Shown here: in pieces, positions 1 through 64,000 of the stretch
How the letters are laid out: every line of letters begins with the position of its first letter
Numbering within the stretch: position 1 is the first letter of the stretch
Origin: an uncultured Alphaproteobacteria bacterium
GTDB lineage: Bacteria; Pseudomonadota; Alphaproteobacteria; VGEJ01
Assembly (NCBI GenBank): GCA_913041535.1
Contig: CAJWJK010000006.1
Location: 1-64,000, forward strand
Direction: 5' to 3'
DNA: 64,000 bases
Made by a program: the position numbers and the translations under genes
Notes under the pieces: generated by a model
Seen by the model: only the letters and a program-made list of their open reading frames with translations
What the model was told of the DNA's origin: nothing
Databases searched by the model: none

Positions 1-33
1 AGTCTTCGTGGTGTGTTCATCTAATTTAGCCAT
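1..33 (-). CDS. Start of a minus-strand gene cut by the window edge, product unknown
   Basis: An ATG on the minus strand at 33-31 opens a frame that stays open for eleven codons to the window edge and reads MAKLDEHTTKT. A purine-rich Shine-Dalgarno-like stretch (GGAAGGAAG, 49-41) lies seven bases upstream, and this is the main support for a real start. Too little protein is visible to assign a family. In many alphaproteobacteria mltG lies just before yicC; here the gene before yicC points the other way and does not read as MltG, which is found at 59973-60974 instead. Confidence 0.4.
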   Translation of the reverse strand, partial: MAKLDEHTTKT

Positions 34-347
34 CTTTCTGCTTCCTTCCCCCAAACGGGTTGAGAACGACCAAGCATCTTGCACTTTACCTCTAGCCTAT
101 CAGCGTCCGATCGTCCACCCGCTGTCGTTAACGCATGTGGTTTTGTAGCATTTTTGCAGTAAAGGCTCAATTCTCTAGAGAAGTAAGGCAAGGTATATTA
201 CTTTACAAATAAGCACGCGGCGATTCATCGTAACGAGAGACAGATAGAATATGGTTAGATATTAAATAGTGTGTACTTGTTGGTAATGTTAGTGACCCAT
301 ATAGTATTTAGTGTGTTGAAAACCCCAATCAATAAAGGGCTTTACTG
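34..347. other. Intergenic region between the edge gene and yicC
   Basis: This stretch lies between a divergent minus-strand start at 33 and yicC. I see no open frame with a ribosome-binding site and no tRNA-like clover leaf. It holds a perfect 12-base palindrome, TTCTCTAGAGAA, at 171-182, and a shorter one, CGTTAACG, near 126-133. Either could be an operator or chance. Promoters for both flanking genes should lie here, but I could not pick one convincingly. Confidence 0.5.
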
Positions 348-1229
348 TTGCCTATAGCCAGCATGACGGGGTTTGCCCGTACAGAAGGGGGCGTCGGAGA
401 GGAGCGCTGGAGTTGGGAGCTCAAGAGCGTTAATGGTCGTGGTCTTGATCTTAGATTTCGCATGCCCCCACAGTTTGATTCGGTTGAGGTTATTGCTCGG
501 CAAGCTATTACGAGGCGTTTTAGTAGAGGCTCCATCACCATAAGATTGAACTTTTCCTCAGGCGTGCAAGGTCCTCACTTAAAAGTTAATCGTGACGTAT
601 TGGATCAGTTGCTTGATCTATCTCAAGCATTGAGTATGGATCGGATAAAACCGCCTCGCATTGATGCTCTTTTGGCAATTAAAGGTGTCGTAGAGGTTGT
701 TGAATTTGAACAGGAGGGGTCACGTGATGAAACGGATAGGGCTGTCCTTAAAGGCTTTGATGAGGCGTTAGATTTGCTTGAGACGTCGCGCGAGCAGGAG
801 GGTTCGCGGTTATTGGATAGACTTTCCGAACACCTTAACGAGATAGATAATCTTACGAGTAGAATCCGTTCTTCTGACTCTGCACGGCCCGACGCATTAA
901 AAGATAGACTCAATCGATATCTAGCAGGTCTGAGTGATATAGTGTTACCTATACCTGAAGAGAGAATTGCCCAGGAAGTAGCTCTGTTGTTGGTAAAAAC
1001 AGATGTTAATGAGGAGCTAGATCGGCTATCAGTGCACATCCAACAGGCTCGTCAATTATTGGTTGATAACGGTCCTGTCGGTCGCAAATTTGACTTTCTT
1101 TCTCAAGAGTTTAATCGGGAGGCCAATACGCTATGTGCTAAGGTTTCAGATATGCAGAATAAAAGAATAGGTCTCGAGCTTAAAACAATAATCGACCGTT
1201 TGCGGGAGCACGTTCAAAATGTCGAGTGA
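348..1229 (+). CDS. yicC: YicC family endoribonuclease
   Basis: YicC/YloC proteins are endoribonucleases of about 290 residues; the E. coli member takes part in small-RNA turnover. This one has 293 residues. The N-terminus carries the family signature SMTGFAR (residues 5-11), and the C-terminus ends with the DUF1732-type helical segment (SDMQNKRIGLELKTIIDRLR, near 266-285). The start is TTG at 348, giving MPIASMTGFAR, which matches the usual N-terminus; AAAGGG eight bases upstream supports it. An ATG at 363 would remove the first five residues. It overlaps gmk by 11 bases, so the two are co-transcribed, as in most alphaproteobacteria. The family call is firm; the RNA substrate here is not known. 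Confidence 0.93.
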   Translation: MPIASMTGFARTEGGVGEERWSWELKSVNGRGLDLRFRMPPQFDSVEVIARQAITRRFSRGSITIRLNFSSGVQGPHLKVNRDVLDQLLDLSQALSMDRIKPPRIDALLAIKGVVEVVEFEQEGSRDETDRAVLKGFDEALDLLETSREQEGSRLLDRLSEHLNEIDNLTSRIRSSDSARPDALKDRLNRYLAGLSDIVLPIPEERIAQEVALLLVKTDVNEELDRLSVHIQQARQLLVDNGPVGRKFDFLSQEFNREANTLCAKVSDMQNKRIGLELKTIIDRLREHVQNVE

Positions 1230-1878
1230 GAAACAATTTGGCCGAGGAGCACGTATTTTGAGGCGTGGCCTGATGTTGGTTCTGTCCTCCCCATCCGGAG
1301 CTGGCAAAACGACAGTCTCACGACGATTGCTTCAAAATGATGATAACTTGACAATGTCTATATCGGTTACAACTCGCAGACGGCGGCCAGGTGAGGTGGA
1401 TGGTGTGGATTATATATTTGTTGATAACGCTGAATTTAGCCGTATGCTCAACCAAAAAGAACTTCTTGAACATGCAAAAGTATTTGACAACTACTATGGC
1501 ACGCCAATTCGTCGTGTTGAAGAAGCTCTTTCCGCTGGTTTGGATGTTTTATTTGATATTGATTGGCAGGGCACGCAACAAGTTGCTCAGGCAGCGAGGG
1601 GCGACGTTGCTAGTATAGTAATTCTTCCTCCGTCTACTAGGGAACTTGAAAGGCGCCTCACTCGTAGAGCGCAGGACAGTGCTGAAGTTGTGGCCCGTCG
1701 TATGTCGAAGGCGGCTGATGAGATGAGCCATTGGCGCGAATACGATTACATTGTCGTAAACGATGAAATTGATGATACCGTATCTCAAGTCACATCAATA
1801 CTGGCTGCTGAAAGGCTACGTCGTGATCGGCAGATTGGTCTCGTTGATTTTGTTGGGCATTTACGCCAAGGACATTAA
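1219..1878 (+). CDS. gmk: Guanylate kinase
   Basis: Guanylate kinase converts GMP and ATP to GDP and ADP in the cytoplasm, feeding GTP and dGTP synthesis. The protein has 219 residues, with a short N-terminal extension of about 16 residues before RRGLMLVLSSPSGAGKTT. The P-loop is SGAGKTT (residues 26-32). The GMP-binding region follows, with SVTTRRRRPGEVDGVDY (near 50-66). The start ATG lies inside the last codons of yicC, giving an 11-base overlap and likely translational coupling. The 3' end faces rsmA convergently across only 17 bases, with no obvious terminator hairpin between them. Confidence 0.97.
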   Translation: MSSEKQFGRGARILRRGLMLVLSSPSGAGKTTVSRRLLQNDDNLTMSISVTTRRRRPGEVDGVDYIFVDNAEFSRMLNQKELLEHAKVFDNYYGTPIRRVEEALSAGLDVLFDIDWQGTQQVAQAARGDVASIVILPPSTRELERRLTRRAQDSAEVVARRMSKAADEMSHWREYDYIVVNDEIDDTVSQVTSILAAERLRRDRQIGLVDFVGHLRQGH

Positions 1879-1895
1879 AGAGTCACTGATGACGA

Positions 1896-2747
1896 CTATA
1901 TTATACGTTCCCCGTAAGCGCGCGCTATTGCACAAAACTCTTCAATACTAAGGGCGTCTGGACGGTCAGTTGGGTTTACTCCTGCAATGTGCAACAAAGG
2001 CATTGGATCACTGTATAGGGCCTTTAGGCTGGTTCTTAGCATTTTTCTTCGTTGATTGAATGCTATCTTTACGACGAGTTCAAGGGTATCTGAATCTGCA
2101 GGGGCAAGTGGAACTCTTCGCGGTTTTAAAGATACAACTGAGGAGGTAATTCGAGGTTTTGGTTTAAATGCGCCGCTCGGAATATCAAAGTCATGATTTA
2201 CCATGCATTGCCATTGGCTCATTACTGACAAGCGGCCGTATGATGACGTTCCTGGTTTTGCGATTAAACGCATTGCCACCTCCTTCTGAAACATCAAAGT
2301 CATGCCTCTAAGTTGTGTGCTCAGCTTGAGCCACTTAAACAGTAAAGGGGTAGCAATGTTATATGGAAGGTTGGCAACAATATGTGTTGGTCTATCAATT
2401 ATACTATGCCAGTTAAATGACAATGCATCGCTGCATATTACACTGAGTCGACCAGGATAGGTGATCTCAAGTTGCCGTAGAGCGGGCAAAAAACGTCGGT
2501 CATATTCTATACAGGTGATGCGCTTAGCTCCTGCGTCCAGAAGCGCACGGGTCAATCCTCCAGGACCTGGACCTATTTCCAATACGTCGACTGTATCGAG
2601 GTTTCCGGCAGCAGTTGCTATTCTTGCTGCTATGTTGGGATCGAGTAGGTAATGTTGTCCAAGGTGTTTCTTTGGCCTAAGGTCAAATTGGCGTATTACT
2701 TCTGAAATCGGAGGCAGTTTTTTTCCTGATGCATCGTCAGATGACAT
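1896..2747 (-). CDS. rsmA: 16S rRNA (adenine1518-N6/adenine1519-N6)-dimethyltransferase RsmA (KsgA)
   Basis: RsmA dimethylates two adjacent adenines in the 3'-terminal helix of 16S rRNA during late 30S assembly, using S-adenosylmethionine. The 283-residue protein has the SAM-binding motif VLEIGPGPGGLT (55-66) and the catalytic motif NLPY (126-129) typical of adenine-N6 methyltransferases. The N-terminal KHLGQHYLLD (27-36) corresponds to the conserved LGQNFL segment, with His in place of Asn. It is the last gene of the lptF-lptG-lptD-surA-pdxA-rsmA run, nine bases after pdxA. The surA-pdxA-rsmA coupling is also known in enterobacteria. Confidence 0.96.
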   Translation of the reverse strand: MSSDDASGKKLPPISEVIRQFDLRPKKHLGQHYLLDPNIAARIATAAGNLDTVDVLEIGPGPGGLTRALLDAGAKRITCIEYDRRFLPALRQLEITYPGRLSVICSDALSFNWHSIIDRPTHIVANLPYNIATPLLFKWLKLSTQLRGMTLMFQKEVAMRLIAKPGTSSYGRLSVMSQWQCMVNHDFDIPSGAFKPKPRITSSVVSLKPRRVPLAPADSDTLELVVKIAFNQRRKMLRTSLKALYSDPMPLLHIAGVNPTDRPDALSIEEFCAIARAYGERII

Positions 2748-2756
2748 GGGTGCAGC

Positions 2757-3782
2757 CTAATTGTTTGTAATGCGCCTTTGGCGGGCCATCCTGCTAACAA
2801 GCCGAATCGAAGCAATAAAACTTGTCGGATTGGCAATCCCCAAACCTGCAATATCCAGTGCAGTTCCATGGTCGGGCGATGCTCTAATAATTGGCAAACC
2901 AAGTGTCACATTGACTCCATTGTGGAAGTCAATTGTTTTAAGAGGAATGAGTGCCTGGTCATGGTACATGCATATCGCAACATCGAATGTTTTGAGTGCG
3001 GATGGATGAAACATAGTATCGGCAGGGTGAGGTCCACTGACACGGTATGCTTTAGAGCGAAGTATATTCAGTGCGGGGCGGATTATATCAATCTCCTCCA
3101 TTCCCATCTGTCCATTTTCTCCCCCATGAGGGTTGAGGGCTGCAATAGAACCGCGGGGACATTCAACACCAAAGTCAGCTGTTAATGACGATAGAGCGGT
3201 AATAGCGCTGTCAACAATCTTCTTCGTAGTTAAATGTGCCAACGCTTGTGCTAAACTCATGTGCGCCGTGACTGGAACCACGCGTAAGCAAGGCGAAACT
3301 AGCATCATTACAGGGGGGTTAGAGCTTTTCGTTAAAGTTGATAGATATTCCGTATGTCCAGGATGGTTAAATCCTATTTCCTTTAGCATCGATTTTTGAA
3401 TTGGATTAGTTACTATGCCAGCAACATCACCCGATAAAGCTATCTTGACAGCATGTTCAATGGAGTGGAGAACTGCTTGTTCGTTTTTTACGTTTGGTTT
3501 GCCAAGGCAGGGTTCCTCGGCTAGGTCAAATATTGGCAGCACGGGTAGTGCGGTTGAGAAACATTCACCTGCATCGTGGACAGCTCTGATGATCTTAACT
3601 GGTACTGATATATCGAGCTGACGCATGATATACTGAAGGCGTTTTGGATCGTCTATTAGAAAAAATGGCGTAATATTTGTGGAATTAGTTTGTTGCCACG
3701 CGCGTATGGCTATCTCACCCCCAATGCCAGATGGCTCACCCATCGTTACTGCGATCGGAAGACTTCGCCCACTCCTTCTCAT
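2757..3782 (-). CDS. pdxA: 4-hydroxythreonine-4-phosphate dehydrogenase
   Basis: PdxA oxidises 4-phosphohydroxy-L-threonine in the DXP-dependent route to pyridoxal 5'-phosphate; it is a divalent-metal, NAD-dependent cytoplasmic enzyme. The 341 residues include GEPSGIG (15-21), NPI (126-128) and the metal-binding His residues in HPGHTEY (140-146), VTAHMSL (about 169-175) and MYHDQALIP (about 271-279). Its ATG overlaps the surA stop by four bases, which indicates translational coupling. Length and motifs match ordinary PdxA, and I see no truncation. Confidence 0.96.
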   Translation of the reverse strand: MRRSGRSLPIAVTMGEPSGIGGEIAIRAWQQTNSTNITPFFLIDDPKRLQYIMRQLDISVPVKIIRAVHDAGECFSTALPVLPIFDLAEEPCLGKPNVKNEQAVLHSIEHAVKIALSGDVAGIVTNPIQKSMLKEIGFNHPGHTEYLSTLTKSSNPPVMMLVSPCLRVVPVTAHMSLAQALAHLTTKKIVDSAITALSSLTADFGVECPRGSIAALNPHGGENGQMGMEEIDIIRPALNILRSKAYRVSGPHPADTMFHPSALKTFDVAICMYHDQALIPLKTIDFHNGVNVTLGLPIIRASPDHGTALDIAGLGIANPTSFIASIRLVSRMARQRRITNN

Positions 3783-5035
3783 AGACGGTTTTCGTCTAGA
3801 AATGCTGCACGTCGAAGATCTCGCATATATCTCCGAGCCATCACCATGAGTCGTTTCTGGCCGATACTATTGGCAATTTCCTCACGTTTTACTCTCTGGA
3901 CATCTAATTGTGATCTTTCACAGACATAAAAGATATGAATATTGCTACCCAACTGTACAGGTGAGCTAGCTTTTCCAACTTCAAGGACTTTCACCGCTTC
4001 CAAGACGGATTTGGGTAATTCGTCCATATTAAGCCAACCAAGATCGCCAGAACTCGGTGCTGCCCCAACTTCGCTTGCGATGCTTGATACTTTTTCACAT
4101 GGGGGACCGTGATTGAAGACAGTGGCAGCCATCTCTTGGATATATTCAATATTTGTTTGATTTGGTTGGTCAGAAAAAGCGTTAACAAGCTGCGCAAGCC
4201 TAACCTTTGTACTAGGCATCATGGAGGCAGTTCTCTGGTCCAAAATCTTAACGATATAAACACCACCGGCGGAGCGAATTGGAGTTGAAATGTCACCGAT
4301 TCGTAAATCTGCAATGGCGGAATCCAGTTCAGGAGCGAGTTGCCCTTGTTGAACCCAACCAATATCTCCTCCGTGCATTGCAGTTGACCCTTCAGAGAAT
4401 TGGCGTGCCAAAGGTTCAAAGGGTGCTCCAGAGCGAAGCTGATCTACTAGAGTGTGGGCGGTTTGCATAACGTCCTTTGATTCATCCGGGTTATCCATTG
4501 AAAGAAAGATCTCTGATAACTTTCTCTCTGACTTGCCTTTATTGGTTTCCATGCGCTTCATGGCATCATCAATTTCGTCATCACCTATAAATATCCTTGG
4601 CACTAGCCTCTGGGTAACGATTTTATCCCAAGCAATCTGAGCCTGTATCTCGTTAGCTATAACTGAACGATCTATACCTTCCTTCTTCAAAAAACCTTCC
4701 AGTCCAAGAGAACCCCAGATCGGCTTTAATGCGACGCTGTAGATAGCTTCTTCTATTTCATGTTCGCTTACGTAAACCCCTAATCTCTCTGCTTCTTGTA
4801 GCTTTAAACGCTCGTCGACTAATACTCGCAATACTCTGCGTCGCCAAAGGTTGCGGGTATCTCTATTGTCAGTAATTCTCGCATTGGCCATGAACAATCG
4901 TAAGCGTTGTTCGAGGTCAAGAGCAGAGATGGCTTCATCGTTCACAACAGCTACGATCCGTAACACGTCCTGCGCATTGGCAGCCGCCGAAGTTAGCAGT
5001 CCAACTGATACAACTATAAGAAATAAAGCCCTCAT
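3779..5035 (-). CDS. surA: Periplasmic chaperone / peptidyl-prolyl isomerase SurA
   Basis: SurA escorts unfolded outer-membrane proteins, including LptD, through the periplasm. The protein has 418 residues. Residues 1-21 form a signal peptide ending ANAQ. The N-terminal chaperone region follows (about 25-170, NDEAISALDLEQRL). Two parvulin-like domains follow, the first around 172-270 (RKLSEIFLSM to GGVYIVKILDQR) and the second around 277-370, which looks degenerate. The C-terminal helix ends MARRYMRDLRRAAFLDEN. The gene lies directly after lptD, its main known client, and overlaps pdxA by four bases. The 74-base gap before it has no clear promoter. Confidence 0.93.
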   Translation of the reverse strand: MRALFLIVVSVGLLTSAAANAQDVLRIVAVVNDEAISALDLEQRLRLFMANARITDNRDTRNLWRRRVLRVLVDERLKLQEAERLGVYVSEHEIEEAIYSVALKPIWGSLGLEGFLKKEGIDRSVIANEIQAQIAWDKIVTQRLVPRIFIGDDEIDDAMKRMETNKGKSERKLSEIFLSMDNPDESKDVMQTAHTLVDQLRSGAPFEPLARQFSEGSTAMHGGDIGWVQQGQLAPELDSAIADLRIGDISTPIRSAGGVYIVKILDQRTASMMPSTKVRLAQLVNAFSDQPNQTNIEYIQEMAATVFNHGPPCEKVSSIASEVGAAPSSGDLGWLNMDELPKSVLEAVKVLEVGKASSPVQLGSNIHIFYVCERSQLDVQRVKREEIANSIGQKRLMVMARRYMRDLRRAAFLDENRL

Positions 5036-5109
5036 AAATATCCTAATCGTTTCGAATCCATATTTGATCGTGTTATTTGATATCTGAAATTTGCAAGCCC
5101 TGATGAATA

Positions 5110-7269
5110 TTAACCGAGGTTCTTAAGGCGAATTTTGAAATTTATTGATGTTGAAGGAGAAATCTCTCGATCTGATGTAAAATCCCGTTCAAAACTAGAT
5201 GAAAATAGAAAACACTCATCTTCATAAGTCATCCCAAAGCCATAAGCGCGAGTTCCTCCTGTGCTACTAAGATCACGGCGCGTATCAGCGTCAAAAGCCC
5301 AGTAACGGGTCGCCTGGAGTTTGCTGCGAAAGTTTAGTTCCTCTCGGCTTGTTAGTTCGTCTGTCGTAAGCTCACGGGCGAGTGATACATAGTCCACATC
5401 AGTACGAAGAAAATCAGATCCCACCGAAAGTTTGATTTCGTTTCGCCGAATAGAGAAGGTATCTCGGTCTAATCGAAAGCGATTACTTGCATCAAGCCAT
5501 CTTGACGGAGCCCAGTAAATCCGCCCTACAAAATCGGACCTTTGGTCCTCGAGTCCCGTTTTATCAGCAAAGGTCGTGTCAGCTCGGGATCGAAGACTCT
5601 GTCCAAGAAGTGCAGTCGCGTAGCCACCATGGTTGTCAAATAAACCCATCTTTAGTCCAAAATTTAAACGTGGGCCACCTTCTACACGGTCTAGGCCAGC
5701 AAATCGATTGTGCTGCAAGATATTAGTATCGTCAAATTCAAACGAAACACTGTCCTCATTGGGAATGCTATCAGGATTGCCGCCGTGAGGACTCAATACG
5801 AGTGAAGCGATTGGTTCAACAACTTGCTGAAACTTATCTCCGTTACGCATAAATGGGTAGCGCCAATCAAGGGCAAACTGGGGGTAGAGCCGAGAAACAA
5901 CGCCATCGCTTAAATCGAGGGTTGGATCAAAGGGATCAGAAACATCGTTTGTTTCAAAAAGATCTCCTCTAAGTGACACATGTAAGGCATAAACATCCCC
6001 TCTATCTGAGAAATAGGGTAACCGCCAGCCAGCGCCGACAGAAATTCTTCTGCTATCAGTGCCGTCGCTTCGCTCAAGCACCAAAGCATTAGCATCAAAG
6101 GTATATTGACTACCTATCGTGTTGGGTTCTCCGACTAAAGTGTAGGATATTTCGGGTGCTATGAGAGGGGTGTCACCCGGGTCATCCGCAGCTCGGAGCC
6201 CTTGAAAAGCGTAAGCATTGATTCTTGCGTATGATCGATTATTAAAACTTTCTGCGAACAAGCTACTTGTTAGGGTGTCTGCACCGTCAATATCGAATTT
6301 ACGAAGATACGTATCATCTGTGCTGCGGTTTGCGGTGAATCCCCAGTTTGAAGAATCATTTACAGAGAACTTCCCGCTAGAGACGATGTGTCCGCGAAAT
6401 CTTTTGTTCTTTTTGGTGTTATTATCCGTAGCCTGACCATCATCCCATTTCGCACTACCTCCCATGGATAAACGCCCGGTTACGAATTTCTGTCGGTACA
6501 AACCACTAATTAATGCACCTTCCTTGGCAGTAAAGACTGGGCTAATGGTGACGTCACGGTCCTCCGCAATCGCAAAATGATATGGTGTCTCCACACGGAC
6601 TCCGAGTTGGGTAGTGGTACCATAGGTCGGAGATAAGAATCCGCTTCTCCTTTCAACACTGGGGTCTGGGTGCGAAAAGTAGGGGAGGTAGACGACAGGA
6701 AATCCAAAAAACTCAAGTAAGGCATCTTCATATTCCAGGATTTGTTTCTGCCCGTTATGTACAACGCGAACTGCTTTGATCTGCCAGAGAGGATATCTTC
6801 GAGTTTCGTTAGGGCATAGTTGGCATGATGAGAATACCGCCTTATTCATTACAGTGTACCCATCCACGTTGCGGTGGGCTTCGTTCGCTGCCAGTCGTGA
6901 TTTATCCGCTAAGAGAACACGGATACTTGATATAAAACCTTGTCGTAATCCCTCCGTGAGCTCAGCAGAGTCGGCGAATAGCACGTCACCATTAGGGTCA
7001 AGCACACTAATATTGCCGGATGCAAGCACAGTATCGGTGCGAAGGTTATACTGAACCTGATCCGCAATTAGAACGTGCTTACCTTGGATAATTTCAACTT
7101 GCCCGGTGGCTATAACAATTTGACTGTGTTGGTCGTACAGAACACTCTTAGCGTGGAGCTGAATAGGATTTCGTTGAAAATTCTCAAGCACCTTATCCTG
7201 GGAATGGGAGACACCAACAGATAGCAAAAAGAAGGAAATGCCGAAAAAAAATACATCTATGGTCCGCAT
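5110..7269 (-). CDS. lptD: LPS-assembly protein LptD
   Basis: LptD is the outer-membrane beta-barrel that inserts lipopolysaccharide into the outer leaflet, working with LptE. The 719-residue protein has an N-terminal signal peptide (1-23, ending SHSQ), then an OstA/LptA-like jellyroll (about 35-140: VLYDQHSQIVIATGQVEI, LIADQVQYNLRTDTVLASG), then a long barrel domain with alternating polar and aromatic residues to the C-terminus. FSSCQLCPNE (about 146-155) carries a cysteine pair of the kind used for inter-domain disulfides; a cysteine near the C-terminus (DECFLF) could be a partner. It lies six bases after lptG. No lptE is seen in the window. Confidence 0.95.
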   Translation of the reverse strand: MRTIDVFFFGISFFLLSVGVSHSQDKVLENFQRNPIQLHAKSVLYDQHSQIVIATGQVEIIQGKHVLIADQVQYNLRTDTVLASGNISVLDPNGDVLFADSAELTEGLRQGFISSIRVLLADKSRLAANEAHRNVDGYTVMNKAVFSSCQLCPNETRRYPLWQIKAVRVVHNGQKQILEYEDALLEFFGFPVVYLPYFSHPDPSVERRSGFLSPTYGTTTQLGVRVETPYHFAIAEDRDVTISPVFTAKEGALISGLYRQKFVTGRLSMGGSAKWDDGQATDNNTKKNKRFRGHIVSSGKFSVNDSSNWGFTANRSTDDTYLRKFDIDGADTLTSSLFAESFNNRSYARINAYAFQGLRAADDPGDTPLIAPEISYTLVGEPNTIGSQYTFDANALVLERSDGTDSRRISVGAGWRLPYFSDRGDVYALHVSLRGDLFETNDVSDPFDPTLDLSDGVVSRLYPQFALDWRYPFMRNGDKFQQVVEPIASLVLSPHGGNPDSIPNEDSVSFEFDDTNILQHNRFAGLDRVEGGPRLNFGLKMGLFDNHGGYATALLGQSLRSRADTTFADKTGLEDQRSDFVGRIYWAPSRWLDASNRFRLDRDTFSIRRNEIKLSVGSDFLRTDVDYVSLARELTTDELTSREELNFRSKLQATRYWAFDADTRRDLSSTGGTRAYGFGMTYEDECFLFSSSFERDFTSDREISPSTSINFKIRLKNLG

Positions 7270-7275
7270 TTTTCT

Positions 7276-8370
7276 TCAACCATCCTCTAAATGCAGAAGC
7301 ATGCCGAGGCCAAGAAGGGTGGTCACCCCAGCAGGCGCCCAAGCGGCAAGTATCACTGGAATGCCTCCTGATAATCCAAGGGCCAGAGATATGTCCGATA
7401 GCAAGTAAAGAACAAAACCTGCAAGTACTCCCCCAGCAATAATCTGTGCAGTGCTTCCGTATCTAGTTAGTCGCAGAGAAAATGTAGCTGCTATAAGTAC
7501 CATTGAACAAAGCAATAAAGGTCCAGACAATATTGCGTGCCAATGCAGACGGTGCCTTAGAGCTGAGAATCCGGTATCCTGCAGCATAGTGATAAATTCG
7601 GGTAATGCCCAGAAAGACATAGTTTCTGGCGATGCAAAGCTATCTTGGATCTGATGATGCGTAAGAGTGGTTTGCAGCATGTACGTTTCACGGTGCTCTG
7701 CAGTTTGCATTGGACCAGTAAGAACCGCGTTTTTAAGAAGCCAGTGCCCTTCTTTTAGTGTAGCTGTCTCAGAGTCTATCCGACCAATAAAACGATCAGG
7801 TCCTTCGAGTAGAAAGATAATAACGTTTTTAAGTTCAACACCTTGTTGGGAAACACCTTCTGCATGAATAACCGACTGACCGTTATCGTCTGCCTGTCGT
7901 AACCAGATACCTGAGTCAGAAACCTCTAGAAGGCTAGGTCTGCCTCTTAAATGTTTCGCTTCCATTTCTTCGTAGCTATAAACCATTGCAGAGGATAGAG
8001 GATTGAATACTGTTACAACCAGTATTCCCATTACGAAAGCTATGGCTGCAGCAGGCATAAGAAACTGCCACACAGAAACACCTGCTGCGCGAGCAACGAT
8101 CAACTCATTAGCTCTAGTTAAACGTGCAAAACTATACATGGCACCGAATAGTGTCGCGAATGGTAGAACTTTTTGAGCTTGAAGAGGCGCTTTAAGCAAT
8201 GCCATCTGCGCCAATATTCCAAACGTTACACTTTCGCGACCAGATGCTCGACGGTGTAATTCTACGATGTCGAAAAGAATAACTAGGCTCACCAACACCA
8301 ACAATACGCCGACAATACTGCCAAAGAAGCGTCGACTAAGGTACACCGTCAGAGTTTTGGATAGATTCAT
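7276..8370 (-). CDS. lptG: LPS export ABC transporter permease LptG
   Basis: LptG pairs with LptF to form the inner-membrane part of the LptB2FG transporter that extracts LPS and passes it to the periplasmic bridge. The 364 residues show the family layout: N-terminal membrane segments (about 15-35, 60-85 and 95-125), a periplasmic beta-jellyroll (about 130-265), and three C-terminal membrane segments (about 275-360). SRRFFGSIVGVLLVLVSLV and the cytoplasmic coupling segment RANELIVARAAGVS (about 85-98) are typical. The ATG directly follows the lptF stop codon, so the pair is translationally linked. Confidence 0.93.
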   Translation of the reverse strand: MNLSKTLTVYLSRRFFGSIVGVLLVLVSLVILFDIVELHRRASGRESVTFGILAQMALLKAPLQAQKVLPFATLFGAMYSFARLTRANELIVARAAGVSVWQFLMPAAAIAFVMGILVVTVFNPLSSAMVYSYEEMEAKHLRGRPSLLEVSDSGIWLRQADDNGQSVIHAEGVSQQGVELKNVIIFLLEGPDRFIGRIDSETATLKEGHWLLKNAVLTGPMQTAEHRETYMLQTTLTHHQIQDSFASPETMSFWALPEFITMLQDTGFSALRHRLHWHAILSGPLLLCSMVLIAATFSLRLTRYGSTAQIIAGGVLAGFVLYLLSDISLALGLSGGIPVILAAWAPAGVTTLLGLGMLLHLEDG

Positions 8371-9489
8371 TTACACCGCGCTAAGTGATCGTCGACGGTT
8401 TAGCCATTTAACTGGTCGGCCGGACACCACATAGAGACTCCCCCCACAACAGAGAAACAGGCTTAGATAAGCAAGAACAATCAACTGAGGCGTATCTACC
8501 GCCAGTTGTAGGGCAAATAATCCAGCAATTTGGAGGCCTATAGCAACTCCTATAGCAATTGATACACGGCGCCACTGGCCACGTCGATCATGTTCACCCG
8601 ACAAGATTGCAGCTACAGCAATTAAAGCGAAGGCAAAGCAGTAGAGAGGTATCAGGAGCCTGCGGTGTATTTCAATGTGCATTCTATGCGCATTATTGAG
8701 ATCATCAGTAGTTTGACCATGAACAATCAATTCATGCAAAAATCTTTCACTTGGCTCCAGCCATCTGTAATTTGACTGGCTGCTATACTGCCCAATATCA
8801 AGGGTATACTGGTCAAAGTATAACATTGACAGTTGTCGGCTTACCGCCCCTACTTCCTGGCGACTTCCACCGACAAGAACAAAGCGCGGTCCATTAAGTG
8901 TCTTTACCAGAGCTCCACGCTCGGCCATGTAGGTAATCGGTCGATTTGGGTTTCTATTGTCGTGAACTAAGATCCCATGAAGTTCGCCTCCACTTTTCCG
9001 CGCGCGGACATAAACTGTTAGATCTTCAATTAAGTTATTAAAAACTCCTTCCCTTATAGGAACTGAGGCATAATCGTGCCGAATTGAATATTGCATTCCT
9101 TTGAACGTCCGCATACCCGCAGGCATCAAATAAAGAGTTATAGCATATACAAACGTACAAACTATTAGAGCACAAAGTAATGCCGGTTTTGCAAGTGCAT
9201 AGGGGCTAATTCCCACGGCTCTCAATACCACCAGCTCGCTGTCCGCATTAAGTCGATGGTAAGTAAATATAATTGCGCAGAAGAGAGATAGGGGAAGTAT
9301 GTAAAATAGCGCGGTTGGTAATAGCAGCAGTGTGAGCTCCAAAAAGGTCCATGCAGAAAGACCCATGTTCACAATCATATCTATGAATCTTAGTCCATTT
9401 GTTAACCATACGACACCGGTTAACGTGACTGTAACCACCAGTAATGGCAAAGTCAGTTGGCGTAGAATGTATCTGGTTATACTAGTCAT
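8371..9489 (-). CDS. lptF: LPS export ABC transporter permease LptF
   Basis: LptF is the second permease of LptB2FG. The 372-residue protein has the same plan as LptG: N-terminal membrane helices (12-32, 50-80, 98-125), a periplasmic jellyroll (about 130-270) and C-terminal helices (about 275-360). The coupling helix DSELVVLRAVGISPYALAKP (about 82-101) corresponds to the LptG segment. It is the first gene of the six-gene minus-strand run. No Shine-Dalgarno sequence stands at the usual distance from the ATG; the only GAGG nearby lies in the loop of a perfect hairpin 20-25 bases upstream (see 9492-9522). Confidence 0.93.
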   Translation of the reverse strand: MTSITRYILRQLTLPLLVVTVTLTGVVWLTNGLRFIDMIVNMGLSAWTFLELTLLLLPTALFYILPLSLFCAIIFTYHRLNADSELVVLRAVGISPYALAKPALLCALIVCTFVYAITLYLMPAGMRTFKGMQYSIRHDYASVPIREGVFNNLIEDLTVYVRARKSGGELHGILVHDNRNPNRPITYMAERGALVKTLNGPRFVLVGGSRQEVGAVSRQLSMLYFDQYTLDIGQYSSQSNYRWLEPSERFLHELIVHGQTTDDLNNAHRMHIEIHRRLLIPLYCFAFALIAVAAILSGEHDRRGQWRRVSIAIGVAIGLQIAGLFALQLAVDTPQLIVLAYLSLFLCCGGSLYVVSGRPVKWLNRRRSLSAV

Positions 9490-9491
9490 GA

Positions 9492-9522
9492 GAGGTAATT
9501 ATAGACGCACCTCGGCGTCTAT
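9492..9522 (-). promoter_or_regulatory. Inverted repeat / candidate pseudoknot before lptF
   Basis: A perfect 8-base inverted repeat (ATAGACGC, six-base spacer, GCGTCTAT) occupies 9501-9522, a few bases before the lptF start. On the lptF-sense strand the spacer contains GAGGT. Four bases after the hairpin comes ACCTC (9496-9492), complementary to that loop, so an H-type pseudoknot ending two bases before the ATG is possible on paper. It could regulate translation, or the repeat could be a DNA operator between the divergent lptF and pepA genes. The four-base crossing loop is short for an 8-bp stem, which counts against a stable pseudoknot. Confidence 0.4.
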
Positions 9523-9614
9523 TGGTAATTCAATGCATAACCACTTTCTCTTATGATGGTATCACAGTTAAGATGGCATAGCCCATACTACCCATAGTAG
9601 ATCCAAAGAGGTTA

Positions 9615-11111
9615 ATGATGAAAATTGAATTTTCGGAACCAAGCTTACCAAGGTCCGGTGCCCTGGTCCTAATTGTTGCCGGTGAAAAGGAGCTTGGGCG
9701 GACAGCGAGAGCAATAGATAAGCGCATGAATGGCACATTGTCTCGCGCCTTAAGGAATGGTCGATTCAAGGGTAAATTAGGGGATTTTATCGAAATTGTT
9801 GAGCCTGTTGGAATAGGGGTACAGCGCATTATCTTGGCCGGTGTGGGAACCGAGGACGATATAGACCTACTAAAGCTTGAGGACACTGGAGGAAAGATTC
9901 TCTCGCGCATTTCCAAGAAGGGAGACAGCAACGCAGCCATATGCGTTGACCCGATTAAGGGCGTTAAATTTAACCCCGCGATGGCGGCAGCACATATCGC
10001 GTTTGGAGCGCGGCTTAGCAGTTATAGATTTGATGTTTATCGGACAAATAAAAGTTCAGTGGATCTTCCTTCTCTGAAACGAATAAAGATGCTCGTCTCT
10101 GATGTTAAAGGGGCTCGGTCGATATTTCGTTCACTAAATAAGATAGTCGATGGGGTGTTCTTTTGCCGCGATTTAGTTTCTGAGCCCGCAAACGTTCTAT
10201 ATCCAAAAAGCTTTGCTGAAAGGGTGAAAAAACTCACCAATATTGGTTTGAAGGTGGAAGTATTTAATCGTGCCCGTATGGAGAAATTGGGCATGGGGGC
10301 ACTTTTAGGCGTGGCGCAGGGTAGTGCTAATGAACCGAGACTGGTTGTCATGCAATGGAATGGCGGTCCAGTCCGACAGAAGCCTGTAGCCTTTGTTGGT
10401 AAAGGTGTGACATTTGATACAGGAGGCATCTCCATCAAGCCATCGGGTGGCATGGAGGACATGAAGTGGGATATGGGTGGTGCAGGAGTGGTGGCTGGAC
10501 TAATGGCAACGTTGGCTGGTCGCAAAGCTAAGGTAAATGCGGTCGGAGTTATTGGCTTGGTCGAAAATATGCCCTCTGGCAAGGCTCAGCGGCCGGGGGA
10601 CGTCGTGAAAACCATGTCTGGCAAGACTATCGAAGTAATCAATACTGATGCAGAAGGCCGTCTCGTATTGGCCGACGCTCTGTGGTACACCCAGAAGCGC
10701 TTTAAACCGAGCGCCATAGTTGATTTGGCTACATTAACCGGGGCCATAATCATCGCACTAGGCCATCAGTACGCTGGTTTGTTTGCTAATGATGACAAGT
10801 TATCGGATGAGCTTGTTGCTGCAGGTAAAATGGTCGGGGAGCGTTTATGGCGCTTACCGGTAGATGCGTCATATGACGACGATATTAGATCTGATATTGC
10901 CGACATGCATAATGTTGGAAATGGACGTAGTGCTGGTAGCATTGCAGGAGCAAAATTGTTAGAACAATTTGTAAACGACTGTTCGTGGGCCCATCTCGAT
11001 ATTGCCGGTGTAACTTGGTCCAAGAAGGTCCGTCCGACGATTCCTAAAGGTGCGACGGGCTTTGGTGTTCGTTTGTTAGACCGTTGGGTGTTAGATCGTT
11101 ATGAACAATAA
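9615..11111 (+). CDS. pepA: Leucyl aminopeptidase (M17 family)
   Basis: This cytoplasmic two-metal aminopeptidase removes N-terminal residues from peptides; in E. coli the protein also binds DNA in Xer recombination and carAB control. The 498-residue protein has an N-terminal macro-like domain (1-165) and a C-terminal catalytic domain. The latter carries GKGVTFDTGGISIKPS (about 263-278), DMKWDMGGA (about 283-291) and the M17 signature NTDAEGRL (about 343-350), which hold the metal ligands. ATG codons occur at 9615 and 9618; AAAGAGG just upstream fits either. It starts a short operon with holC and ndk and is divergent from lptF, a common alphaproteobacterial arrangement. Confidence 0.96.
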   Translation: MMKIEFSEPSLPRSGALVLIVAGEKELGRTARAIDKRMNGTLSRALRNGRFKGKLGDFIEIVEPVGIGVQRIILAGVGTEDDIDLLKLEDTGGKILSRISKKGDSNAAICVDPIKGVKFNPAMAAAHIAFGARLSSYRFDVYRTNKSSVDLPSLKRIKMLVSDVKGARSIFRSLNKIVDGVFFCRDLVSEPANVLYPKSFAERVKKLTNIGLKVEVFNRARMEKLGMGALLGVAQGSANEPRLVVMQWNGGPVRQKPVAFVGKGVTFDTGGISIKPSGGMEDMKWDMGGAGVVAGLMATLAGRKAKVNAVGVIGLVENMPSGKAQRPGDVVKTMSGKTIEVINTDAEGRLVLADALWYTQKRFKPSAIVDLATLTGAIIIALGHQYAGLFANDDKLSDELVAAGKMVGERLWRLPVDASYDDDIRSDIADMHNVGNGRSAGSIAGAKLLEQFVNDCSWAHLDIAGVTWSKKVRPTIPKGATGFGVRLLDRWVLDRYEQ

Positions 11112-11117
11112 AGAGAT

Positions 11118-11570
11118 ATGACAAAATTTGCGTTTTATCAGTTGGATCGCATGCCTCTTGACAGAGCTCTTCCGCAGCTTCTCAACAAAGTTATTGCCCA
11201 AAACTGCCGAGTTTTAGTACGCACTAGAACGGAGGAAGAGCTTAACCACTTAAATAGACTTTTGTGGACATATGATGCTGATTCTTTTTTACCCCATGGC
11301 ACCTCGTCGGACGGGTTTGATAGTGAGCAGCCCATTTATTTAACCACCTCAGACGTTAATCCTAATTATGCTTCGGTGGAAGTGCTTGTTGGAGGTGCTG
11401 GGCATTCCAGAAAAGGTAACTTTGAGCGAACACTTGATCTATTTGAAGGTGATGACCCTAACGCACGAGCAGCTGCAACTAAGCGCCGTAGATCTCTCTC
11501 CGTAGCAGGTGAGTCTGTCACATTCTGGAGGCAGTCGATTGATGGAGTTTGGAAGAGGGAAGATGGATAA
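11118..11570 (+). CDS. holC: DNA polymerase III chi subunit
   Basis: HolC (chi) joins the clamp loader to single-strand DNA-binding protein at the replication fork. The 150-residue protein has the characteristic N-terminus FAFYQLDRMPLDRALPQLL and the central LNRLLWTYDADSFLPHG (about 46-62), the family WT.DDxSFLPHG block. It starts six bases after the pepA stop. The position between pepA and ndk matches alphaproteobacterial gene order and supports the call. The C-terminal 40 residues are charged and less conserved. Confidence 0.92.
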   Translation: MTKFAFYQLDRMPLDRALPQLLNKVIAQNCRVLVRTRTEEELNHLNRLLWTYDADSFLPHGTSSDGFDSEQPIYLTTSDVNPNYASVEVLVGGAGHSRKGNFERTLDLFEGDDPNARAAATKRRRSLSVAGESVTFWRQSIDGVWKREDG

Positions 11571-11659
11571 AGGGAGAGGCGAGGTTGTCTGGTGTCAGCG
11601 AAGGTCATATAAGGCGGTTATGGCCAAATATTTTTCAGGAAGAGGTTTGAGTAAAAAAA

Positions 11660-12082
11660 ATGGTTGTCCAGAGGACATTATCAATAATTAAGCCAGATGC
11701 GACACGCCGAGATTTAACTGGTCAAATTAATCAGCGTTTTGAGGATGCTGGTCTTCGCATTATCGCTCAGAAGCGTATTCGTTTGAGCCGCGAGCAGGCC
11801 GAGGCCTTTTACGATGTTCATAAAACACGTCCCTTTTTCAATGATTTGTGCACTTTTATGATTTCTGGGCCTATCGTGGTTCAGGTGCTCGAAGGTGAGA
11901 ACGCAGTAACCGAAAATCGGGACATAATGGGAGCAACCGATCCACAGGATGCAAGGGAAGGAACTATAAGACGTGATTTTGCCGAGTCTATAGAGGCAAA
12001 TTCCGTGCATGGGTCTGATTCAGAAAAAACAGCGGAGTTAGAAGTCGCATTCTTCTTCAGCAAGATCGAGTTGTTGCAGTAA
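11660..12082 (+). CDS. ndk: Nucleoside diphosphate kinase
   Basis: Ndk moves the gamma phosphate of ATP to nucleoside diphosphates through a phosphohistidine. The 140-residue protein is the normal length. The catalytic histidine is H117 in NSVHGSD (114-120), and the nucleotide-binding Lys is in IIKPDA (9-14). The ATG at 11660 follows a run of A; a GGAAGAGG stretch lies a little far upstream (about 13 bases). An 89-base gap separates it from holC, so it may have its own transcript. A weak GCAG/CTGC hairpin just after the stop is not a convincing terminator. Confidence 0.97.
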
Positions 12083-12167
12083 TATTGCTGCTTAATGCTG
12101 AAATATGTTTTTTGCTTATTAGTATCGTGTAACTAATTTCATAGCAGTGTTTGAATAATCCTTGGGC

Positions 12168-12833
12168 TTAGAAACTGTTTGGATTTATCATTGTATGGTC
12201 AGGAATACCCACTCCCTCAATAACTAGTGATTCTTCATGCATGTTAATTCGGCGTTCAGCTATCAATCTCACGGCGATTGGGTAGCATCGATGCTCGGTT
12301 TCAAGTACTTTGGCACTAAGTGTATCAGGTGTATCGTTGAAAGCGACGGGTACTACGGATTGAACAATGATCGGCCCCGAATCTAGTTCCGACCTTACAT
12401 AGTGAATGGTGCAGCCACTGAAACGAACTCCTGCATCTATCACTCTTTGATGAACATTAAGTCCTTTAAATGCGGGTAAAAGAGAAGGATGGACATTGAT
12501 AATTCTATTTTTCCATCTATCTACAAACGTTTTTGATAGAATACGCATGAACCCTGCCAGACATATTAGCTCGACGCCTGCACCCTCAAGAATCTCAGCT
12601 AGCTTATCGTCATATTGCTCTCGGCTGCCAAAACAATTGTGGTTAACCACCTTGGTTGGAATATTTGCTTTAGCGGCTCGTTTTAGTCCATAGGCATTAA
12701 AGTTATTGGAAATTACAATGGCAATGTTGGCGGGGAAATTATCGTCACTACAGGCGTCAATTAAAGCCTGCAGGTTACTTCCATGGCCTGATATAAGAAT
12801 ACCAAGTGCGACAGACAACTTTTTGGCCTCCAA
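12168..12833 (-). CDS. purN: Phosphoribosylglycinamide formyltransferase
   Basis: PurN transfers a formyl group from 10-formyltetrahydrofolate to GAR, the third step of purine synthesis. The 221-residue protein has the substrate loop SGHGSNLQAL (15-24) and the catalytic set N113, H115 (INVHPSLLPAFKG) and D151 (LDSGPI), equivalent to Asn106, His108 and Asp144 of the E. coli enzyme. The last 20 residues extend past the usual end. In many alphaproteobacteria purM directly precedes purN; here only a 168-base non-coding gap separates purN from the divergent DUF2066 gene, so purM must lie elsewhere. Confidence 0.96.
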   Translation of the reverse strand: MEAKKLSVALGILISGHGSNLQALIDACSDDNFPANIAIVISNNFNAYGLKRAAKANIPTKVVNHNCFGSREQYDDKLAEILEGAGVELICLAGFMRILSKTFVDRWKNRIINVHPSLLPAFKGLNVHQRVIDAGVRFSGCTIHYVRSELDSGPIIVQSVVPVAFNDTPDTLSAKVLETEHRCYPIAVRLIAERRINMHEESLVIEGVGIPDHTMINPNSF

Positions 12834-13001
12834 ACATAGCTTTCTTGTTTAACACTTGTCGAGAACACTGGAAAAATGCACCGACCAGTTGTTTTACACC
12901 CTAGGGAAACAGTTTGGTGCGTTGCCAGTAGTTGCTATGATTTTATTGCACTGAGAAATATTACTCTATCTTTGTGAGTTTGGTAATGGGGTGTAACTAA
13001 G

Positions 13002-14147
13002 TTGAAAAACATCGATGTGATGGTTCCATATCAACTTTTGAAGGTCGTTAGAGCGGGGGTTTTGGTCGCGGCTGCATTATCTCCCCTAAGCAATGTAGCT
13101 GCAGATACGGGGAGTTTATTCACCGTCTCTGATGTTCGTGTTGACGTTACAGCAGATGCGGCAAATATTGCGCGATCTTTAGCTCTTGCTGAAGGACAGA
13201 GATTGGCTTTAGAACGGCTTCTTCAGCGGATCACTCCCCGAAGTGATTACGTGAGACACCCGGTAGTTGATGATTCTAAAGTAGCAATGTTGGTACAGGA
13301 CATATCGATATCGGATGAACGAGTTTCATCAATACGCTATATAGCAAAGTTGCTAATACGCTTCAAAAAGGAGGAAGTTCGGCGCCTCTTAAAATTGGCT
13401 AAAATTCCTCATACAGAAACTCGGAGCAAGCCTTTGTTGGTGCTTCCGGTTTACGAGACGGGTGGGGCTTTATTGCTTTGGGATGAGCCAAATAGATGGC
13501 GTCAGGTTTGGTTCAGTTATCCCGCTGACGATGACAGCCTAGTTCCTTTGGTTTTTCCGGTTGGGGATTTATCTGATGTGGCATCTATTGGAGCTGAACA
13601 AGCTCTGAGGGGGGATAGGGATCGTTTGAAAGCTATCACTCACCGTTACGGCTTGGAGGATGCTTTAGTGGCGCATGCTACCTTAGTTAGAGACCTCTCT
13701 AATAATGTTTCAAGCCTTCACATTGATATTCGACGTTTTGGTCCATCTGGGGAGTCCTTCCATAAAGAAAGTGTTTTCGGCGACTCAAATGACAACATTG
13801 GAACGCTATTATCTAAAGGAATAGAGCAAGTGCGGGAACGCATAGAAGAGAGATGGAAACTTGATACTCTCCTCACTGTGGGTTCATCACAGCGTTTAAG
13901 TGCCAGAGTCCCTTTGGAGAATCTCGGTGATTGGTTGAAGGTACGCCAACGTTTAAAGGCCACCGGAAACGTTAGCAACATGTCGCTTGTGGCCATTTCG
14001 CGAAATGATGCACGAGTGATTATCGATTATGTTGGAGGCAAAGATCAGCTGGTCCTATCGCTAGCGCAACGCGATCTGGAATTGCGAAAGAGCGAGGGCT
14101 TCTGGATTATCACACTACGGAATACTATTACGGAATACGGGGAATGA
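13002..14147 (+). CDS. DUF2066 family exported protein
   Basis: This 381-residue protein matches the DUF2066 family, which has no established function and is commonly encoded near purM/purN and hdaA. A signal peptide is present (positively charged start, hydrophobic 17-33, small residues at VAADTG), so a periplasmic or membrane-anchored location is likely. The central part carries LAEGQRLALERLLQRITPR (about 63-81), typical of the family. The start is uncertain: TTG at 13002 has GGGGTG about nine bases upstream, while the ATG at 13020 gives a more compact signal peptide. It overlaps the next gene by four bases (ATGA), so the two are coupled. Confidence 0.75.
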   Translation: MKNIDVMVPYQLLKVVRAGVLVAAALSPLSNVAADTGSLFTVSDVRVDVTADAANIARSLALAEGQRLALERLLQRITPRSDYVRHPVVDDSKVAMLVQDISISDERVSSIRYIAKLLIRFKKEEVRRLLKLAKIPHTETRSKPLLVLPVYETGGALLLWDEPNRWRQVWFSYPADDDSLVPLVFPVGDLSDVASIGAEQALRGDRDRLKAITHRYGLEDALVAHATLVRDLSNNVSSLHIDIRRFGPSGESFHKESVFGDSNDNIGTLLSKGIEQVRERIEERWKLDTLLTVGSSQRLSARVPLENLGDWLKVRQRLKATGNVSNMSLVAISRNDARVIIDYVGGKDQLVLSLAQRDLELRKSEGFWIITLRNTITEYGE

Positions 14148-14692
14148 GTTTACCCAACTTGATTAGTTTGGCGCGTCTATTAGCTGTTCCTTTAGTGATA
14201 TGGTTGGTGCTTAAAGATCAGATCGAGCTGGCCTTTTGGTTGTTTGTGATAGCTGGCCTTTCAGATGCTGTTGATGGGTTTCTAGCAAAGAAATTCAAGA
14301 TGGCTACGCGCCTTGGGCACTATCTCGACCCACTGGCTGATAAGGTTCTTCTAGTAAGTATATATATTGTGCTTGGCCGAATTGGAGAGCTGCCCGACTG
14401 GCTTGTGATTTTAGTGGTATCGCGCGATTTATTGATAGTTGGCGGAGTATTGCTGAGCTACACTTTATCGCACGGTTTTAGCACTAAGCCAGCGGCCATA
14501 AGTAAAATTAATACAGCATTCCAAATTGTATTAGCCGCAGCCGTGCTGGGAGATATGGCTTGGGGGCCTTGGTGGGACACGCAAGTGCCCTCTATCATGT
14601 ACGTGTGTGTTGCTATTACTACCGTAGCGTCGGGTGCCAATTACCTTGTACAGTGGGCTCGTGGTTTTTCAGGAGAGGAGCGCATCGGATGA
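14144..14692 (+). CDS. CDP-alcohol phosphatidyltransferase family membrane protein
   Basis: Members of this family join a CDP-activated lipid to an alcohol in the inner membrane. The 182-residue protein has the signature D-x2-D-G-x2-A-(K)-x8-G-x3-D-x3-D, read as SDAVDGFLAKKF followed by GHYLDPLADK (residues 39-67). All four metal-binding aspartates are present, and Lys replaces the usual Arg after Ala. Four or five membrane segments are visible. It resembles PgsA-like enzymes, but the substrate cannot be told from sequence. It overlaps both neighbours by four bases, inside the DUF2066-AI-2E-hdaA operon. Confidence 0.85.
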   Translation: MSLPNLISLARLLAVPLVIWLVLKDQIELAFWLFVIAGLSDAVDGFLAKKFKMATRLGHYLDPLADKVLLVSIYIVLGRIGELPDWLVILVVSRDLLIVGGVLLSYTLSHGFSTKPAAISKINTAFQIVLAAAVLGDMAWGPWWDTQVPSIMYVCVAITTVASGANYLVQWARGFSGEERIG

Positions 14693-15759
14693 ATCTTAAG
14701 CGGCAGACAGTATTTTGGCTGAGTACATTTGCGGTGTTTGCTGTTGTGCTGTTTGTTTTGCGTGAAGTGTTGCTTCCCTTTGTCGCCGGAATGCTCGTGG
14801 CGTACTTCCTGGACCCGTTGGTGGATCGGGTGGAACGGATCGGCTTATCACGTACGGTAGCAACTCTTGCGGTAACCCTTACGTTTTTTACCATCGTGAT
14901 ACTTTTGTTCGTAGCGTTCTTGCCGACGTTACAGCGTCAATTGGTGGGGCTAATAAATCAGGTTCCAGAAGTTGCCAGATGGGTAGAGGATTCACTAGCT
15001 AGTGGTGGTCTTCAGGACACCTTGCTTCAAGTTTTTGGTGGACAGGAGAACGATGTACGTACAGCGGCCCAAGGTCTTGCCGGAAGCGCGATTGTTTGGC
15101 TAGGGAGCGCAGCATCCGGAATATGGAGTGGCGGGTTAGCAATTTTCAACCTTCTGTCGCTGGTTTTCATCACGCCAGTTATATCTTTCTACTTGCTTAG
15201 GGATTATGACCGTATGGTAACACGAGTGGACAACTGGTTACCGCGACATACGGCAGATACTATAAGACAGCAGATTGGTTTAATTGATTCAGCGCTTGCC
15301 GGGTTTTTACGAGGCCAAGCATCAGTATGTTTGATCCTAGGAATTTTCTACGCCGTTACCTTGTCATTAACTGGTTTAAACTTTGGTTTTGCTATCGGCC
15401 TCATTGGTGGGGCACTGGCGTTCATTCCTTATGTTGGTATGATTCTCACATTAGCGCTATCTGTCGGTGTGGCTGTTGTACAATTCTGGCCTGAACCTCT
15501 TCCTATAATTTTAGTAGTAGTGATTTTTCTTATAGGTCAACTAGTTGAAGGTACGGTCTTAACGCCAAAACTGGTCGGAGAGCGAGTTGGGTTACATCCT
15601 GTCTGGGTGATTTTTGCTCTATTTTCAGGGGCAGCTATAGCTGGGTTCTTGGGCGTTCTAATAGCAGTACCTGTCGCGGCGATACTGGGGGTTCTTTTGC
15701 GTCACTTCATGTCTCGCTATCTGGACAGCCGTTATTACTCTGGTAAGGGTGGCACGTGA
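14689..15759 (+). CDS. AI-2E family transporter (PerM-like permease)
   Basis: These inner-membrane proteins with about eight helices include TqsA (AI-2 export) and various antiporters; most members have unknown cargo. The protein has 356 residues from the ATG at 14689, which overlaps the preceding stop (ATGA) and follows AGGAGAGGAG, so longer upstream frames are not needed. Family features are the two N-terminal helices ending AYFLDPLVDRVERIG, the long soluble segment (about 75-150), and the C-terminal block LTPKLVGERVGLHPVWVIFA (about 291-310). In alphaproteobacteria this gene normally precedes hdaA, as here. I infer no specific substrate. Confidence 0.88.
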   Translation: MNLKRQTVFWLSTFAVFAVVLFVLREVLLPFVAGMLVAYFLDPLVDRVERIGLSRTVATLAVTLTFFTIVILLFVAFLPTLQRQLVGLINQVPEVARWVEDSLASGGLQDTLLQVFGGQENDVRTAAQGLAGSAIVWLGSAASGIWSGGLAIFNLLSLVFITPVISFYLLRDYDRMVTRVDNWLPRHTADTIRQQIGLIDSALAGFLRGQASVCLILGIFYAVTLSLTGLNFGFAIGLIGGALAFIPYVGMILTLALSVGVAVVQFWPEPLPIILVVVIFLIGQLVEGTVLTPKLVGERVGLHPVWVIFALFSGAAIAGFLGVLIAVPVAAILGVLLRHFMSRYLDSRYYSGKGGT

Positions 15760-16430
15760 ACGGTCGCCAGCTAGCTCTAGAACTATCTACCCGTTTTGCC
15801 TATGGTCGCGAGGACTTTCTTGTTGCACCATGCAATTCTGACGCAGTGGCTTGGATCGACCGATGGCCGGTTTGGCCGGGAGGGATGTTGGCAATATATG
15901 GCTCCCCGGGCTGCGGCAAAACTCATCTCACCCAAGTTTGGCGAGAGGTTGCGAATGCTCAATTGGTTGAGCTTTCTTCTCTAGAGGACCTAACGCGGGA
16001 TGTTCAACTTTCAAAAAACACAGCAGATTTTGTCCTCGAGATAGATGAAACATCTTTTCTAGAGCGTGATCTGTTACACTTTCTTAATACCATAGCCGAC
16101 CAACAACGCACTATATTGATAACAGGGAGAAATCCTCCTGCTCGCTGGCCAGTAGAATTGCCTGATCTTCGTTCGAGATTGAGAGCCGTATCAGCGGTTG
16201 GTGTGTCTCCTCCCGACGAGAACACATTGCGTGCAGTTCTGGTAAAACTGTTTTCTGATAGGCAGTTAAAGGTTGGTGAAGAACTCATAGAATTTCTCTG
16301 CGCACGTATTGAACGGACTTTTGATTCGGCTCGAAAAACTGTGGTGGCTTTAGATGCTGCTGCCATGCTAGCTCAGAGGCGTATTGGAATACCATTAGCT
16401 CGAGAGGTTTTAAGTTTTAACGGTAAATGA
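15756..16430 (+). CDS. hdaA: DnaA-inactivating AAA+ regulator HdaA/Hda
   Basis: HdaA binds the replication clamp and stimulates ATP hydrolysis by DnaA after initiation, preventing re-firing. The 224-residue protein has an N-terminal clamp-binding motif RQLALEL (4-10), a Walker A GSPGCGKTH (48-56), a Walker B-like VLEIDE (about 92-97) and an arginine-rich sensor region (DLRSRLRAV, about 135-143). The length fits Hda rather than DnaA, since the oriC-binding domain is absent. GTG at 15756 overlaps the previous stop (GTGA). The clamp motif plus context makes the call strong. In relatives ppk and ppx follow; here an SDR does. Confidence 0.88.
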   Translation: MNGRQLALELSTRFAYGREDFLVAPCNSDAVAWIDRWPVWPGGMLAIYGSPGCGKTHLTQVWREVANAQLVELSSLEDLTRDVQLSKNTADFVLEIDETSFLERDLLHFLNTIADQQRTILITGRNPPARWPVELPDLRSRLRAVSAVGVSPPDENTLRAVLVKLFSDRQLKVGEELIEFLCARIERTFDSARKTVVALDAAAMLAQRRIGIPLAREVLSFNGK

Positions 16431-16438
16431 GGATAGGT

Positions 16439-17218
16439 ATGGATCTTGGATTGAACGGTAAGATGGCAATCGTTTGCGCATCAAGCAAAGGTTTAGGTTT
16501 TGGCTGTGCCAGAGCTCTTGCTAGAGAGGGTATGCAGCTGTTTATAAATGGGCGAGATTCGGATCAGCTAGATTTTGCTGCCGATGAAATTAGACGTGAC
16601 ACGGGTGCACGGATCGTAACTATTCCGGGAGACATTTCTCAACCAAGTACGCGAGAATCTATTGTTGAATCCTGTCCCAATCCAGACGTTCTCATCAATA
16701 ATTCTGGGGGGCCTCCAGCAGGAGATTTCCGTGAATGGGATCGAGCTGATTGGATAAAGGCCCTTGATAATAACATGTTGGCCCCTATAGACATGATAAA
16801 GGCTGTAGTGGATGGAATGATTGAAAGGCGTTTTGGTAGGATTGTGAACATCACATCAGGTGCTGTGAAGGCACCAATTGATGTTCTGGGTCTATCAAAT
16901 GGCGCACGGGCCGGTTTAACTGGGTTTGTGGCTGGACTCGCTAGAGATATAGCTTGCCATAATGTGACAATAAACAATCTACTGCCAGGCGCTTTCGAAA
17001 CTGATCGCATGACGGGCGTGGCGCGGGCAATGGCACTAAAAAACAACCTAGACCCTGAAGAGGAACTAGAGAGGAGAAAGATGCTTATCCCAGCGCAAAG
17101 ATGGGGAGACCCGGATGAATTCGGACATGCCTGCGCATTTCTTTGCAGTACTGGTGCTGGGTATATTACAGGCCAGAACGTGCTAATTGATGGAGGGGCA
17201 TATCCAGGTACCTTATAG
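16439..17218 (+). CDS. SDR-fold protein with degenerate catalytic site
   Basis: This is a Rossmann-fold short-chain dehydrogenase relative of the 3-oxoacyl-ACP reductase-like subgroup. In the 259-residue protein the cofactor loop is SSKGLG (15-20) instead of the usual TGxxxGIG, and NNSGG replaces NNAG. The catalytic Tyr-x-x-x-Lys is replaced by S153-N-G-A-R157, although a serine is kept upstream (NITSGA). One SDR subgroup is known to lack the normal tetrad, so activity cannot be assumed. I prefer the ATG at 16439, which has GAGG six bases upstream; an ATG at 16427 overlaps the hdaA stop. It ends the hdaA operon. Confidence 0.82.
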   Translation: MDLGLNGKMAIVCASSKGLGFGCARALAREGMQLFINGRDSDQLDFAADEIRRDTGARIVTIPGDISQPSTRESIVESCPNPDVLINNSGGPPAGDFREWDRADWIKALDNNMLAPIDMIKAVVDGMIERRFGRIVNITSGAVKAPIDVLGLSNGARAGLTGFVAGLARDIACHNVTINNLLPGAFETDRMTGVARAMALKNNLDPEEELERRKMLIPAQRWGDPDEFGHACAFLCSTGAGYITGQNVLIDGGAYPGTL

Positions 17219-17293
17219 AATCTGTGTAGTTGGTTCTCTTGGCTTTGACTGTTGATGGTGGGGCCTCTTACTACCTCTCAGATTCAGTATTTG

Positions 17294-18463
17294 TCATTTT
17301 TTGAAGTCACCTTTGTCTACAGGAATCAATTTAAGTCCATTTTTTCCGACCATGATGGACAACTGCCCAGACCTAAGGGCAATGGCATGTTCGCCAAATA
17401 GCGTGCGACGCCATCCTTTCAATGCTGGCGTGTCGACTTCCCCGTACATTGCTATTCGCTCTAACTCACGGGTGCTTGCTAACATTTTTTGGGACACATT
17501 TTGTTCAGATGAGCAAAGTTTGAGTAACACCTTCAGAAGTTCAACAATGGGAGCTGCAGACGCTGGTACACGTGGGTTTGATTCAATAATAGAAATTGAT
17601 TCGGACGTCTTGGTTATCCCAACTGCAACACAGGCGAGAAGCTCACTCCCGTCCTTGCTGAAGGCTAAGCGATGATTGAGGCTTCTTACCTTTTCTAATT
17701 CTTCTGGAGTCGCCGGAGCATGGGCAGCAATCTCAACCAACGCTTCATCGCGAATGATACGTTTGCGAGGGAGGTTACGGTTCTGCGCCTCTCTCTCACG
17801 CCAAGCGGCTATTTCTCTCAAGATAGCTAGAGTGCGAGGGTTTCTGGAACGCGCTTTTATTCGACGCCAGGCGTCATTGGGTTCCAGTCGGTAAAGGGAG
17901 GGGTTGCATATAGCTGTCATTTCTTCACTTACCCAACTGAGTCGCCCTGTTGTTTCTATGTTTTCTAAAAGTCTTTCATACACTGTGCAAAGATGGATTA
18001 CGTCATCAAGAGCGTAACGCAGTTGTCGTTCGGTTAAAGGACGTCGTATCCAATCTGTGAAACGAGACGCTTTATCTAAGTTCTCTCCTGCGAGACGTTT
18101 GACGAGAGTCTCATACGATGCAGCATCACCAAATCCACAAACCATTGCTGCTATTTGCGTGTCAAATACTGATATCGGTAGCGATCCACTCAAATGGAAG
18201 AAGATTTCAAGATCCTGACGAGCAGAGTGAAATACCTTAAGGATATTTGGGTTAACCATAACCTCTAGAAGTGGATCCAGAGAAAGGTTTTTAGCTAGTG
18301 GATCTATGGCTGCAGCTTCATCACGGTTTGCAATCTGTACTAAACAAAGACGTGGCCAATAAGTGTGTTCCCGAACAAACTCGGTGTCGACAGTAATGTA
18401 TTTGTGGCTACCCAAACGTTTACATAGCTGAGATAGCTCATCCGTTGTGGTGATGATTTGCAT
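17294..18463 (-). CDS. rnd: Ribonuclease D
   Basis: RNase D is a DEDDy 3'-5' exonuclease that trims tRNA precursors and other small RNAs. The catalytic domain (about 1-180) shows Exo I DTEFVREHTYWP, Exo II FHSARQDLEIF and Exo III YALDDVIHLCTVY, so all four acidic residues and the Tyr-containing third motif are present. One or two HRDC domains follow (DAWRRIKARSRNPRTLAIL region and beyond). The start used is ATG at 18463 (MQIITTTDEL), the usual N-terminus; a GTG at 18481 would add six residues, and neither has a clear ribosome-binding site. It is divergent from aspS, its usual neighbour. Confidence 0.93.
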   Translation of the reverse strand: MQIITTTDELSQLCKRLGSHKYITVDTEFVREHTYWPRLCLVQIANRDEAAAIDPLAKNLSLDPLLEVMVNPNILKVFHSARQDLEIFFHLSGSLPISVFDTQIAAMVCGFGDAASYETLVKRLAGENLDKASRFTDWIRRPLTERQLRYALDDVIHLCTVYERLLENIETTGRLSWVSEEMTAICNPSLYRLEPNDAWRRIKARSRNPRTLAILREIAAWREREAQNRNLPRKRIIRDEALVEIAAHAPATPEELEKVRSLNHRLAFSKDGSELLACVAVGITKTSESISIIESNPRVPASAAPIVELLKVLLKLCSSEQNVSQKMLASTRELERIAMYGEVDTPALKGWRRTLFGEHAIALRSGQLSIMVGKNGLKLIPVDKGDFKK

Positions 18464-18581
18464 GGAAAAGGAGCTATACACGATCTGAGTGATTAAGTCT
18501 TTAGAACATGTTACGAACTAAAGATAAATGCCGCAACGGATGCTTGACAGCGAGCGGCTTCCATGCGTTTTTCGGAATAAG

Positions 18582-20378
18582 ATGCATATATATCGTACAC
18601 ATAATTGCGGAGAGCTTCGAGAAAACCATGTTGGTGAGGTGGTTCGTCTGTCTGGATGGGTTCATCGTAAACGTGATCATGGCAACCTACTGTTTGTGGA
18701 TCTGCGGGATGATTTTGGACTAACTCAGTGTGTGATTGAGCCGAAAAACCCGATATTTGACCACGTTGACAGTATAGCGCCAGAAAGTGTTGTCACCGTG
18801 ACCGGTGAGGTCGTTCTACGTGACAAGGAAACTATTAATCCAAGCATCTCGACGGGTACCATTGAAATACGGATTGGCGAGTTCAAAGTTCTTTCAGAAG
18901 CGGAGGAGTTGCCGATTCCCGTGTTCGGTGACCAAGAGTATCCAGAAGAGTTGCGTCTTCGGCATCGGTTTCTGGATCTTCGTCGGGAGCGTCTGCATCA
19001 CAATATTAAGCTACGAGCAGCTATCATTGAGGATATTCGACAGCGTATGACAGAGCAGGGATTTACCGAATTACAGACCCCTATTCTCACCGCAAGTTCG
19101 CCAGAAGGAGCGCGCGATTATCTAGTGCCTAGTCGCGTTCATCCAGGAAAATTTTATGCTTTGCCACAAGCCCCGCAGCAATTCAAGCAGCTATACATGG
19201 TTGCTGGATTTGATCGTTATTTTCAAATAGCCCCTTGTTTTAGAGACGAGGACGCCCGAGCTGACCGATCGCCAGGCGAGTTTTATCAGCTGGATGTTGA
19301 AATGTCTTTCGTTGACCAAGAGGATGTTTTTAATGCTATTGAACCGGTAATGCACGGAGTCTTTCAAAAGTATAGTGATGGAAAAGAGGTCACTCCGGCA
19401 CCATTTCCACGCATAGCTTACGCGGATGCGATGTTACAGTTTGGGAGTGACAAACCAGATCTGCGGAATCCTCTTCGAATAACGGATGTCACCGACGCGT
19501 TTAGTGGGTCCTCCTTCAAGATATTTTCCAACGCTATAGAGGGTGGGGCGGTAGTTCGCGCGATTCCAGCGCCCGGAGCGGAGCAAAATCCACGTAGCTT
19601 TTTCGATAAGATGAACGAATGGGCTCGCGAGAATGGATGGCCCGGTCTTGGCTATATGGTTTTTACTAGTGGCGAAGCCAAGGGCCCCATTGGCCGAAAT
19701 TTGTCTAAGGAAAGAATTAGAATGATTCAGGAGATCACGTCGCTTGGGGATGGCGATGCTGTATTTTTTGCTTGTGACGAAGTTAAACGAGCTTCGGAAC
19801 TAGCCGGTGCTGCCCGAGATAGACTGGGTATTAATCTTAACCTTATCGATTCAGACTGTTTTCGATTTTGTTGGGTGATTGACTATCCAATGTTTGAATA
19901 TGATGAGGAAAAATGCCAAGTGGTATTCAGTCATAACCCCTTCTCTATGCCACAAGGGGGATTAGATGCGCTAAATAAGATGAATTCTACCGATATCCTT
20001 GGTTTTCAATACGACATTGTTTGCAATGGCATAGAGCTATCGTCTGGCGCTATAAGGAATCACCGTCCCGACATAATGTACAAGGCTTTTGAGTTAGCTG
20101 GTTATTCTAGAGCGGACGTTGACATGCGGTTTGGAGGTATGTTGCGAGCTCTAAAGTACGGGGCACCTCCACACGGTGGTATTGCACCTGGTATAGATAG
20201 GATTGTCATGCTCTTGGCGGGTGAGCCTAATATTCGTGAGGTGGTAGCATTTCCATTGAACCAGAGAGCTGAAGACTTGTTAATGAATGCTCCAGCGCCG
20301 GTCAGTAAAAGTCACTTGAGAGAGTTGCACCTAAGGCTTGTTGAAGCCTCAGATGGAGACAAGGAAACGAATAGCTAG
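18582..20378 (+). CDS. aspS: Aspartyl-tRNA synthetase
   Basis: AspRS charges tRNA-Asp, and in many alphaproteobacteria also tRNA-Asn for the transamidation route. The start is ATG at 18582 ([13 protein letters not shown]), the conserved N-terminus; an open frame 54 bases longer is unlikely to be used. The 598 residues contain the OB-fold anticodon domain (about 1-105), class II motif 1 (RFLDLRR), motif 2 ([19 protein letters not shown]), the bacterial GAD insertion (about 285-410) and motif 3 ([16 protein letters not shown]). No asnS or gatCAB is present in the window to decide between discriminating and non-discriminating types. Confidence 0.96.
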
Positions 20379-20402
20379 GCAACAATTATTAAGCTTTGAA
20401 TC

Positions 20403-23400
20403 TTAGCTACATCCGCTCGTACCGCCACATGTCTCACACTTTAAACATGTACCGTTGCGAACCAGTGTGAAGTTTCCGCACTCGCTACACGCATCACCTT
20501 CATAACCTTTCAGGCGTGCTTGTGCAGCTTGCCCATCACTAAAAACATTTGGAACGGCCTTAGGGAGTTGTCCTGCTGCTGTCGTTGACATCGTGGGCTC
20601 CGACAAACTATCCATATTATTTGAGAGAGAATCACTGCTGTGATGCGATTCCCCGCCTGCCAAAACATATAGATTGGACCGAACGTAGCCAGTTGACGCT
20701 GCAGCTGATGCGGCAAGTTCCTCGGTCATGTCGTCTGTTGACTCCACATCTCTTCCTCCGCCAACCGCGTCGAATCGCAGATCATCCGCTTCAACGTGCG
20801 CAAGATCATTGCGCCCCAAGTACGATATTGCAAGTTCCCTAAAAACATAATCAAGAAGGGAAGTGGACATCTTTATTGCATCATTGCCAGCCACCAGCCC
20901 TGACGGTTCGAATCGCGTAAAAGTGAAAGCTTCTACAAATTCTTCCAAAGGGACACCGTATTGTAAACCGATAGAGATTGCGATAGCGAAGTTGTTCATG
21001 AGACTTCTAAAGGCAGCACCTTCTTTGTGCATGTCTATAAATATTTCACCTAAACCACCATCGTCGTATTCGCCAGTTCTCAAGTATACCTTGTGGCCCC
21101 CAACCGTTGCTTTTTGCGTATAACCTTTGCGTCTTTCCGGCAGCCGTAGACGCGCGGTGCTACGAACGAGAGCCTCGTTGACTATCCGCTCCGCTACCAC
21201 CTGAGGGCGTGCCCCAGAGAAGATTTCATCTTCATCCGATTCGTCTTCGCCTAGTATAGTCGCTGAAAGAGGTTGCGATAATTTAGATCCATCACGATAG
21301 AGTGCATTCGCCTTCAAACCCAGTTGCCACGATAACATATACGAATCTAGACACTCTTCGACGCTTGCCCGATTAGGCATATTGATAGTTTTTGATATGG
21401 CGCCTGAAATAAAAGGCTGGGCAGCTGCCATCATCCGAATATGACTATTGGCGGTTAAGTAACGGCGGCCGTTCTTGCCGCAGGGAGAAGCGCAATCAAA
21501 CACTGGCAAGTGCTCCTCCTGTAGGTGTGGTGCGCCCTCCAATGTCATGGCCCCGCAACAGTGTGTGTTGGCTGCCGAAATTTCACTAACTGAAAACCCA
21601 AGTTCGGTTAGCATATCGAAAGAGGGTGTGTGCAAAGATTCAATGTCTAGACCCAACACCTCGGTACAAAACTCTTCCCCTAGCGTCCACTTGTTGAACG
21701 CAAACTTTATGTCGAAGGCAGATTCTAGTGCCTGCTCAAGAGACTCTAGAACGTTTCGCGTAAAGCCTTTAGCAGAAAGTGTATGATGATTGATGTGTGG
21801 AGCATCACGGAGACTGCCAACGCCGGTGGCATAACGCGAAATTTCAGTAATTTGCTCCTTATTATATCCAAGTCTCGAGAGAGCCTCCGGCACCGTTTGA
21901 TTGATGATCTTAAAATAACCACCACCAGCAAGCTTTTTGAATTTTACTAGAGCAAAATCAGGTTCAATGCCCGTAGTATCGCAGTCCATCACTAACCCAA
22001 TAGTACCTGTTGGAGCTATGACGGTGGTTTGCGCGTTCCGATAACCATGTGCGTCACCTAGTGATACCGCCCTGTCCCATGCAGCTGATGCTGCCGTTGT
22101 TAACGCAGGGTATGGACAATGTTTAATATCTAAGGGCAGCGGTTTAATACTAAGTCCTTCATATCCTGTGTCAGCACCGTTGGCAGCGCGTGCATGATTA
22201 CGCATAACCCGAAGCATGTGGTTACGATTATCTGCAAAGCAGGGGAAAGCGCCTAGCTCTTTTGCCATTTCAGCGGAAACCGCATATGAAGTGCCTGTCA
22301 TCAATGCAGTTATTGCTGCACACAGTGCTCTTCCTTCTGGGCTGTCATAAGGGATGCCCATGCCCATAAGCAACCCACCAATGTTCGCATAACCGAGACC
22401 AAGTGTTCGGTAGTGATAGGAGAGTTCTGCTATCCGAGCTGATGGGAACTGTGCCATAAGAACAGAGATTTCTAGTGTTATGGTCCAAAGACGCACAGCA
22501 TGAGTGAACTGTTCAGCGTCAAAACTCCCGTCGGGCGCTTGGAAACCTTTTAGGTTAAGTGATGCAAGATTGCAGGCCGTGTCATCCAGAAACATATATT
22601 CCGAACAAGGGTTGGAAGCGTGAATTTGACCACCTTCGGGACACGTATGCCATTCGTTTATAGTGGTATGATACTGGAGGCCAGGATCAGCTGACGCCCA
22701 TGCTGCGTAGCCAATTCGTTCCCAAAGTTCACGCGCTGGCAAAACTTTTGATACATTGCCTGAAGTGCGTTCGGTTAAGGACCATTTCTCATCCGACTCG
22801 ACTGCCTCAAGAAATTCATTAGTTACGCGGACAGAATTATTTGAGTTCTGGCCCGAGACAGTTGAATAGGCATCACCATCCCAATCAGTGTCGTAGGTAT
22901 CAACCTCTAGTGTTTTGAATCCTTGCTCAGCAAATTGAATGGCTCGGCGGATATATCCTTCTGGAATGAATACAGTTTTAGCCTCTTTGATCGCCTTCTT
23001 CAGAGTAGGGTTATCGCTGGGGGTAAAACGTCCGGAACCCTGCATGGCGTGGCATGCGCTGATTATTGCGTTAAGGTGCCGCTCCGCAAGTTTTGACCCC
23101 GTTACTAAAGCAGCGACTTTTTGTTCTTCGGTTACTTTCCAGTCAACAAATGATTCTATGTCTGGGTGATCGACATCAACGATTACCATTTTAGCAGCGC
23201 GACGGGTGGTTCCCCCTGATTTAATTGCACCAGCTGCTCGGTCGCCTATTCTCAAAAAGCTCATCAATCCCGAAGACTTTCCTCCGCCGGTCAGTGCCTC
23301 ATCGTGTGCGCGTAGGGAGGAAAAATTGGTTCCCGTACCTGAACCATACTTAAAGAGTCGTGCTTCCCGCACCCACAAGTCCATAATTCCACCGTCGTTA

Positions 23401-24026
23401 ACGAGGTCATCGTTAATACTTTGGATGAAACACGCGTGGGGTTGTGGATGCTCATATGCGCTTTTGGCTCTAACTAACTCACCAGTGCAGTAATCGACGT
23501 AATGATGACCTTGTGCTGGACCATCAATACCATAAGCCCAATACAACCCGGTATTGAACCATTGTGGCGAGTTGGGTGCCCCTAATTGGCGTGCCAGCAT
23601 GTAACGCATTTCATCAAAATAAGCCCGTGCATCCTGCTCTGAATCAAAGTAACCGCCTTTCCATCCCCAATAGGTCCATGTTCCTGACAACCTATCGAAA
23701 ACTTGCGTCGCTGATGTTTCGCTTTGGTCACGCTCTGAAACAGATAATTTTTCTAAAGCCGCTGTGTCAGGAACATGTTTCCACAGCCATTCCGGCACAT
23801 CACTCTCTGCTACTGCTTTAAGGCGGGTTGGCACGCCCGCTTTTCGGAAATATTTCTGGGCGATTATATCACACGCTACTTGTGACCAATCCTCTGGGAC
23901 TTCAATGTTTTTCATTTCAAAGATCAGCGAGCCATCGGGATTCCGAATTTCACTAGTTGTCGTTCGAAATGATAGGCTGGCGTATGCAGATTGGCCTTCT
24001 TTGGTGTATACACGTTCAATTCGCAT
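20403..24026 (-). CDS. nrdJ: Adenosylcobalamin-dependent ribonucleotide reductase (class II)
   Basis: NrdJ makes deoxyribonucleotides using coenzyme B12 to generate the thiyl radical, independent of oxygen. The 1207-residue protein is the normal alphaproteobacterial length. Landmarks are [17 protein letters not shown] near the N-terminus, [52 protein letters not shown] and a C-terminal zinc-ribbon-like end with [14 protein letters not shown] and a final cysteine, the region that re-reduces the active site. The ATG follows AAGGGGGG. Two NrdR-like boxes lie 105-151 bases upstream, so repression by NrdR is likely. No class I nrdAB is seen in the window. Confidence 0.96.
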
Positions 24027-24104
24027 GTGGCCCCCTTATATCAGGAACAATCTTGGCTGAAACGCCAGTAATCTAAGGTTCAGGTTAACGACCAAAGGGC
24101 GCAC

Positions 24105-24133
24105 AACATATTCAAAGTCTGCGCCACACGCAA
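24105..24133 (-). promoter_or_regulatory. Candidate nrdJ promoter
   Basis: On the minus strand a TTGCGT -35 (24133-24128) and a TATGTT -10 (24110-24105) are separated by exactly 17 bases, giving an initiation point near 24098 and a leader of roughly 70 bases to the nrdJ ATG. The -35 overlaps the nearer NrdR-like box. The match to consensus is moderate. Confidence 0.4.
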
Positions 24134-24146
24134 CGATATTTTGTGG
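24131..24146. promoter_or_regulatory. NrdR-like box 1 upstream of nrdJ
   Basis: The sixteen bases CAACGATATTTTGTGG match the known NrdR box consensus acaCwAtATaTwGtgt at most core positions (C, ATAT, T-T-G-T-G). NrdR is the zinc/ATP-cone repressor of ribonucleotide reductase genes. The box overlaps the predicted nrdJ -35 element, a position suited to repression. Confidence 0.65.
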
Positions 24147-24161
24147 TAAAATGTAAAATAT

Positions 24162-24177
24162 ATACAATATGTTGTTT
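24162..24177. promoter_or_regulatory. NrdR-like box 2 upstream of nrdJ
   Basis: The sixteen bases ATACAATATGTTGTTT carry the near-palindromic core ACAATATGTTGT, again fitting the NrdR consensus. The box starts exactly 31 bases from box 1, about three helical turns, the spacing usual for paired NrdR boxes. A T-run following it is not preceded by a hairpin. Confidence 0.65.
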
Positions 24178-24302
24178 TTTTTGTTATTTTTCGCGGGTTG
24201 GGGGATTTTCCCATGCGGGCTCAATTTGAGGATCTGGACGAGCAGGTGGGGCGGTGGCATAGTCGTGTGTTATCAATGGCCTTTTAAGGATTTGTAATTA
24301 TT

Positions 24303-24680
24303 ATGGGTCTAGCTCGCAGTCTATTTACTTGGTGGGACGAGCCAACGTTGGCCGTGCGCTTGCTAACAAGGCTAAGGGGGGAGTGTGTTGGCTCAGATGA
24401 TTGGGGCAATAGATACTTCGTTGAACGTAAGGGTACTCGGAGATGGGTCTTATATAAAGGTCAGGTGGAAGCCTCAAAGATACCACCAGAATGGAATGCC
24501 TGGCTTCAGCGAACTACAGACTTGCTTCCAGTATCTACGGAGGTGCGACATTCGTGGCAGAGAAAGCATGTTGCAAATGCGACAGGCACGCCTGAGGCAT
24601 ATCGACCCCCAGGAACTTTGACTGAGAACAGCAGTGCGGAGCCCGCACCAGCTAAATACAAGCCTTGGCAACCAGAGTAG
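24303..24680 (+). CDS. NADH:ubiquinone oxidoreductase accessory subunit, NDUFA12 / 17.2 kDa type
   Basis: This is the bacterial homologue of mitochondrial complex I subunit NDUFA12 (B17.2), found in alphaproteobacteria as an accessory subunit on the peripheral arm. The 125-residue protein shows SLFTWWDEPT near the N-terminus, DDWGNRYFVERKGTRRWVLY (about 32-51), IPPEWNAWL (about 60-68) and the C-terminal ATGTPEAYRPPGTL, all family hallmarks. The last 20 residues are a Pro/Ala-rich tail. AAGGA sits upstream of the ATG. It heads the conserved NDUFA12-mlaD-DUF2155 set. The nuo operon itself is not in the window. Confidence 0.92.
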   Translation: MGLARSLFTWWDEPTLAVRLLTRLRGECVGSDDWGNRYFVERKGTRRWVLYKGQVEASKIPPEWNAWLQRTTDLLPVSTEVRHSWQRKHVANATGTPEAYRPPGTLTENSSAEPAPAKYKPWQPE

Positions 24681-24742
24681 GGGTGTTTCGTGTTAATTCT
24701 GAATATTTGTGTTCCTTCATTACTATATGAAAAGAATTTTCG

Positions 24743-25204
24743 ATGAGCGGCAATCTCATTGAGACTTTGGTTGGGGCCTTTGTGGTCATTGTTGCAATAG
24801 CGTTTGTGATATTTGCTGTATCGCAAACAGACGTGGGTGCAGTCCAGGGTTATCAAGTGACAGCAAAATTTGACAGAATTGACGGCCTAAACGTAGGAGC
24901 TGATGTGCGAGTTAGCGGTATTAAAGTAGGAACGGTCGTAACGCATGTCCTAGATACTGATACCTACTTTGCTGTAGTTGAAATGAGCATCAGTCCTGAG
25001 GTGAAGCTACCTATTGATTCATCGGCTGCCATAATCAGTGACGGGCTATTGGGCGGTAAATTTATGGCTATCACGCCTGGCGCGGAAAGTGAAATGTTGC
25101 CTCCTGGCGGGGAAATCCTTTATACACAAGCCTCTATAAGTTTAGAGCAAATGATCGGTAAATTTGTTTTTGGTACAGGTGATTCTGAAACTGCCGAGCA
25201 ATGA
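24743..25204 (+). CDS. mlaD: Outer-membrane lipid asymmetry protein MlaD
   Basis: MlaD is the MCE-domain, membrane-anchored periplasmic component of the MlaFEDB phospholipid transporter. The 153-residue protein has one N-terminal membrane anchor (about 8-27, LVGAFVVIVAIAFVIFAV) followed by a single MCE domain (about 38-117) with DGLNVGADVRVSGIKVG and the conserved DGLLGGKFMAITPG. The ATPase and permease genes (mlaF, mlaE) are at 47328-48874, over 20 kb away, so the transporter genes are split. The stop overlaps the DUF2155 start by four bases. Confidence 0.93.
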   Translation: MSGNLIETLVGAFVVIVAIAFVIFAVSQTDVGAVQGYQVTAKFDRIDGLNVGADVRVSGIKVGTVVTHVLDTDTYFAVVEMSISPEVKLPIDSSAAIISDGLLGGKFMAITPGAESEMLPPGGEILYTQASISLEQMIGKFVFGTGDSETAEQ

Positions 25205-25602
25205 ACATTAGGGCCCTGAGCCTCTTCTTGTTTGTTGGTATGGGTTTATTCCACCCTAATCCGGTGGTTGGTGAGGCAGTGGCAATCCTTCGTGGCCTTG
25301 ATAAAGTCACAGCTAGAATTTCGTTAATTGAGGCACCGGTTCAAGAAGTTGTCAGTTTTGGAACACTGGCAATTACTGTCTTTACTTGCGTAAAAAGTCC
25401 TCCGGAGGAACTGCCTGAGGTGGCAGTATTCTTAAGTATTTCTGATACGCAGAATCAAGGCTTAAATGATCAAAAGTTTTTAGGGTGGATGTTTGCGTCA
25501 AGTCCTGCCCTTAACGCCCTTGAGCATCCAGTCTATGATGTATGGGCTATTGATTGTAAAATTGCAGATCCAGATACATTGGTTGCCATCGAAGAAAAAT
25601 AA
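25201..25602 (+). CDS. DUF2155 family exported protein
   Basis: This is a 133-residue protein of the DUF2155 family, which has no established function but lies beside mlaD and the NDUFA12 gene in many alphaproteobacteria. Residues 1-24 form a signal peptide. The body contains ISLIEAPVQEVVSFGTLAI, a cysteine (VFTCVKS), FLGWMFASSPALNALEHPVYDVW and a second cysteine (IDCKI), so a periplasmic disulfide is possible. The start overlaps the mlaD stop (ATGA). Its last 70 bases overlap the 3' end of the convergent aat gene. Linkage suggests, but does not prove, a role with Mla or complex I. Confidence 0.85.
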   Translation: MNIRALSLFLFVGMGLFHPNPVVGEAVAILRGLDKVTARISLIEAPVQEVVSFGTLAITVFTCVKSPPEELPEVAVFLSISDTQNQGLNDQKFLGWMFASSPALNALEHPVYDVWAIDCKIADPDTLVAIEEK

Positions 25603-26183
25603 GCATTACTGGCTAGCGCAGTACTTAAAGCAGCATGGTAAGCGTCACGGCTTATTTCAATTGCTCCAAACTGTGCTAAATGTTGAGAGCGAAACTGTAT
25701 ATCAAGCAACTGGTATCCCGCAGCTCGTATATGTGCAACGAGGTGTACCAAAGACACCTTGCTAGCGTCGGCCATATGACTGAACATGCTCTCTCCAAAA
25801 AAAGCTGCGCCGAGCGAGACGCCATAAAGACCGCCAACAAGCTGTCCTTGGTGCCAACATTCGACGCTATGGGCAAGTCCCATTTTATGGAGCTCCCCAT
25901 ACGCAGATATAATCTGATCGTTAATCCAAGTGCTTCTGCGCTTTAGCCTCGGAGCGGAACACGCACGCACCACCTCATTGAATACCGAGTTGGATTGCAC
26001 CACGTAACGCTCAGTCTTTATCACCCTGCGAAGTCTTCGTGGCACATGGATAGAATTTAGTGGCAATACGCCACGCATTTCTGGATCAAACCAGTTTAGT
26101 TCGTGACTAAATCTGCCTTCGCTCATTGGGAAAAGGCCCTGAGAGTATGCCCAAATAAGCAATCCAGGTGTTAGATTCGTCAT
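25533..26183 (-). CDS. aat: Leucyl/phenylalanyl-tRNA-protein transferase
   Basis: Aat adds Leu or Phe from aminoacyl-tRNA to proteins with N-terminal Arg or Lys, marking them for ClpS-ClpAP. The 216-residue protein starts at the ATG at 26183 (MTNLTPGLLIWAYSQGLFPM), which overlaps the accC stop (ATGA); a longer frame upstream is not needed. Family motifs are FPMSEG, WFDPEMRGVLP, STWINDQIISAYGELH, GLAHSVECW, LVGGLYGVSLGAAFFGESMF and the C-terminal LDIQF. The C-terminal 30 residues extend past the motif region, and their codons overlap the DUF2155 gene on the other strand. Confidence 0.94.
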   Translation of the reverse strand: MTNLTPGLLIWAYSQGLFPMSEGRFSHELNWFDPEMRGVLPLNSIHVPRRLRRVIKTERYVVQSNSVFNEVVRACSAPRLKRRSTWINDQIISAYGELHKMGLAHSVECWHQGQLVGGLYGVSLGAAFFGESMFSHMADASKVSLVHLVAHIRAAGYQLLDIQFRSQHLAQFGAIEISRDAYHAALSTALASNAYFSSMATNVSGSAILQSIAHTS

Positions 26184-27526
26184 TCGTAGTGCGTAGCAAT
26201 AAAGGATTCTAGCCAATTGATATCGTAAAGACCATCGTTGAAGTCCGAAGTTTTCAATAAATCCAAGTGCAGAGGAATCGTGGTTTCGATTCCATCAATC
26301 ACGTACTCCTCTAGTGCACGTTGCATCCTTTTGATGCATTCCGCACGAGTATTCCCATATGCTACCAGCTTAGATATCATGCTATCGTAGTTGGGCGGCA
26401 CTCGATATCCCGAATATAGCGCAGAATCAACACGTATCCCGGGACCACCTGGTGCATGGTAGTCTGAGACCGCACCCGGCGAGGGCATTAGTGTCCTGTG
26501 ATCCTCTGCATTTATTCTGCATTCTATGGCGTGCCCGGAAACGTGAATTGAGTCTTGCGTATAACCCAGCTCTTCTCCTGCTGAGAGTCGGATTTGCTCG
26601 CGAACAAGATCTGTTCCCGTAATCATTTCGGTTATTGGGTGTTCCACTTGTAGACGGGTATTCATTTCAATAAAGTAAAACTCTCCATCTTCGAAGAGAA
26701 ATTCGATTGTTCCGAGGCTTGAATATTTGAGCGAGCGCATAGCGGCGACTACCCGTTGACCAATTGTTTCTCGTTCGCTAGCGCTAAGGATGGGTGAGGG
26801 CGCTTCTTCGACAAGTTTTTGGTGTCTGCGCTGCAGGGAGCAGTCGCGCTCTCCAAAATGAACTGTATTGCCGTACTTATCGGCAAGAATTTGCACCTCA
26901 ATGTGACGTGGGCCCTGTAAATAGCGTTCTATATATAGTGAACCATCCCCGAAAGCATTTTCGGCCTCCGACCGTGCTGCATGATATTGAGCAGCCATAT
27001 CTTGGGGCGTTTCGACTACTTTCATGCCACGACCACCTCCTCCAGCGGCAGCTTTTATCAATACCGGATATCCAATCTCCATAGCAGAAGATTCTGCTGC
27101 TGCTACATTCTGTAGGACATGTTCTTGCCCTGGAACGACCTGAATCCCCAAATTTTGCATTGCTTCTTTCGCAGCAATCTTGTTGCCCATTAGGGATATG
27201 TGCTCGGACGTTGGCCCAATAAACACCCTGTCATGCTCTTCAACCATTGCAGCAAAGCGAGCATTCTCAGACAAAAACCCGTAACCAGGGTGGATTGCAT
27301 CACTATCTGTGACTTCCGCAGCAGAGAGTATTGCAGCCACATTTAGATAACTTTGAGACGCATTCGGAGGTCCAATACAGACGGCTTCATCGGCCAATCG
27401 CACATGCATTGCATCCGCATCTGCTGTTGAATGCACCGCAACAGTTCTAATACCCATCTCTCGGCAGGCTCGATGTATGCGTAATGCAATTTCGCCTCTG
27501 TTAGCAATTAGTATCTTATCAAACAT
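26180..27526 (-). CDS. accC: Acetyl-CoA carboxylase, biotin carboxylase subunit
   Basis: AccC carboxylates biotin on AccB using bicarbonate and ATP, the first half of malonyl-CoA formation. The protein has 448 residues from the ATG at 27526 (MFDKILIANRGEIALR), close to the 449 of E. coli AccC; a TTG farther upstream lies inside accB. The ATP-grasp fold is complete: GYGFLSENARFA, KAAAGGGGRGMKVV, the EYLQGPRHIEVQ segment (here starting ERY), FIEMNTRLQVEHPITEM and the C-terminal biotin carboxylase domain. It lies in an aroQ-accB-accC-aat transcription unit. Confidence 0.96.
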   Translation of the reverse strand: MFDKILIANRGEIALRIHRACREMGIRTVAVHSTADADAMHVRLADEAVCIGPPNASQSYLNVAAILSAAEVTDSDAIHPGYGFLSENARFAAMVEEHDRVFIGPTSEHISLMGNKIAAKEAMQNLGIQVVPGQEHVLQNVAAAESSAMEIGYPVLIKAAAGGGGRGMKVVETPQDMAAQYHAARSEAENAFGDGSLYIERYLQGPRHIEVQILADKYGNTVHFGERDCSLQRRHQKLVEEAPSPILSASERETIGQRVVAAMRSLKYSSLGTIEFLFEDGEFYFIEMNTRLQVEHPITEMITGTDLVREQIRLSAGEELGYTQDSIHVSGHAIECRINAEDHRTLMPSPGAVSDYHAPGGPGIRVDSALYSGYRVPPNYDSMISKLVAYGNTRAECIKRMQRALEEYVIDGIETTIPLHLDLLKTSDFNDGLYDINWLESFIATHYE

Positions 27527-27539
27527 TTGTATTCCGCAT

Positions 27540-27992
27540 TCACTCAAGAATTAATAATAATTCACCGTACTCAACAGGAGCACCATTGGTTACAGCAATG
27601 TGCTTTACCTTTCCAGATATTGGTGCTGGAACTGGATTCATTGTTTTCATGGCCTCAACAATAAATAAAGTTTCCCCTTTAACTACCGTCGCGCCAATTT
27701 CAACAAAAGGAGTTTCACCGGGTTCAGGGGCAATATACACCGTTCCTACCATTGGAGATTTTACAGCGCCGGGAGTGGTAGGGTTCAAGCTTGGTATTTG
27801 TGTGCCCACACTTTCATTAGGAGAATCGGTGGTTTCTGTTGTTAAGGTGGTGGGCATGGTTTGCGTTGCCGAAATCTGGCTCACCCGAATATGGTACTCA
27901 CCCTGCGCCCATTCGATCTCTGTTAGACCGGTTTCCTTAAGGAGAGCTGCAAGCTCCCGAATGACTTCTTTATCAAGATCAAATGCAGTCAA
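27540..27992 (-). CDS. accB: Acetyl-CoA carboxylase, biotin carboxyl carrier protein
   Basis: AccB carries the biotin that shuttles CO2 between AccC and the carboxyltransferase. The 150-residue protein has a short N-terminal helical region (about 1-30), a flexible Thr/Pro/Ser-rich linker (about 42-75) and a C-terminal biotinyl domain (about 76-150). The biotin-accepting lysine is in VEAMKTMN (K at about 116), and the SPMVGTVY thumb is present. It lies 11 bases after aroQ and just before accC. The biotin-ligase gene is not visible here. Confidence 0.96.
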   Translation of the reverse strand: MTAFDLDKEVIRELAALLKETGLTEIEWAQGEYHIRVSQISATQTMPTTLTTETTDSPNESVGTQIPSLNPTTPGAVKSPMVGTVYIAPEPGETPFVEIGATVVKGETLFIVEAMKTMNPVPAPISGKVKHIAVTNGAPVEYGELLLILE

Positions 27993-28003
27993 AACATAAC
28001 CAT

Positions 28004-28444
28004 TTATGCTGACAAAAGGTTAGCCATAGCGTCAAGAGCAAGTAAGTAACTATTAGCCCCAAATCCACTGATAATTCCCACAGAAACCGGGCTGACGTAC
28101 GAGCGATGGCGGAACGGTTCGCGTGCATGTGGATTGGACAAGTGCACCTCAATAGTAGGCAAGGCCGACGCTTTCAACGCATCATATATTGCAATCGAAG
28201 TGTGGGTATGGGCACCTGCATTGAGCAGTATTCCAGCAGACTTATCCCCTGGGTTTTGGATCCAGTCAATAATCTGTCCTTCGTGATTCGACTGACGCAT
28301 GTCGATCTCTAGGTTTAACTTTGTTGCGCGAGCCAATAATAGAGATTCTATATGTTCAAGTGTATCTGTTCCGTATATATGTGGCTCACGTTTACCGAGA
28401 AGGTTCAGGTTTGGGCCATTAAGGATAAGAATGGTGTCAGTCAC
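28004..28444 (-). CDS. aroQ: 3-dehydroquinate dehydratase type II
   Basis: AroQ dehydrates 3-dehydroquinate to 3-dehydroshikimate in the shikimate pathway. The 146-residue protein is the normal size for the dodecameric type II enzyme. The active-site loop NGPNLNLLGKREPHIYG (9-25) supplies the catalytic Arg and Tyr. Later motifs are RQSNHEGQIIDWI (51-63), NAGAHTHTSIAI and VHLSNPHAREPFRHRS with the catalytic His. It is transcribed first in the aroQ-accB-accC-aat unit, an order seen across proteobacteria. The divergent upstream region to thiSG is 411 bases. Confidence 0.96.
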   Translation of the reverse strand: MTDTILILNGPNLNLLGKREPHIYGTDTLEHIESLLLARATKLNLEIDMRQSNHEGQIIDWIQNPGDKSAGILLNAGAHTHTSIAIYDALKASALPTIEVHLSNPHAREPFRHRSYVSPVSVGIISGFGANSYLLALDAMANLLSA

Positions 28445-28714
28445 ATTAAAGTCCCCTATGCGTTTGGTTGTTTATCATAACAGAGGACCAAAGAGTGTCT
28501 AAACCTCATCAGATTCAACATTGAGCTTAACTATATTGTGACAGAGATTACCAAAAAAATCATTCCGTTCCTCAGCCATCCTAATCATAATGGAGCAAAC
28601 AGGACAAATATCATTATCATAAATGGGCCAGATTGGTACCACTTCAATGCTTCTAGCTAGCTATATTTTCCTAGATAGCTATAGATGTTGGGTATTTATC
28701 TGCTTTAACTATTA

Positions 28715-28744
28715 TTGTTAGTGGATACTGTAATTTACTAAAAT
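28715..28744 (+). promoter_or_regulatory. Candidate thiSG promoter
   Basis: TTGTTA (28715-28720) and TAAAAT (28739-28744) are separated by 18 bases and match sigma-70 elements in four and five of six positions. Initiation near 28751 would give a leader of roughly 105 bases that includes the hairpin at 28816-28831. Confidence 0.35.
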
Positions 28745-28815
28745 CTACATGTTGTAACCGTGGAACACGGGTTGATAGCACTGCTACCTGGTACCTATAC
28801 TCATGCTAGTTATCG

Positions 28816-28831
28816 CCGCTTTCTAAAGCGG
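28816..28831 (+). promoter_or_regulatory. Leader hairpin before thiSG
   Basis: CCGCTTT and AAAGCGG form a perfect inverted repeat with a two-base centre, so six pairs and a four-base loop in RNA. It ends 24 bases before the GTG start and just before the GGAGA ribosome-binding site. No T-run follows, so it is not a terminator. It may shape translation or be an operator. Confidence 0.3.
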
Positions 28832-28855
28832 GCTTGGTGAGGCTGGAGATAAAGA

Positions 28856-29860
28856 GTGGTTGACTTAACGGTAAATGGTGAGAAGAGACAGTTCGCGTCC
28901 CCAATAAGTGTGGAACAGCTGCTCTCTAAGCTCCAAATTGATAGCAAGAAAGTTGCACTTGAACGCAATTTGGAGATCGTTCCTCGTTCATGTTATAGGG
29001 ACACGATGCTGAAAGAAGGGGACAGGATTGAGATTGTTCATTTTATTGGTGGTGGTAACAGATTGAATAAAAGTGTGGAGGAGAACATTGCTGATTGCCA
29101 ACTTGTTATTGGCACATCTATTTTCAATTCAAGATTGATTGTTGGCACGGGAAAATACCGTGATTTTGAACAAACTCGGGACGCCGTTATTGCCTCAGGG
29201 GCGGATCTGGTGACTGTAGCTGTTAGACGCGTGAATATAACCGATAAAGACCAGCCAATGCTGGTGGACTATCTCGACCCTGAGAGGTTCACTTATCTTC
29301 CTAATACTGCGGGTTGTTATAGCGCTGAGGATGCGGTGCGTACATTACGGTTAGCTCGAGAAGCTGGGGGGTGGACGCTAGTCAAGCTGGAGGTTCTAGG
29401 GAATAGTGAGACCTTGTACCCTAACATGACTGAAACCTTAGATGCTGCTGAGTTGTTAATTTCAGAAGGTTTCCAAGTTATGGTGTATTGCAATGATGAC
29501 CCAATACTTGCAAAGCGTCTCGAGGATATGGGCTGTTGTGCAATCATGCCACTAGCTGCCCCAATTGGCTCCGGTCTAGGTATCCAAAATCCAGTTGGGA
29601 TACGGCTAATCGTTGAACAAAGCAAGGTTCCAGTAATCGTTGATGCTGGTGTTGGCACTGCTTCAGATGCGACCATCGCTATGGAGCTTGGATGCGACGG
29701 CGTATTGATGAATACAGCTATTGCCGAGGCATCGGACCCAATCACCATGGCTTATGCGATGCGTTATGCAATAGAATCTGGTCGATTGGCTTATGTGGCG
29801 GGTCGCATGCAGAAAAAGCGCTATGCCGATCCTTCATCACCTTTACATGGAATCATTTAA
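28856..29860 (+). CDS. thiSG: ThiS-ThiG fusion: sulfur carrier protein / thiazole synthase
   Basis: ThiS carries sulfur as a C-terminal thiocarboxylate, and ThiG uses it with deoxyxylulose phosphate and dehydroglycine to build the thiamine thiazole. Here both lie in one 334-residue chain. Residues 1-67 are a ThiS ubiquitin-like domain ending FIGGG (63-67). A linker follows, then ThiG from about residue 83 ([19 protein letters not shown]), with the Schiff-base lysine in LVKLEVLG (near 176) and the phosphate-binding GVGTASDA loop. The start is GTG with GGAGA upstream. Such fusions are known in Rhodospirillales relatives. The oddity is that the Gly-Gly of ThiS is internal, not a free C-terminus. 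Confidence 0.93.
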
Positions 29861-29921
29861 GAAGCTTAGTGTCGCGATTATGCCAAGGAGCCACTTATCA
29901 TTAGGATATTCAGTTGCAACT

Positions 29922-30716
29922 CTAGCAATCCACACATGACTTCTTTGCCTCTTCGACCAACTCTTTGAATTGTTTAAGGCTTATGGCACCAGGAATTAAT
30001 TTTTGGCCTATGACGAAGGCGGGAGTGCCTCTAATACCAAGCGTTTGAGCTAGTTGATAATTATCTTTCAGAGTTGCAGCTATATCTGGATCATTAATTC
30101 CCTCAACTATTCTCTCTACATCTAAGCCCAGCCCTAGGGCAATCTTGTTAATAGCAGTACGATCAAGGCTTGTAGTAAAACGCATAAAGCTATTGTGAAG
30201 GGCATTATATGTCGAGGGGTTAATTTTGTAGGCTGAGAGAGCAAACCGACTCGCATACTCGGACTCAGGACCGAGAATAGGAAATTCTTTTAAGACAATT
30301 CGAATGTTTGAATCTTGCTTCAACAGAGAATCTATAGTTGGGTAAACCTTCTTGCAGTACGCGCAGCGATAGTCGAAAAACTCTACTATCGTTGTACGAG
30401 CATCAATCCTACCGATAAACGGTGAGCCTGGGTGATAGTAAAGGTCATATTTAGAAGCGCTAATAAGCTTCCGTTCTCGATTCTCCTTTTCTAATTTTCT
30501 CTTAGTTTGCAGTTTCTGTAGTGCTTTCTCAATTATCTCTGGGTTTTCGAGGAGATATTCTTCAATAATCAATTCGATTTTACGCGCGTCAGCATTTTGT
30601 GATAAATGCCACTCAGAATCCTTCATGGTTTCTGCCAATAGAACTGAATACATAAAGGTAACCATCAGGAGAGCCTTAAAAATGACCGCAGCACAGTAAC
30701 GTATCAAACTAATCAT
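29922..30716 (-). CDS. DsbA-family periplasmic thioredoxin-fold protein
   Basis: This is a 264-residue thiol-disulfide oxidoreductase of the DsbA/Com1-like group. An N-terminal membrane or signal segment (about 8-28) is followed by a charged helical, probably coiled-coil segment (about 45-83, rich in Glu and Lys), then the thioredoxin fold. The active site is C118-A-Y-C121 in FFDYRCAYCKK, and the cis-proline is in GIRGTPAFVIG. It may act as oxidase or isomerase; the helical N-terminus resembles dimerising DsbG/ScsC-like proteins. The chain ends in a second pair, CVDC, which is unusual. It lies 95 bases downstream of the M48 protease and may share its transcript. Confidence 0.87.
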   Translation of the reverse strand: MISLIRYCAAVIFKALLMVTFMYSVLLAETMKDSEWHLSQNADARKIELIIEEYLLENPEIIEKALQKLQTKRKLEKENRERKLISASKYDLYYHPGSPFIGRIDARTTIVEFFDYRCAYCKKVYPTIDSLLKQDSNIRIVLKEFPILGPESEYASRFALSAYKINPSTYNALHNSFMRFTTSLDRTAINKIALGLGLDVERIVEGINDPDIAATLKDNYQLAQTLGIRGTPAFVIGQKLIPGAISLKQFKELVEEAKKSCVDC

Positions 30717-30811
30717 TCTGTTCTATATCCGCTCCACGATCACAGACAAACAGAGGTACGATTTCAGTATGTCTATGACCACGTCAATCTTTTTCTGAAA
30801 CTGACCTACCG

Positions 30812-32149
30812 CTACTCACGTGGTGTGTTATGCGAAACGGCGTCAAGTATATCCTGAGCTCGAAGGGAAGAGGGGCTACCGTCTATAAGAAACTTTTGGG
30901 CACGCCTAGCACTAATCTCCGAGGCTTCGTAACGTTCCAAAAGATAACTTTCTTCCGCACTGGCTAATGATGCAAGACCAATATCGTCTGTACGGCCGTA
31001 GGCAATTGATAATAGACGCCAAGCTGTTGTATCGCTTGCATCCAAATGAATGGCTCTCTCAAGGGTAGAGATTGCTTCCTTTGCGCTAATTGGGGTGCCT
31101 AATGCCAATTGGGCTTTAGCAAGACTGACCATCACCAAAGGAGCATTAGGTGCCAGTTCTAAAGACTCTTTGTAGGCATGGATGGACTTTGTTGTGTCCT
31201 GATACTCGAGCAAGATATCGCCGCGAAGTTCGTGGAAGTACGAATCAGTGGGATAATTGAAAATTAATTTATCAATTCTATCTAGTGCCAGTTCATAGTT
31301 CCCAATTTGGAAGTTAGCAATCGTTTGCGCATACTTGGCGGCTAAAGTGGGGTCTCCGTTCCGATAATGGCGAAGGGCTCGTTTGGGTTGAAGATATCCC
31401 ATAAGTTTGGCTTTCATCCTGTCATGTAAGGTCTGTAGCTCGAACGAATCTGAAACATCGGTAAAGTCAGAGGCCGTAAGATGCCGTTTAGCGGCCGATA
31501 TTCGTTGCAGAGTTAATGGATGTGAGCGCAGATAAGGGTCTGTCGAGGCGCTTAAGAGCGATTCTTGGTTTTTAAGAATCTTCAAAAATTCCACAAAACC
31601 TTTTGCAGATTGTTTTGTATCTTCCAAAATCTTAAAAGCTGCTTGATCTGCAGCTGACTCTTGATTGCGGCTATATTGAAGAAATCCCCTATGACTAACA
31701 TGCGTCCCACTGCTCATAATTGCGGTGCTAGCTTTTCCTTGACCAGCCGCTGCTGCTGCTGTTCCTAGCAACATAGCAACAATTCTTTGTGTCGTTGCTT
31801 TTCGCAGCGCCTCCTGTGTTCGGGCTAAATGGCCGGCACGAATATGTCCAATCTCATGAGCAAGCACACCGATGAGTTGGTTCGGTGTCTCAGCACTCTG
31901 CAATAACCCCGTGAAAATAAATATGTTTTTCCCCCCAGAAACAAAAGCATTGATGTCGGGATGATTAATAATATGGACTTCAACCGACGTGCCGTCTAAG
32001 CCCACTGCTTCTAAAAGTGGTGCAGTGTAAACCCGGATGCTATCTTCCAGTTCTGTATCTCTGATAAGCTGACCAGCTTGGGCGTCGGCGGTCGCAATCA
32101 TTGAAAGCATTGTTGAGATTAGGACAAACACGCCCGTTCGGAACATCAC
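30812..32149 (-). CDS. M48 family metalloprotease with TPR domain (BepA-like)
   Basis: BepA-type periplasmic zinc proteases monitor assembly of outer-membrane proteins, notably LptD. The 445-residue protein has a signal peptide (1-25, ending ADAQ), an M48 catalytic domain with HEIGH (98-102) and the downstream glutamate in NQESAADQAAF (about 156-166), then TPR-like repeats from about 260 (NYELALDRIDKLI, TTKSIHAYKESLELAPNAP, AISTLERAIHLD). The start is GTG at 32149 or ATG at 32146, with no clear ribosome-binding site. An 18-base inverted repeat (32165-32182) sits just upstream. The link with LptD quality control is inferred from the family. Confidence 0.9.
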   Translation of the reverse strand: MMFRTGVFVLISTMLSMIATADAQAGQLIRDTELEDSIRVYTAPLLEAVGLDGTSVEVHIINHPDINAFVSGGKNIFIFTGLLQSAETPNQLIGVLAHEIGHIRAGHLARTQEALRKATTQRIVAMLLGTAAAAAGQGKASTAIMSSGTHVSHRGFLQYSRNQESAADQAAFKILEDTKQSAKGFVEFLKILKNQESLLSASTDPYLRSHPLTLQRISAAKRHLTASDFTDVSDSFELQTLHDRMKAKLMGYLQPKRALRHYRNGDPTLAAKYAQTIANFQIGNYELALDRIDKLIFNYPTDSYFHELRGDILLEYQDTTKSIHAYKESLELAPNAPLVMVSLAKAQLALGTPISAKEAISTLERAIHLDASDTTAWRLLSIAYGRTDDIGLASLASAEESYLLERYEASEISARRAQKFLIDGSPSSLRAQDILDAVSHNTPRE

Positions 32150-32164
32150 ATTGACTCATTTTAG

Positions 32165-32182
32165 GTATAAGAGGAGTTATAC
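32165..32182. promoter_or_regulatory. Inverted repeat before the M48 protease gene
   Basis: GTATAA, six bases, TTATAC is a perfect 6-bp inverted repeat 16 bases upstream of the protease start. It could be an operator or an mRNA hairpin. No established motif is recognised. Confidence 0.3.
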
Positions 32183-32210
32183 TTGCAAAATATGATTCAG
32201 TTCTGTGTTC

Positions 32211-32269
32211 GTCAATGCAATAGAGTTTTAATTGCCTTTGGCTTATAACCTTGCGCGAGTCAATGCAAT
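32211..32269. repeat. Pair of 11-base direct repeats in the M48/aminotransferase divergent region
   Basis: GTCAATGCAAT occurs at 32211-32221 and again at 32259-32269, in the same orientation 48 bases apart, inside a 219-base divergent intergenic region. Two identical 11-mers so close are unlikely by chance, and this spacing would suit a regulator binding two sites. Confidence 0.4.
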
Positions 32270-32368
32270 CTATTGTCCTCACCATCAAGCTGAGGCTCCA
32301 TTGATGTGCTAATCACACCCTGATCCTCGTGGTTATGGATTGGGAATTGGTGGTAATTAGAGGCTGAC

Positions 32369-33511
32369 ATGAAATCTTCTCAACGTGGTGCAGTTAAACC
32401 AGCTTATTTGATGGAAGTGTTGGAAGCTGCAAATAAGGCAGAAAAATCTGGACGCAGTATTATACACATGGAGGTGGGTGAACCTGTTACTGGGGTGCCA
32501 AAGATGGCTAAAGAGTTCGCAATCAAGACACTTACAGATACCCATTTGGGTTATACAGAAACACTCGGGATTCCTGGTTTGCGGCAAAAGGTCGCAAACC
32601 TATATAGCCATCGGCATCAAATAGATTTATCTCCGGATCGGGTTGTAATAACTACAGGCTCATCGGGAGGCTTTATACTTGCTTTTCTTGCAGCGTTTGA
32701 TGCGGGTGATCGAGTGGTTTTATCGTCTCCTAGCTATCCGGCATACAGAAACATCCTTACCGCGATGGATATCGAGCCGATTGTGTTGCCGTCGGATTCG
32801 GAAACGCAATGCCAGCTCTCACCCAAACTGCTGGACTCAATCGATGGTCAGATAGATGGTGTTCTTGTGGCTAGCCCTGCCAATCCGACGGGAAGCATGT
32901 TATCTGCCGATGAATTGCGGCAACTAATTGATTATTGTGACGATCGTCAAATTCGTTTTATTTCCGATGAGATTTATCATGGAATAACTTATGAGAAAGA
33001 GGCTGAAACGGCACTGAAATACAAAGACGAGGTGATCATAATTAGCGGATTCTCAAAGTACTTTTGCATGACCGGTTGGCGACTTGGATGGATGGTAGTG
33101 CCGGGGGATATGTTGGTGAATATAAAAAGGCTATCACAGAATCTATATATTTCTCCCCCAGCCATTTCGCAATACGTTGCAATTGAAGCATTAGACTGTG
33201 GGGAGGAATTAGATGAGAACGTAGTTCGATATGCTCAAAATCGTAACTATTTGCTAGAAACATTACCAAATATTGGTATTTCTAAATTTGCCCCGGCCGA
33301 CGGTGCGTTCTACTTGTTTGCTGACGTGAGCAACCTCACTAATGACAGCACAACATTTTGTCATCGGATGTTGGAAGAGACCGGGGTAGCAACAACTCCG
33401 GGGATTGATTTTGATCCAATTCTTGGACACCGCTTTCTACGCTTTAGTTATGCTGGATATACTGATGCAATTATTGAAGCAACTCAGCGATTAAGAGAGT
33501 GGCTTAAATAG
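32369..33511 (+). CDS. PLP-dependent class I/II aminotransferase
   Basis: This is a fold-type I aminotransferase of 380 residues, related to aspartate/aromatic aminotransferases such as AspC-like and PatA-like enzymes. The PLP-binding lysine is K230 in SGFSKYFCMTGWRLGW. Other signatures are MEVGEP near 35, GYTETLGIPGLR (about 57-68), TTGSSGGFILAF, ASPANPTGSM (about 171-180), DEIYHGITY and the substrate-carboxylate Arg in FLRFSYA near the C-terminus. The amino donor and acceptor cannot be told from sequence, and it stands alone between divergent and convergent neighbours. Its stop lies only seven bases from the convergent rne end. Confidence 0.9.
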   Translation: MKSSQRGAVKPAYLMEVLEAANKAEKSGRSIIHMEVGEPVTGVPKMAKEFAIKTLTDTHLGYTETLGIPGLRQKVANLYSHRHQIDLSPDRVVITTGSSGGFILAFLAAFDAGDRVVLSSPSYPAYRNILTAMDIEPIVLPSDSETQCQLSPKLLDSIDGQIDGVLVASPANPTGSMLSADELRQLIDYCDDRQIRFISDEIYHGITYEKEAETALKYKDEVIIISGFSKYFCMTGWRLGWMVVPGDMLVNIKRLSQNLYISPPAISQYVAIEALDCGEELDENVVRYAQNRNYLLETLPNIGISKFAPADGAFYLFADVSNLTNDSTTFCHRMLEETGVATTPGIDFDPILGHRFLRFSYAGYTDAIIEATQRLREWLK

Positions 33512-33518
33512 TCCAATA

Positions 33519-35807
33519 TTATTCTGCAGACGAGCGGCGCCACCAACCCGTACGACCTGACTCTTTATTTCTGGGCTGGTCATCTTTAGTTGATTCTGCC
33601 GTGGCGCGTGCGTTTGAGAGTGTCGATGTAGCCTCACCATCGGAGCTGGTTTCCTCAAGAGATTTCTTTGGGGATGAGGAACGCCTTGGTGAGCCCTTAG
33701 GGGGGGGCGGAGACTCAACCGAATCGTCTGTAGTGGAAACGCTAACGGCTTCTGTATCAGCAGCATTACTTGCCACTTTCCGTCGCCTTGGACGTCTGCG
33801 ACGCCGAGGTTTCCGAACTTTAGCAGGGTTATATTCTAGGGCATTGGAATCTTCTAAACCTGAAGAATCGATAGAGTTATTTGTCTTATTTACCTGATCC
33901 CCAACATCAACAACCTCATCCTCTTTGTTATTGGAACTCTTTTTGGGATCAGCATTTATTTTGGTTTGAGCAGTTTGAGTCCGACGCCCGCCGCGTTTTC
34001 CCCTTCGTCGTCTCTTCTTATTTTCACCCGCCACTTTAGTCGAAGAATCGACACGCTGTTCAGGATTAGGTTGTGGAACTACCGTTTTGTCCGAACTAGT
34101 TTTGACCTCAATCAAATAATCAGGTTGGGTTAACGAGTCATCTGCTTTGATTTTAACTTGTGTTTCATATTTATTTTCAATAGCACTTACTGCATCGCGC
34201 TTTTCATTAAGAAGATAGAGTGCCGGCTCAATCGCTAACGATAAATGAACCTCACTAAATGTCCCTCGAATTAATTCGTCTTCAACAAGTCTTAGCATTT
34301 TTAGAGCACTAGATTCCTTCGATCGAATGAGACCAATGCCACTACACTTAGGGCATGGAACTGTACTAGTTTCTAGCAAGCTGGGCCGCAGGCGTTGGCG
34401 AGACATTTCAAGAAGCCCGAAGGGACTGATGCGGCCCACTTGAATACGTGCTCTATCACTTTTTAGTAATTCCTTGAGACTCCGCTCAACAGAACGAATG
34501 TTCCTGCTTGTTTCCATGTCGATAAAGTCAATAACGATCAGTCCTGATAAATCACGCAGGCGCAACTGACGCGATATTTCCTGCGCTGCTTCAAGATTAG
34601 TCTTGAGCGCAGTTTCTTCCAGATTTCGTTCCCGTGTAGCGCGCCCTGAATTGACATCGATTGCAACAAGAGCCTCTGTTGGGCTAATTACAATCGAAGC
34701 TCCAGAAGGAAGTTCAACGTTAGGGCTATGCATAGAGTCGAGCTGCTGCTCAACTTTATAACGTTGAAATAGTGATATTCTGTCTGAGTAGGGGCGCACA
34801 TTTTTGGCATGACTAGGCATCAATTGACGCATGAATGCCTTAGCAATTTTATAACCGCCTTCCCCTTCGACTAGCACCTGTTCAATGTCTCTCGAGTAAT
34901 GGTCGCGAATTGATCGCCTAATTAGACTTCCTTCTTCGTAGACAGAATCCGGAGCCGTTGATTCTAGGGTGGTCTCTCGAACTAAATTCCATTGTTTTAG
35001 AAGGTAATCAAAGTCGCGTTTTATTTCGGCTTTACTTCGACTCATTCCCGCGGTTCGCACGATAAGACTCATTCCATCCGGAATCTTTAAACTTTCAACT
35101 ATGGATCGTAAACGGTTGCGGTCTGTACCAGCGAGGATCTTTCTGCTGATACCACCCCCCCTCCATGTGTTTGGCATCAAAACACAATATCGCCCGGCAA
35201 GAGATAAATATGTTGTAAGCGCGGCCCCCTTAGTCCCTCGCTCTTCTTTGACCACCTGAACTAAAATAACTTGACGACGTTTAATAACTTCTTGGATCTT
35301 GTAGTGCTTTAGTTGACGTCGTTTTCTAGCTAGGGCAGCTTCGTCGTATTCATCTCCACCAATATCTTCAACACCCTCATTGGTCTGCGGGTTTTCTCCA
35401 ACACTTGCGGCACCTAATTCATCGGATTCAGCACCAATAGTTTCGCTGTTTGAAACAGTCTCTTTTGGATTCTCTGAATGTTCTCCAGTGGCGGGATTTT
35501 CTATCTCTGTACTATCAGTTTCACTTGATTCGGCATCGATTACGGCTTGTCGGTCCTCTATGGGAATTTGGTAGTAATCAGGATGAATCTCGCTAAACGG
35601 CAAAAAACCATGGCGATTTCCTCCATATTCCACGAATGCCGCTTGGAGGGAAGGCTCAACGCGAGCTACCTTGGCAAGATAAATATTACCTTTTAGTTGG
35701 TGTCGCGACGCGGATTCAAAATCAAATTCCTCAACCCGCTCGCCTTGCACAATCACGACCCGTGTTTCTTCTGGGTGGGCCGCGTCGATAAGCATTCGCG
35801 CTACCAT
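33519..35807 (-). CDS. rne: Ribonuclease E/G
   Basis: RNase E is the main mRNA-decay and rRNA/tRNA-processing endonuclease. The 762-residue protein starts MVARMLIDAAHPEETRVVIV, the alphaproteobacterial N-terminus. The S1 domain (about 35-215) is split by an acidic, low-complexity insertion (about 88-150, many Glu/Ser/Thr), which I take to be usual in this class. The catalytic core follows, with the DNase I-like site VAIDVNSGRATRERNLEETA, IVIDFIDM and the zinc-link CPKCSGIG (about 486-493). The C-terminal third is disordered and basic (KRRRRGKRGGRR, RRRRRPRRRK), a likely RNA-binding and degradosome scaffold region. It is shorter than E. coli RNase E. Confidence 0.95.
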   Translation of the reverse strand: MVARMLIDAAHPEETRVVIVQGERVEEFDFESASRHQLKGNIYLAKVARVEPSLQAAFVEYGGNRHGFLPFSEIHPDYYQIPIEDRQAVIDAESSETDSTEIENPATGEHSENPKETVSNSETIGAESDELGAASVGENPQTNEGVEDIGGDEYDEAALARKRRQLKHYKIQEVIKRRQVILVQVVKEERGTKGAALTTYLSLAGRYCVLMPNTWRGGGISRKILAGTDRNRLRSIVESLKIPDGMSLIVRTAGMSRSKAEIKRDFDYLLKQWNLVRETTLESTAPDSVYEEGSLIRRSIRDHYSRDIEQVLVEGEGGYKIAKAFMRQLMPSHAKNVRPYSDRISLFQRYKVEQQLDSMHSPNVELPSGASIVISPTEALVAIDVNSGRATRERNLEETALKTNLEAAQEISRQLRLRDLSGLIVIDFIDMETSRNIRSVERSLKELLKSDRARIQVGRISPFGLLEMSRQRLRPSLLETSTVPCPKCSGIGLIRSKESSALKMLRLVEDELIRGTFSEVHLSLAIEPALYLLNEKRDAVSAIENKYETQVKIKADDSLTQPDYLIEVKTSSDKTVVPQPNPEQRVDSSTKVAGENKKRRRRGKRGGRRTQTAQTKINADPKKSSNNKEDEVVDVGDQVNKTNNSIDSSGLEDSNALEYNPAKVRKPRRRRRPRRRKVASNAADTEAVSVSTTDDSVESPPPPKGSPRRSSSPKKSLEETSSDGEATSTLSNARATAESTKDDQPRNKESGRTGWWRRSSAE

Positions 35808-36152
35808 TCGACAACTCCGAGACGGACACCGTTGAGCAAAAAACCCATCGCTGTTCGCCTTCTATTTCGGCGAAGCCGACGGCGCCGATATCAGTTCTAG
35901 CAAATGCTTAAAAACCGCGGCAGCCAATTCTCTATTTAAAGAGCCGACTTCGAAATTTCAACTCCCCCGCATACCACGCTTACACTGCCGAGAGGATCAA
36001 GAGATCATTAAACTACTTGGCATTATGTAAAGTGGTAGCAGATAACCCTCACAGCAATGATAATCTGGTGTATGTTGTTCGACAATCATTTTGTCCCGCT
36101 TGAATAAGGTGGCTTAAAGTTAGTGCCACATTAGAAGGCCATATGTGGTAGG
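35808..36152. other. Intergenic region between rne and the amidase gene
   Basis: This 345-base divergent region holds the rne leader and the promoters of both genes. Near rne it contains a short hairpin (CGGC-GAA-GCCG on the plus strand, 35868-35878) followed by the palindrome GGCGCC (35881-35886), so the rne leader can fold. RNase E leaders are known to mediate autoregulation in E. coli, but no homologous structure can be shown here. I see no gene. Confidence 0.45.
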
Positions 36153-37394
36153 TTGATTAACGTGTACCGCAATATATTATGGAAAACACTGTTAAAACAA
36201 CTTTCTGTATTGGCAGTGTGGATATTGCTTGTATCTGTTGGTGCCTCCGCGACAGAGACGACGGTCGTTGGTATTAGGGTAGGTGAACACCTTAACACCA
36301 CACGAATTGTGGTCGACTTAACTCAGCCGACGGGTTCCAAGATTTATTCAAGCACAAACCCTAACAAAGTTACCTTTGAGCTTAGTACGGCTAAGCGGAG
36401 TCCTACTATTGCAACAGAATTACAAGGGCGCCTTATCAAATCAATCCGACTTTTAAATATGGAATCCGGTGGATTAAGGATTGTTCTTGAGACGTCCACT
36501 GCAGTACGCATACACAATGCATTTAACTTGCCTCGTCAAGGCTCAAACCATGATCGCCTGGTAGTTGATTTAACACCTGCAAGTTCTCGTATAAAAAATA
36601 CAGATGCAGCATCACAGGCCAAACACGCTCAATCGACTAATCGCGTTCCAAAAAAACGCCCAAAGGCTGCGGAAAATGGATTAATACCATTGATTGTCTT
36701 AGATGCTGGGCATGGTGGAGTAGATCCTGGCGCTATTGGCGCAATGGGCACGCTCGAAAAAGATGTTACGCTTGCGGTAGCACTTGAAATTCGTAAAGAG
36801 CTGTTGAAATCAGGACGGTATCGTGTCTCGATGACCCGTAAGTCTGATAGGTTCATTAAACTACGAGATCGTGTCGCTTGGGCACGAATAGAGAAGGCCG
36901 ACATATTTTTATCTATACATGCTGACTCCATTGGAAAGACAAAAGTTAGAGGTGCATCTGCATATACACTCTCAGAAACAGCTTCCGACGCAGAGGCTCT
37001 AGCACTTGCTGAACGCGAGAACCGTTCTGATATCATTGTGGGGATTGATCTTTCAGAGGAAAGCGATGTGGTTAGCGGCATTCTAATTGATTTGGCCCAA
37101 CGTGAGACAATGAATCTATCTGCTAATCTTGCCAACAAGCTTATTCTGTCTCTTGGTAAAGCAACACGGCTGTTGGAGGGATCACATAGACATGCTGGAT
37201 TTGCCGTGCTCAAAGCACCTGATATTCCGTCTGTTCTACTGGAGTTAGGCTATCTTTCAAATTCTCACGATGAGAAAATATTAGCTTCTTCGAGACTACG
37301 AGCACCTATCGTTCACGCAATAGTTTCTGGAATCGATTCCTTCTTTGAAGATCCGTTGTTGGCGGATCATATTGAGGCCCAAACTCTGCCATAA
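36153..37394 (+). CDS. amiC: N-acetylmuramoyl-L-alanine amidase with AMIN domain (AmiC-like)
   Basis: This periplasmic zinc amidase cleaves the peptide stem from peptidoglycan during daughter-cell separation. The 413-residue protein has a signal peptide (hydrophobic 18-32, then ASATE), an AMIN domain (about 36-135, VVGIRVGEHLNTTRIVVDLT) for septal targeting, a linker, and an Amidase_3 domain (about 175-405). Zinc and catalytic motifs include LDAGHGGVDPGAIG, the SIHADS block and LLELGYLSN. Starts are ambiguous: TTG 36153, or GTG 36162, which has AGG nine bases upstream and may be better. mrcA follows 56 bases later. Confidence 0.93.
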   Translation: MINVYRNILWKTLLKQLSVLAVWILLVSVGASATETTVVGIRVGEHLNTTRIVVDLTQPTGSKIYSSTNPNKVTFELSTAKRSPTIATELQGRLIKSIRLLNMESGGLRIVLETSTAVRIHNAFNLPRQGSNHDRLVVDLTPASSRIKNTDAASQAKHAQSTNRVPKKRPKAAENGLIPLIVLDAGHGGVDPGAIGAMGTLEKDVTLAVALEIRKELLKSGRYRVSMTRKSDRFIKLRDRVAWARIEKADIFLSIHADSIGKTKVRGASAYTLSETASDAEALALAERENRSDIIVGIDLSEESDVVSGILIDLAQRETMNLSANLANKLILSLGKATRLLEGSHRHAGFAVLKAPDIPSVLLELGYLSNSHDEKILASSRLRAPIVHAIVSGIDSFFEDPLLADHIEAQTLP

Positions 37395-37450
37395 TTCATA
37401 GTTATTTAAGTATTCCGTTTTAGAGAAAACTGCGGGAGTCATCTGGCTAA

Positions 37451-39868
37451 ATGAAACGTCTGTATCGCTGGCTCGCAATGATTCTGCTGGTAACTCTTGT
37501 GTCAGTTTCTTTATTTGCTGCTGTAATCACCTATGGATTCTATAGGTATGGTGGGGATTTACCAGATTACCAACAATTATTGAATTACGACCCCCCTACT
37601 ATGACAAGAATACACGCTGGTGATGGACGCTTATTGGCCGAATACGCTCGGGAAAGGAGGGTTTTTGTTCCAATTGATGCAATGCCTAAGGTTTTATTGC
37701 ATGCATTTCTTGCCGCTGAAGATAAAAACTTTTACTCACATCGTGGTGTAGATCCCCTGAGCATTCTTCGGGCAGTTTTCACTAATGCGTGGAATTTAAG
37801 CCATGGCAATCGTAGACCTATTGGGGCGTCCACCATTACTCAACAGGTTGCAAAAAACTTCTTGCTATCAAATGAACTTACAATTGAAAGAAAAATTCGC
37901 GAGGCAATCTTAGCGCTACGAATTGAACGTGCACTGAACAAGAATCGTATTCTAGAGCTATACTTGAACGAAATTTATCTCGGGTACAGCTCATACGGGG
38001 TCGCCGCTGCCGCACTGAACTATTTTGACAAGACTCTTGATGATCTTAGTCTTGCCCAAGCTGCATTTTTAGCTGCCCTACCTAAGGCTCCCAGCAATTA
38101 TCATCCTATACGACGACGTAATGCTGCCATTCAACGAAGAAATTGGGTAATCGATAGGATGGAAGCTGAACAGTTTGTAACTTCTATTGAATCAGTTACA
38201 GCCAAAAACGAAGACCTAAGAGTTCGACAAAGAGGTATGCATGACGAAGCAGCTGCTGACTATTTTGTTGAGGAGGTACGTCGTGATCTAATTTCACGAT
38301 TTGGCGAACATGGCCTCTATGAAAGCGGGTTGTCCGTCCGAGCTACACTCGATCCGCGACTCCAAAATATTGCGAGGAAGGCACTTAGACAAGGATTAAT
38401 ATCCTATGATCGCCGTCACGGTTGGCGCGGGCCACTTGCGCATTTCGATATTTCAGAAGGGTGGCAGGAACAGCTAGCGAAATATAACCCTCCCTTGAGT
38501 TTAGGGGATTGGCTTTTAGCTATAGTAACGGAAGTGGGCGAAAAGAATGTCCGTATCGGGTTACTTGACGGAAAGACTGGCAATATACCATTCGAGGAAA
38601 TGCAATGGGCTAGAATGTCGAGGCCAAAGGGGAATCGGGGCCCCAAATTGAAAAAGGCATCGGATGCACTAAGGTTAGGTGATGTCGTGGCCGTGGCATC
38701 GGCGGAGCAAGAAAAAGAAGGGACGTATACGCTCGTACAAGTACCAAATGCTAACGGGGGCATTATTGCAATGGATCCTCACACAGGTCGCGTTCTAGCC
38801 ATGGTCGGTGGATATAGTTTTGGGGATAGCCAGTACAATAGGGCAACACAGGCGTTTAGGCAGCCTGGTTCAGCTTTTAAGCCATTTGTCTATGCAGCCG
38901 CATTAGAACAGGGTTTTACTCCCTCAAGCTTAATTCTTGATGCACCTTTCGTTATCGACCAAGGATCGGACTTAGGAAAATGGAAACCTGCCAATTATAC
39001 CCAAACATTTTACGGTCCAAGTACTCTTAGGCTTGGCGTAGAAAAGTCACGAAATCTAATGACCGTGCGGCTGGCACAATTCATTGGAATGGAGGCCGTG
39101 GTCGAAATGGCACATCGTTTCAATATAGCAGAGGTAATGAAACCTCATCTATCGATGGCGTTAGGCGCTGGTGAAACCACTCTTCTACGTTTGGTTGCAG
39201 CGTACGGAATGCTGGTCAATGGTGGCAAACACATAATGCCCATACTTATTGATCGGGTTCAAGATCGCCGAGGACGAACCATCTACCGAAGTGATAATCG
39301 AAATTGTAAAGATTGCATGGCAACTGATTGGAATGGTCAGTCGGTGCCAGAAATACCCGATATGCGTCGTAGAGTTCTGAACCCAGCTGTGTCCTACCAA
39401 CTGGTCTCAATTCTTCAAGGGGTAATTGATCGCGGTACCGGTCGACGTGTCGGAACTGTCGGGAAGCCATTAGGTGGCAAAACAGGAACAACGAACGAGG
39501 GAAAAGATGCTTGGTTTATTGGTTTCTCACCAGATCTTGTTGCCGGTGTCTTTGTTGGATTTGATCAACCAAGGACCCTTGGTAAAGGAGAAACTGGTTC
39601 CAGCGTAGCAGCACCAATTTTTAGAGACTTCATGATGGCTGCTCTTGATGGGCAGCCAGCAATCCCCTTTCGTGTTCCGAGTGGAGTGAGGCTTGTGCGT
39701 ATCAATGCATCAACTGGCTTATTAGCAACCCCAAACGATAATAACGTAATATTCGAAGCATTTAGACCAGGAAATGAGCCGACTCGGTCTGGACAGGTCC
39801 TTGATGGCTCAGCTAATACCTTAGCAACTGGTAACGGGATACAGGATGATACTGGCGGTCTCTACTAG
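37451..39868 (+). CDS. mrcA: Penicillin-binding protein 1A (bifunctional transglycosylase/transpeptidase)
   Basis: PBP1A polymerises and crosslinks peptidoglycan. The 805-residue protein has a short cytoplasmic start, one membrane anchor (about 7-32), a glycosyltransferase domain (about 55-235) with AAEDKNFYSHRGVDPLSILR and GASTITQQVAKNFLLS, and a transpeptidase domain (about 425-740). In the latter, the SxxK motif is GSAFKPF, SxN is KSRNLM and the third motif is KTGTT. An OB-like outer region sits between them (about 310-425). It lies between the amidase and prfB, a conserved alphaproteobacterial order that links septal hydrolysis and synthesis. Confidence 0.96.
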   Translation: MKRLYRWLAMILLVTLVSVSLFAAVITYGFYRYGGDLPDYQQLLNYDPPTMTRIHAGDGRLLAEYARERRVFVPIDAMPKVLLHAFLAAEDKNFYSHRGVDPLSILRAVFTNAWNLSHGNRRPIGASTITQQVAKNFLLSNELTIERKIREAILALRIERALNKNRILELYLNEIYLGYSSYGVAAAALNYFDKTLDDLSLAQAAFLAALPKAPSNYHPIRRRNAAIQRRNWVIDRMEAEQFVTSIESVTAKNEDLRVRQRGMHDEAAADYFVEEVRRDLISRFGEHGLYESGLSVRATLDPRLQNIARKALRQGLISYDRRHGWRGPLAHFDISEGWQEQLAKYNPPLSLGDWLLAIVTEVGEKNVRIGLLDGKTGNIPFEEMQWARMSRPKGNRGPKLKKASDALRLGDVVAVASAEQEKEGTYTLVQVPNANGGIIAMDPHTGRVLAMVGGYSFGDSQYNRATQAFRQPGSAFKPFVYAAALEQGFTPSSLILDAPFVIDQGSDLGKWKPANYTQTFYGPSTLRLGVEKSRNLMTVRLAQFIGMEAVVEMAHRFNIAEVMKPHLSMALGAGETTLLRLVAAYGMLVNGGKHIMPILIDRVQDRRGRTIYRSDNRNCKDCMATDWNGQSVPEIPDMRRRVLNPAVSYQLVSILQGVIDRGTGRRVGTVGKPLGGKTGTTNEGKDAWFIGFSPDLVAGVFVGFDQPRTLGKGETGSSVAAPIFRDFMMAALDGQPAIPFRVPSGVRLVRINASTGLLATPNDNNVIFEAFRPGNEPTRSGQVLDGSANTLATGNGIQDDTGGLY

Positions 39869-39913
39869 AGGCCATTGGTTTTTCTCTCTCCGTGTGGAAT
39901 CTTGAGGAATATT

Positions 39914-41021
39914 ATGCGTGCCGAAATTGAAACGATCTCAGATGGTATCCGGGAGTCTCTTACGAGACTAAGGGGGCATCTTTGACTGGGACAACACCTT
40001 AAAAAGAATAGCTGAACTAGATAAATCAGCGGAGGACCCACGGCTATGGGAAGACTCTTCTCGAGCCCAAACTTTGATGCGAGAAAGAACACGTCTTCAT
40101 GAAGCGATCGAGGACTACCAATGCCTTGCTCAAGAGTTTGAAGATGCTGTAGACCTTCTCTCGTTGGGTGAAGATGAAAGTGATACGGCCGTAATTGAAG
40201 AGGCCGAGGCTTTATTGATCTCTCTCAGTGTAACGACTTCAAAAAGGGAACTAGAGAGTCTTCTTGCAGGGGAGGCGGATACAAACGATGCGTATGTGGA
40301 GGTGCACGCTGGTGCCGGCGGAACTGAGTCTCAGGATTGGGCAGAAATGCTACTTCGTATGTACACCCGCTGGGCAGAAAAAGGTAGTTACAGCGTTGAA
40401 TGGGTAGAAGAGAGCATTGGTGAGGAAGCAGGCGTTAAATCAGCAACGATCATTGTAAAAGGTAAAAATGCGTACGGCTGGCTCAAGACCGAAACAGGGG
40501 TTCATCGCCTTGTTCGCATTTCGCCCTTCGATTCAAGCTCTCGTAGACATACCAGTTTTGCAAGTGTTGCAGTATACCCTGTGATTGATGACACCATAGA
40601 TGTAGAAATTGTAGATAAAGATTTGAGGATCGATACCTATCGGGCATCTGGTGCCGGCGGACAGCATGTTAATCGAACAGATAGTGCAGTCCGTATAACG
40701 CACCTTCCCACATCAATTGTGGTTCAATGTCAAAGTGAGAGGTCTCAACACAAAAACAAATCAGCGGCCATGTCTATGCTTCGCGCTCGACTATACGAGG
40801 CTGAGCTAAGCAAACGTGAGGCAGAAAGGCAGGCCTTACGCGATAGCAGAAGCGAGATTGGTTGGGGTCATCAAATACGTTCTTACGTGCTGCATCCATA
40901 TCAAATGGTTAAAGATATACGGACAAATGTTGAAACCTCAGATACCTCCGGAGTTCTGGATGGTGACTTAGATAAATTTATGGGAGCAGCGCTAGCGGAT
41001 CGGGTTAGCCCATTAGGTTAG
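39914..41021 (+). CDS. prfB: Peptide chain release factor 2, expressed by programmed +1 frameshift
   Basis: RF2 terminates translation at UGA and UAA. The ATG at 39914 (GAGG upstream) opens a 23-codon frame that stops at an in-frame TGA (39983-39985). A +1 shift at CTT-TGA-C then enters the long frame, ending at 41021, for a 368-residue product. The joined sequence reads [16 protein letters not shown] across the shift, normal RF2 sequence, so this is not a broken gene. The anticodon-like SPF motif is present ([17 protein letters not shown]) and the catalytic GGQ is in [17 protein letters not shown] start within the long frame, such as 40074, would lose domain 1. Confidence 0.95.
39971..39986 (+). 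promoter_or_regulatory. Programmed +1 frameshift site of prfB
   Basis: AGGGGG (39971-39976), a Shine-Dalgarno-like stimulator, is followed by CAT and the slippery CTT-TGA-C (39980-39986). This is the E. coli prfB arrangement with one base different (CAT for TAT). Low RF2 slows termination at the TGA and favours the shift, giving autoregulation by the known mechanism. Confidence 0.93.
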
Positions 41022-41047
41022 ATTTTTAAACGCAAAGGAGCATTGTC

Positions 41048-41506
41048 GTGAGAACTGATGATTGGATTGTCTATCTAGCAGGAGAGATTCACACTGACTG
41101 GCGGGAACAGTTAGCTGATGGAGTAAAGGAAAAGGAGTTACCAGTAGAGTTTGTCGCACCAGTTACCGATCACGGCAGCAGCGATGATTGCGGTGTGGAT
41201 ATATTAGGTGCAGAAAATGATGACTTCTGGAAAGATCACAAATCTGCGAATATTAATGCTATACGCAACCGCACCTTGATAGATCGTGCTGATATCGTTG
41301 TTGTGCGATTTGGTGACCAGTATCGTCAATGGAATGCTGCTTTTGATGCGGGCTATGCGTCAGCTCTTGGAAAACCTCTCATTACTCTTCACGATCCTTC
41401 ATTTGGGCACGCTCTAAAAGAACTTGATGCCGCAGCATTAGCTGTTGCATCGTCTCCACCACAGGTAATTCGTATATTGAAGTACGTTATCGAAGGACGT
41501 TTATGA
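41048..41506 (+). CDS. YtoQ family protein
   Basis: This is a 152-residue cytoplasmic protein of the YtoQ family, uncharacterised but apparently related to the nucleoside 2-deoxyribosyltransferase fold. Landmarks are the N-terminal VYLAGEIHTDWREQL, the middle DHGSSDDCGVDILG, FWKDHKSANINAIRNRTLI (about 58-76), ADIVVVRFGDQYRQWNAAFDAG (split around 80-101; the FGDQYRQWN part is highly typical) and GKPLITLHDP. The Asp/Asn-rich pocket could bind a nucleotide or sugar, which is inference. The start is GTG at 41048 with AAAGGAG upstream. It stands between prfB and der. Confidence 0.8.
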   Translation: MRTDDWIVYLAGEIHTDWREQLADGVKEKELPVEFVAPVTDHGSSDDCGVDILGAENDDFWKDHKSANINAIRNRTLIDRADIVVVRFGDQYRQWNAAFDAGYASALGKPLITLHDPSFGHALKELDAAALAVASSPPQVIRILKYVIEGRL

Positions 41507-41572
41507 CATATTTTGTTGACGTGTTTCCTATGATGGTTAGGAAGGCCCCTCTAGCCATTATACTTTAAATCA

Positions 41573-42922
41573 TTGGTTGATTTTCAAGTGTTATTTACTG
41601 CAGTAATTATTGGGCGGCCCAACGTTGGTAAATCAACTTTGTTCAATCGCTTAATAGGCGGTCGTGGTGCGCTCGTCGATAATACCCCGGGTTTAACTCG
41701 TGATTGGCAGGAAGGTATAGGTGCGATTGGTGACATTGAACTTAGAGTAGTTGACACGGCTGGTCTCGAAGATTCTGTCCGAGGCTCTTTAGCAGATAAC
41801 ATACGCCGAAATACTGAAAAAGTTCTTGCAACAGCAGATGTTGTTCTGTTGCTATTTGATTCCCGTGTCGGGGTCACACCGTTTGATCATCATTGTTCTA
41901 AATGGGTTAAGCAAAGCGGCAAGCCAGTAATTCTCGTCGCGAATAAATGCGAAAGTAGCGTAGCGGAGGCAGGGATCCTCGATTCGTATAGTCTCGGGTT
42001 GGGGGAACCGGTTCCTATCTCGGCTGAACACGGCGAAGGTCTTGCTCAACTATACTCCGCCCTCACCAACTTAGCTCATAAATTTGAAAATTCTCCACCT
42101 AATTATCGGGCGAATCCTTTATCTATCGCGATTTTGGGTCGTCCGAATGCTGGAAAGTCGACTCTTGCCAATAGATTGATTGGTGAAGAGCGGCTGCTAA
42201 CTAGCCCCGAGCCAGGCACGACGCGAGATTCCATAGCAGTAGACTGGATGTACGGAGACCGAAAAATTCGACTCGTAGATACGGCTGGGCTGCGCCGTCG
42301 ATCACGTGTAGTAAATCGACTAGAGAGACTAGCGGTTGCGGATGCTCTGCGGTCTATTCGCTTAGCGGAACTGGTTATATTGGTTCTGGATGGGACCCGC
42401 TCATTTGAACGGCAAGATCAAACTATTGCCCGAAAAATTGCTAAGGAAGGACGTGCATTGGTAATAACCTTAAACAAGTGTGATGTGATTAAGGAAATAG
42501 AGAGTTTAAAAAATCAGATTCAACTACATCTTGGTAGAAGCTTACCGCAAATTCGAGGAGTTCCACTCGTACCAATATCAGCACGCAGAGGTAAGGGAAT
42601 ACATGAGTTAATGGAAACTGTCGTTAATACTCACAATCTGTGGAGCAAACGTATTTCCACAGGCCCCCTTAATCGATGGCTTGATGACATTGTTTCGGCT
42701 CATCCTCCTCCAGCTATAGCAGGGCGTAGGCCTCAGCTTAGATACATCACCCAAACTGAAGCGTGCCCTCCAACATTTAAACTGTTTGCGGGTCGTGCCG
42801 ATGGTATTCCTGATTCGTATGTTCGCTACCTTACCAATGCTCTCCGTGATGGTTTTGAACTAGAAGGCATTCCGATAAGGATTTCGTTACAAACTAGCCG
42901 TAACCCTTATGCTAAGAAGTGA
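41573..42922 (+). CDS. der: Ribosome-associated double GTPase Der (EngA)
   Basis: Der assists assembly of the 50S ribosomal subunit. The 449-residue protein has two GTPase domains: the first with GRPNVGKST (about 14-22), DTAG and NKCE, the second with GRPNAGKST (about 188-196), DTAGL and NKCD. A C-terminal KH-like domain runs from about 355 to the end. The start is uncertain: TTG at 41573, or GTG at 41588 (MLFTAVIIGRPNV), which fits the family N-terminus better; neither has a clear ribosome-binding site. The 3' end faces the SDR gene convergently across 95 bases. Confidence 0.95.
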   Translation: MVDFQVLFTAVIIGRPNVGKSTLFNRLIGGRGALVDNTPGLTRDWQEGIGAIGDIELRVVDTAGLEDSVRGSLADNIRRNTEKVLATADVVLLLFDSRVGVTPFDHHCSKWVKQSGKPVILVANKCESSVAEAGILDSYSLGLGEPVPISAEHGEGLAQLYSALTNLAHKFENSPPNYRANPLSIAILGRPNAGKSTLANRLIGEERLLTSPEPGTTRDSIAVDWMYGDRKIRLVDTAGLRRRSRVVNRLERLAVADALRSIRLAELVILVLDGTRSFERQDQTIARKIAKEGRALVITLNKCDVIKEIESLKNQIQLHLGRSLPQIRGVPLVPISARRGKGIHELMETVVNTHNLWSKRISTGPLNRWLDDIVSAHPPPAIAGRRPQLRYITQTEACPPTFKLFAGRADGIPDSYVRYLTNALRDGFELEGIPIRISLQTSRNPYAKK

Positions 42923-43017
42923 GCTGGTTAAAGCGCGTAAAGTAGCTTTTCTATTGTAAAGTTCTTTCGGCTATGCAAAACGTTTACTGATAATCGCTTA
43001 GAGCTATTCAACAATCC

Positions 43018-43749
43018 TTAGGAAAGTGGTGTTTTGTGTTTTTCATCTATAGTTACAATTTCTCCAGTTCGCTCAAGCTCGATAGCTGCAAGCTCTACGA
43101 ACGTTTGAGCTATTGCATCGGGATGGGGTAAGTCGGCAGGATCTTCTCCTGGCATGGCCTCTGCACGCATTGAGGTGCGAACCACCCCAGGATCAATAAT
43201 ATTAACTTTCACTGACGTATTTGACACTTCGGCCGCATAAGTTCGTGCCAACATGTTAAGAGCTGCTTTACTTACTGCATAGCTCCCCCAATATGGGGTT
43301 GGCATACGACTTACCCCTGAGGTAACAAACATTGCCCGCCCAGCGGTAGAAGCTCTCAAAAGCGCATCAAAAGCCCTTATTAATCTCCAATTAGCAGTAA
43401 CATTTGTAGATAGAACATCTTCCCATAGCTTTGGCGAGCAATGACCAATAGGGCCAAGTTGTCCAAGCGTCCCGGCATTGCCAACCAATACATCTAAACG
43501 GCCATAACGATCGAATATTTCCTTGCCTAATCTATCAATACCATCGCCATCTTTAAGATCTAGAGGAACCAAGGTGGCACGTCCTCCCGCGGAGCGAATT
43601 GCGTCGTCAGTTTCTTCCAGGCCTCCAACTGTCCTTCCTACTGCAATAACGGTAGCTCCTTCTAGCCCAAAGCGCGTAGCGACGGCAGCCCCTATACCGC
43701 GTGAGGCGCCGGTAACAAGTGCTACACGCCCTTTCATTGTTTCACTCAT
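43018..43749 (-). CDS. SDR family oxidoreductase
   Basis: This is a classical short-chain dehydrogenase of 243 residues. The cofactor loop is TGASRGIG (14-21). The catalytic Tyr and Lys are in SYAVSKAALN (about 156-165), with the upstream serine in VTSGVSR; the structural motif is NAGTLGQLGPIG. The group resembles YciK-like proteins, often encoded directly after purF in alphaproteobacteria, with no known substrate. It is the last gene of the long rpsF-to-SDR minus run, five bases after purF. Unlike the SDR at 16439, its active site is intact. Confidence 0.9.
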   Translation of the reverse strand: MSETMKGRVALVTGASRGIGAAVATRFGLEGATVIAVGRTVGGLEETDDAIRSAGGRATLVPLDLKDGDGIDRLGKEIFDRYGRLDVLVGNAGTLGQLGPIGHCSPKLWEDVLSTNVTANWRLIRAFDALLRASTAGRAMFVTSGVSRMPTPYWGSYAVSKAALNMLARTYAAEVSNTSVKVNIIDPGVVRTSMRAEAMPGEDPADLPHPDAIAQTFVELAAIELERTGEIVTIDEKHKTPLS

Positions 43750-43754
43750 TACAT

Positions 43755-45221
43755 TTAGCGCTGCTCAGCAAGGAGTGATAACTGAGCAGGAAGATTGCCA
43801 CTATCATTGTCTGCGAGTTCAATAGGATAATCTCCAGAGAAGCAAGCATCACAGTATTGTGGCTCAGTGGAAGATCTATTATGACCAGTCATGGCTCTAT
43901 ATAGACCATCCATGGAAATATACGCGAGTGAGTCGACACCTATGGCGCGTTTCATTTGTTCAAGATCAAGATTAGCAGCTAAAAGTTCATCTCGGTGGGG
44001 TGTGTCTACCCCATAGAAACAGGAATATTCAGTGGGTGGACTAGCTATACGCATATGCACTTGAGATGCGCCAGCGTCTCGAACCATTTCTACAATCTTT
44101 GTTGAGGTAGTGCCGCGTACGATACTATCGTCCACCAATATAACGCGCTTACCCTTAAGTTCTGACCGATTAGCACTATGCTTTAGGCGGACACCTAAGT
44201 GTCTTATCTGCTGGGAGGGTTCAATAAATGTGCGGCCTACGTAGTGATTACGAATAATACCAAGTTCAAAGGCAATCTTAGACTCGGAAGCAAATCCAAT
44301 TGCTGCTGGAACACCCGAATCAGGCACCGGAACTACCACATCAGCCTCCACGGGAGCTTCACGTGCTAACTCGGCACCAATTCTCTTGCGGGCGTTATAA
44401 ACCCCTATGCCATTAATAGCACTATCAGGCCGAGCAAAGTAAATATATTCAAAGATACAGAATCTAGACTTTTCCGGAGCAAACGGATTGATACTCTTAA
44501 CTCCGGAAGAGCTTATTACTGCCATCTCTCCCGGCTCTATATCGCGCATGTAGCTAGCACCGATGATGTCTAATGCACAGGTTTCTGAGGCAAGAACATA
44601 GGCCCCATCTAGTATGCCTAGCACAAGTGGGCGCACTCCAAGAGGATCACGAACCCCGATCAATAAATCTTCAGTCATGGCTATAAGTGAATAGGCACCC
44701 ACGCATTGGTAGAGCGCCTCAACCATTCTATCAATAACCGTTTTTTGTGAGCTTGTTGCCACAAGATGGATAATGACTTCAGTATCCATTGTTGTGTGAA
44801 ATATACATCCTTGATTCACTAATTCCTGGCGAAGGCTATAACCGTTAGTTAAATTACCATTGTGCGCGACGGTAAAACCGCCAAATGCAAGGTCAGCGAA
44901 CAATGGCTGTACATTGCGAAGAATAGTCTCTCCTGAAGTTGAGTAGCGTACGTGTCCTATTGCGGATGTGCCACGAAGGCTATCAATAACATCTTGCGAC
45001 CCAAAGTTTTCGCCAACTTGACCAAGGCCTCGATGGGCATGAAACTGTCGTCCATCGTGCGTTACAATGCCCGTTGCTTCCTGCCCGCGATGTTGAAGAG
45101 AATGTAATCCGAGAGCTGCGTGTGCTGCCGAATCATGATGTGAAAATATCCCGAATATGCCGCACTCGTCTCGAGGTTTATCCGCCTCATAACTCACCAT
45201 TCGATGTGAACCTCGATTCAT
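43755..45221 (-). CDS. purF: Amidophosphoribosyltransferase
   Basis: PurF commits PRPP and glutamine to purine synthesis. The 488-residue protein has a propeptide-like N-terminus of up to 19 residues before the catalytic Cys in CGIFGIF (C20), a Ntn-hydrolase glutaminase domain, and a phosphoribosyltransferase domain with the PRPP motif VILVDDSIVRGTTS. It is the Bacillus type: the four cysteines that bind the [4Fe-4S] cluster in that enzyme appear conserved (SRFCIFEYIY, YSCFYGV and YCDACFSGDYP), so oxygen-labile control is likely. It lies between cvpA and the SDR, a typical purF neighbourhood. Confidence 0.96.
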   Translation of the reverse strand: MNRGSHRMVSYEADKPRDECGIFGIFSHHDSAAHAALGLHSLQHRGQEATGIVTHDGRQFHAHRGLGQVGENFGSQDVIDSLRGTSAIGHVRYSTSGETILRNVQPLFADLAFGGFTVAHNGNLTNGYSLRQELVNQGCIFHTTMDTEVIIHLVATSSQKTVIDRMVEALYQCVGAYSLIAMTEDLLIGVRDPLGVRPLVLGILDGAYVLASETCALDIIGASYMRDIEPGEMAVISSSGVKSINPFAPEKSRFCIFEYIYFARPDSAINGIGVYNARKRIGAELAREAPVEADVVVPVPDSGVPAAIGFASESKIAFELGIIRNHYVGRTFIEPSQQIRHLGVRLKHSANRSELKGKRVILVDDSIVRGTTSTKIVEMVRDAGASQVHMRIASPPTEYSCFYGVDTPHRDELLAANLDLEQMKRAIGVDSLAYISMDGLYRAMTGHNRSSTEPQYCDACFSGDYPIELADNDSGNLPAQLSLLAEQR

Positions 45222-45236
45222 AACTTGGCCGAATGC

Positions 45237-45926
45237 TCATTCATCGCGACTGTTTCTGATGATAAACTCGAGGGCTTTCCGCTCCGTGCCTTTATACCCG
45301 AGCTTATCCTTTATGTCAGGTTGTTCGGAACCAATTCCAATTGACTCGTCAGGCATATTTTCCGACATTTCCTGATTTAGTACATTCTTGGTTTTCGTGC
45401 TCAGATCATCAACAAGTCCTGCGCCTTGATTGCGAACCGACTGCGGTAAGAGCCGTCGAATGATGGTCGATCCATGATCTGCATAAGGTATAAACTTTGC
45501 ATTGCGCCACCAATCGGGTTGTTCTTCTCTTGGTACTGCCCAGTCAGTAAACATAAATATCGCAACTACTACCACGGCACCTCTTCCTATGCCAAAAAGA
45601 AACCCGAGAGATCGATCAAGGGCATTGATGCTGCTTCCACGAACTCGTCGGCCAACAGCATGACTGACAAATGATAACACCACCAAAGAGATTACAAATA
45701 TTCCAATTCCTGTAAGAACATCCGCTAAAGCGGACATTTCAATATAGTTCCTCAGGATTGGTGAAAAAGGGCGAAATCCATAATAAGTAATGATGCCGGC
45801 GCCAATCCAGCCCGAAACAGACAATACTTCTTGAACAAACCCGCGCACCAAGGCAAATAACGCCGAAATCAAAAGAATGGCGAGAATGATGAAGTCAACA
45901 GCTGTTAAAGTGACTTGATCCACCAT
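45237..45926 (-). CDS. cvpA: CvpA family membrane protein
   Basis: CvpA proteins are inner-membrane proteins with four helices, linked to envelope homeostasis and, in E. coli, colicin V production. The 229-residue protein has helices at about 10-30, 33-52, 66-88 and 105-125 (IGRGAVVVVAIFMFTDWAV), then a long hydrophilic C-terminal tail of about 100 residues rich in charged residues. VDFIILAILLISALFALVRG and FVQEVLSVSGWIGAGI are characteristic. It lies between radA and purF, its usual alphaproteobacterial location; the tail has no clear function. Confidence 0.9.
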   Translation of the reverse strand: MVDQVTLTAVDFIILAILLISALFALVRGFVQEVLSVSGWIGAGIITYYGFRPFSPILRNYIEMSALADVLTGIGIFVISLVVLSFVSHAVGRRVRGSSINALDRSLGFLFGIGRGAVVVVAIFMFTDWAVPREEQPDWWRNAKFIPYADHGSTIIRRLLPQSVRNQGAGLVDDLSTKTKNVLNQEMSENMPDESIGIGSEQPDIKDKLGYKGTERKALEFIIRNSRDE

Positions 45927-45932
45927 CGACTA

Positions 45933-47294
45933 CTATTCCCTAACACCAAGAGCATCTACCAGCTGTTGTAACCGGTCAATCTCGGATATTTGAAGGGAAG
46001 TTTTACTCGTTCTTCCGCCACTTGGCGTATAAACGTGCTCAAACCCAAGTTTTTTTGCCTCCTTTATCCGTGCGTCAATCTGAGCTACAGGGCGAATTTC
46101 CGCGGTTAACCCTATCTCGCCGAAAATAACCGCATTGTTAATTATAGTTTTTCCACTTAAAGAAGATATAAGAGCTGCTGCTGCAGCAAGATCTGCCGCT
46201 GGCTCGTTGATTCGCAGACCGCCCGTTACATTCAAATATACATCCTTACCATTAAACTTAACGTCGCATCTAGACTCCAGTACAGCCAAAATCATTGCAA
46301 GCCTGCCTGCATCCCAACCAACGACAGCACGTCGAGGTGTGGAGAAAGGCGAGCTCGACACGAGAGCTTGAAATTCGACAAGTATAGGGCGGGAGCCCTC
46401 TATGCCAGCAAAAATTGCGGATCCTGCAACATTGCCATTGCGAGCTCCAATAAACGACTCTGATGGGTTCTCTGCTTCGATGAGTCCACGATTAGTCATT
46501 TCAAATATGCCAATCTCGTCAGTCGGCCCAAAACGATTCTTGACTGCCCGAAGGACACGATATTGATGTGTTCTTTCTCCTTCAAAATAGAGAACTGTAT
46601 CTACCATATGTTCGAGAACTCGAGGACCAGCAATCTGTCCATCTTTAGTTACATGGCCAACCAATATAACGGCGGAGCCGAACTCTTTTGCAAACTGACT
46701 AAGTGATTGAGCACTTGATCGAACTTGCCCAACTGATCCCGCCGCAGAATCTAGATTACCTGTATACATGGTCTGTATTGAATCAATTACGAAGAGGTGA
46801 GGGGGGTTGGCTTGAAGTGTAGCGGCTATATCCCCCACACTGGTGTTTGTTGCGACCTCTAGAGCAGAATCTTTAATTCCCAATCGGGTTGCCCGTCTTT
46901 GAATTTGGTCAACAGCTTCCTCACCAGAAATATATATGCATCGGCAATTCTCTTTGTTCAGTCCCGCAAGCCCCTGCAGAAGTAGCGTTGACTTGCCAAT
47001 GCCCGGGTCTCCTCCGAGAAGCAATGTTGAACCAGGAACAATACCACCACCGCAGACACGGTCGAGTTCGTTTATACCTGTTTTAAGCCTTGCTGCATCA
47101 GCACTCACGTGATCTAAACGTACTAGCTCAAACGGCTTCCCTAATTGGTAATTTGGTGCCTTTAGCAGTGGTCCCACGGGAAGCTCTTCAACAACCGCAT
47201 TCCAGGCGCCACACATGGAACAGCGCCCCGCCCATTTACTGGCAGATGCACCACACTCTTGACAGACATACCGTTCCGTAACTGCTGGAGACAC
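45933..47294 (-). CDS. radA: DNA repair protein RadA (Sms)
   Basis: RadA is a RecA-like hexameric helicase that helps branch migration in recombination. The 453-residue protein has a zinc finger with two Cys pairs (CQECGASASKWAGRCSMC, residues 10-27), a RecA-like domain with Walker A GDPGIGKSTLL (about 95-105), the RadA-specific KNRFG motif (VKNRFGPTDEIG, about 251-262) and a C-terminal LonC-like domain (about 280-450). It begins six bases before cvpA and follows mlaF by 33 bases, inside the long minus-strand run. The call is secure. Confidence 0.96.
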   Translation of the reverse strand: MSPAVTERYVCQECGASASKWAGRCSMCGAWNAVVEELPVGPLLKAPNYQLGKPFELVRLDHVSADAARLKTGINELDRVCGGGIVPGSTLLLGGDPGIGKSTLLLQGLAGLNKENCRCIYISGEEAVDQIQRRATRLGIKDSALEVATNTSVGDIAATLQANPPHLFVIDSIQTMYTGNLDSAAGSVGQVRSSAQSLSQFAKEFGSAVILVGHVTKDGQIAGPRVLEHMVDTVLYFEGERTHQYRVLRAVKNRFGPTDEIGIFEMTNRGLIEAENPSESFIGARNGNVAGSAIFAGIEGSRPILVEFQALVSSSPFSTPRRAVVGWDAGRLAMILAVLESRCDVKFNGKDVYLNVTGGLRINEPAADLAAAAALISSLSGKTIINNAVIFGEIGLTAEIRPVAQIDARIKEAKKLGFEHVYTPSGGRTSKTSLQISEIDRLQQLVDALGVRE

Positions 47295-47327
47295 TAAACT
47301 AAATACTCCGAAAGGCTTTTTTTATGT

Positions 47328-48104
47328 TCAAGGGGCCAACACATCCATCTTTATAGGGCCATCCGCTAGCCCACGTACGAATTGATGAACATGTTCATTA
47401 TCCACGGTATCAATACTGTGAACAGGTCCTTGCCAAATAATCCTACCGTTGTGAATCATAGCTATTCGATCAGCAATCTTACGTGCGCTAGCCATGTCAT
47501 GCGTTATGGATAGTGCAGTGATTCCCAATTCACGGGTACATTTAACTATGAGATCGTTGATAACATCGCCCATGATAGGATCTAGGCCAGTGGTTGGTTC
47601 GTCAAAAAAGAGGATTTCTGGATCTGTCGCGATTGCCCGTGCCAAAGCCACACGTTTTTGCATGCCTCCCGAAAGGGCTGAGGGATTAAGTTCACCTACA
47701 TCAGGCCCCAACCCAACCTGAGCAAGTTTAGTTAAGGCAATAGATTTAGCTTCTTGTTTTCGCATTTTCCGACCTTGGATCAAAGCAAATGCTACGTTTT
47801 CCCAAACTGTTAAGCTGTCAAACAATGCGGCTCCTTGAAAGAGCATGCCAAAACGCTGCAGTGTGACCTCTCTACCAATATCGGGCATATTTATTGTTTC
47901 AACACCATCCACTCGAATACTGCCGCTTTCCGGCGTTAATAAACCCAGAATACATTTAAGAAGCACTGATTTTCCGGTACCTGACCCACCTATAACGACA
48001 ACAGATTCTCCGGAAGCCATATCAAGATTTACACCGTTAAGTACACGCTTATTACCAAAGGATTTATGCACATCCCGTATCTGTATGAGTGGCGTTGTAG
48101 TCAT
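47328..48104 (-). CDS. mlaF: Mla phospholipid transport ATPase MlaF
   Basis: MlaF is the cytoplasmic ATPase of the MlaFEDB complex, which moves phospholipids between inner membrane and periplasm. The 258-residue ABC protein has Walker A GGSGTGKSVLL (about 38-48), the Q-loop, signature LSGGMQKRVALARA (about 144-157), Walker B ILFFDEPTTGLDP (about 164-176) and an H-loop (LSITHD). The ATG overlaps the mlaE stop by four bases. mlaD is far away at 24743, and no mlaB or mlaC is nearby. Confidence 0.92.
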   Translation of the reverse strand: MTTTPLIQIRDVHKSFGNKRVLNGVNLDMASGESVVVIGGSGTGKSVLLKCILGLLTPESGSIRVDGVETINMPDIGREVTLQRFGMLFQGAALFDSLTVWENVAFALIQGRKMRKQEAKSIALTKLAQVGLGPDVGELNPSALSGGMQKRVALARAIATDPEILFFDEPTTGLDPIMGDVINDLIVKCTRELGITALSITHDMASARKIADRIAMIHNGRIIWQGPVHSIDTVDNEHVHQFVRGLADGPIKMDVLAP

Positions 48105-48874
48105 TTTGAAAAGAATAACTCAGTAATTATGTAATCAGATGCAAGAATAAGTATTGAGGCCGATACGACAGCATTGGTAGTTGCGCGCCCAACGCCCTGT
48201 GCGCCCCCTCGGCTGTGATAGCCGTGATAACATCCCATTAACGATACAATGAAACCAAATGCTGCGGCTTTGACCAGGCCCGAGACAACATCACTTATTT
48301 CAAGGAAGTCAAATGTATTTTTTAGGTAAGTGCTCGAATTAAAGTCAAGCTTGGTGGTGCCAATAAGGTAACCTCCAAAAACACCAATTATATCACCTAT
48401 AAATACTAGTATGGGTAGCATGGTTGCTCCAGCAATCAAGCGTGGCACAACCAAGTATTTAAAAGGATTAGTCGATAATGTCGTAAGGGCATCAATCTGT
48501 TCAGTAACACGCATCGTACCAATTTCCGCTGCCATCGCAGCACCTACTCGCCCCGCTACCATGAGTCCAGCTAGGACCGGTCCGAGCTCCCGTGTTATTC
48601 CTATAACAACAATAGTCGCAACGGCTCCTTCTGCATTAAAGCGTGAGCTGCCACTGTATATCTGGAGTGCAAGAACCATTCCGGTGAATAGCGCAGTTAG
48701 GCCTACAACAGGTAACGAATAGTACCCGATACTAATCATCTGGCGGATTAGTAGGTCGAGGTATATGGGTGGGCGCACGCAATGTTTCATTCCCATTGCA
48801 GTAAAAATGGAAAGGCGGCCGACAGCAGCAATGAAGGCTATAAACATTCGCCCGATGGTATTTAGAAGTCTCAA
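48101..48874 (-). CDS. mlaE: Mla phospholipid transport permease MlaE
   Basis: MlaE is the inner-membrane permease of the Mla system. The 257-residue protein has the family plan of an interfacial N-terminal helix and about five membrane segments (clear ones at 52-72, 87-115, 148-172, 195-222 and 230-252). Diagnostic motifs are FTGMVLALQIYSG (about 63-75), VATIVVIGITRELGPVLAGL (about 84-103), GRVGAAMAAEIGTMRVTEQI (about 107-126) and LMGCYHGYHSRGGAQGVGRAT (near 213-233). It lies between alr and mlaF. Confidence 0.92.
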   Translation of the reverse strand: MRLLNTIGRMFIAFIAAVGRLSIFTAMGMKHCVRPPIYLDLLIRQMISIGYYSLPVVGLTALFTGMVLALQIYSGSSRFNAEGAVATIVVIGITRELGPVLAGLMVAGRVGAAMAAEIGTMRVTEQIDALTTLSTNPFKYLVVPRLIAGATMLPILVFIGDIIGVFGGYLIGTTKLDFNSSTYLKNTFDFLEISDVVSGLVKAAAFGFIVSLMGCYHGYHSRGGAQGVGRATTNAVVSASILILASDYIITELFFSK

Positions 48875-48881
48875 GGAGATC

Positions 48882-50015
48882 TCACTGACGTGGAAGGTAT
48901 ATATGTCCGAGGCGTGGCCCCAGTCTAGTCAAAATTTCATACGGTATAGTGTTTGCTTCTTGGGCTAAACTTTCCAATGGGCGTGTTTGTCCAACGATTG
49001 TAACGGTATCGCCGACCTTAAAACTATCCGACGGCAAACTACTAATATCTATGGAGCAGGTGTCCATTGAAACTCGGCCAATTATTGGCACAGACTTGTC
49101 CTTGATCGCTACATGGCCGTTATTGCTAAGGGAATGTGGAAGGCCGTCAGCGTAACCTATTGAAATCGTGGCAATTATCCTAGGTGATGAAAAACGATGT
49201 GTAGCACCATAGCCAACGGTTTGCGACGAGTCAATGTTACGTATTTGCAATGCACGGGCCTTGATCGACACGGCTTCACGCATAGGATTTAGCTGTCCTG
49301 GAGTTGGATTTACTCCATACAGTGCAATGCCGGGACGAACCATATCAAAATGGTAATGGGACCCCAAAAATACACCAGATGAATTAGCTAAACTTGCACG
49401 CGAGGCAGGAAGAAGACTAAGAGCATTCTTAAAACGATTCTGTTGCATAGCATTGTATGGATGATGCTGTTCCTCTGCGCAGGCCAAGTGGCTCATTACT
49501 CCGCAAATATCTATGCCAGCCAGTTTCTTTGGATTCTCAGATATAATGTTAACTGATTTAGCATCAAGACCAAGTCTATTCATACCTGTATCACAATGAA
49601 TCATAGCAGTTTGATTGCGTTCAGTACGTTTGGCGATAGCTGATAAATTTTCAATTTCCGCTAAATCGTTGAGTACTGGCACCAAGTTCGCCTTGTTGTA
49701 ATCCTGTATAGCGTTTGGCACCAGACCATTAAGTACAGCAATTTCGGCCGCTTCAGGAATTAGGTGTCGTAATTGAGCACCCTCTTCAAATGTGGCAACG
49801 AAAAATACCCGACACCCAGCTTGCCAAAGAACAGGGGCTATCTGCTCCACACCAAGTCCATAGGCATTGGCTTTGACAACTGCAGCACATTCTGATTCAC
49901 CAACTTTTGACCGTAATGTTTCATAATTCTTAGCGATCGCACCAAGGTCGACCGTGAGAATGGCGCCCCTATCCTCGTTGTTCACCTGAACTGTTGCCTT
50001 AGTATGTAGTCTCAT
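48882..50015 (-). CDS. alr: Alanine racemase
   Basis: Alr supplies D-alanine for peptidoglycan. The 377-residue PLP enzyme carries the cofactor lysine in VVKANAYGLG (about 47-56) and the catalytic tyrosine on the opposite face in VGYGATHRF (about 274-282). The phosphate-binding tail of the N-terminal barrel reads MVRPGIALYGVNP. The ATG at 50015 lies 17 bases inside the end of dnaB; an in-frame GTG 30 bases downstream (MNNEDRGAIL) is an alternative start and would remove the overlap. It sits between dnaB and mlaE. Confidence 0.95.
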   Translation of the reverse strand: MRLHTKATVQVNNEDRGAILTVDLGAIAKNYETLRSKVGESECAAVVKANAYGLGVEQIAPVLWQAGCRVFFVATFEEGAQLRHLIPEAAEIAVLNGLVPNAIQDYNKANLVPVLNDLAEIENLSAIAKRTERNQTAMIHCDTGMNRLGLDAKSVNIISENPKKLAGIDICGVMSHLACAEEQHHPYNAMQQNRFKNALSLLPASRASLANSSGVFLGSHYHFDMVRPGIALYGVNPTPGQLNPMREAVSIKARALQIRNIDSSQTVGYGATHRFSSPRIIATISIGYADGLPHSLSNNGHVAIKDKSVPIIGRVSMDTCSIDISSLPSDSFKVGDTVTIVGQTRPLESLAQEANTIPYEILTRLGPRLGHIYLPRQ

Positions 50016-51513
50016 TAGGCAGCTGAGTGGAAGGCACGTAGTTATTGAATTTAGTAGTATCGCCAGAGAACTGAAGTTTTATTGCTCCAGTGGGTCCATG
50101 TCTTTGTTTGCCGATTATGATTTCTGCTAACCCATGCACCTTATCCATTCGATCCTGCCATTTCAAATGCTCTTCAGTGCCCATTTCTGGTTGTCTGCCA
50201 ACCAGATAGTACTCCTCTCTATAAATGAACATTACGACGTCTGCATCTTGCTCTATAGCGCCCGATTCTCTCAGATCTGAAAGTAAGGGTCGTTTATCCT
50301 CACGGCTTTCAACCGCGCGACTAAGTTGAGACAATGCAAGAACTGGGACATCGAGATCTTTTGCCAATGCCTTCAGGCCTCGGGTGATTTCGGAAATCTC
50401 TAAAACCCGACTGTCGTGTCGGCCTGCTGGCCGCATCAGCTGAAGGTAGTCAACTACAACAAGCCCAAGACCGTGGCGCCGCTTAAGACGCCGAGCGCGC
50501 GTGCGCAACGCAGCTATTGTAAGAGCCGGTGTATCATCAATATAGAAGGGTATTTGCTCCAATTTCTGGGCGGCTGGAACTAGCTTTACAAAATCATGAT
50601 CTGACATGACCCCACGGCGCATCGCGTCCGCCGCTACATTTGATGCTTCTGCCAAGATGCGTGTAGCAATCTGTTCAGCAGCCATCTCTAAGGAGAAAAA
50701 ACCGACTGATGCCCCATCCAAAACTGCCCTATTCGTCTCGCCCTCATCTCCGTCAAGCCGGTATGCCATAGCAGCGTTCAACGCAATATTAGTTGCTAAA
50801 GAGGTCTTACCCATAGATGGACGCCCAGCTAAAATTATTAGGTCTGAACGGTGTAGCCCTCCCAGCTTCGCATCCAGATCCTTAAAGCCCGTACTAACGC
50901 CAACAGTTTGACCATCACGTTTGTGAGCCGACTCTGCCATGTCTATTGCAGTGCTGAGCGCAACATGAAATGGCATGAAGTCCCCCTCATGTCTCCCGTG
51001 TTCCACTAGATTGAATAGGCGTTGCTCGTTCTGTTCAATCTGTTCTACAGCTGTGTCTGTCACGGACGCATCATATGCGGTATTGACCATATCCTCGCCA
51101 ACGCTGACTAATTGACGTCTCAAAGCAAGGTCATGTATGACACGACCGTAGTCTTCAGCATTGATTACCGTAACGGTTGCACCCGCAAGGCGGGCTAAAT
51201 ACTGAGCACCTCCCACTTCAGCTAGAGAATCGTCATTTTCAAAATATTGTTTAAGCGTTACTGGCGTCGCGATATGGCCACGTTCTATAAGGGTGGCCGC
51301 AGCTCCATATATCCGCCCATGAACTGGCTCAAAAAAGTGGTCTGACGTCAAAAACCCTGCCGTGCGATGATAGGCTTCGTTGTTTATTAATACAGCGCCA
51401 AGCAATGCCTGCTCTGCTTCCGTATTATGAGGTAAGTTACGATAGAGAGAAGAATCCTCTGCATCTCGATCATGTACGAGGCTCGGAGTTGTTCGGACAG
51501 TGTCAGAGGCCAT
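49999..51513 (-). CDS. dnaB: Replicative DNA helicase
   Basis: DnaB is the hexameric 5'-3' helicase of the replication fork. The 504-residue protein has the N-terminal primase-interacting domain (about 22-125, NTEAEQALLGAVLINNEA) and a RecA-like C-terminal domain with Walker A GRPSMGKTSLA (about 229-239), Walker B LGLVVVDYLQLM (about 348-359) and the arginine finger region. There is no intein. It overlaps alr by 17 bases. A 220-base gap separates it from the upstream cfa, so it may have its own promoter there, though I could not pick one. Confidence 0.96.
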   Translation of the reverse strand: MASDTVRTTPSLVHDRDAEDSSLYRNLPHNTEAEQALLGAVLINNEAYHRTAGFLTSDHFFEPVHGRIYGAAATLIERGHIATPVTLKQYFENDDSLAEVGGAQYLARLAGATVTVINAEDYGRVIHDLALRRQLVSVGEDMVNTAYDASVTDTAVEQIEQNEQRLFNLVEHGRHEGDFMPFHVALSTAIDMAESAHKRDGQTVGVSTGFKDLDAKLGGLHRSDLIILAGRPSMGKTSLATNIALNAAMAYRLDGDEGETNRAVLDGASVGFFSLEMAAEQIATRILAEASNVAADAMRRGVMSDHDFVKLVPAAQKLEQIPFYIDDTPALTIAALRTRARRLKRRHGLGLVVVDYLQLMRPAGRHDSRVLEISEITRGLKALAKDLDVPVLALSQLSRAVESREDKRPLLSDLRESGAIEQDADVVMFIYREEYYLVGRQPEMGTEEHLKWQDRMDKVHGLAEIIIGKQRHGPTGAIKLQFSGDTTKFNNYVPSTQLPNETTY

Positions 51514-51733
51514 AACTATTAGCCTAACACGCTATAGAAAATTCGCATGTACTCCAACCTGGCTTATCAATAAAATGTGGTGGAAAACTATCAATCGACA
51601 GAGTCTGGCTTATTTCTGCCGAGTAACTACCACTGCAGTACAACATATAGCTTTCTCCACCATTTATGGCACAAGATTAGGCTGGGGATAACTTTTATCT
51701 TATAGCTGTGAAGATCGGGGAAAGTTCTATCAT

Positions 51734-52960
51734 TCACGCTGCGTGAGAGGTCTGCTTAGCATGAGAGCGTTCCCAGTCTACAATGTAATCGCGTGTAAGT
51801 GGGACAGCCGAAAGAGCCTTGGATAGCTGTAACTGAAAGACAACAATTCCCCCGTATCGGAAGTTAGCCTCACATCCAGCAAGATAAAATTCCCACATTC
51901 GACAGAACCGCGCATCGTAAATGGACTCGATCTTTTCCCTGTTTTTGTTAAAACGGCTGCGCCAGTCCTTTAACGTCTCCGCGTAATGTAACCGAAGGAT
52001 CTCAATGTCTGTAACGTACAGGCGAGCTTGTTCAATGACAGGCAAAATCTCAGAGAGAGCAGGTACATAACCACCAGGAAAGATATACTTCCGCAGCCAC
52101 GGGTTGGTAGAGCCTGGTCCATCGGCACGTCCAATGGTGTGAAGCAACATCACTCCATCATCGGTCATCAGGTCATAGACTTTAGAAAAGAATTCACGAA
52201 AATGCCCAACTCCTACATGTTCAAACATTCCCACAGATACTATCCGATTAAATTGGCCTTCTACGTCACGATAATCGCAAAGTTTAAAGCGAACTCTAGA
52301 GCTTGATCCGGCTTTAGAAGCTCGATCCTCACTAACTTTGTGCTGTTCGTTGGAAAGTGTAATACCCGTCACATCCGCTCCAGATACCTCAGAAAGGTAT
52401 AGTGCAAGCCCCCCCCAGCCAGACCCTATATCTAGCACTCGGTTACTTGGTTCTAATAAGAGCTTTGCAGCGATGTGGCGTTTTTTATTATCCTGCGCCG
52501 TATCTAAGGAATCTTCTGGATTCTCATAATATGCACATGAATACTGACGATCACGGTCCAAAAACAGGTCGTAGAGCGTATCTGACAAATCGTAGTGGTG
52601 TGCAACATTCTGTTTTGCCGTCGAGATAGGATTGTACTGTGCTATACGTCGAGTCAGTAGACGCCAACGAGCGATCAACGCCTGTAACCAATGACCATGT
52701 CCCCAACCGAAGTTCATAATGACAAGCTCTAGGAAGTCATATATGTCGCCGTTCTCGACCGTCAAATCACCATCCATAAACGCCTCACCAACGCGCAGGT
52801 GAGGATTAAAAAAAAGTTCGTAATTGAGTTTTGGATTATTTAAACGGACGATTACGTTGGGCCCAGGCTCTCCGCTTGCGGTATGCCTTCGCCCTTTGGA
52901 GTCAATTACGGTCAGGGAACCTTTCCGTATTACTGCTTGCAAGAGGTGATTTAGTAGCAT
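51734..52960 (-). CDS. cfa: Cyclopropane-fatty-acyl-phospholipid synthase
   Basis: Cfa adds a methylene from S-adenosylmethionine across the double bond of unsaturated phospholipid acyl chains. The 408-residue protein has the N-terminal lipid-binding domain (about 1-115) and a methyltransferase domain with the SAM motif LDIGSGWGGLALYLSE (about 173-188), preceded by the family YSCAYYENPEDSLDTAQ (about 143-159). SVGMFEHVG and the C-terminal MWEFYLAGCEANFRYGG are typical. It lies three bases after rplI, within a ribosomal/replication run, which is not its usual setting; a transcriptional link with L9 is likely from spacing. Confidence 0.93.
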   Translation of the reverse strand: MLLNHLLQAVIRKGSLTVIDSKGRRHTASGEPGPNVIVRLNNPKLNYELFFNPHLRVGEAFMDGDLTVENGDIYDFLELVIMNFGWGHGHWLQALIARWRLLTRRIAQYNPISTAKQNVAHHYDLSDTLYDLFLDRDRQYSCAYYENPEDSLDTAQDNKKRHIAAKLLLEPSNRVLDIGSGWGGLALYLSEVSGADVTGITLSNEQHKVSEDRASKAGSSSRVRFKLCDYRDVEGQFNRIVSVGMFEHVGVGHFREFFSKVYDLMTDDGVMLLHTIGRADGPGSTNPWLRKYIFPGGYVPALSEILPVIEQARLYVTDIEILRLHYAETLKDWRSRFNKNREKIESIYDARFCRMWEFYLAGCEANFRYGGIVVFQLQLSKALSAVPLTRDYIVDWERSHAKQTSHAA

Positions 52961-52963
52961 GAA

Positions 52964-53599
52964 CTATGCCACCTCTGTACCCACAACGTCTTCCGATGAA
53001 TCAGCTTTGGTTATTGTTTCAGTCACTTTCTCAACGTCACTGGGGAGGTCGGGATCAGGTGCGTTATCTGGATTATCAAAGAAGGCATCAGCATCAGAAA
53101 ACTTGTCTGACTCCTCACCCGCTGATGCAACGTCAACTTGGGACAATGCTTCTGCTTGAGATCTAGCAATGTTCAAAGTGACAGGAATGATCACTTCGGG
53201 ATGCAGACGAACTCGAACTTGGTGTAATCCTAGGGTTTTGATCGGTTGATTCAGAACAACCTGCCGTCTGTCCACGCTGCAGCCAGACTCGGTAATTGCA
53301 TTTGCAATATCACGAGCTGTTACTGATCCGTAGAGCTGTCCTCCTTCGCTAGCTTGTCGCAGGACAATATAAGCCTGACCATCCAATTCATGGCCAACAC
53401 TTTCAGCATCCTCTCGGCGTTCAAGATTGTGTGCTTCAAGCTGCATTCGACGATTTTCGTAATCTTCGATGTTACCTTGGGTTGCACGCAAAGCTTTACC
53501 TTGAGGTAACAAAAAATTTCGTGCATAGCCGTTCTTTACGTGTACAACCTCGCCCATCCGCCCCAGACGTTCGATTCGTTCCAGCAATATGACTTCCAT
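52964..53599 (-). CDS. rplI: 50S ribosomal protein L9
   Basis: L9 binds 23S rRNA near the L1 stalk and helps suppress frameshifting. The start is ATG at 53599 ([13 protein letters not shown]), with AAGAGGT just upstream; a longer frame exists but lacks support. The 211-residue protein has the usual N-terminal domain ([13 protein letters not shown]), the connecting helix and the C-terminal domain to about residue 145. It is followed by an acidic, disordered tail of about 65 residues (Asp/Glu/Ser-rich). Such tails are common in alphaproteobacterial L9. It lies between the DUF2232 gene and cfa. Confidence 0.95.
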
Positions 53600-53613
53600 G
53601 TTACCTCTTACAT

Positions 53614-54570
53614 TCAACCTAAAGGGTTGTTCGAGTGATTATTAAGAGACAGAGAACGCGCTCGGATACCAACCCACTGTTCTAAAGTTCCTAATGTTAC
53701 AACAAACAGAGCTGCCCAGACTTCCAGCGATAACCAAGACAAGCCGACAACCACATAAACCAACCCCAACAGCAAGCCGCGCAACGGCCATGATCGGGAT
53801 ACCACGTGAATCACAGCCAAACCAAGAAAAAAATACGGTATACAGAATATTGCCGCAAGGCCAGTACCAATAAATCCAATCGTATTGGGCATAAGAGCAG
53901 CAGCGACAGATAGCGCCAACGGGATTACCAAATATGTCGACACAGTCATTTCAGAGAGGTTGGGAGATGGGCGAATATTTGCCCCGCAACGTACCAGAAT
54001 ACCTTGGGCAAGCACTGCATTTACAACAACCATGATAGCCCAGAGGGTGGATAATATCGCTGGGAAAGCGTAGGCCAAACTTTGGATAAATTGCTCTCCT
54101 TCCCTACCCGAAGGATCATCCAACATAAATTCAGCACCGCGCCAAAGAAATTGTTCAATAGAATATATTATTCCAGGTTCCTCAATGGAAAGAAGAGTAG
54201 CGGCAATAATAAAATACGTACATGCAAGGGCCACAATACTGACCAATGATCGGTCCTGGGGTTGCCATTTCGTTTCTTTTTCTGCATTCGTAAGAAATAA
54301 AGCTTGGCGAGTTATCGCAACTGCAGGAATAGCAATCGCCAGAAGGTGCACGATGCTGAACAAGAATCCATCTACGATTAGCACTATAAATATAGCAATC
54401 GCTGTAGCAAGAATGGCGCAAAAAAGACCCTTTGCAAGGCCGACTAGCATTAGTGGCAGAATAGAGAAGTAGGGCAGGGCGATTGCAATCAAGCCGAGTT
54501 TCCCAACACTGATAAACAGTAGGGAACTCATCAATCCAGCCACCAAGGATAGCGTGAGATCTCTAGGCAT
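53614..54570 (-). CDS. DUF2232 family membrane protein
   Basis: This is a 318-residue polytopic membrane protein with about eight predicted helices ([40 protein letters not shown] and others). It matches the DUF2232 family, placed between rpsR and rplI in many alphaproteobacteria and distantly resembling YybS/S-component-like proteins. No function is established and I see no catalytic motif. Spacing is 27 bases from rpsR and 14 from rplI, so it is in the ribosomal operon. Confidence 0.85.
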
Positions 54571-54597
54571 GGGCTATAGCGCCCTTGCCGACATGTT

Positions 54598-54858
54598 TTA
54601 TTTTACAACGTACGGCAGTAAGGCAAGTACGCGTGCTCGTTTCACCGCACGAGCTAACTTGCGCTGTTGCTTTGCCGAAACAGCGCTAATTCGGCTGGGA
54701 ACAATCTTACCTCTCTCCGACACAAAACGCTGTAAAAGTTTAACATCCTTATAATCAATTTTTGGCGCCTTAGGCCCTGAAAGAGGACACGATTTCTTGC
54801 GCCGAAAGAAAGGGCGGCGACCAAACCCTACCGGTCTACGTTGATCTGAATCACTCAT
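54598..54858 (-). CDS. rpsR: 30S ribosomal protein S18
   Basis: S18 pairs with S6 on the platform of the 30S subunit. The start is ATG at 54858 ([11 protein letters not shown]), which overlaps the end of rpsF by eight bases (ATGAGTGA); a longer frame reaching further into rpsF is unlikely. The 86-residue protein has the family motifs [32 protein letters not shown] (split at 33-52) and [20 protein letters not shown] near the C-terminus. It is slightly longer than E. coli S18 (75 residues) because of its N-terminus. Confidence 0.96.
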
Positions 54859-55402
54859 GTTCTTGCTCTTGCTCACCTTCTGCGTCATCACTAGAAGAAT
54901 CTAGGGAAGGAGCAGGTATCTGTTGTTCTTGCTCACCTTCTGCGTCATCACTAGAAGAATCTAGGGAAGAAGCAGGTATCTGTTGCTCATCTTCAGCGCT
55001 GTCTTCAGAAACCGTATCGGAGAAATCCCTTTCTGATTTCTGATCCTGACGTTCGCGCCTGGATTTTTCTTCTTTTGCGGACCGAGAGCTCGCCATAGGC
55101 GATGGTTTATCACTGAGTTGTTCCACTCGGATTACCAAATGGCGAATAATATCCTCATTTATCACCATATTTCTCTTGAGCTCTTCCAGAGCTTGTGGAG
55201 GAGCATCAATATTAAGAAGGATATAATGACCCTTACGGTTCTTCTTAATACGGTAAGCTAATGATCTTATCCCCCAGCTCTCTGAGTTTACTATCTGTCC
55301 ACCGTTTTCAGACACAATGCCAGACATTTGTTCAGTCACGTCATCAACGTACTGACTTGAGATATCTGGTCGAACGATAAACACACATTCGTAAAACGCC
55401 AC
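54851..55402 (-). CDS. rpsF: 30S ribosomal protein S6 with repeat-expanded acidic tail
   Basis: S6 binds 16S rRNA with S18. The 183-residue protein starts with GTG at 55402, preceded by AAGGAG. Residues 1-95 form the S6 fold ([33 protein letters not shown]). A charged linker follows, then an acidic Asp/Glu/Ser/Gln tail. The tail contains two 20-residue repeats based on [20 protein letters not shown], encoded by a 60-base tandem duplication (54871-54990). In E. coli S6 receives C-terminal glutamates from RimK; here an acidic tail is encoded, and any equivalence is inference. The tail end overlaps rpsR. Confidence 0.96.
54871..54990. repeat. 60-base tandem repeat inside rpsF
   Basis: Two copies, 54871-54930 and 54931-54990, are head to tail with an exact 60-base period. 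Over the first 54 bases they differ at a single position (AGG versus AGA), with a few more differences at the outer end. The period is a multiple of three, so the reading frame is kept. The near-identity indicates a recent duplication. Confidence 0.93.
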
Positions 55403-55428
55403 TAGTTCGTCTCCTTACGGCTATTAAT

Positions 55429-55480
55429 GCTTGAACCAATTTGACTGTTGATGGTCCAAAGCTGAGCCGGCATTGCCGGC
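55429..55480 (-). promoter_or_regulatory. Structured rpsF leader: two hairpins
   Basis: Between the predicted promoter and the rpsF start the minus-strand RNA can form GCCGGC-AAU-GCCGGC (55480-55466) and a longer stem GCUUUGGACC/GGUUCAAGC (55462-55429, one bulge and one G-U pair). Many bacteria control rpsF with an S6:S18-binding leader; I do not see its conserved CCG bulge clearly, so this is only a candidate. Confidence 0.35.
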
Positions 55481-55500
55481 AAGGAGTTATAATAGTTACA

Positions 55501-55528
55501 GTTATAACGAAACGGGCCGCGTGTGCAA
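55501..55528 (-). promoter_or_regulatory. Candidate rpsF promoter
   Basis: On the minus strand TTGCAC (55528-55523) and TATAAC (55506-55501) are 16 bases apart. Initiation near 55494 would give a leader of about 90 bases. This promoter would drive the S6-S18-DUF2232-L9 group. Confidence 0.45.
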
Positions 55529-55558
55529 GCAAGTCGAACATCTAAAATATTTGAATAC

Positions 55559-55587
55559 TTGACACCAGTTACCCGTATGGGAACATT
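55559..55587 (+). promoter_or_regulatory. Candidate fabD promoter
   Basis: A perfect -35 TTGACA (55559-55564) is followed after 17 bases by AACATT (55582-55587), a weak -10. It lies about 60 bases upstream of the fabD ATG, divergent from the rpsF promoter. Confidence 0.4.
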
Positions 55588-55645
55588 CCAGCTATCGTTG
55601 GAACGTTTTCTGTAATCGTTACCTGCCACAAGTATTGAGGTAATT

Positions 55646-56584
55646 ATGCGAGCCTTTGTTTTTCCCGGCCAGGGTTCCCAACGTGTCGGTATGGGGCAAG
55701 AACTATCCCTCGCAATCCCAGCCGCTAGGGAAGTTTTTGAAGAGGTAGATGAGGCGTTAAAGCAAAATCTTACTCGTATAATATTCAACGGACCTGAAGA
55801 TGAATTAACCCTGACTGAGAACGCACAACCCGCTTTGTTAGCAGTTAGTATGGCAGTAGTTAGAGCTGTAGAGGCAGAAAGTGGAGTCGCAATTGGTGAA
55901 CTAGGAGACTACGTAGCCGGACACTCGCTGGGTGAATATTCAGCATTGGCATCGGTCGGAGCATTAGGGGTGAGCGATGCGGCCCGATTATTGCAACTCC
56001 GAGGTGCATCTATGCAAAGGGCGGTGGCAGTGGGGGAGGGCGCTATGGCGGCCTTGATTGGTGTAAATATTGATATTGTTGAAAAGATTGTAAAGGACTC
56101 TGCTGGCAAAGATATTTGTAATATTGCAAATGACAATGGACCCGGACAGGTGGTCATTAGCGGCCATAGTGAGGCTGTGGAGAGGGCTATAAAGTTATCG
56201 ATAGAACGCGGAGCACGACGAGCAATTTTACTGCCAGTAAGCGCTCCTTTTCACTGTAGCCTTATGTCACCAGCGGCAGAGGAAATGATCGAGGCACTAG
56301 AGTCGGTAATAGTTTCGACGCCGGCAATTCCTCTTGTATCAAACGTTCACGCCAAGGACGAAAGTGAGCCAAGCGTCATTCGCACTAATCTTATCGAGCA
56401 GGTGACTTCAATGGTTCGTTGGCGCGAAAGCGTGCTATTTATGCGTAAAAAAGGGGTTTATAACCTTATTGAGATTGGTAGCGGCAATACTCTTAGTGGT
56501 ATTAACCGCCGCATAGATAGTGAGCTTACTGTTATGTCTGTTAGCACGCCAGAAATGATAGAGGAGTTCCTTAAGAAGCTATAG
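55646..56584 (+). CDS. fabD: Malonyl-CoA:ACP transacylase
   Basis: FabD moves malonyl from CoA to acyl carrier protein, starting fatty-acid elongation. The 312-residue protein has FPGQGSQRVGMG (6-17), the nucleophile Ser94 in GHSLGEYSAL, and the catalytic His in PVSAPFHCSLM (about 197-207). GAGG lies six bases before the ATG. It heads the fab cluster fabD-fabG-MBL-acpP-fabF-mltG and is divergent from rpsF, the standard alphaproteobacterial layout. Confidence 0.96.
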   Translation: MRAFVFPGQGSQRVGMGQELSLAIPAAREVFEEVDEALKQNLTRIIFNGPEDELTLTENAQPALLAVSMAVVRAVEAESGVAIGELGDYVAGHSLGEYSALASVGALGVSDAARLLQLRGASMQRAVAVGEGAMAALIGVNIDIVEKIVKDSAGKDICNIANDNGPGQVVISGHSEAVERAIKLSIERGARRAILLPVSAPFHCSLMSPAAEEMIEALESVIVSTPAIPLVSNVHAKDESEPSVIRTNLIEQVTSMVRWRESVLFMRKKGVYNLIEIGSGNTLSGINRRIDSELTVMSVSTPEMIEEFLKKL

Positions 56585-56619
56585 TTAACAATTGTTTTAC
56601 CAAGATATCGAGGATGAGA

Positions 56620-57357
56620 ATGTTTGATCTTTCTGGAAAATTTGCATTGTTAACCGGTGCTACTGGAGGACTCGGTATTGATATTGCGCGAGCACTCCAT
56701 AACGCTGGAGCTGACGTTGCTATAACGGGAACACGTAAAGAGGCGCTCATTGAATTAGCCGCGGATCTTGGTAAGGGCGTTCATCCATTCCAATGTAATC
56801 TTTCTAGTAAAGAGGACACGCTGTCCCTTGTTAAACAAGCGGATTCTGTTATGGGTCGCATCGATATACTTGTAAATAATGCAGGAGTTACAAGAGACCA
56901 GCTTGCAGTGCGACAGGGTGATGAGGATTGGGATAAGGTTATTGATACTAACCTTACTGCCGCTTTTAGGCTTTCGCGTGCCGTTTTACGCGGCATGATT
57001 CGCAGACGCTGGGGGCGGCTAATTAATGTTTCCTCTATAGTTGGTGTAACTGGTAATCCTGGTCAGGCCAATTATGCAGCCTCCAAAGCAGGACTCATAG
57101 GAATGTCAAAAGCCATTGCTCAGGAGGTAGCTGCTCGCGGTATAACCGTAAACTGCATTGCACCAGGTTTTATTGCTACACCCATGACCGATGCTTTAGA
57201 CGATGCGCAGAGAGATTCTTTGTTAAGCCGAATACCATGTGGCAAATTGGGGCAGGCAAGTGATGTTTCGGCTGGAGTTGTTTATCTTGCAAGCGAAGAC
57301 GCATCGTATATCACCGGTCATACTTTGCACATCAATGGTGGCATGGTGATGCCCTAA
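56620..57357 (+). CDS. fabG: 3-oxoacyl-ACP reductase
   Basis: FabG reduces 3-oxoacyl-ACP with NADPH. From the ATG at 56620, with GAGG six bases upstream, the protein has the canonical 245 residues; an ATG six bases earlier sits too close to GAGG. Motifs are TGATGGLGI (12-20), NNAGVTRDQL (about 86-95), catalytic Ser in VSSIVG and YAASK (about 152-156), with the FabG-specific AQEVAARGITVNCIAPGFI. Its active site is complete, in contrast to the SDR at 16439. Confidence 0.95.
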   Translation: MFDLSGKFALLTGATGGLGIDIARALHNAGADVAITGTRKEALIELAADLGKGVHPFQCNLSSKEDTLSLVKQADSVMGRIDILVNNAGVTRDQLAVRQGDEDWDKVIDTNLTAAFRLSRAVLRGMIRRRWGRLINVSSIVGVTGNPGQANYAASKAGLIGMSKAIAQEVAARGITVNCIAPGFIATPMTDALDDAQRDSLLSRIPCGKLGQASDVSAGVVYLASEDASYITGHTLHINGGMVMP

Positions 57358-57371
57358 CAAATGACGGACTT

Positions 57372-58232
57372 ATGTTAATTGGTGATGCACGCCTTTTTCG
57401 TATTCACGAAACGATGATTCGGAACATCAAACCTGCTGAATTTTTCCCGAAGTACAATGCAAAGGTATTTCAGGCCCACATGGAAGACTTAGGCCCTCTA
57501 CACTATGACAGGAGGCAAGATGCGCTGCTTCTCAGCATACATAGCTGGTTAGTTCGTACAGATCATCATCTGATATTGATCGACTCGTGCATTGGTAACG
57601 AAAAAGATCGTATGCCACGCACTCATTGGCATCTACTCAATACTCCATTTCTCGATAACATGCGAACCTTTGGCGTGGAGCCAAGTGATATTGATTTCGT
57701 GATGTGTACGCATATGCATGCAGATCATATCGGCTGGAACACAGTGACCTCTGATGGCCGTTGGGTGCCTACATTTCCGAATGCACGTTACCTCTTCGGC
57801 AAAATTGAATATGACTACTGGCTCAAAAACCCCTCCAAAGATAGAGTGCTTCGCAATGCTTTCGAAGATAGTGTTCTTCCAGTTGTGTCTTCTGGTCAAG
57901 CGGAGTTTATTGAAGATGGCTTCGAGCTCGATGAGCAATGCATAATTCGTCTTCTGCCAGGACATACTCCTGGAAATTTAGCCGTTTTTATCAAATCTCA
58001 AGAAGCCGAGGTTGTGTTTTCTGGGGACATTGTGCACCACCCCGTACAGATTTATGAGCCAGATTGGAGTACTAGTGCCTGTACTGACCCTTGTTCTGCT
58101 GCTTCAAGCCGCTTTAAAGTATTAGATTATTGTGTCCAAAATGAAAGTTTACTTATTCCGGCACATTTCTGCCCGCCCCATGCTGGCTTTGTACGTAGGG
58201 TAGATGGTCACTTCGTTTTTGAATGGATTTGA
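57372..58232 (+). CDS. Metallo-beta-lactamase-fold hydrolase inside the fab cluster
   Basis: This is a 286-residue MBL-fold metallohydrolase with a complete metal-binding set: H114-M-H116-A-D118-H119 in CTHMHADHIGW, a His in LPGHTPGN, an Asp in FSGDIVHHP and a His in PAHFCPPHAG. The family includes lactonases, thioesterase-like and phosphoesterase enzymes, and sequence alone does not choose between them. It starts 14 bases after fabG and precedes acpP by 143 bases that hold a candidate promoter, so it is probably co-transcribed with fabG. A role on acyl-ACP or an acyl lactone would fit the location but is inference. Confidence 0.88.
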   Translation: MLIGDARLFRIHETMIRNIKPAEFFPKYNAKVFQAHMEDLGPLHYDRRQDALLLSIHSWLVRTDHHLILIDSCIGNEKDRMPRTHWHLLNTPFLDNMRTFGVEPSDIDFVMCTHMHADHIGWNTVTSDGRWVPTFPNARYLFGKIEYDYWLKNPSKDRVLRNAFEDSVLPVVSSGQAEFIEDGFELDEQCIIRLLPGHTPGNLAVFIKSQEAEVVFSGDIVHHPVQIYEPDWSTSACTDPCSAASSRFKVLDYCVQNESLLIPAHFCPPHAGFVRRVDGHFVFEWI

Positions 58233-58244
58233 CGGTTGATGCAA

Positions 58245-58273
58245 TTGGCGTGTCTGGTCAAGATAAGTATATT
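58245..58273 (+). promoter_or_regulatory. Candidate acpP promoter
   Basis: TTGGCG (58245-58250) and TATATT (58268-58273) are separated by exactly 17 bases, giving a leader of about 95 bases before acpP. ACP is needed in large amounts, so a separate promoter here is plausible. Confidence 0.45.
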
Positions 58274-58375
58274 GTGTTACATGCGGCATTCTGGCCATTC
58301 GAACTAAAGTCGGATATTCATACCCCAAAGTGAGGGCAAGAAAACTACCGTAACAATGAACTCAAGGGACTTCTC

Positions 58376-58621
58376 ATGAGCGATAGTACTACCGCAGAGC
58401 GGGTAAAGAAAATTGTCATTGAGCACTTAGGTGTAGATCAAGATAAAGTTACAGAAACTTCGAGCTTTATTGATGACCTCGGTGCTGACAGCCTCGATAC
58501 AGTCGAACTCGTTATGGCTTTTGAGGAGGAGTTTGGGTGCGAAATTCCAGACGAGGCCGCAGAAAATATTTCTACAGTGAAAGATGCTATTGGCTATATA
58601 GAACAGCATATTGGCCAATAA
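58376..58621 (+). CDS. acpP: Acyl carrier protein
   Basis: ACP carries growing acyl chains on a 4'-phosphopantetheine arm. The 81-residue acidic protein has the attachment serine S39 in [19 protein letters not shown] and the helix-bundle pattern of bacterial AcpP, including [19 protein letters not shown]. It has its usual place before fabF, but an MBL hydrolase gene intervenes between it and fabG. It is also expected to serve lipid A, biotin and lipoate synthesis. Confidence 0.97.
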
Positions 58622-58712
58622 GCATTTTCTTTGGAAATCAGACGACGGGGTTTTCTGAGTTGGTCTATAAGGATTTGCGTCGATTTTTAATACCCTTAGT
58701 GGGTTGCAGATT

Positions 58713-59972
58713 ATGAAGCGTGTTGCAATCACTGGCATGGGGCTGATCAGTCCTCTCGGTTGCGGCGTGGGGATTACGTGGGAACGCCTGATACGGGGTG
58801 AGTCTGGCGCTGCGAAGATTAAAAACTTTGAAGTGTCCGACTTATCTACTCAGATAGCATGTCAAGTCCCTCGCGGCGACGGTTCCCATGACTTTCGGCC
58901 TGAAGATTATGTTTCAGTCAAGGACCGTAAGAAGATGGATGATTTTATCATCTACGGTATCGCAGCTGCAGTTGAAGCTGTAAATGATTCAGGATGGGTA
59001 CCTCAATCTCGAAAAGAATCTACCCGTACTGGGGTGTTGATTGGTTCAGGAATTGGCGGCCTGCCTCTTATAGAAAAGGGATCAATACATGTGCATGAGA
59101 ACGGGCCTCGGCACATTAGCCCGTTTCTTATTCCGGCCAGCCTAATTAATCTTATATCTGGTCACGTTTCTATGCGCTTTAAGTTTCGAGGGCCGAATCA
59201 TGCAGTTGTCACAGCATGTTCCACTGGTGCTCATGCCATTGGGGACGCCTCTCGATTGATTCAATTTGGGGATGCCGATGTAATGCTGGCGGGAGGCGCA
59301 GAAGCAGCTATATGTCGACTAGGCGTAGCAGGTTTCGGTGCCGCCCGTGCGCTGTCTACCAATTTTAACGAGTCCCCCACCCTGGCGTCACGCCCTTGGG
59401 ATCGTGATCGTGATGGTTTTGTCATGGGCGAGGGGGCAGGCGTCCTAGTTCTAGAAGAATTGGAACACGCAAAGCGACGAGGAGCAAAGATTTACGCAGA
59501 AGTTAAAGGATACGGCCTTTCAGGCGATGCATACCATATTACTGCGCCGGAACCGGATGGAGATGGGGCGTTAAGGTCGATGAAGTCTGCTCTGAAAAAT
59601 GCTGGTCTGGATGTCTCCGAAATTGACTATATCAATGCCCACGGCACCTCAACTCCTCGCGGCGATGAAATTGAACACGGCGCGGTAAAGACACTGTTTG
59701 GGGACAATGCATACAACCTTTGTATGTCCTCAACAAAATCAGCAATTGGTCATCTTCTTGGCGCCGCCGGAAGCGTAGAGGCAATTTTTGCGATACTCGC
59801 TATCCATCATGGTGTAGTCCCCCCCACACTTAATCTAGACAACCCCTCTGATGAATGCGATCTCGATCTGGTTCCTCATCAGGCTAAGGAATGTTCTGTA
59901 CAAAATGTATTATCTAACTCATTCGGTTTCGGGGGCACTAACGCTAGTCTGGTGTTTTCTCACCTCACCTAA
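58713..59972 (+). CDS. fabF: 3-oxoacyl-ACP synthase II
   Basis: FabF condenses malonyl-ACP with acyl-ACP. From the ATG at 58713 (MKRVAITGMG) it has 419 residues; a TTG nine bases earlier is possible. The Cys-His-His triad is present: Cys in VTACSTGAHA, His in NAHGTSTPRGD and His in IGHLLGAAGS. The C-terminal SFGFGGTNASL is typical. The mltG ATG follows the stop directly, so the two are co-translated. Confidence 0.96.
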   Translation: MKRVAITGMGLISPLGCGVGITWERLIRGESGAAKIKNFEVSDLSTQIACQVPRGDGSHDFRPEDYVSVKDRKKMDDFIIYGIAAAVEAVNDSGWVPQSRKESTRTGVLIGSGIGGLPLIEKGSIHVHENGPRHISPFLIPASLINLISGHVSMRFKFRGPNHAVVTACSTGAHAIGDASRLIQFGDADVMLAGGAEAAICRLGVAGFGAARALSTNFNESPTLASRPWDRDRDGFVMGEGAGVLVLEELEHAKRRGAKIYAEVKGYGLSGDAYHITAPEPDGDGALRSMKSALKNAGLDVSEIDYINAHGTSTPRGDEIEHGAVKTLFGDNAYNLCMSSTKSAIGHLLGAAGSVEAIFAILAIHHGVVPPTLNLDNPSDECDLDLVPHQAKECSVQNVLSNSFGFGGTNASLVFSHLT

Positions 59973-60974
59973 ATGATGGTGGGCCCAAGGGCCATTGGTT
60001 GGGTTAGTGTAATAATAGCGTGTGCTCTAGTTATAACGCTCATGCTGGTGGGGTGGATGAGCAGCGCGGTCTTACTGCCTGGCTCATCTGGCGACGACAC
60101 GATTATCGTATTTCCTCACGGTAGCTCCATTGGTGATATTGCGCACACACTTGATGAAGCCAAGGTAATTCGTGAATCAAACGCTTTCATTATGTTGGCC
60201 CTCATAACAGGGAAAGCCAAAAAGCTTCGGGCAGGCGAGTATCTATTCACCCACAACACCACTGCGTATGAGGCCTTACGGAAGATCGCTCGAGGGGATG
60301 TATTTGTTCGGCGTCTCACGATAGCAGAAGGACTCTCTACTCGAGAAGTCATTGATAAGGTTTCAGCTGCCTATGGTTTAGATGGCAATGCGGGTAAGGC
60401 CTCGGAAGGGACATTACTTCCAGAGACTTATTATTATACCTTTGGAGATAGCAGAAGTGCTCTAGTCGAACGCATGCGAGCCGACATGACTAACCTTTTG
60501 GATCAATTATGGCAGCAAAGGTCTACTGGATTACCTTTTTCATCCTCAGGAGAGGCGTTAATACTTGCCTCCATAGTTGAGAAAGAAACAGCAATAAGTG
60601 AGGAACGCGCACATATTGCCGGAGTATTTATCAACCGATTAAGTAGAGGTATGAGACTTCAGTCGGATGTTACGGTGGCTTACGCTATTCGGAAAAATGG
60701 AGAGCTATTAGAGAGAAAATTGACTAGAGATGATCTGTCGTTTGAAAGCCCATACAACACGTACCTTATTAAAGGATTGCCGCCGTCACCAATCGCCAAC
60801 CCTGGCCGCGCATCTATTTCCGCAGTGCTTAACCCGTTAGAGACTGATGATCTGTATTTCGTCGCTGATGGCAAGGGAGGACATCGTTTTGCCAACACGC
60901 TCAAAGAACACAATAATAATGTTCGTTTATATAGAATGGAACAGAGGTCTTCCTCATCCGGCAGCGTTAAATAG
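59973..60974 (+). CDS. mltG: Endolytic murein transglycosylase MltG
   Basis: MltG cleaves nascent glycan strands, setting chain length; it is anchored in the inner membrane. The 333-residue protein has one membrane segment (about 9-30), a LysM-like subdomain (about 43-100, GSSIGDIAHTLDEAKVI) and the YceG catalytic domain with EGTLLPETYYY (about 144-154), the catalytic Glu in ASIVEKET (about 198-205) and SPYNTYLIKGLPPSPIANPG. It directly follows fabF, as in many proteobacteria. In alphaproteobacteria yicC-gmk usually come next; here a glyoxalase does. Confidence 0.95.
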   Translation: MMVGPRAIGWVSVIIACALVITLMLVGWMSSAVLLPGSSGDDTIIVFPHGSSIGDIAHTLDEAKVIRESNAFIMLALITGKAKKLRAGEYLFTHNTTAYEALRKIARGDVFVRRLTIAEGLSTREVIDKVSAAYGLDGNAGKASEGTLLPETYYYTFGDSRSALVERMRADMTNLLDQLWQQRSTGLPFSSSGEALILASIVEKETAISEERAHIAGVFINRLSRGMRLQSDVTVAYAIRKNGELLERKLTRDDLSFESPYNTYLIKGLPPSPIANPGRASISAVLNPLETDDLYFVADGKGGHRFANTLKEHNNNVRLYRMEQRSSSSGSVK

Positions 60975-61043
60975 TAATGTTGGCGTAGGCTGTGATAATG
61001 GCAATTATTCTCATTTGACAATGATGTATGTTGGGAAAAAATA

Positions 61044-61454
61044 ATGACTGAAGATGACCGTTTTAAATTTTTGCACACCATGATTCGTGTTCGGGACCTA
61101 GATACGTCACTTGATTTTTACCTACGTTTACTTGGAATGAAACTCTTGCGTAGAGCTGAGTTTCCAGATGGTCGATTTACCAACTGTTTTATCGGTTACG
61201 GCGATGAAGCAAGCAATACAGTTATGGAACTTACTTATAACTGGGACCAAAACGATCCTTATGAACATGGGAATGGATATGGCCATATAGCTCTCGGCGT
61301 CTCTGATATATACGATACTTGCGAAAAATTAAAATCCGAGGGTGTCAACATACCCCGTCCACCCGGCCCCATGTTACACGGCACCACTGTAATTGCTTTT
61401 ATTGAGGACCCTGATGGATACAAAATTGAGTTGATCGAAATTGATAGCAGGTAG
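61044..61454 (+). CDS. gloA: Lactoylglutathione lyase (glyoxalase I)
   Basis: GloA isomerises the methylglyoxal-glutathione adduct to lactoylglutathione. The 136-residue protein contains two VOC half-modules with the expected metal ligands: His in FLHTMIRVRDL (about 9-19), Glu in VMELTYNWD (about 59-67), His in GYGHIALGVSD (about 77-87) and Glu in KIELIEID (about 126-133). FYLRLLGMKLLRR is typical of the Ni-dependent class. A glyoxalase II partner is not identified, although two MBL-fold hydrolases lie nearby; neither shows glyoxalase II-specific motifs. Confidence 0.95.
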   Translation: MTEDDRFKFLHTMIRVRDLDTSLDFYLRLLGMKLLRRAEFPDGRFTNCFIGYGDEASNTVMELTYNWDQNDPYEHGNGYGHIALGVSDIYDTCEKLKSEGVNIPRPPGPMLHGTTVIAFIEDPDGYKIELIEIDSR

Positions 61455-61568
61455 AAAATACAGCAGGCGGTGGAGCAATTTAGTTAACTTTTCTTATGTG
61501 GTGACTCCATACGAGAATGGGGTGGTCGTAGGCACACGAACGGAGGCGCTTTAATTTCGCGATCATTC

Positions 61569-61820
61569 ATGAAACCAACGCAAGCGCAGAGGCGCTACCT
61601 TAGGGGTGGGCTTATACAGCCTGGAGGCAAGCTGCCATTGTTTGATAAAAATGGTCAGGAGATTAACAAACAAACAGTTCGTTCGTGTATACGTCGTGGG
61701 TGGGCAGAGCCTTGGTTTAATAACCCTCTGAAGCCGGACTGGTTAGTATGTCGTCTCACCAATAAGGGCCGCTCTATTTTAGCATCACAAACAGAGCTAA
61801 TTGGTGATCAAACAAAGTAG
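61569..61820 (+). CDS. Small hypothetical protein, possibly helix-turn-helix like
   Basis: This is an 83-residue basic protein that I cannot assign to a named family. The N-terminus reads MKPTQAQRRYLRGGL and the middle contains KLPLFDKNGQEINKQT and SCIRRGWAEPWFNNPLKPDW. The end, VCRLTNKGRSIL, resembles the wing and last helix of small winged-helix proteins (LTxKGR), so nucleic-acid binding is possible. GGAGG upstream lies rather far (about 25 bases) from the ATG. It lies between gloA and an MBL gene, in a looser part of the window. The coding call rests on its composition and motif. Confidence 0.65.
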   Translation: MKPTQAQRRYLRGGLIQPGGKLPLFDKNGQEINKQTVRSCIRRGWAEPWFNNPLKPDWLVCRLTNKGRSILASQTELIGDQTK

Positions 61821-62048
61821 TAAGTTTCTGAGAAACTAAGATGGTTAGACTGATGCATTGCTGCGCATTCGATATAGTTATTGATATTTATATTGAGAGG
61901 TTTTAAATCAGTTGACGGTTGTTTTTCGAGCCCCACAATAGTACATCGGTGGTGTCCGACGTTTTTTAAACCCAACCAAACGAATGCGAGGCACCCTTGT
62001 TACCAGCATCATTATTAAGTATACGCGTGGCGAGGAGCTGCAAAATAA
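61821..62048. other. Intergenic region before the second MBL gene
   Basis: The 228 bases contain a 6-bp hairpin AGTTTC-TGA-GAAACT (61823-61837) immediately after the preceding stop, with no T-run to make it a standard terminator, and a TTGACG (about 61912) that might be a -35. No gene is seen. Confidence 0.35.
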
Positions 62049-62873
62049 ATGAGTTTTAAAGTAAAATTCTGGGGCGTTCGAGGAAGTATTGCCTGCCCAT
62101 CACCGAGTCATATCACTTTTGGGGGCAACACTAGCTGTATCGAGGTCTCATTAGGTGGAAACAGGATTATTCTGGATGCTGGAACGGGTATTAGAAATTT
62201 GGGGCAGTGGATGCTTAAAAAGGATGTGAAGCATGCTAAAGTCTTAATGTCTCACACCCATTGGGACCACATAAATGGTTTTCCGTTTTTTACACCAGCG
62301 TTTGAAAAGGGCTACCACTTCTCAATAATGGCTGGTCACTTGATTGACTCTGAGGGAATAGAAAAGGTGTTGGCGGGCCAAATGGCACAGCCTACATTTC
62401 CTGTTCCATTGGAAATGATGGATGCGAGACTTGATTACGAAGACTTTAGAGCTGGTGATTCATTCGATTTATGGCAAGGCGTAAAAATTAAAACAGCACC
62501 ACTTAATCACCCGAATGGAGCTACTGGCTACCGCATCGAATACAAGGGCAAATCTCTCGTATATGTTACTGATACCGAGCACATTATAGGTAAGCCCGAC
62601 CAAAACATTCTTGAACTTATAGAGGGTGCTGATTTAGTTATTTACGACTCTACATATACAGATAGTGAATTTGTGGACAAAATAGGGTGGGGCCACTCTA
62701 CTTGGCAGGAGGGTGTCCGACTGTGCCGCGCTGCTAATGCTAAGTCGCTTGCCATTTTTCATCACGATCCTGATCACGAGGATCTCTTCATGGAACGTCT
62801 GGAGAGCGAAGCAAAAGCTAAATGGTCCCAGGCTTTTGTGGCACGCGAACATATGCGCTGTAATCTTGCCTAA
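62049..62873 (+). CDS. MBL-fold metallo-hydrolase (phosphodiesterase / RNase Z-like group)
   Basis: This is a 274-residue MBL-fold protein with the start signature FWGVRGSIACPSPS, FGGNTSCIEV (24-33) and ILDAGTGIRNLG (41-52), typical of a widespread family near RNase Z and cAMP phosphodiesterases. Metal motifs are H69-T-H71-W-D73-H74 in SHTHWDHING, a later His in PLNHPNGATGYRI, an Asp in VYVTDTEH and the C-terminal IFHHDPDHEDL. GAGGAG lies before the ATG. The substrate is unknown; a cyclic-nucleotide or RNA phosphodiester is a family-based guess. It stands alone, 141 bases before korA. Confidence 0.88.
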   Translation: MSFKVKFWGVRGSIACPSPSHITFGGNTSCIEVSLGGNRIILDAGTGIRNLGQWMLKKDVKHAKVLMSHTHWDHINGFPFFTPAFEKGYHFSIMAGHLIDSEGIEKVLAGQMAQPTFPVPLEMMDARLDYEDFRAGDSFDLWQGVKIKTAPLNHPNGATGYRIEYKGKSLVYVTDTEHIIGKPDQNILELIEGADLVIYDSTYTDSEFVDKIGWGHSTWQEGVRLCRAANAKSLAIFHHDPDHEDLFMERLESEAKAKWSQAFVAREHMRCNLA

Positions 62874-63014
62874 TTTGTGGTGAGAGTTGTCTACGGCGGG
62901 CAATCGATATACCAAATAGTGGACTAATTAAAGAATATTTCTAAAGCTTGTTTTCGAAGCTGTTAGGGTATTTACTTGTGTTCAAATAGTTGGCTGTTGG
63001 GCCCCGGTAATTAA

Positions 63015-64000
63015 GTGTCGCGTTCAAGTCTGATATCGGTGGAATGCAACGAAAATGCGCAACAGCGCAAACAGGTTAGCTCGGCCGTGGTGCGATTCGC
63101 TGGGGATTCCGGTGATGGCATGCAGCTGACTGGTGGACAGTTTACTCTTTCCACAGCGACGCAGCAGAACAACCTTTTAACATTTCCAGACTTCCCGGCG
63201 GAGATTCGTGCTCCAATCGGAACAACCTTTGGTGTCTCATCTTTTCAAATAAACTTCGGATCACGCGAGATAAGAACAGCAGGGGATCGACTCGATTGCC
63301 TTGTGGCTATGAACCCGGCGGCCTTAAAAGTAGAAATTGGAAAACTTAAACCAGGGGGCGTTCTTATAGTTGATACGGGCGCATTTAGTGAGCGCAATTA
63401 CAAACGTGCGGGGTACAAAAACAACCCTTTAGAGGGCGATTCTTTGAACCAATTTACAGTAATCAATCTAGACATATCCGCTGCAACTATTGCAGCCCTG
63501 AAAGGTCATAATTTATCGAAAAAAGAATCTTTGCGCTGTAAGAATTTATGGGCCCTTGGTTTGACCTACTACCTATACGGACGAGATCGTGATCCTACTG
63601 TGAAATGGCTTAGACAAAAGTTTTCTGGACGAAATGATCTGGCAGCGGCAAATATTGCAGTGTTACATGCGGGTTACAAAGTAGCCGATAGTTCGGAATT
63701 TCCGACTCAGTTTACGACGTTTCAGGTGGGCCCAGCCGATGAAATGGCAGCGGGTGTCTATCGCGCTGTCACGGGAAGTGATGCACTAGCGTGGGGATTA
63801 TCAGCAGGCAGTCACCTTGCCGATTTAAAGATGATTTTTGCTTCATATCCCATCACACCTGCATCTCCATTGTTGCATTCACTTGCAAGCATGGAAGTCG
63901 ATGATATTGTCACATTTCAAGCTGAAGATGAAATAGCAGCTATATGCGCGGCCATTGGTGCTTCATATGCTGGTAGCCTTGGCGTGACCTCAAGCTCAGG
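63015..64000 (+). CDS. korA: 2-oxoglutarate:ferredoxin oxidoreductase subunit alpha (KorA), cut by the window end
   Basis: KorAB oxidises 2-oxoglutarate to succinyl-CoA with ferredoxin as acceptor, replacing or complementing 2-oxoglutarate dehydrogenase. A frame open from GTG at 63015 to the window end gives 328 residues. The N-terminal part is the fused gamma domain (about 25-210), with VVRFAGDSGDGMQLTGG and FPDFPAEIRAPIGTTFG. The alpha domain then begins with DLKMIFASYPITPASPLLH and FQAEDEIAAICAAIGASYAG. The fused gamma-alpha form is the one common in alphaproteobacteria. korB should follow outside. A second GTG at 63039 is a possible start. Confidence 0.92.
   Translation, partial: MSRSSLISVECNENAQQRKQVSSAVVRFAGDSGDGMQLTGGQFTLSTATQQNNLLTFPDFPAEIRAPIGTTFGVSSFQINFGSREIRTAGDRLDCLVAMNPAALKVEIGKLKPGGVLIVDTGAFSERNYKRAGYKNNPLEGDSLNQFTVINLDISAATIAALKGHNLSKKESLRCKNLWALGLTYYLYGRDRDPTVKWLRQKFSGRNDLAAANIAVLHAGYKVADSSEFPTQFTTFQVGPADEMAAGVYRAVTGSDALAWGLSAGSHLADLKMIFASYPITPASPLLHSLASMEVDDIVTFQAEDEIAAICAAIGASYAGSLGVTSSS

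Follow-up and report, generated by a model that had tools for sequence, protein, structure and literature searches.

A phased pair of NrdR boxes upstream of a class II ribonucleotide reductase gene in an uncultured alphaproteobacterium

Results

The nrdJ locus and its upstream region

The window (the whole 64-kb stretch of DNA that was analysed) carries nrdJ, the gene of an adenosylcobalamin-dependent (class II) ribonucleotide reductase (RNR), and, divergent from it, a gene for an NDUFA12-like subunit of complex I (Table 1). The two genes share an intergenic region (24027-24302), and within it, upstream of nrdJ, lie two 16-mers that resemble NrdR boxes, their starts (24131 and 24162) offset by 31 bp. 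Both are present where the sequence-only reading had placed them and with the phasing that it had given. No match to the ATP-cone was found in the nrdJ product with Pfam.

Table 1 Features of the nrdJ upstream region, with positions in the window, and the nrdR gene on contig C8
Feature	Position	Strand	Details
nrdJ, adenosylcobalamin-dependent (class II) ribonucleotide reductase, 1207 aa	20403-24026	-	NF005736, 2123 bits (cut-off 1737); Pfam
NDUFA12-like subunit of complex I, divergent neighbour	24303-24680	+	NF006040, 137.4 bits (cut-off 135)
Distal NrdR box (from nrdJ)	24162-24177	.	ATACAATATGTTGTTT; core 8/8; matrix score 15.6, the highest in the window
Spacer between the two boxes	24147-24161	.	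15 bp, A+T-rich
Proximal NrdR box (to nrdJ)	24131-24146	.	CAACGATATTTTGTGG; core 7/8; matrix score 12.3
Weak candidate nrdJ promoter	24105-24133	-	TTGCGT (24133-24128), 17-bp spacer, TATGTT (24110-24105)
Possible third, weak NrdR box	24101-24116	.	core 7/8; 30 bp from the proximal box; matrix score 7.1
nrdR	C8:80829-81260		between glyA-like and ribD-like genes; 173-174 bits (cut-off 124.65)

We scored box cores against CWANATNTWG, which has eight specified positions and derives from the NrdR consensus together with a scan of the nrdJ upstream regions of set A (described below). The sole core mismatch of the proximal box is a G at core position 2, and of the two boxes the distal one alone matched the full consensus (ACACWATATNTWGTGT, at most three mismatches). 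With a position matrix built from 64 sites in 32 relatives, our own sequence excluded, the scores of 15.6 and 12.3 compare with a median of 12.45 in the relatives. The common spacer between NrdR boxes is given as 15-16 bp (PMC12051234), a length that sets the box centres an integer number of helical turns apart, and the 15 bp found here agree with it.

The candidate nrdJ promoter matches 7 of the 12 consensus bases (counted by eye), and we infer its placement from the letters alone. The nearer box had been said to overlap a predicted -35: the hexamer TTGCGT would be that -35, but the candidate promoter to which it would belong is weak, and a promoter scan of the region, which required at least 9 of 12 bases, found none. 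No riboswitch or other known RNA was detected in the region at E ≤ 1.

Residues about 296-373 of NrdJ resemble the N-terminal domain of YebC/TACO1 (PF20772, 23.9 bits, which does not reach the cut-off of 36). When 12 nrdJ proteins were aligned, 11 of them, including that of the window, matched PF20772 at E ≤ 0.01, and a literature search on such a stretch in NrdJ found nothing relevant.

The phased pair in the window and the genome

Single boxes are unremarkable in the window, where ACACWATATNTWGTGT with at most three mismatches has six matches (5.75 expected by chance). The phased pair is rare: after dinucleotide shuffling of the 300 bp upstream, one sequence in 2000 held a pair that scored as well at 31-32 bp, and with the relatives' matrix the nrdJ pair is the best phased pair in the window (28.0, the next independent pair 20.2). 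We searched the genome (2,088,478 bases in 39 contigs) for the 31-bp pair pattern, which with one mismatch occurs at two places, the nrdJ pair and C29:5315; at two mismatches or fewer the pattern is weakly specific (13 places vs. 7 for the reversed control).

C29:5315 overlaps the first codons of an ORF, and one of its boxes is weak (score 6.4); we took it as a chance occurrence. To judge by its sequence, this ORF probably encodes an inositol-phosphate synthase. In C29 (L066) the inositol-phosphate-synthase-like ORF stands beside a Pro/Thr-repeat surface-like protein; this contig looks unlike the rest and may be contamination.

Conservation of the pair in relatives

We compared nrdJ upstream regions in two sets of relatives. 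Set A comprises the regions from 54 of 58 loci, one from the same family and the rest from the same class; L008 was omitted for its short flank, and L045, L056, and L058 because the match starts without a start codon. Genomes with only internal fragments or with other RNRs, and a 130-residue fragment at a contig edge (G065), were excluded. Set B comprises 80 named loci among the matches listed, nearly all of them labelled with alphaproteobacterial taxa or as plain Proteobacteria; all 80 were kept, including one with CTG at the match start. No long upstream stretch is common to the two sets. As the core pattern was fixed after set A had been seen, set B gives the cleaner test.

Within 500 bp upstream of nrdJ, 62 of the 134 relatives (set A: 32/54; set B: 30/80) carry a pair spaced by 30-34 bp in which each core reaches at least 7/8. 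When both cores were required to reach at least 7/8 with a sum of at least 15 in 500-bp upstream regions, spacings of 31, 32, 33, and 34 bp occurred in 25, 18, 6, and 4 of the 134 regions, respectively, a peak at 31-32 bp over a shuffle background of 0.004 per spacing on average (five shuffled sets). Set B alone has 12/80 regions with 31 bp and 7/80 with 32 bp. Perfect 8/8 cores averaged 0.82 per upstream region vs. 0.007-0.030 in shuffles, and by a looser per-locus test (P values from 100 shuffles each) 40 of the 54 set A regions have a pair that beats 95% of shuffles. No pair at 30-34 bp with both cores at least 7/8 was found in the other 72 relatives, some of which perhaps have weaker partners. 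Comparison with related genomes, which had been proposed as a check on the boxes, thus shows phased pairs to be conserved.

Set A also has smaller excesses of pairs at spacings of 19 and 50 bp, as does set B at 50-51 and 62-63 bp; some of these spacings may reflect a third box beside a 31-bp pair.

The NrdR regulator gene

An nrdR gene, whose presence was another of the proposed checks, is found intact in the genome (Table 1; the names of its glyA-like and ribD-like neighbours are our own reading of the translations). Its product has both the Zn-ribbon and the ATP-cone domain, and all five solved chains that match it are NrdR proteins. The DNA-contacting residues of Streptomyces coelicolor NrdR are R12, D15, R17, R26-29, and R37 (PMC9110341); D15, R17, R26-29, and R37 are found at the same numbers in the genome's NrdR, and R12 is replaced by Q12. 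With respect to autoregulation, the nrdR locus with the 177 bp before glyA contains single sites and no phased pair.

No nrdR match was found in five of the set A genomes whose nrdJ upstream region could be used (G007, G018, G024, G032, and G095). Two of them, G024 (71% complete) and G095, still have the pair, so pair and nrdR track each other imperfectly; five nrdR-less genomes are too few for a test of whether the pair follows nrdR.

Other RNR genes of the genome

Besides nrdJ, PF02867 has matches on C5, on C38, and at the start of C4. Those on C4 and C5 belong to a second class II RNR (NrdJ_Z) that is split over C4:1-350 (L071) and C5:1-2005 (L002), the contig ends overlapping with TMQQGGGIG in common; no phased pair was found in the upstream stretch of this gene that was examined (L071). 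C38 ends within nrdA, of which it carries the first 286 codons; the best family for the encoded class I alpha subunit is NF006577. Upstream of this fragment are two 31-bp-phased sites (C38:2921-2936 and 2952-2967, scores 9.7 and 8.5). The view that only a B12-dependent RNR is present is accordingly true of the window and fails for the genome as a whole, where another nrdJ and the first part of a class I nrdA are found.

Neither a class I beta subunit (PF00268) nor class III NrdD (PF13597) had a match in the genome; the former may be missing because C38 ends inside nrdA. C38 could be foreign, given an estimated genome contamination of 4.25%; its G+C content (0.476) is like that of the window (0.460). 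Near the phased boxes upstream of the nrdA fragment (C38, L004 1175-1215) are two TTATCCACA motifs and a reversed near match; the motifs resemble DnaA boxes.

A possible third box

The sequence-only reading had also noted a weaker third element at the -10. It is present (ACAACATATT, 24103-24112) and may be a weak NrdR box (24101-24116). If it is one, the boxes starting at 24101, 24131, and 24162 might form a joint extended operator whose third member covers the -10. The spacings (30 and 31 bp) and the third core of 7/8 are in keeping with such an operator, and a third core of at least 7/8 at 30-32 bp on either side of the pair occurred in only 0.9% of shuffles. In the relatives, given a pair, third cores of at least 7/8 fill 9 of 600 slots at 30-34 bp vs. 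38 of 10162 elsewhere (4.0-fold, P = 0.001, both sets). The excess is, however, marginal in set B alone (P = 0.052; set A: P = 0.007) and absent from the 22 pairs of a 300-bp cut of set B. Furthermore, the window's own third box, at 7.1, lies under the lower quartile (9.45) of the relatives' boxes and was not seen at 7/8 or better in the one genome from the same family (G001, L011), and the extra box 0 of Escherichia coli nrdAB is described as irrelevant to binding (PMC12176259). On balance we regard a joint three-box operator at this promoter as unlikely.

Phased chains of more than two cores occur in 8 of the 134 relatives, with three cores in L017, L053, L109, and L111 and four in L012, L025, L055, and L110. 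One might generalize from these that alphaproteobacterial nrdJ promoters, the window's included, use arrays of three to four boxes at about 31-34 bp, on which NrdR would assemble beyond one tetramer and so give a steeper response to dNTPs for a class II enzyme without an ATP-cone; we hold this to be a speculative and rather improbable extension. In the literature searched, which leaves out most subscription papers, we found no description of three phased boxes upstream of nrdJ in alphaproteobacteria.

Which gene the pair serves

Because the pair lies in a shared intergenic region, it might control the divergent NDUFA12 gene, either instead of nrdJ or along with it. Of the set A loci tested, 18 of 28 have an NDUFA12 homologue near nrdJ, as do 20 of the 80 set B loci, and set B loci with NDUFA12 have a pair more often (12/20) than the others (18/60). 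Against this, pairs also occur at loci without NDUFA12 in the flank (7/10 in set A, 18/60 in set B), such loci making up 7 of the 16 pair-bearing loci in set A and 18 of the 30 in set B, and the genes that NrdR is known to regulate are those of RNRs. The flanks searched were 1-1.5 kb at most, so that a remoter NDUFA12 would be missed. Since pairs persist where NDUFA12 was not found in the flank, they go with nrdJ, and we consider service of the NDUFA12 gene, alone or jointly, to be quite improbable.

That the boxes are chance A+T-rich palindromes, as the unremarkable number of single boxes in the window would allow, is hardly credible, the computations speaking strongly against it: shuffling seldom yields such a phased pair, no other pair in the window scores as high, the genome has hardly any place that fits the pattern as well, and relatives show the arrangement repeatedly.

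Discussion

The two boxes are very probably a standard NrdR operator for nrdJ, at which NrdR loaded with ATP and dATP would repress the gene. In published work, NrdR tetramers carrying ATP and dATP occupy two boxes separated by about three turns, and both boxes are needed. By analogy with that work, high dNTP pools would load the NrdR tetramer with ATP and dATP; the loaded tetramer would bind the two boxes together across their three helical turns, kink the DNA, and bar RNA polymerase from the nrdJ promoter. When dATP drops, ATP-loaded NrdR would release the DNA and nrdJ would be transcribed. An absence of nrdR from the genome, or boxes not conserved in relatives together with an nrdJ promoter elsewhere, had been named in advance as evidence against NrdR control, and neither is the case, since nrdR is present and the pairs are conserved.

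The closest parallels are with two characterized class II systems. In S. coelicolor, nrdRJ and nrdAB likewise have two palindromic boxes about three turns apart, those of nrdRJ upstream of a class II RNR gene; there nrdR and nrdJ follow one another in one operon, whereas here nrdR is on another contig beside a glyA-like gene (PMC9110341). The P. aeruginosa nrdJ promoter also has two NrdR boxes before a class II RNR and is repressed aerobically, although that species possesses RNRs of all three classes and has an nrdJab operon (PMC4409342). Deletion of nrdR raises RNR expression, and in aerobic P. aeruginosa this extends to class II nrdJ; under anaerobic conditions, nrdJa is down in the nrdR mutant (PMC4409342). 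In Caulobacter, an nrdR deletion has been used with the expectation of raised RNR expression.

Among Proteobacteria more widely, a survey of 21 groups predicted 186 NrdR regulons in 20 regulogs and never found autoregulation (PMC5343134). The present genome is similar in both respects, with predicted NrdR control and no phased pair at the nrdR locus; that work is a catalogue, and the passages drawn on here name neither nrdJ nor the present lineage. Promoters with more than two NrdR boxes are described for Streptococcus pneumoniae nrdHEF (three boxes) and Listeria monocytogenes nrdAB (four boxes), which the nrdJ promoter here would resemble if its weak third box were real. They differ in arrangement, with spacers of 24-26 bp in S. 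pneumoniae and two separate pairs in L. monocytogenes, in contrast to the 14-15 bp here (PMC12051234).

NrdR control of a class II enzyme had been raised for this locus as a possibility. The control itself is well supported by the nrdR gene and the conserved pairs; it is not new, such control having been published for Streptomyces and Pseudomonas. The locus is a typical instance of a control system already well described, and it adds to that known circuit one clear case, along with 134 further nrdJ promoters for comparison. Only two points have some wider reach. One is the arrays of more than two boxes in a small number of relatives. The other is the class II enzyme without an ATP-cone match, for which feedback by dATP may act mainly via NrdR.
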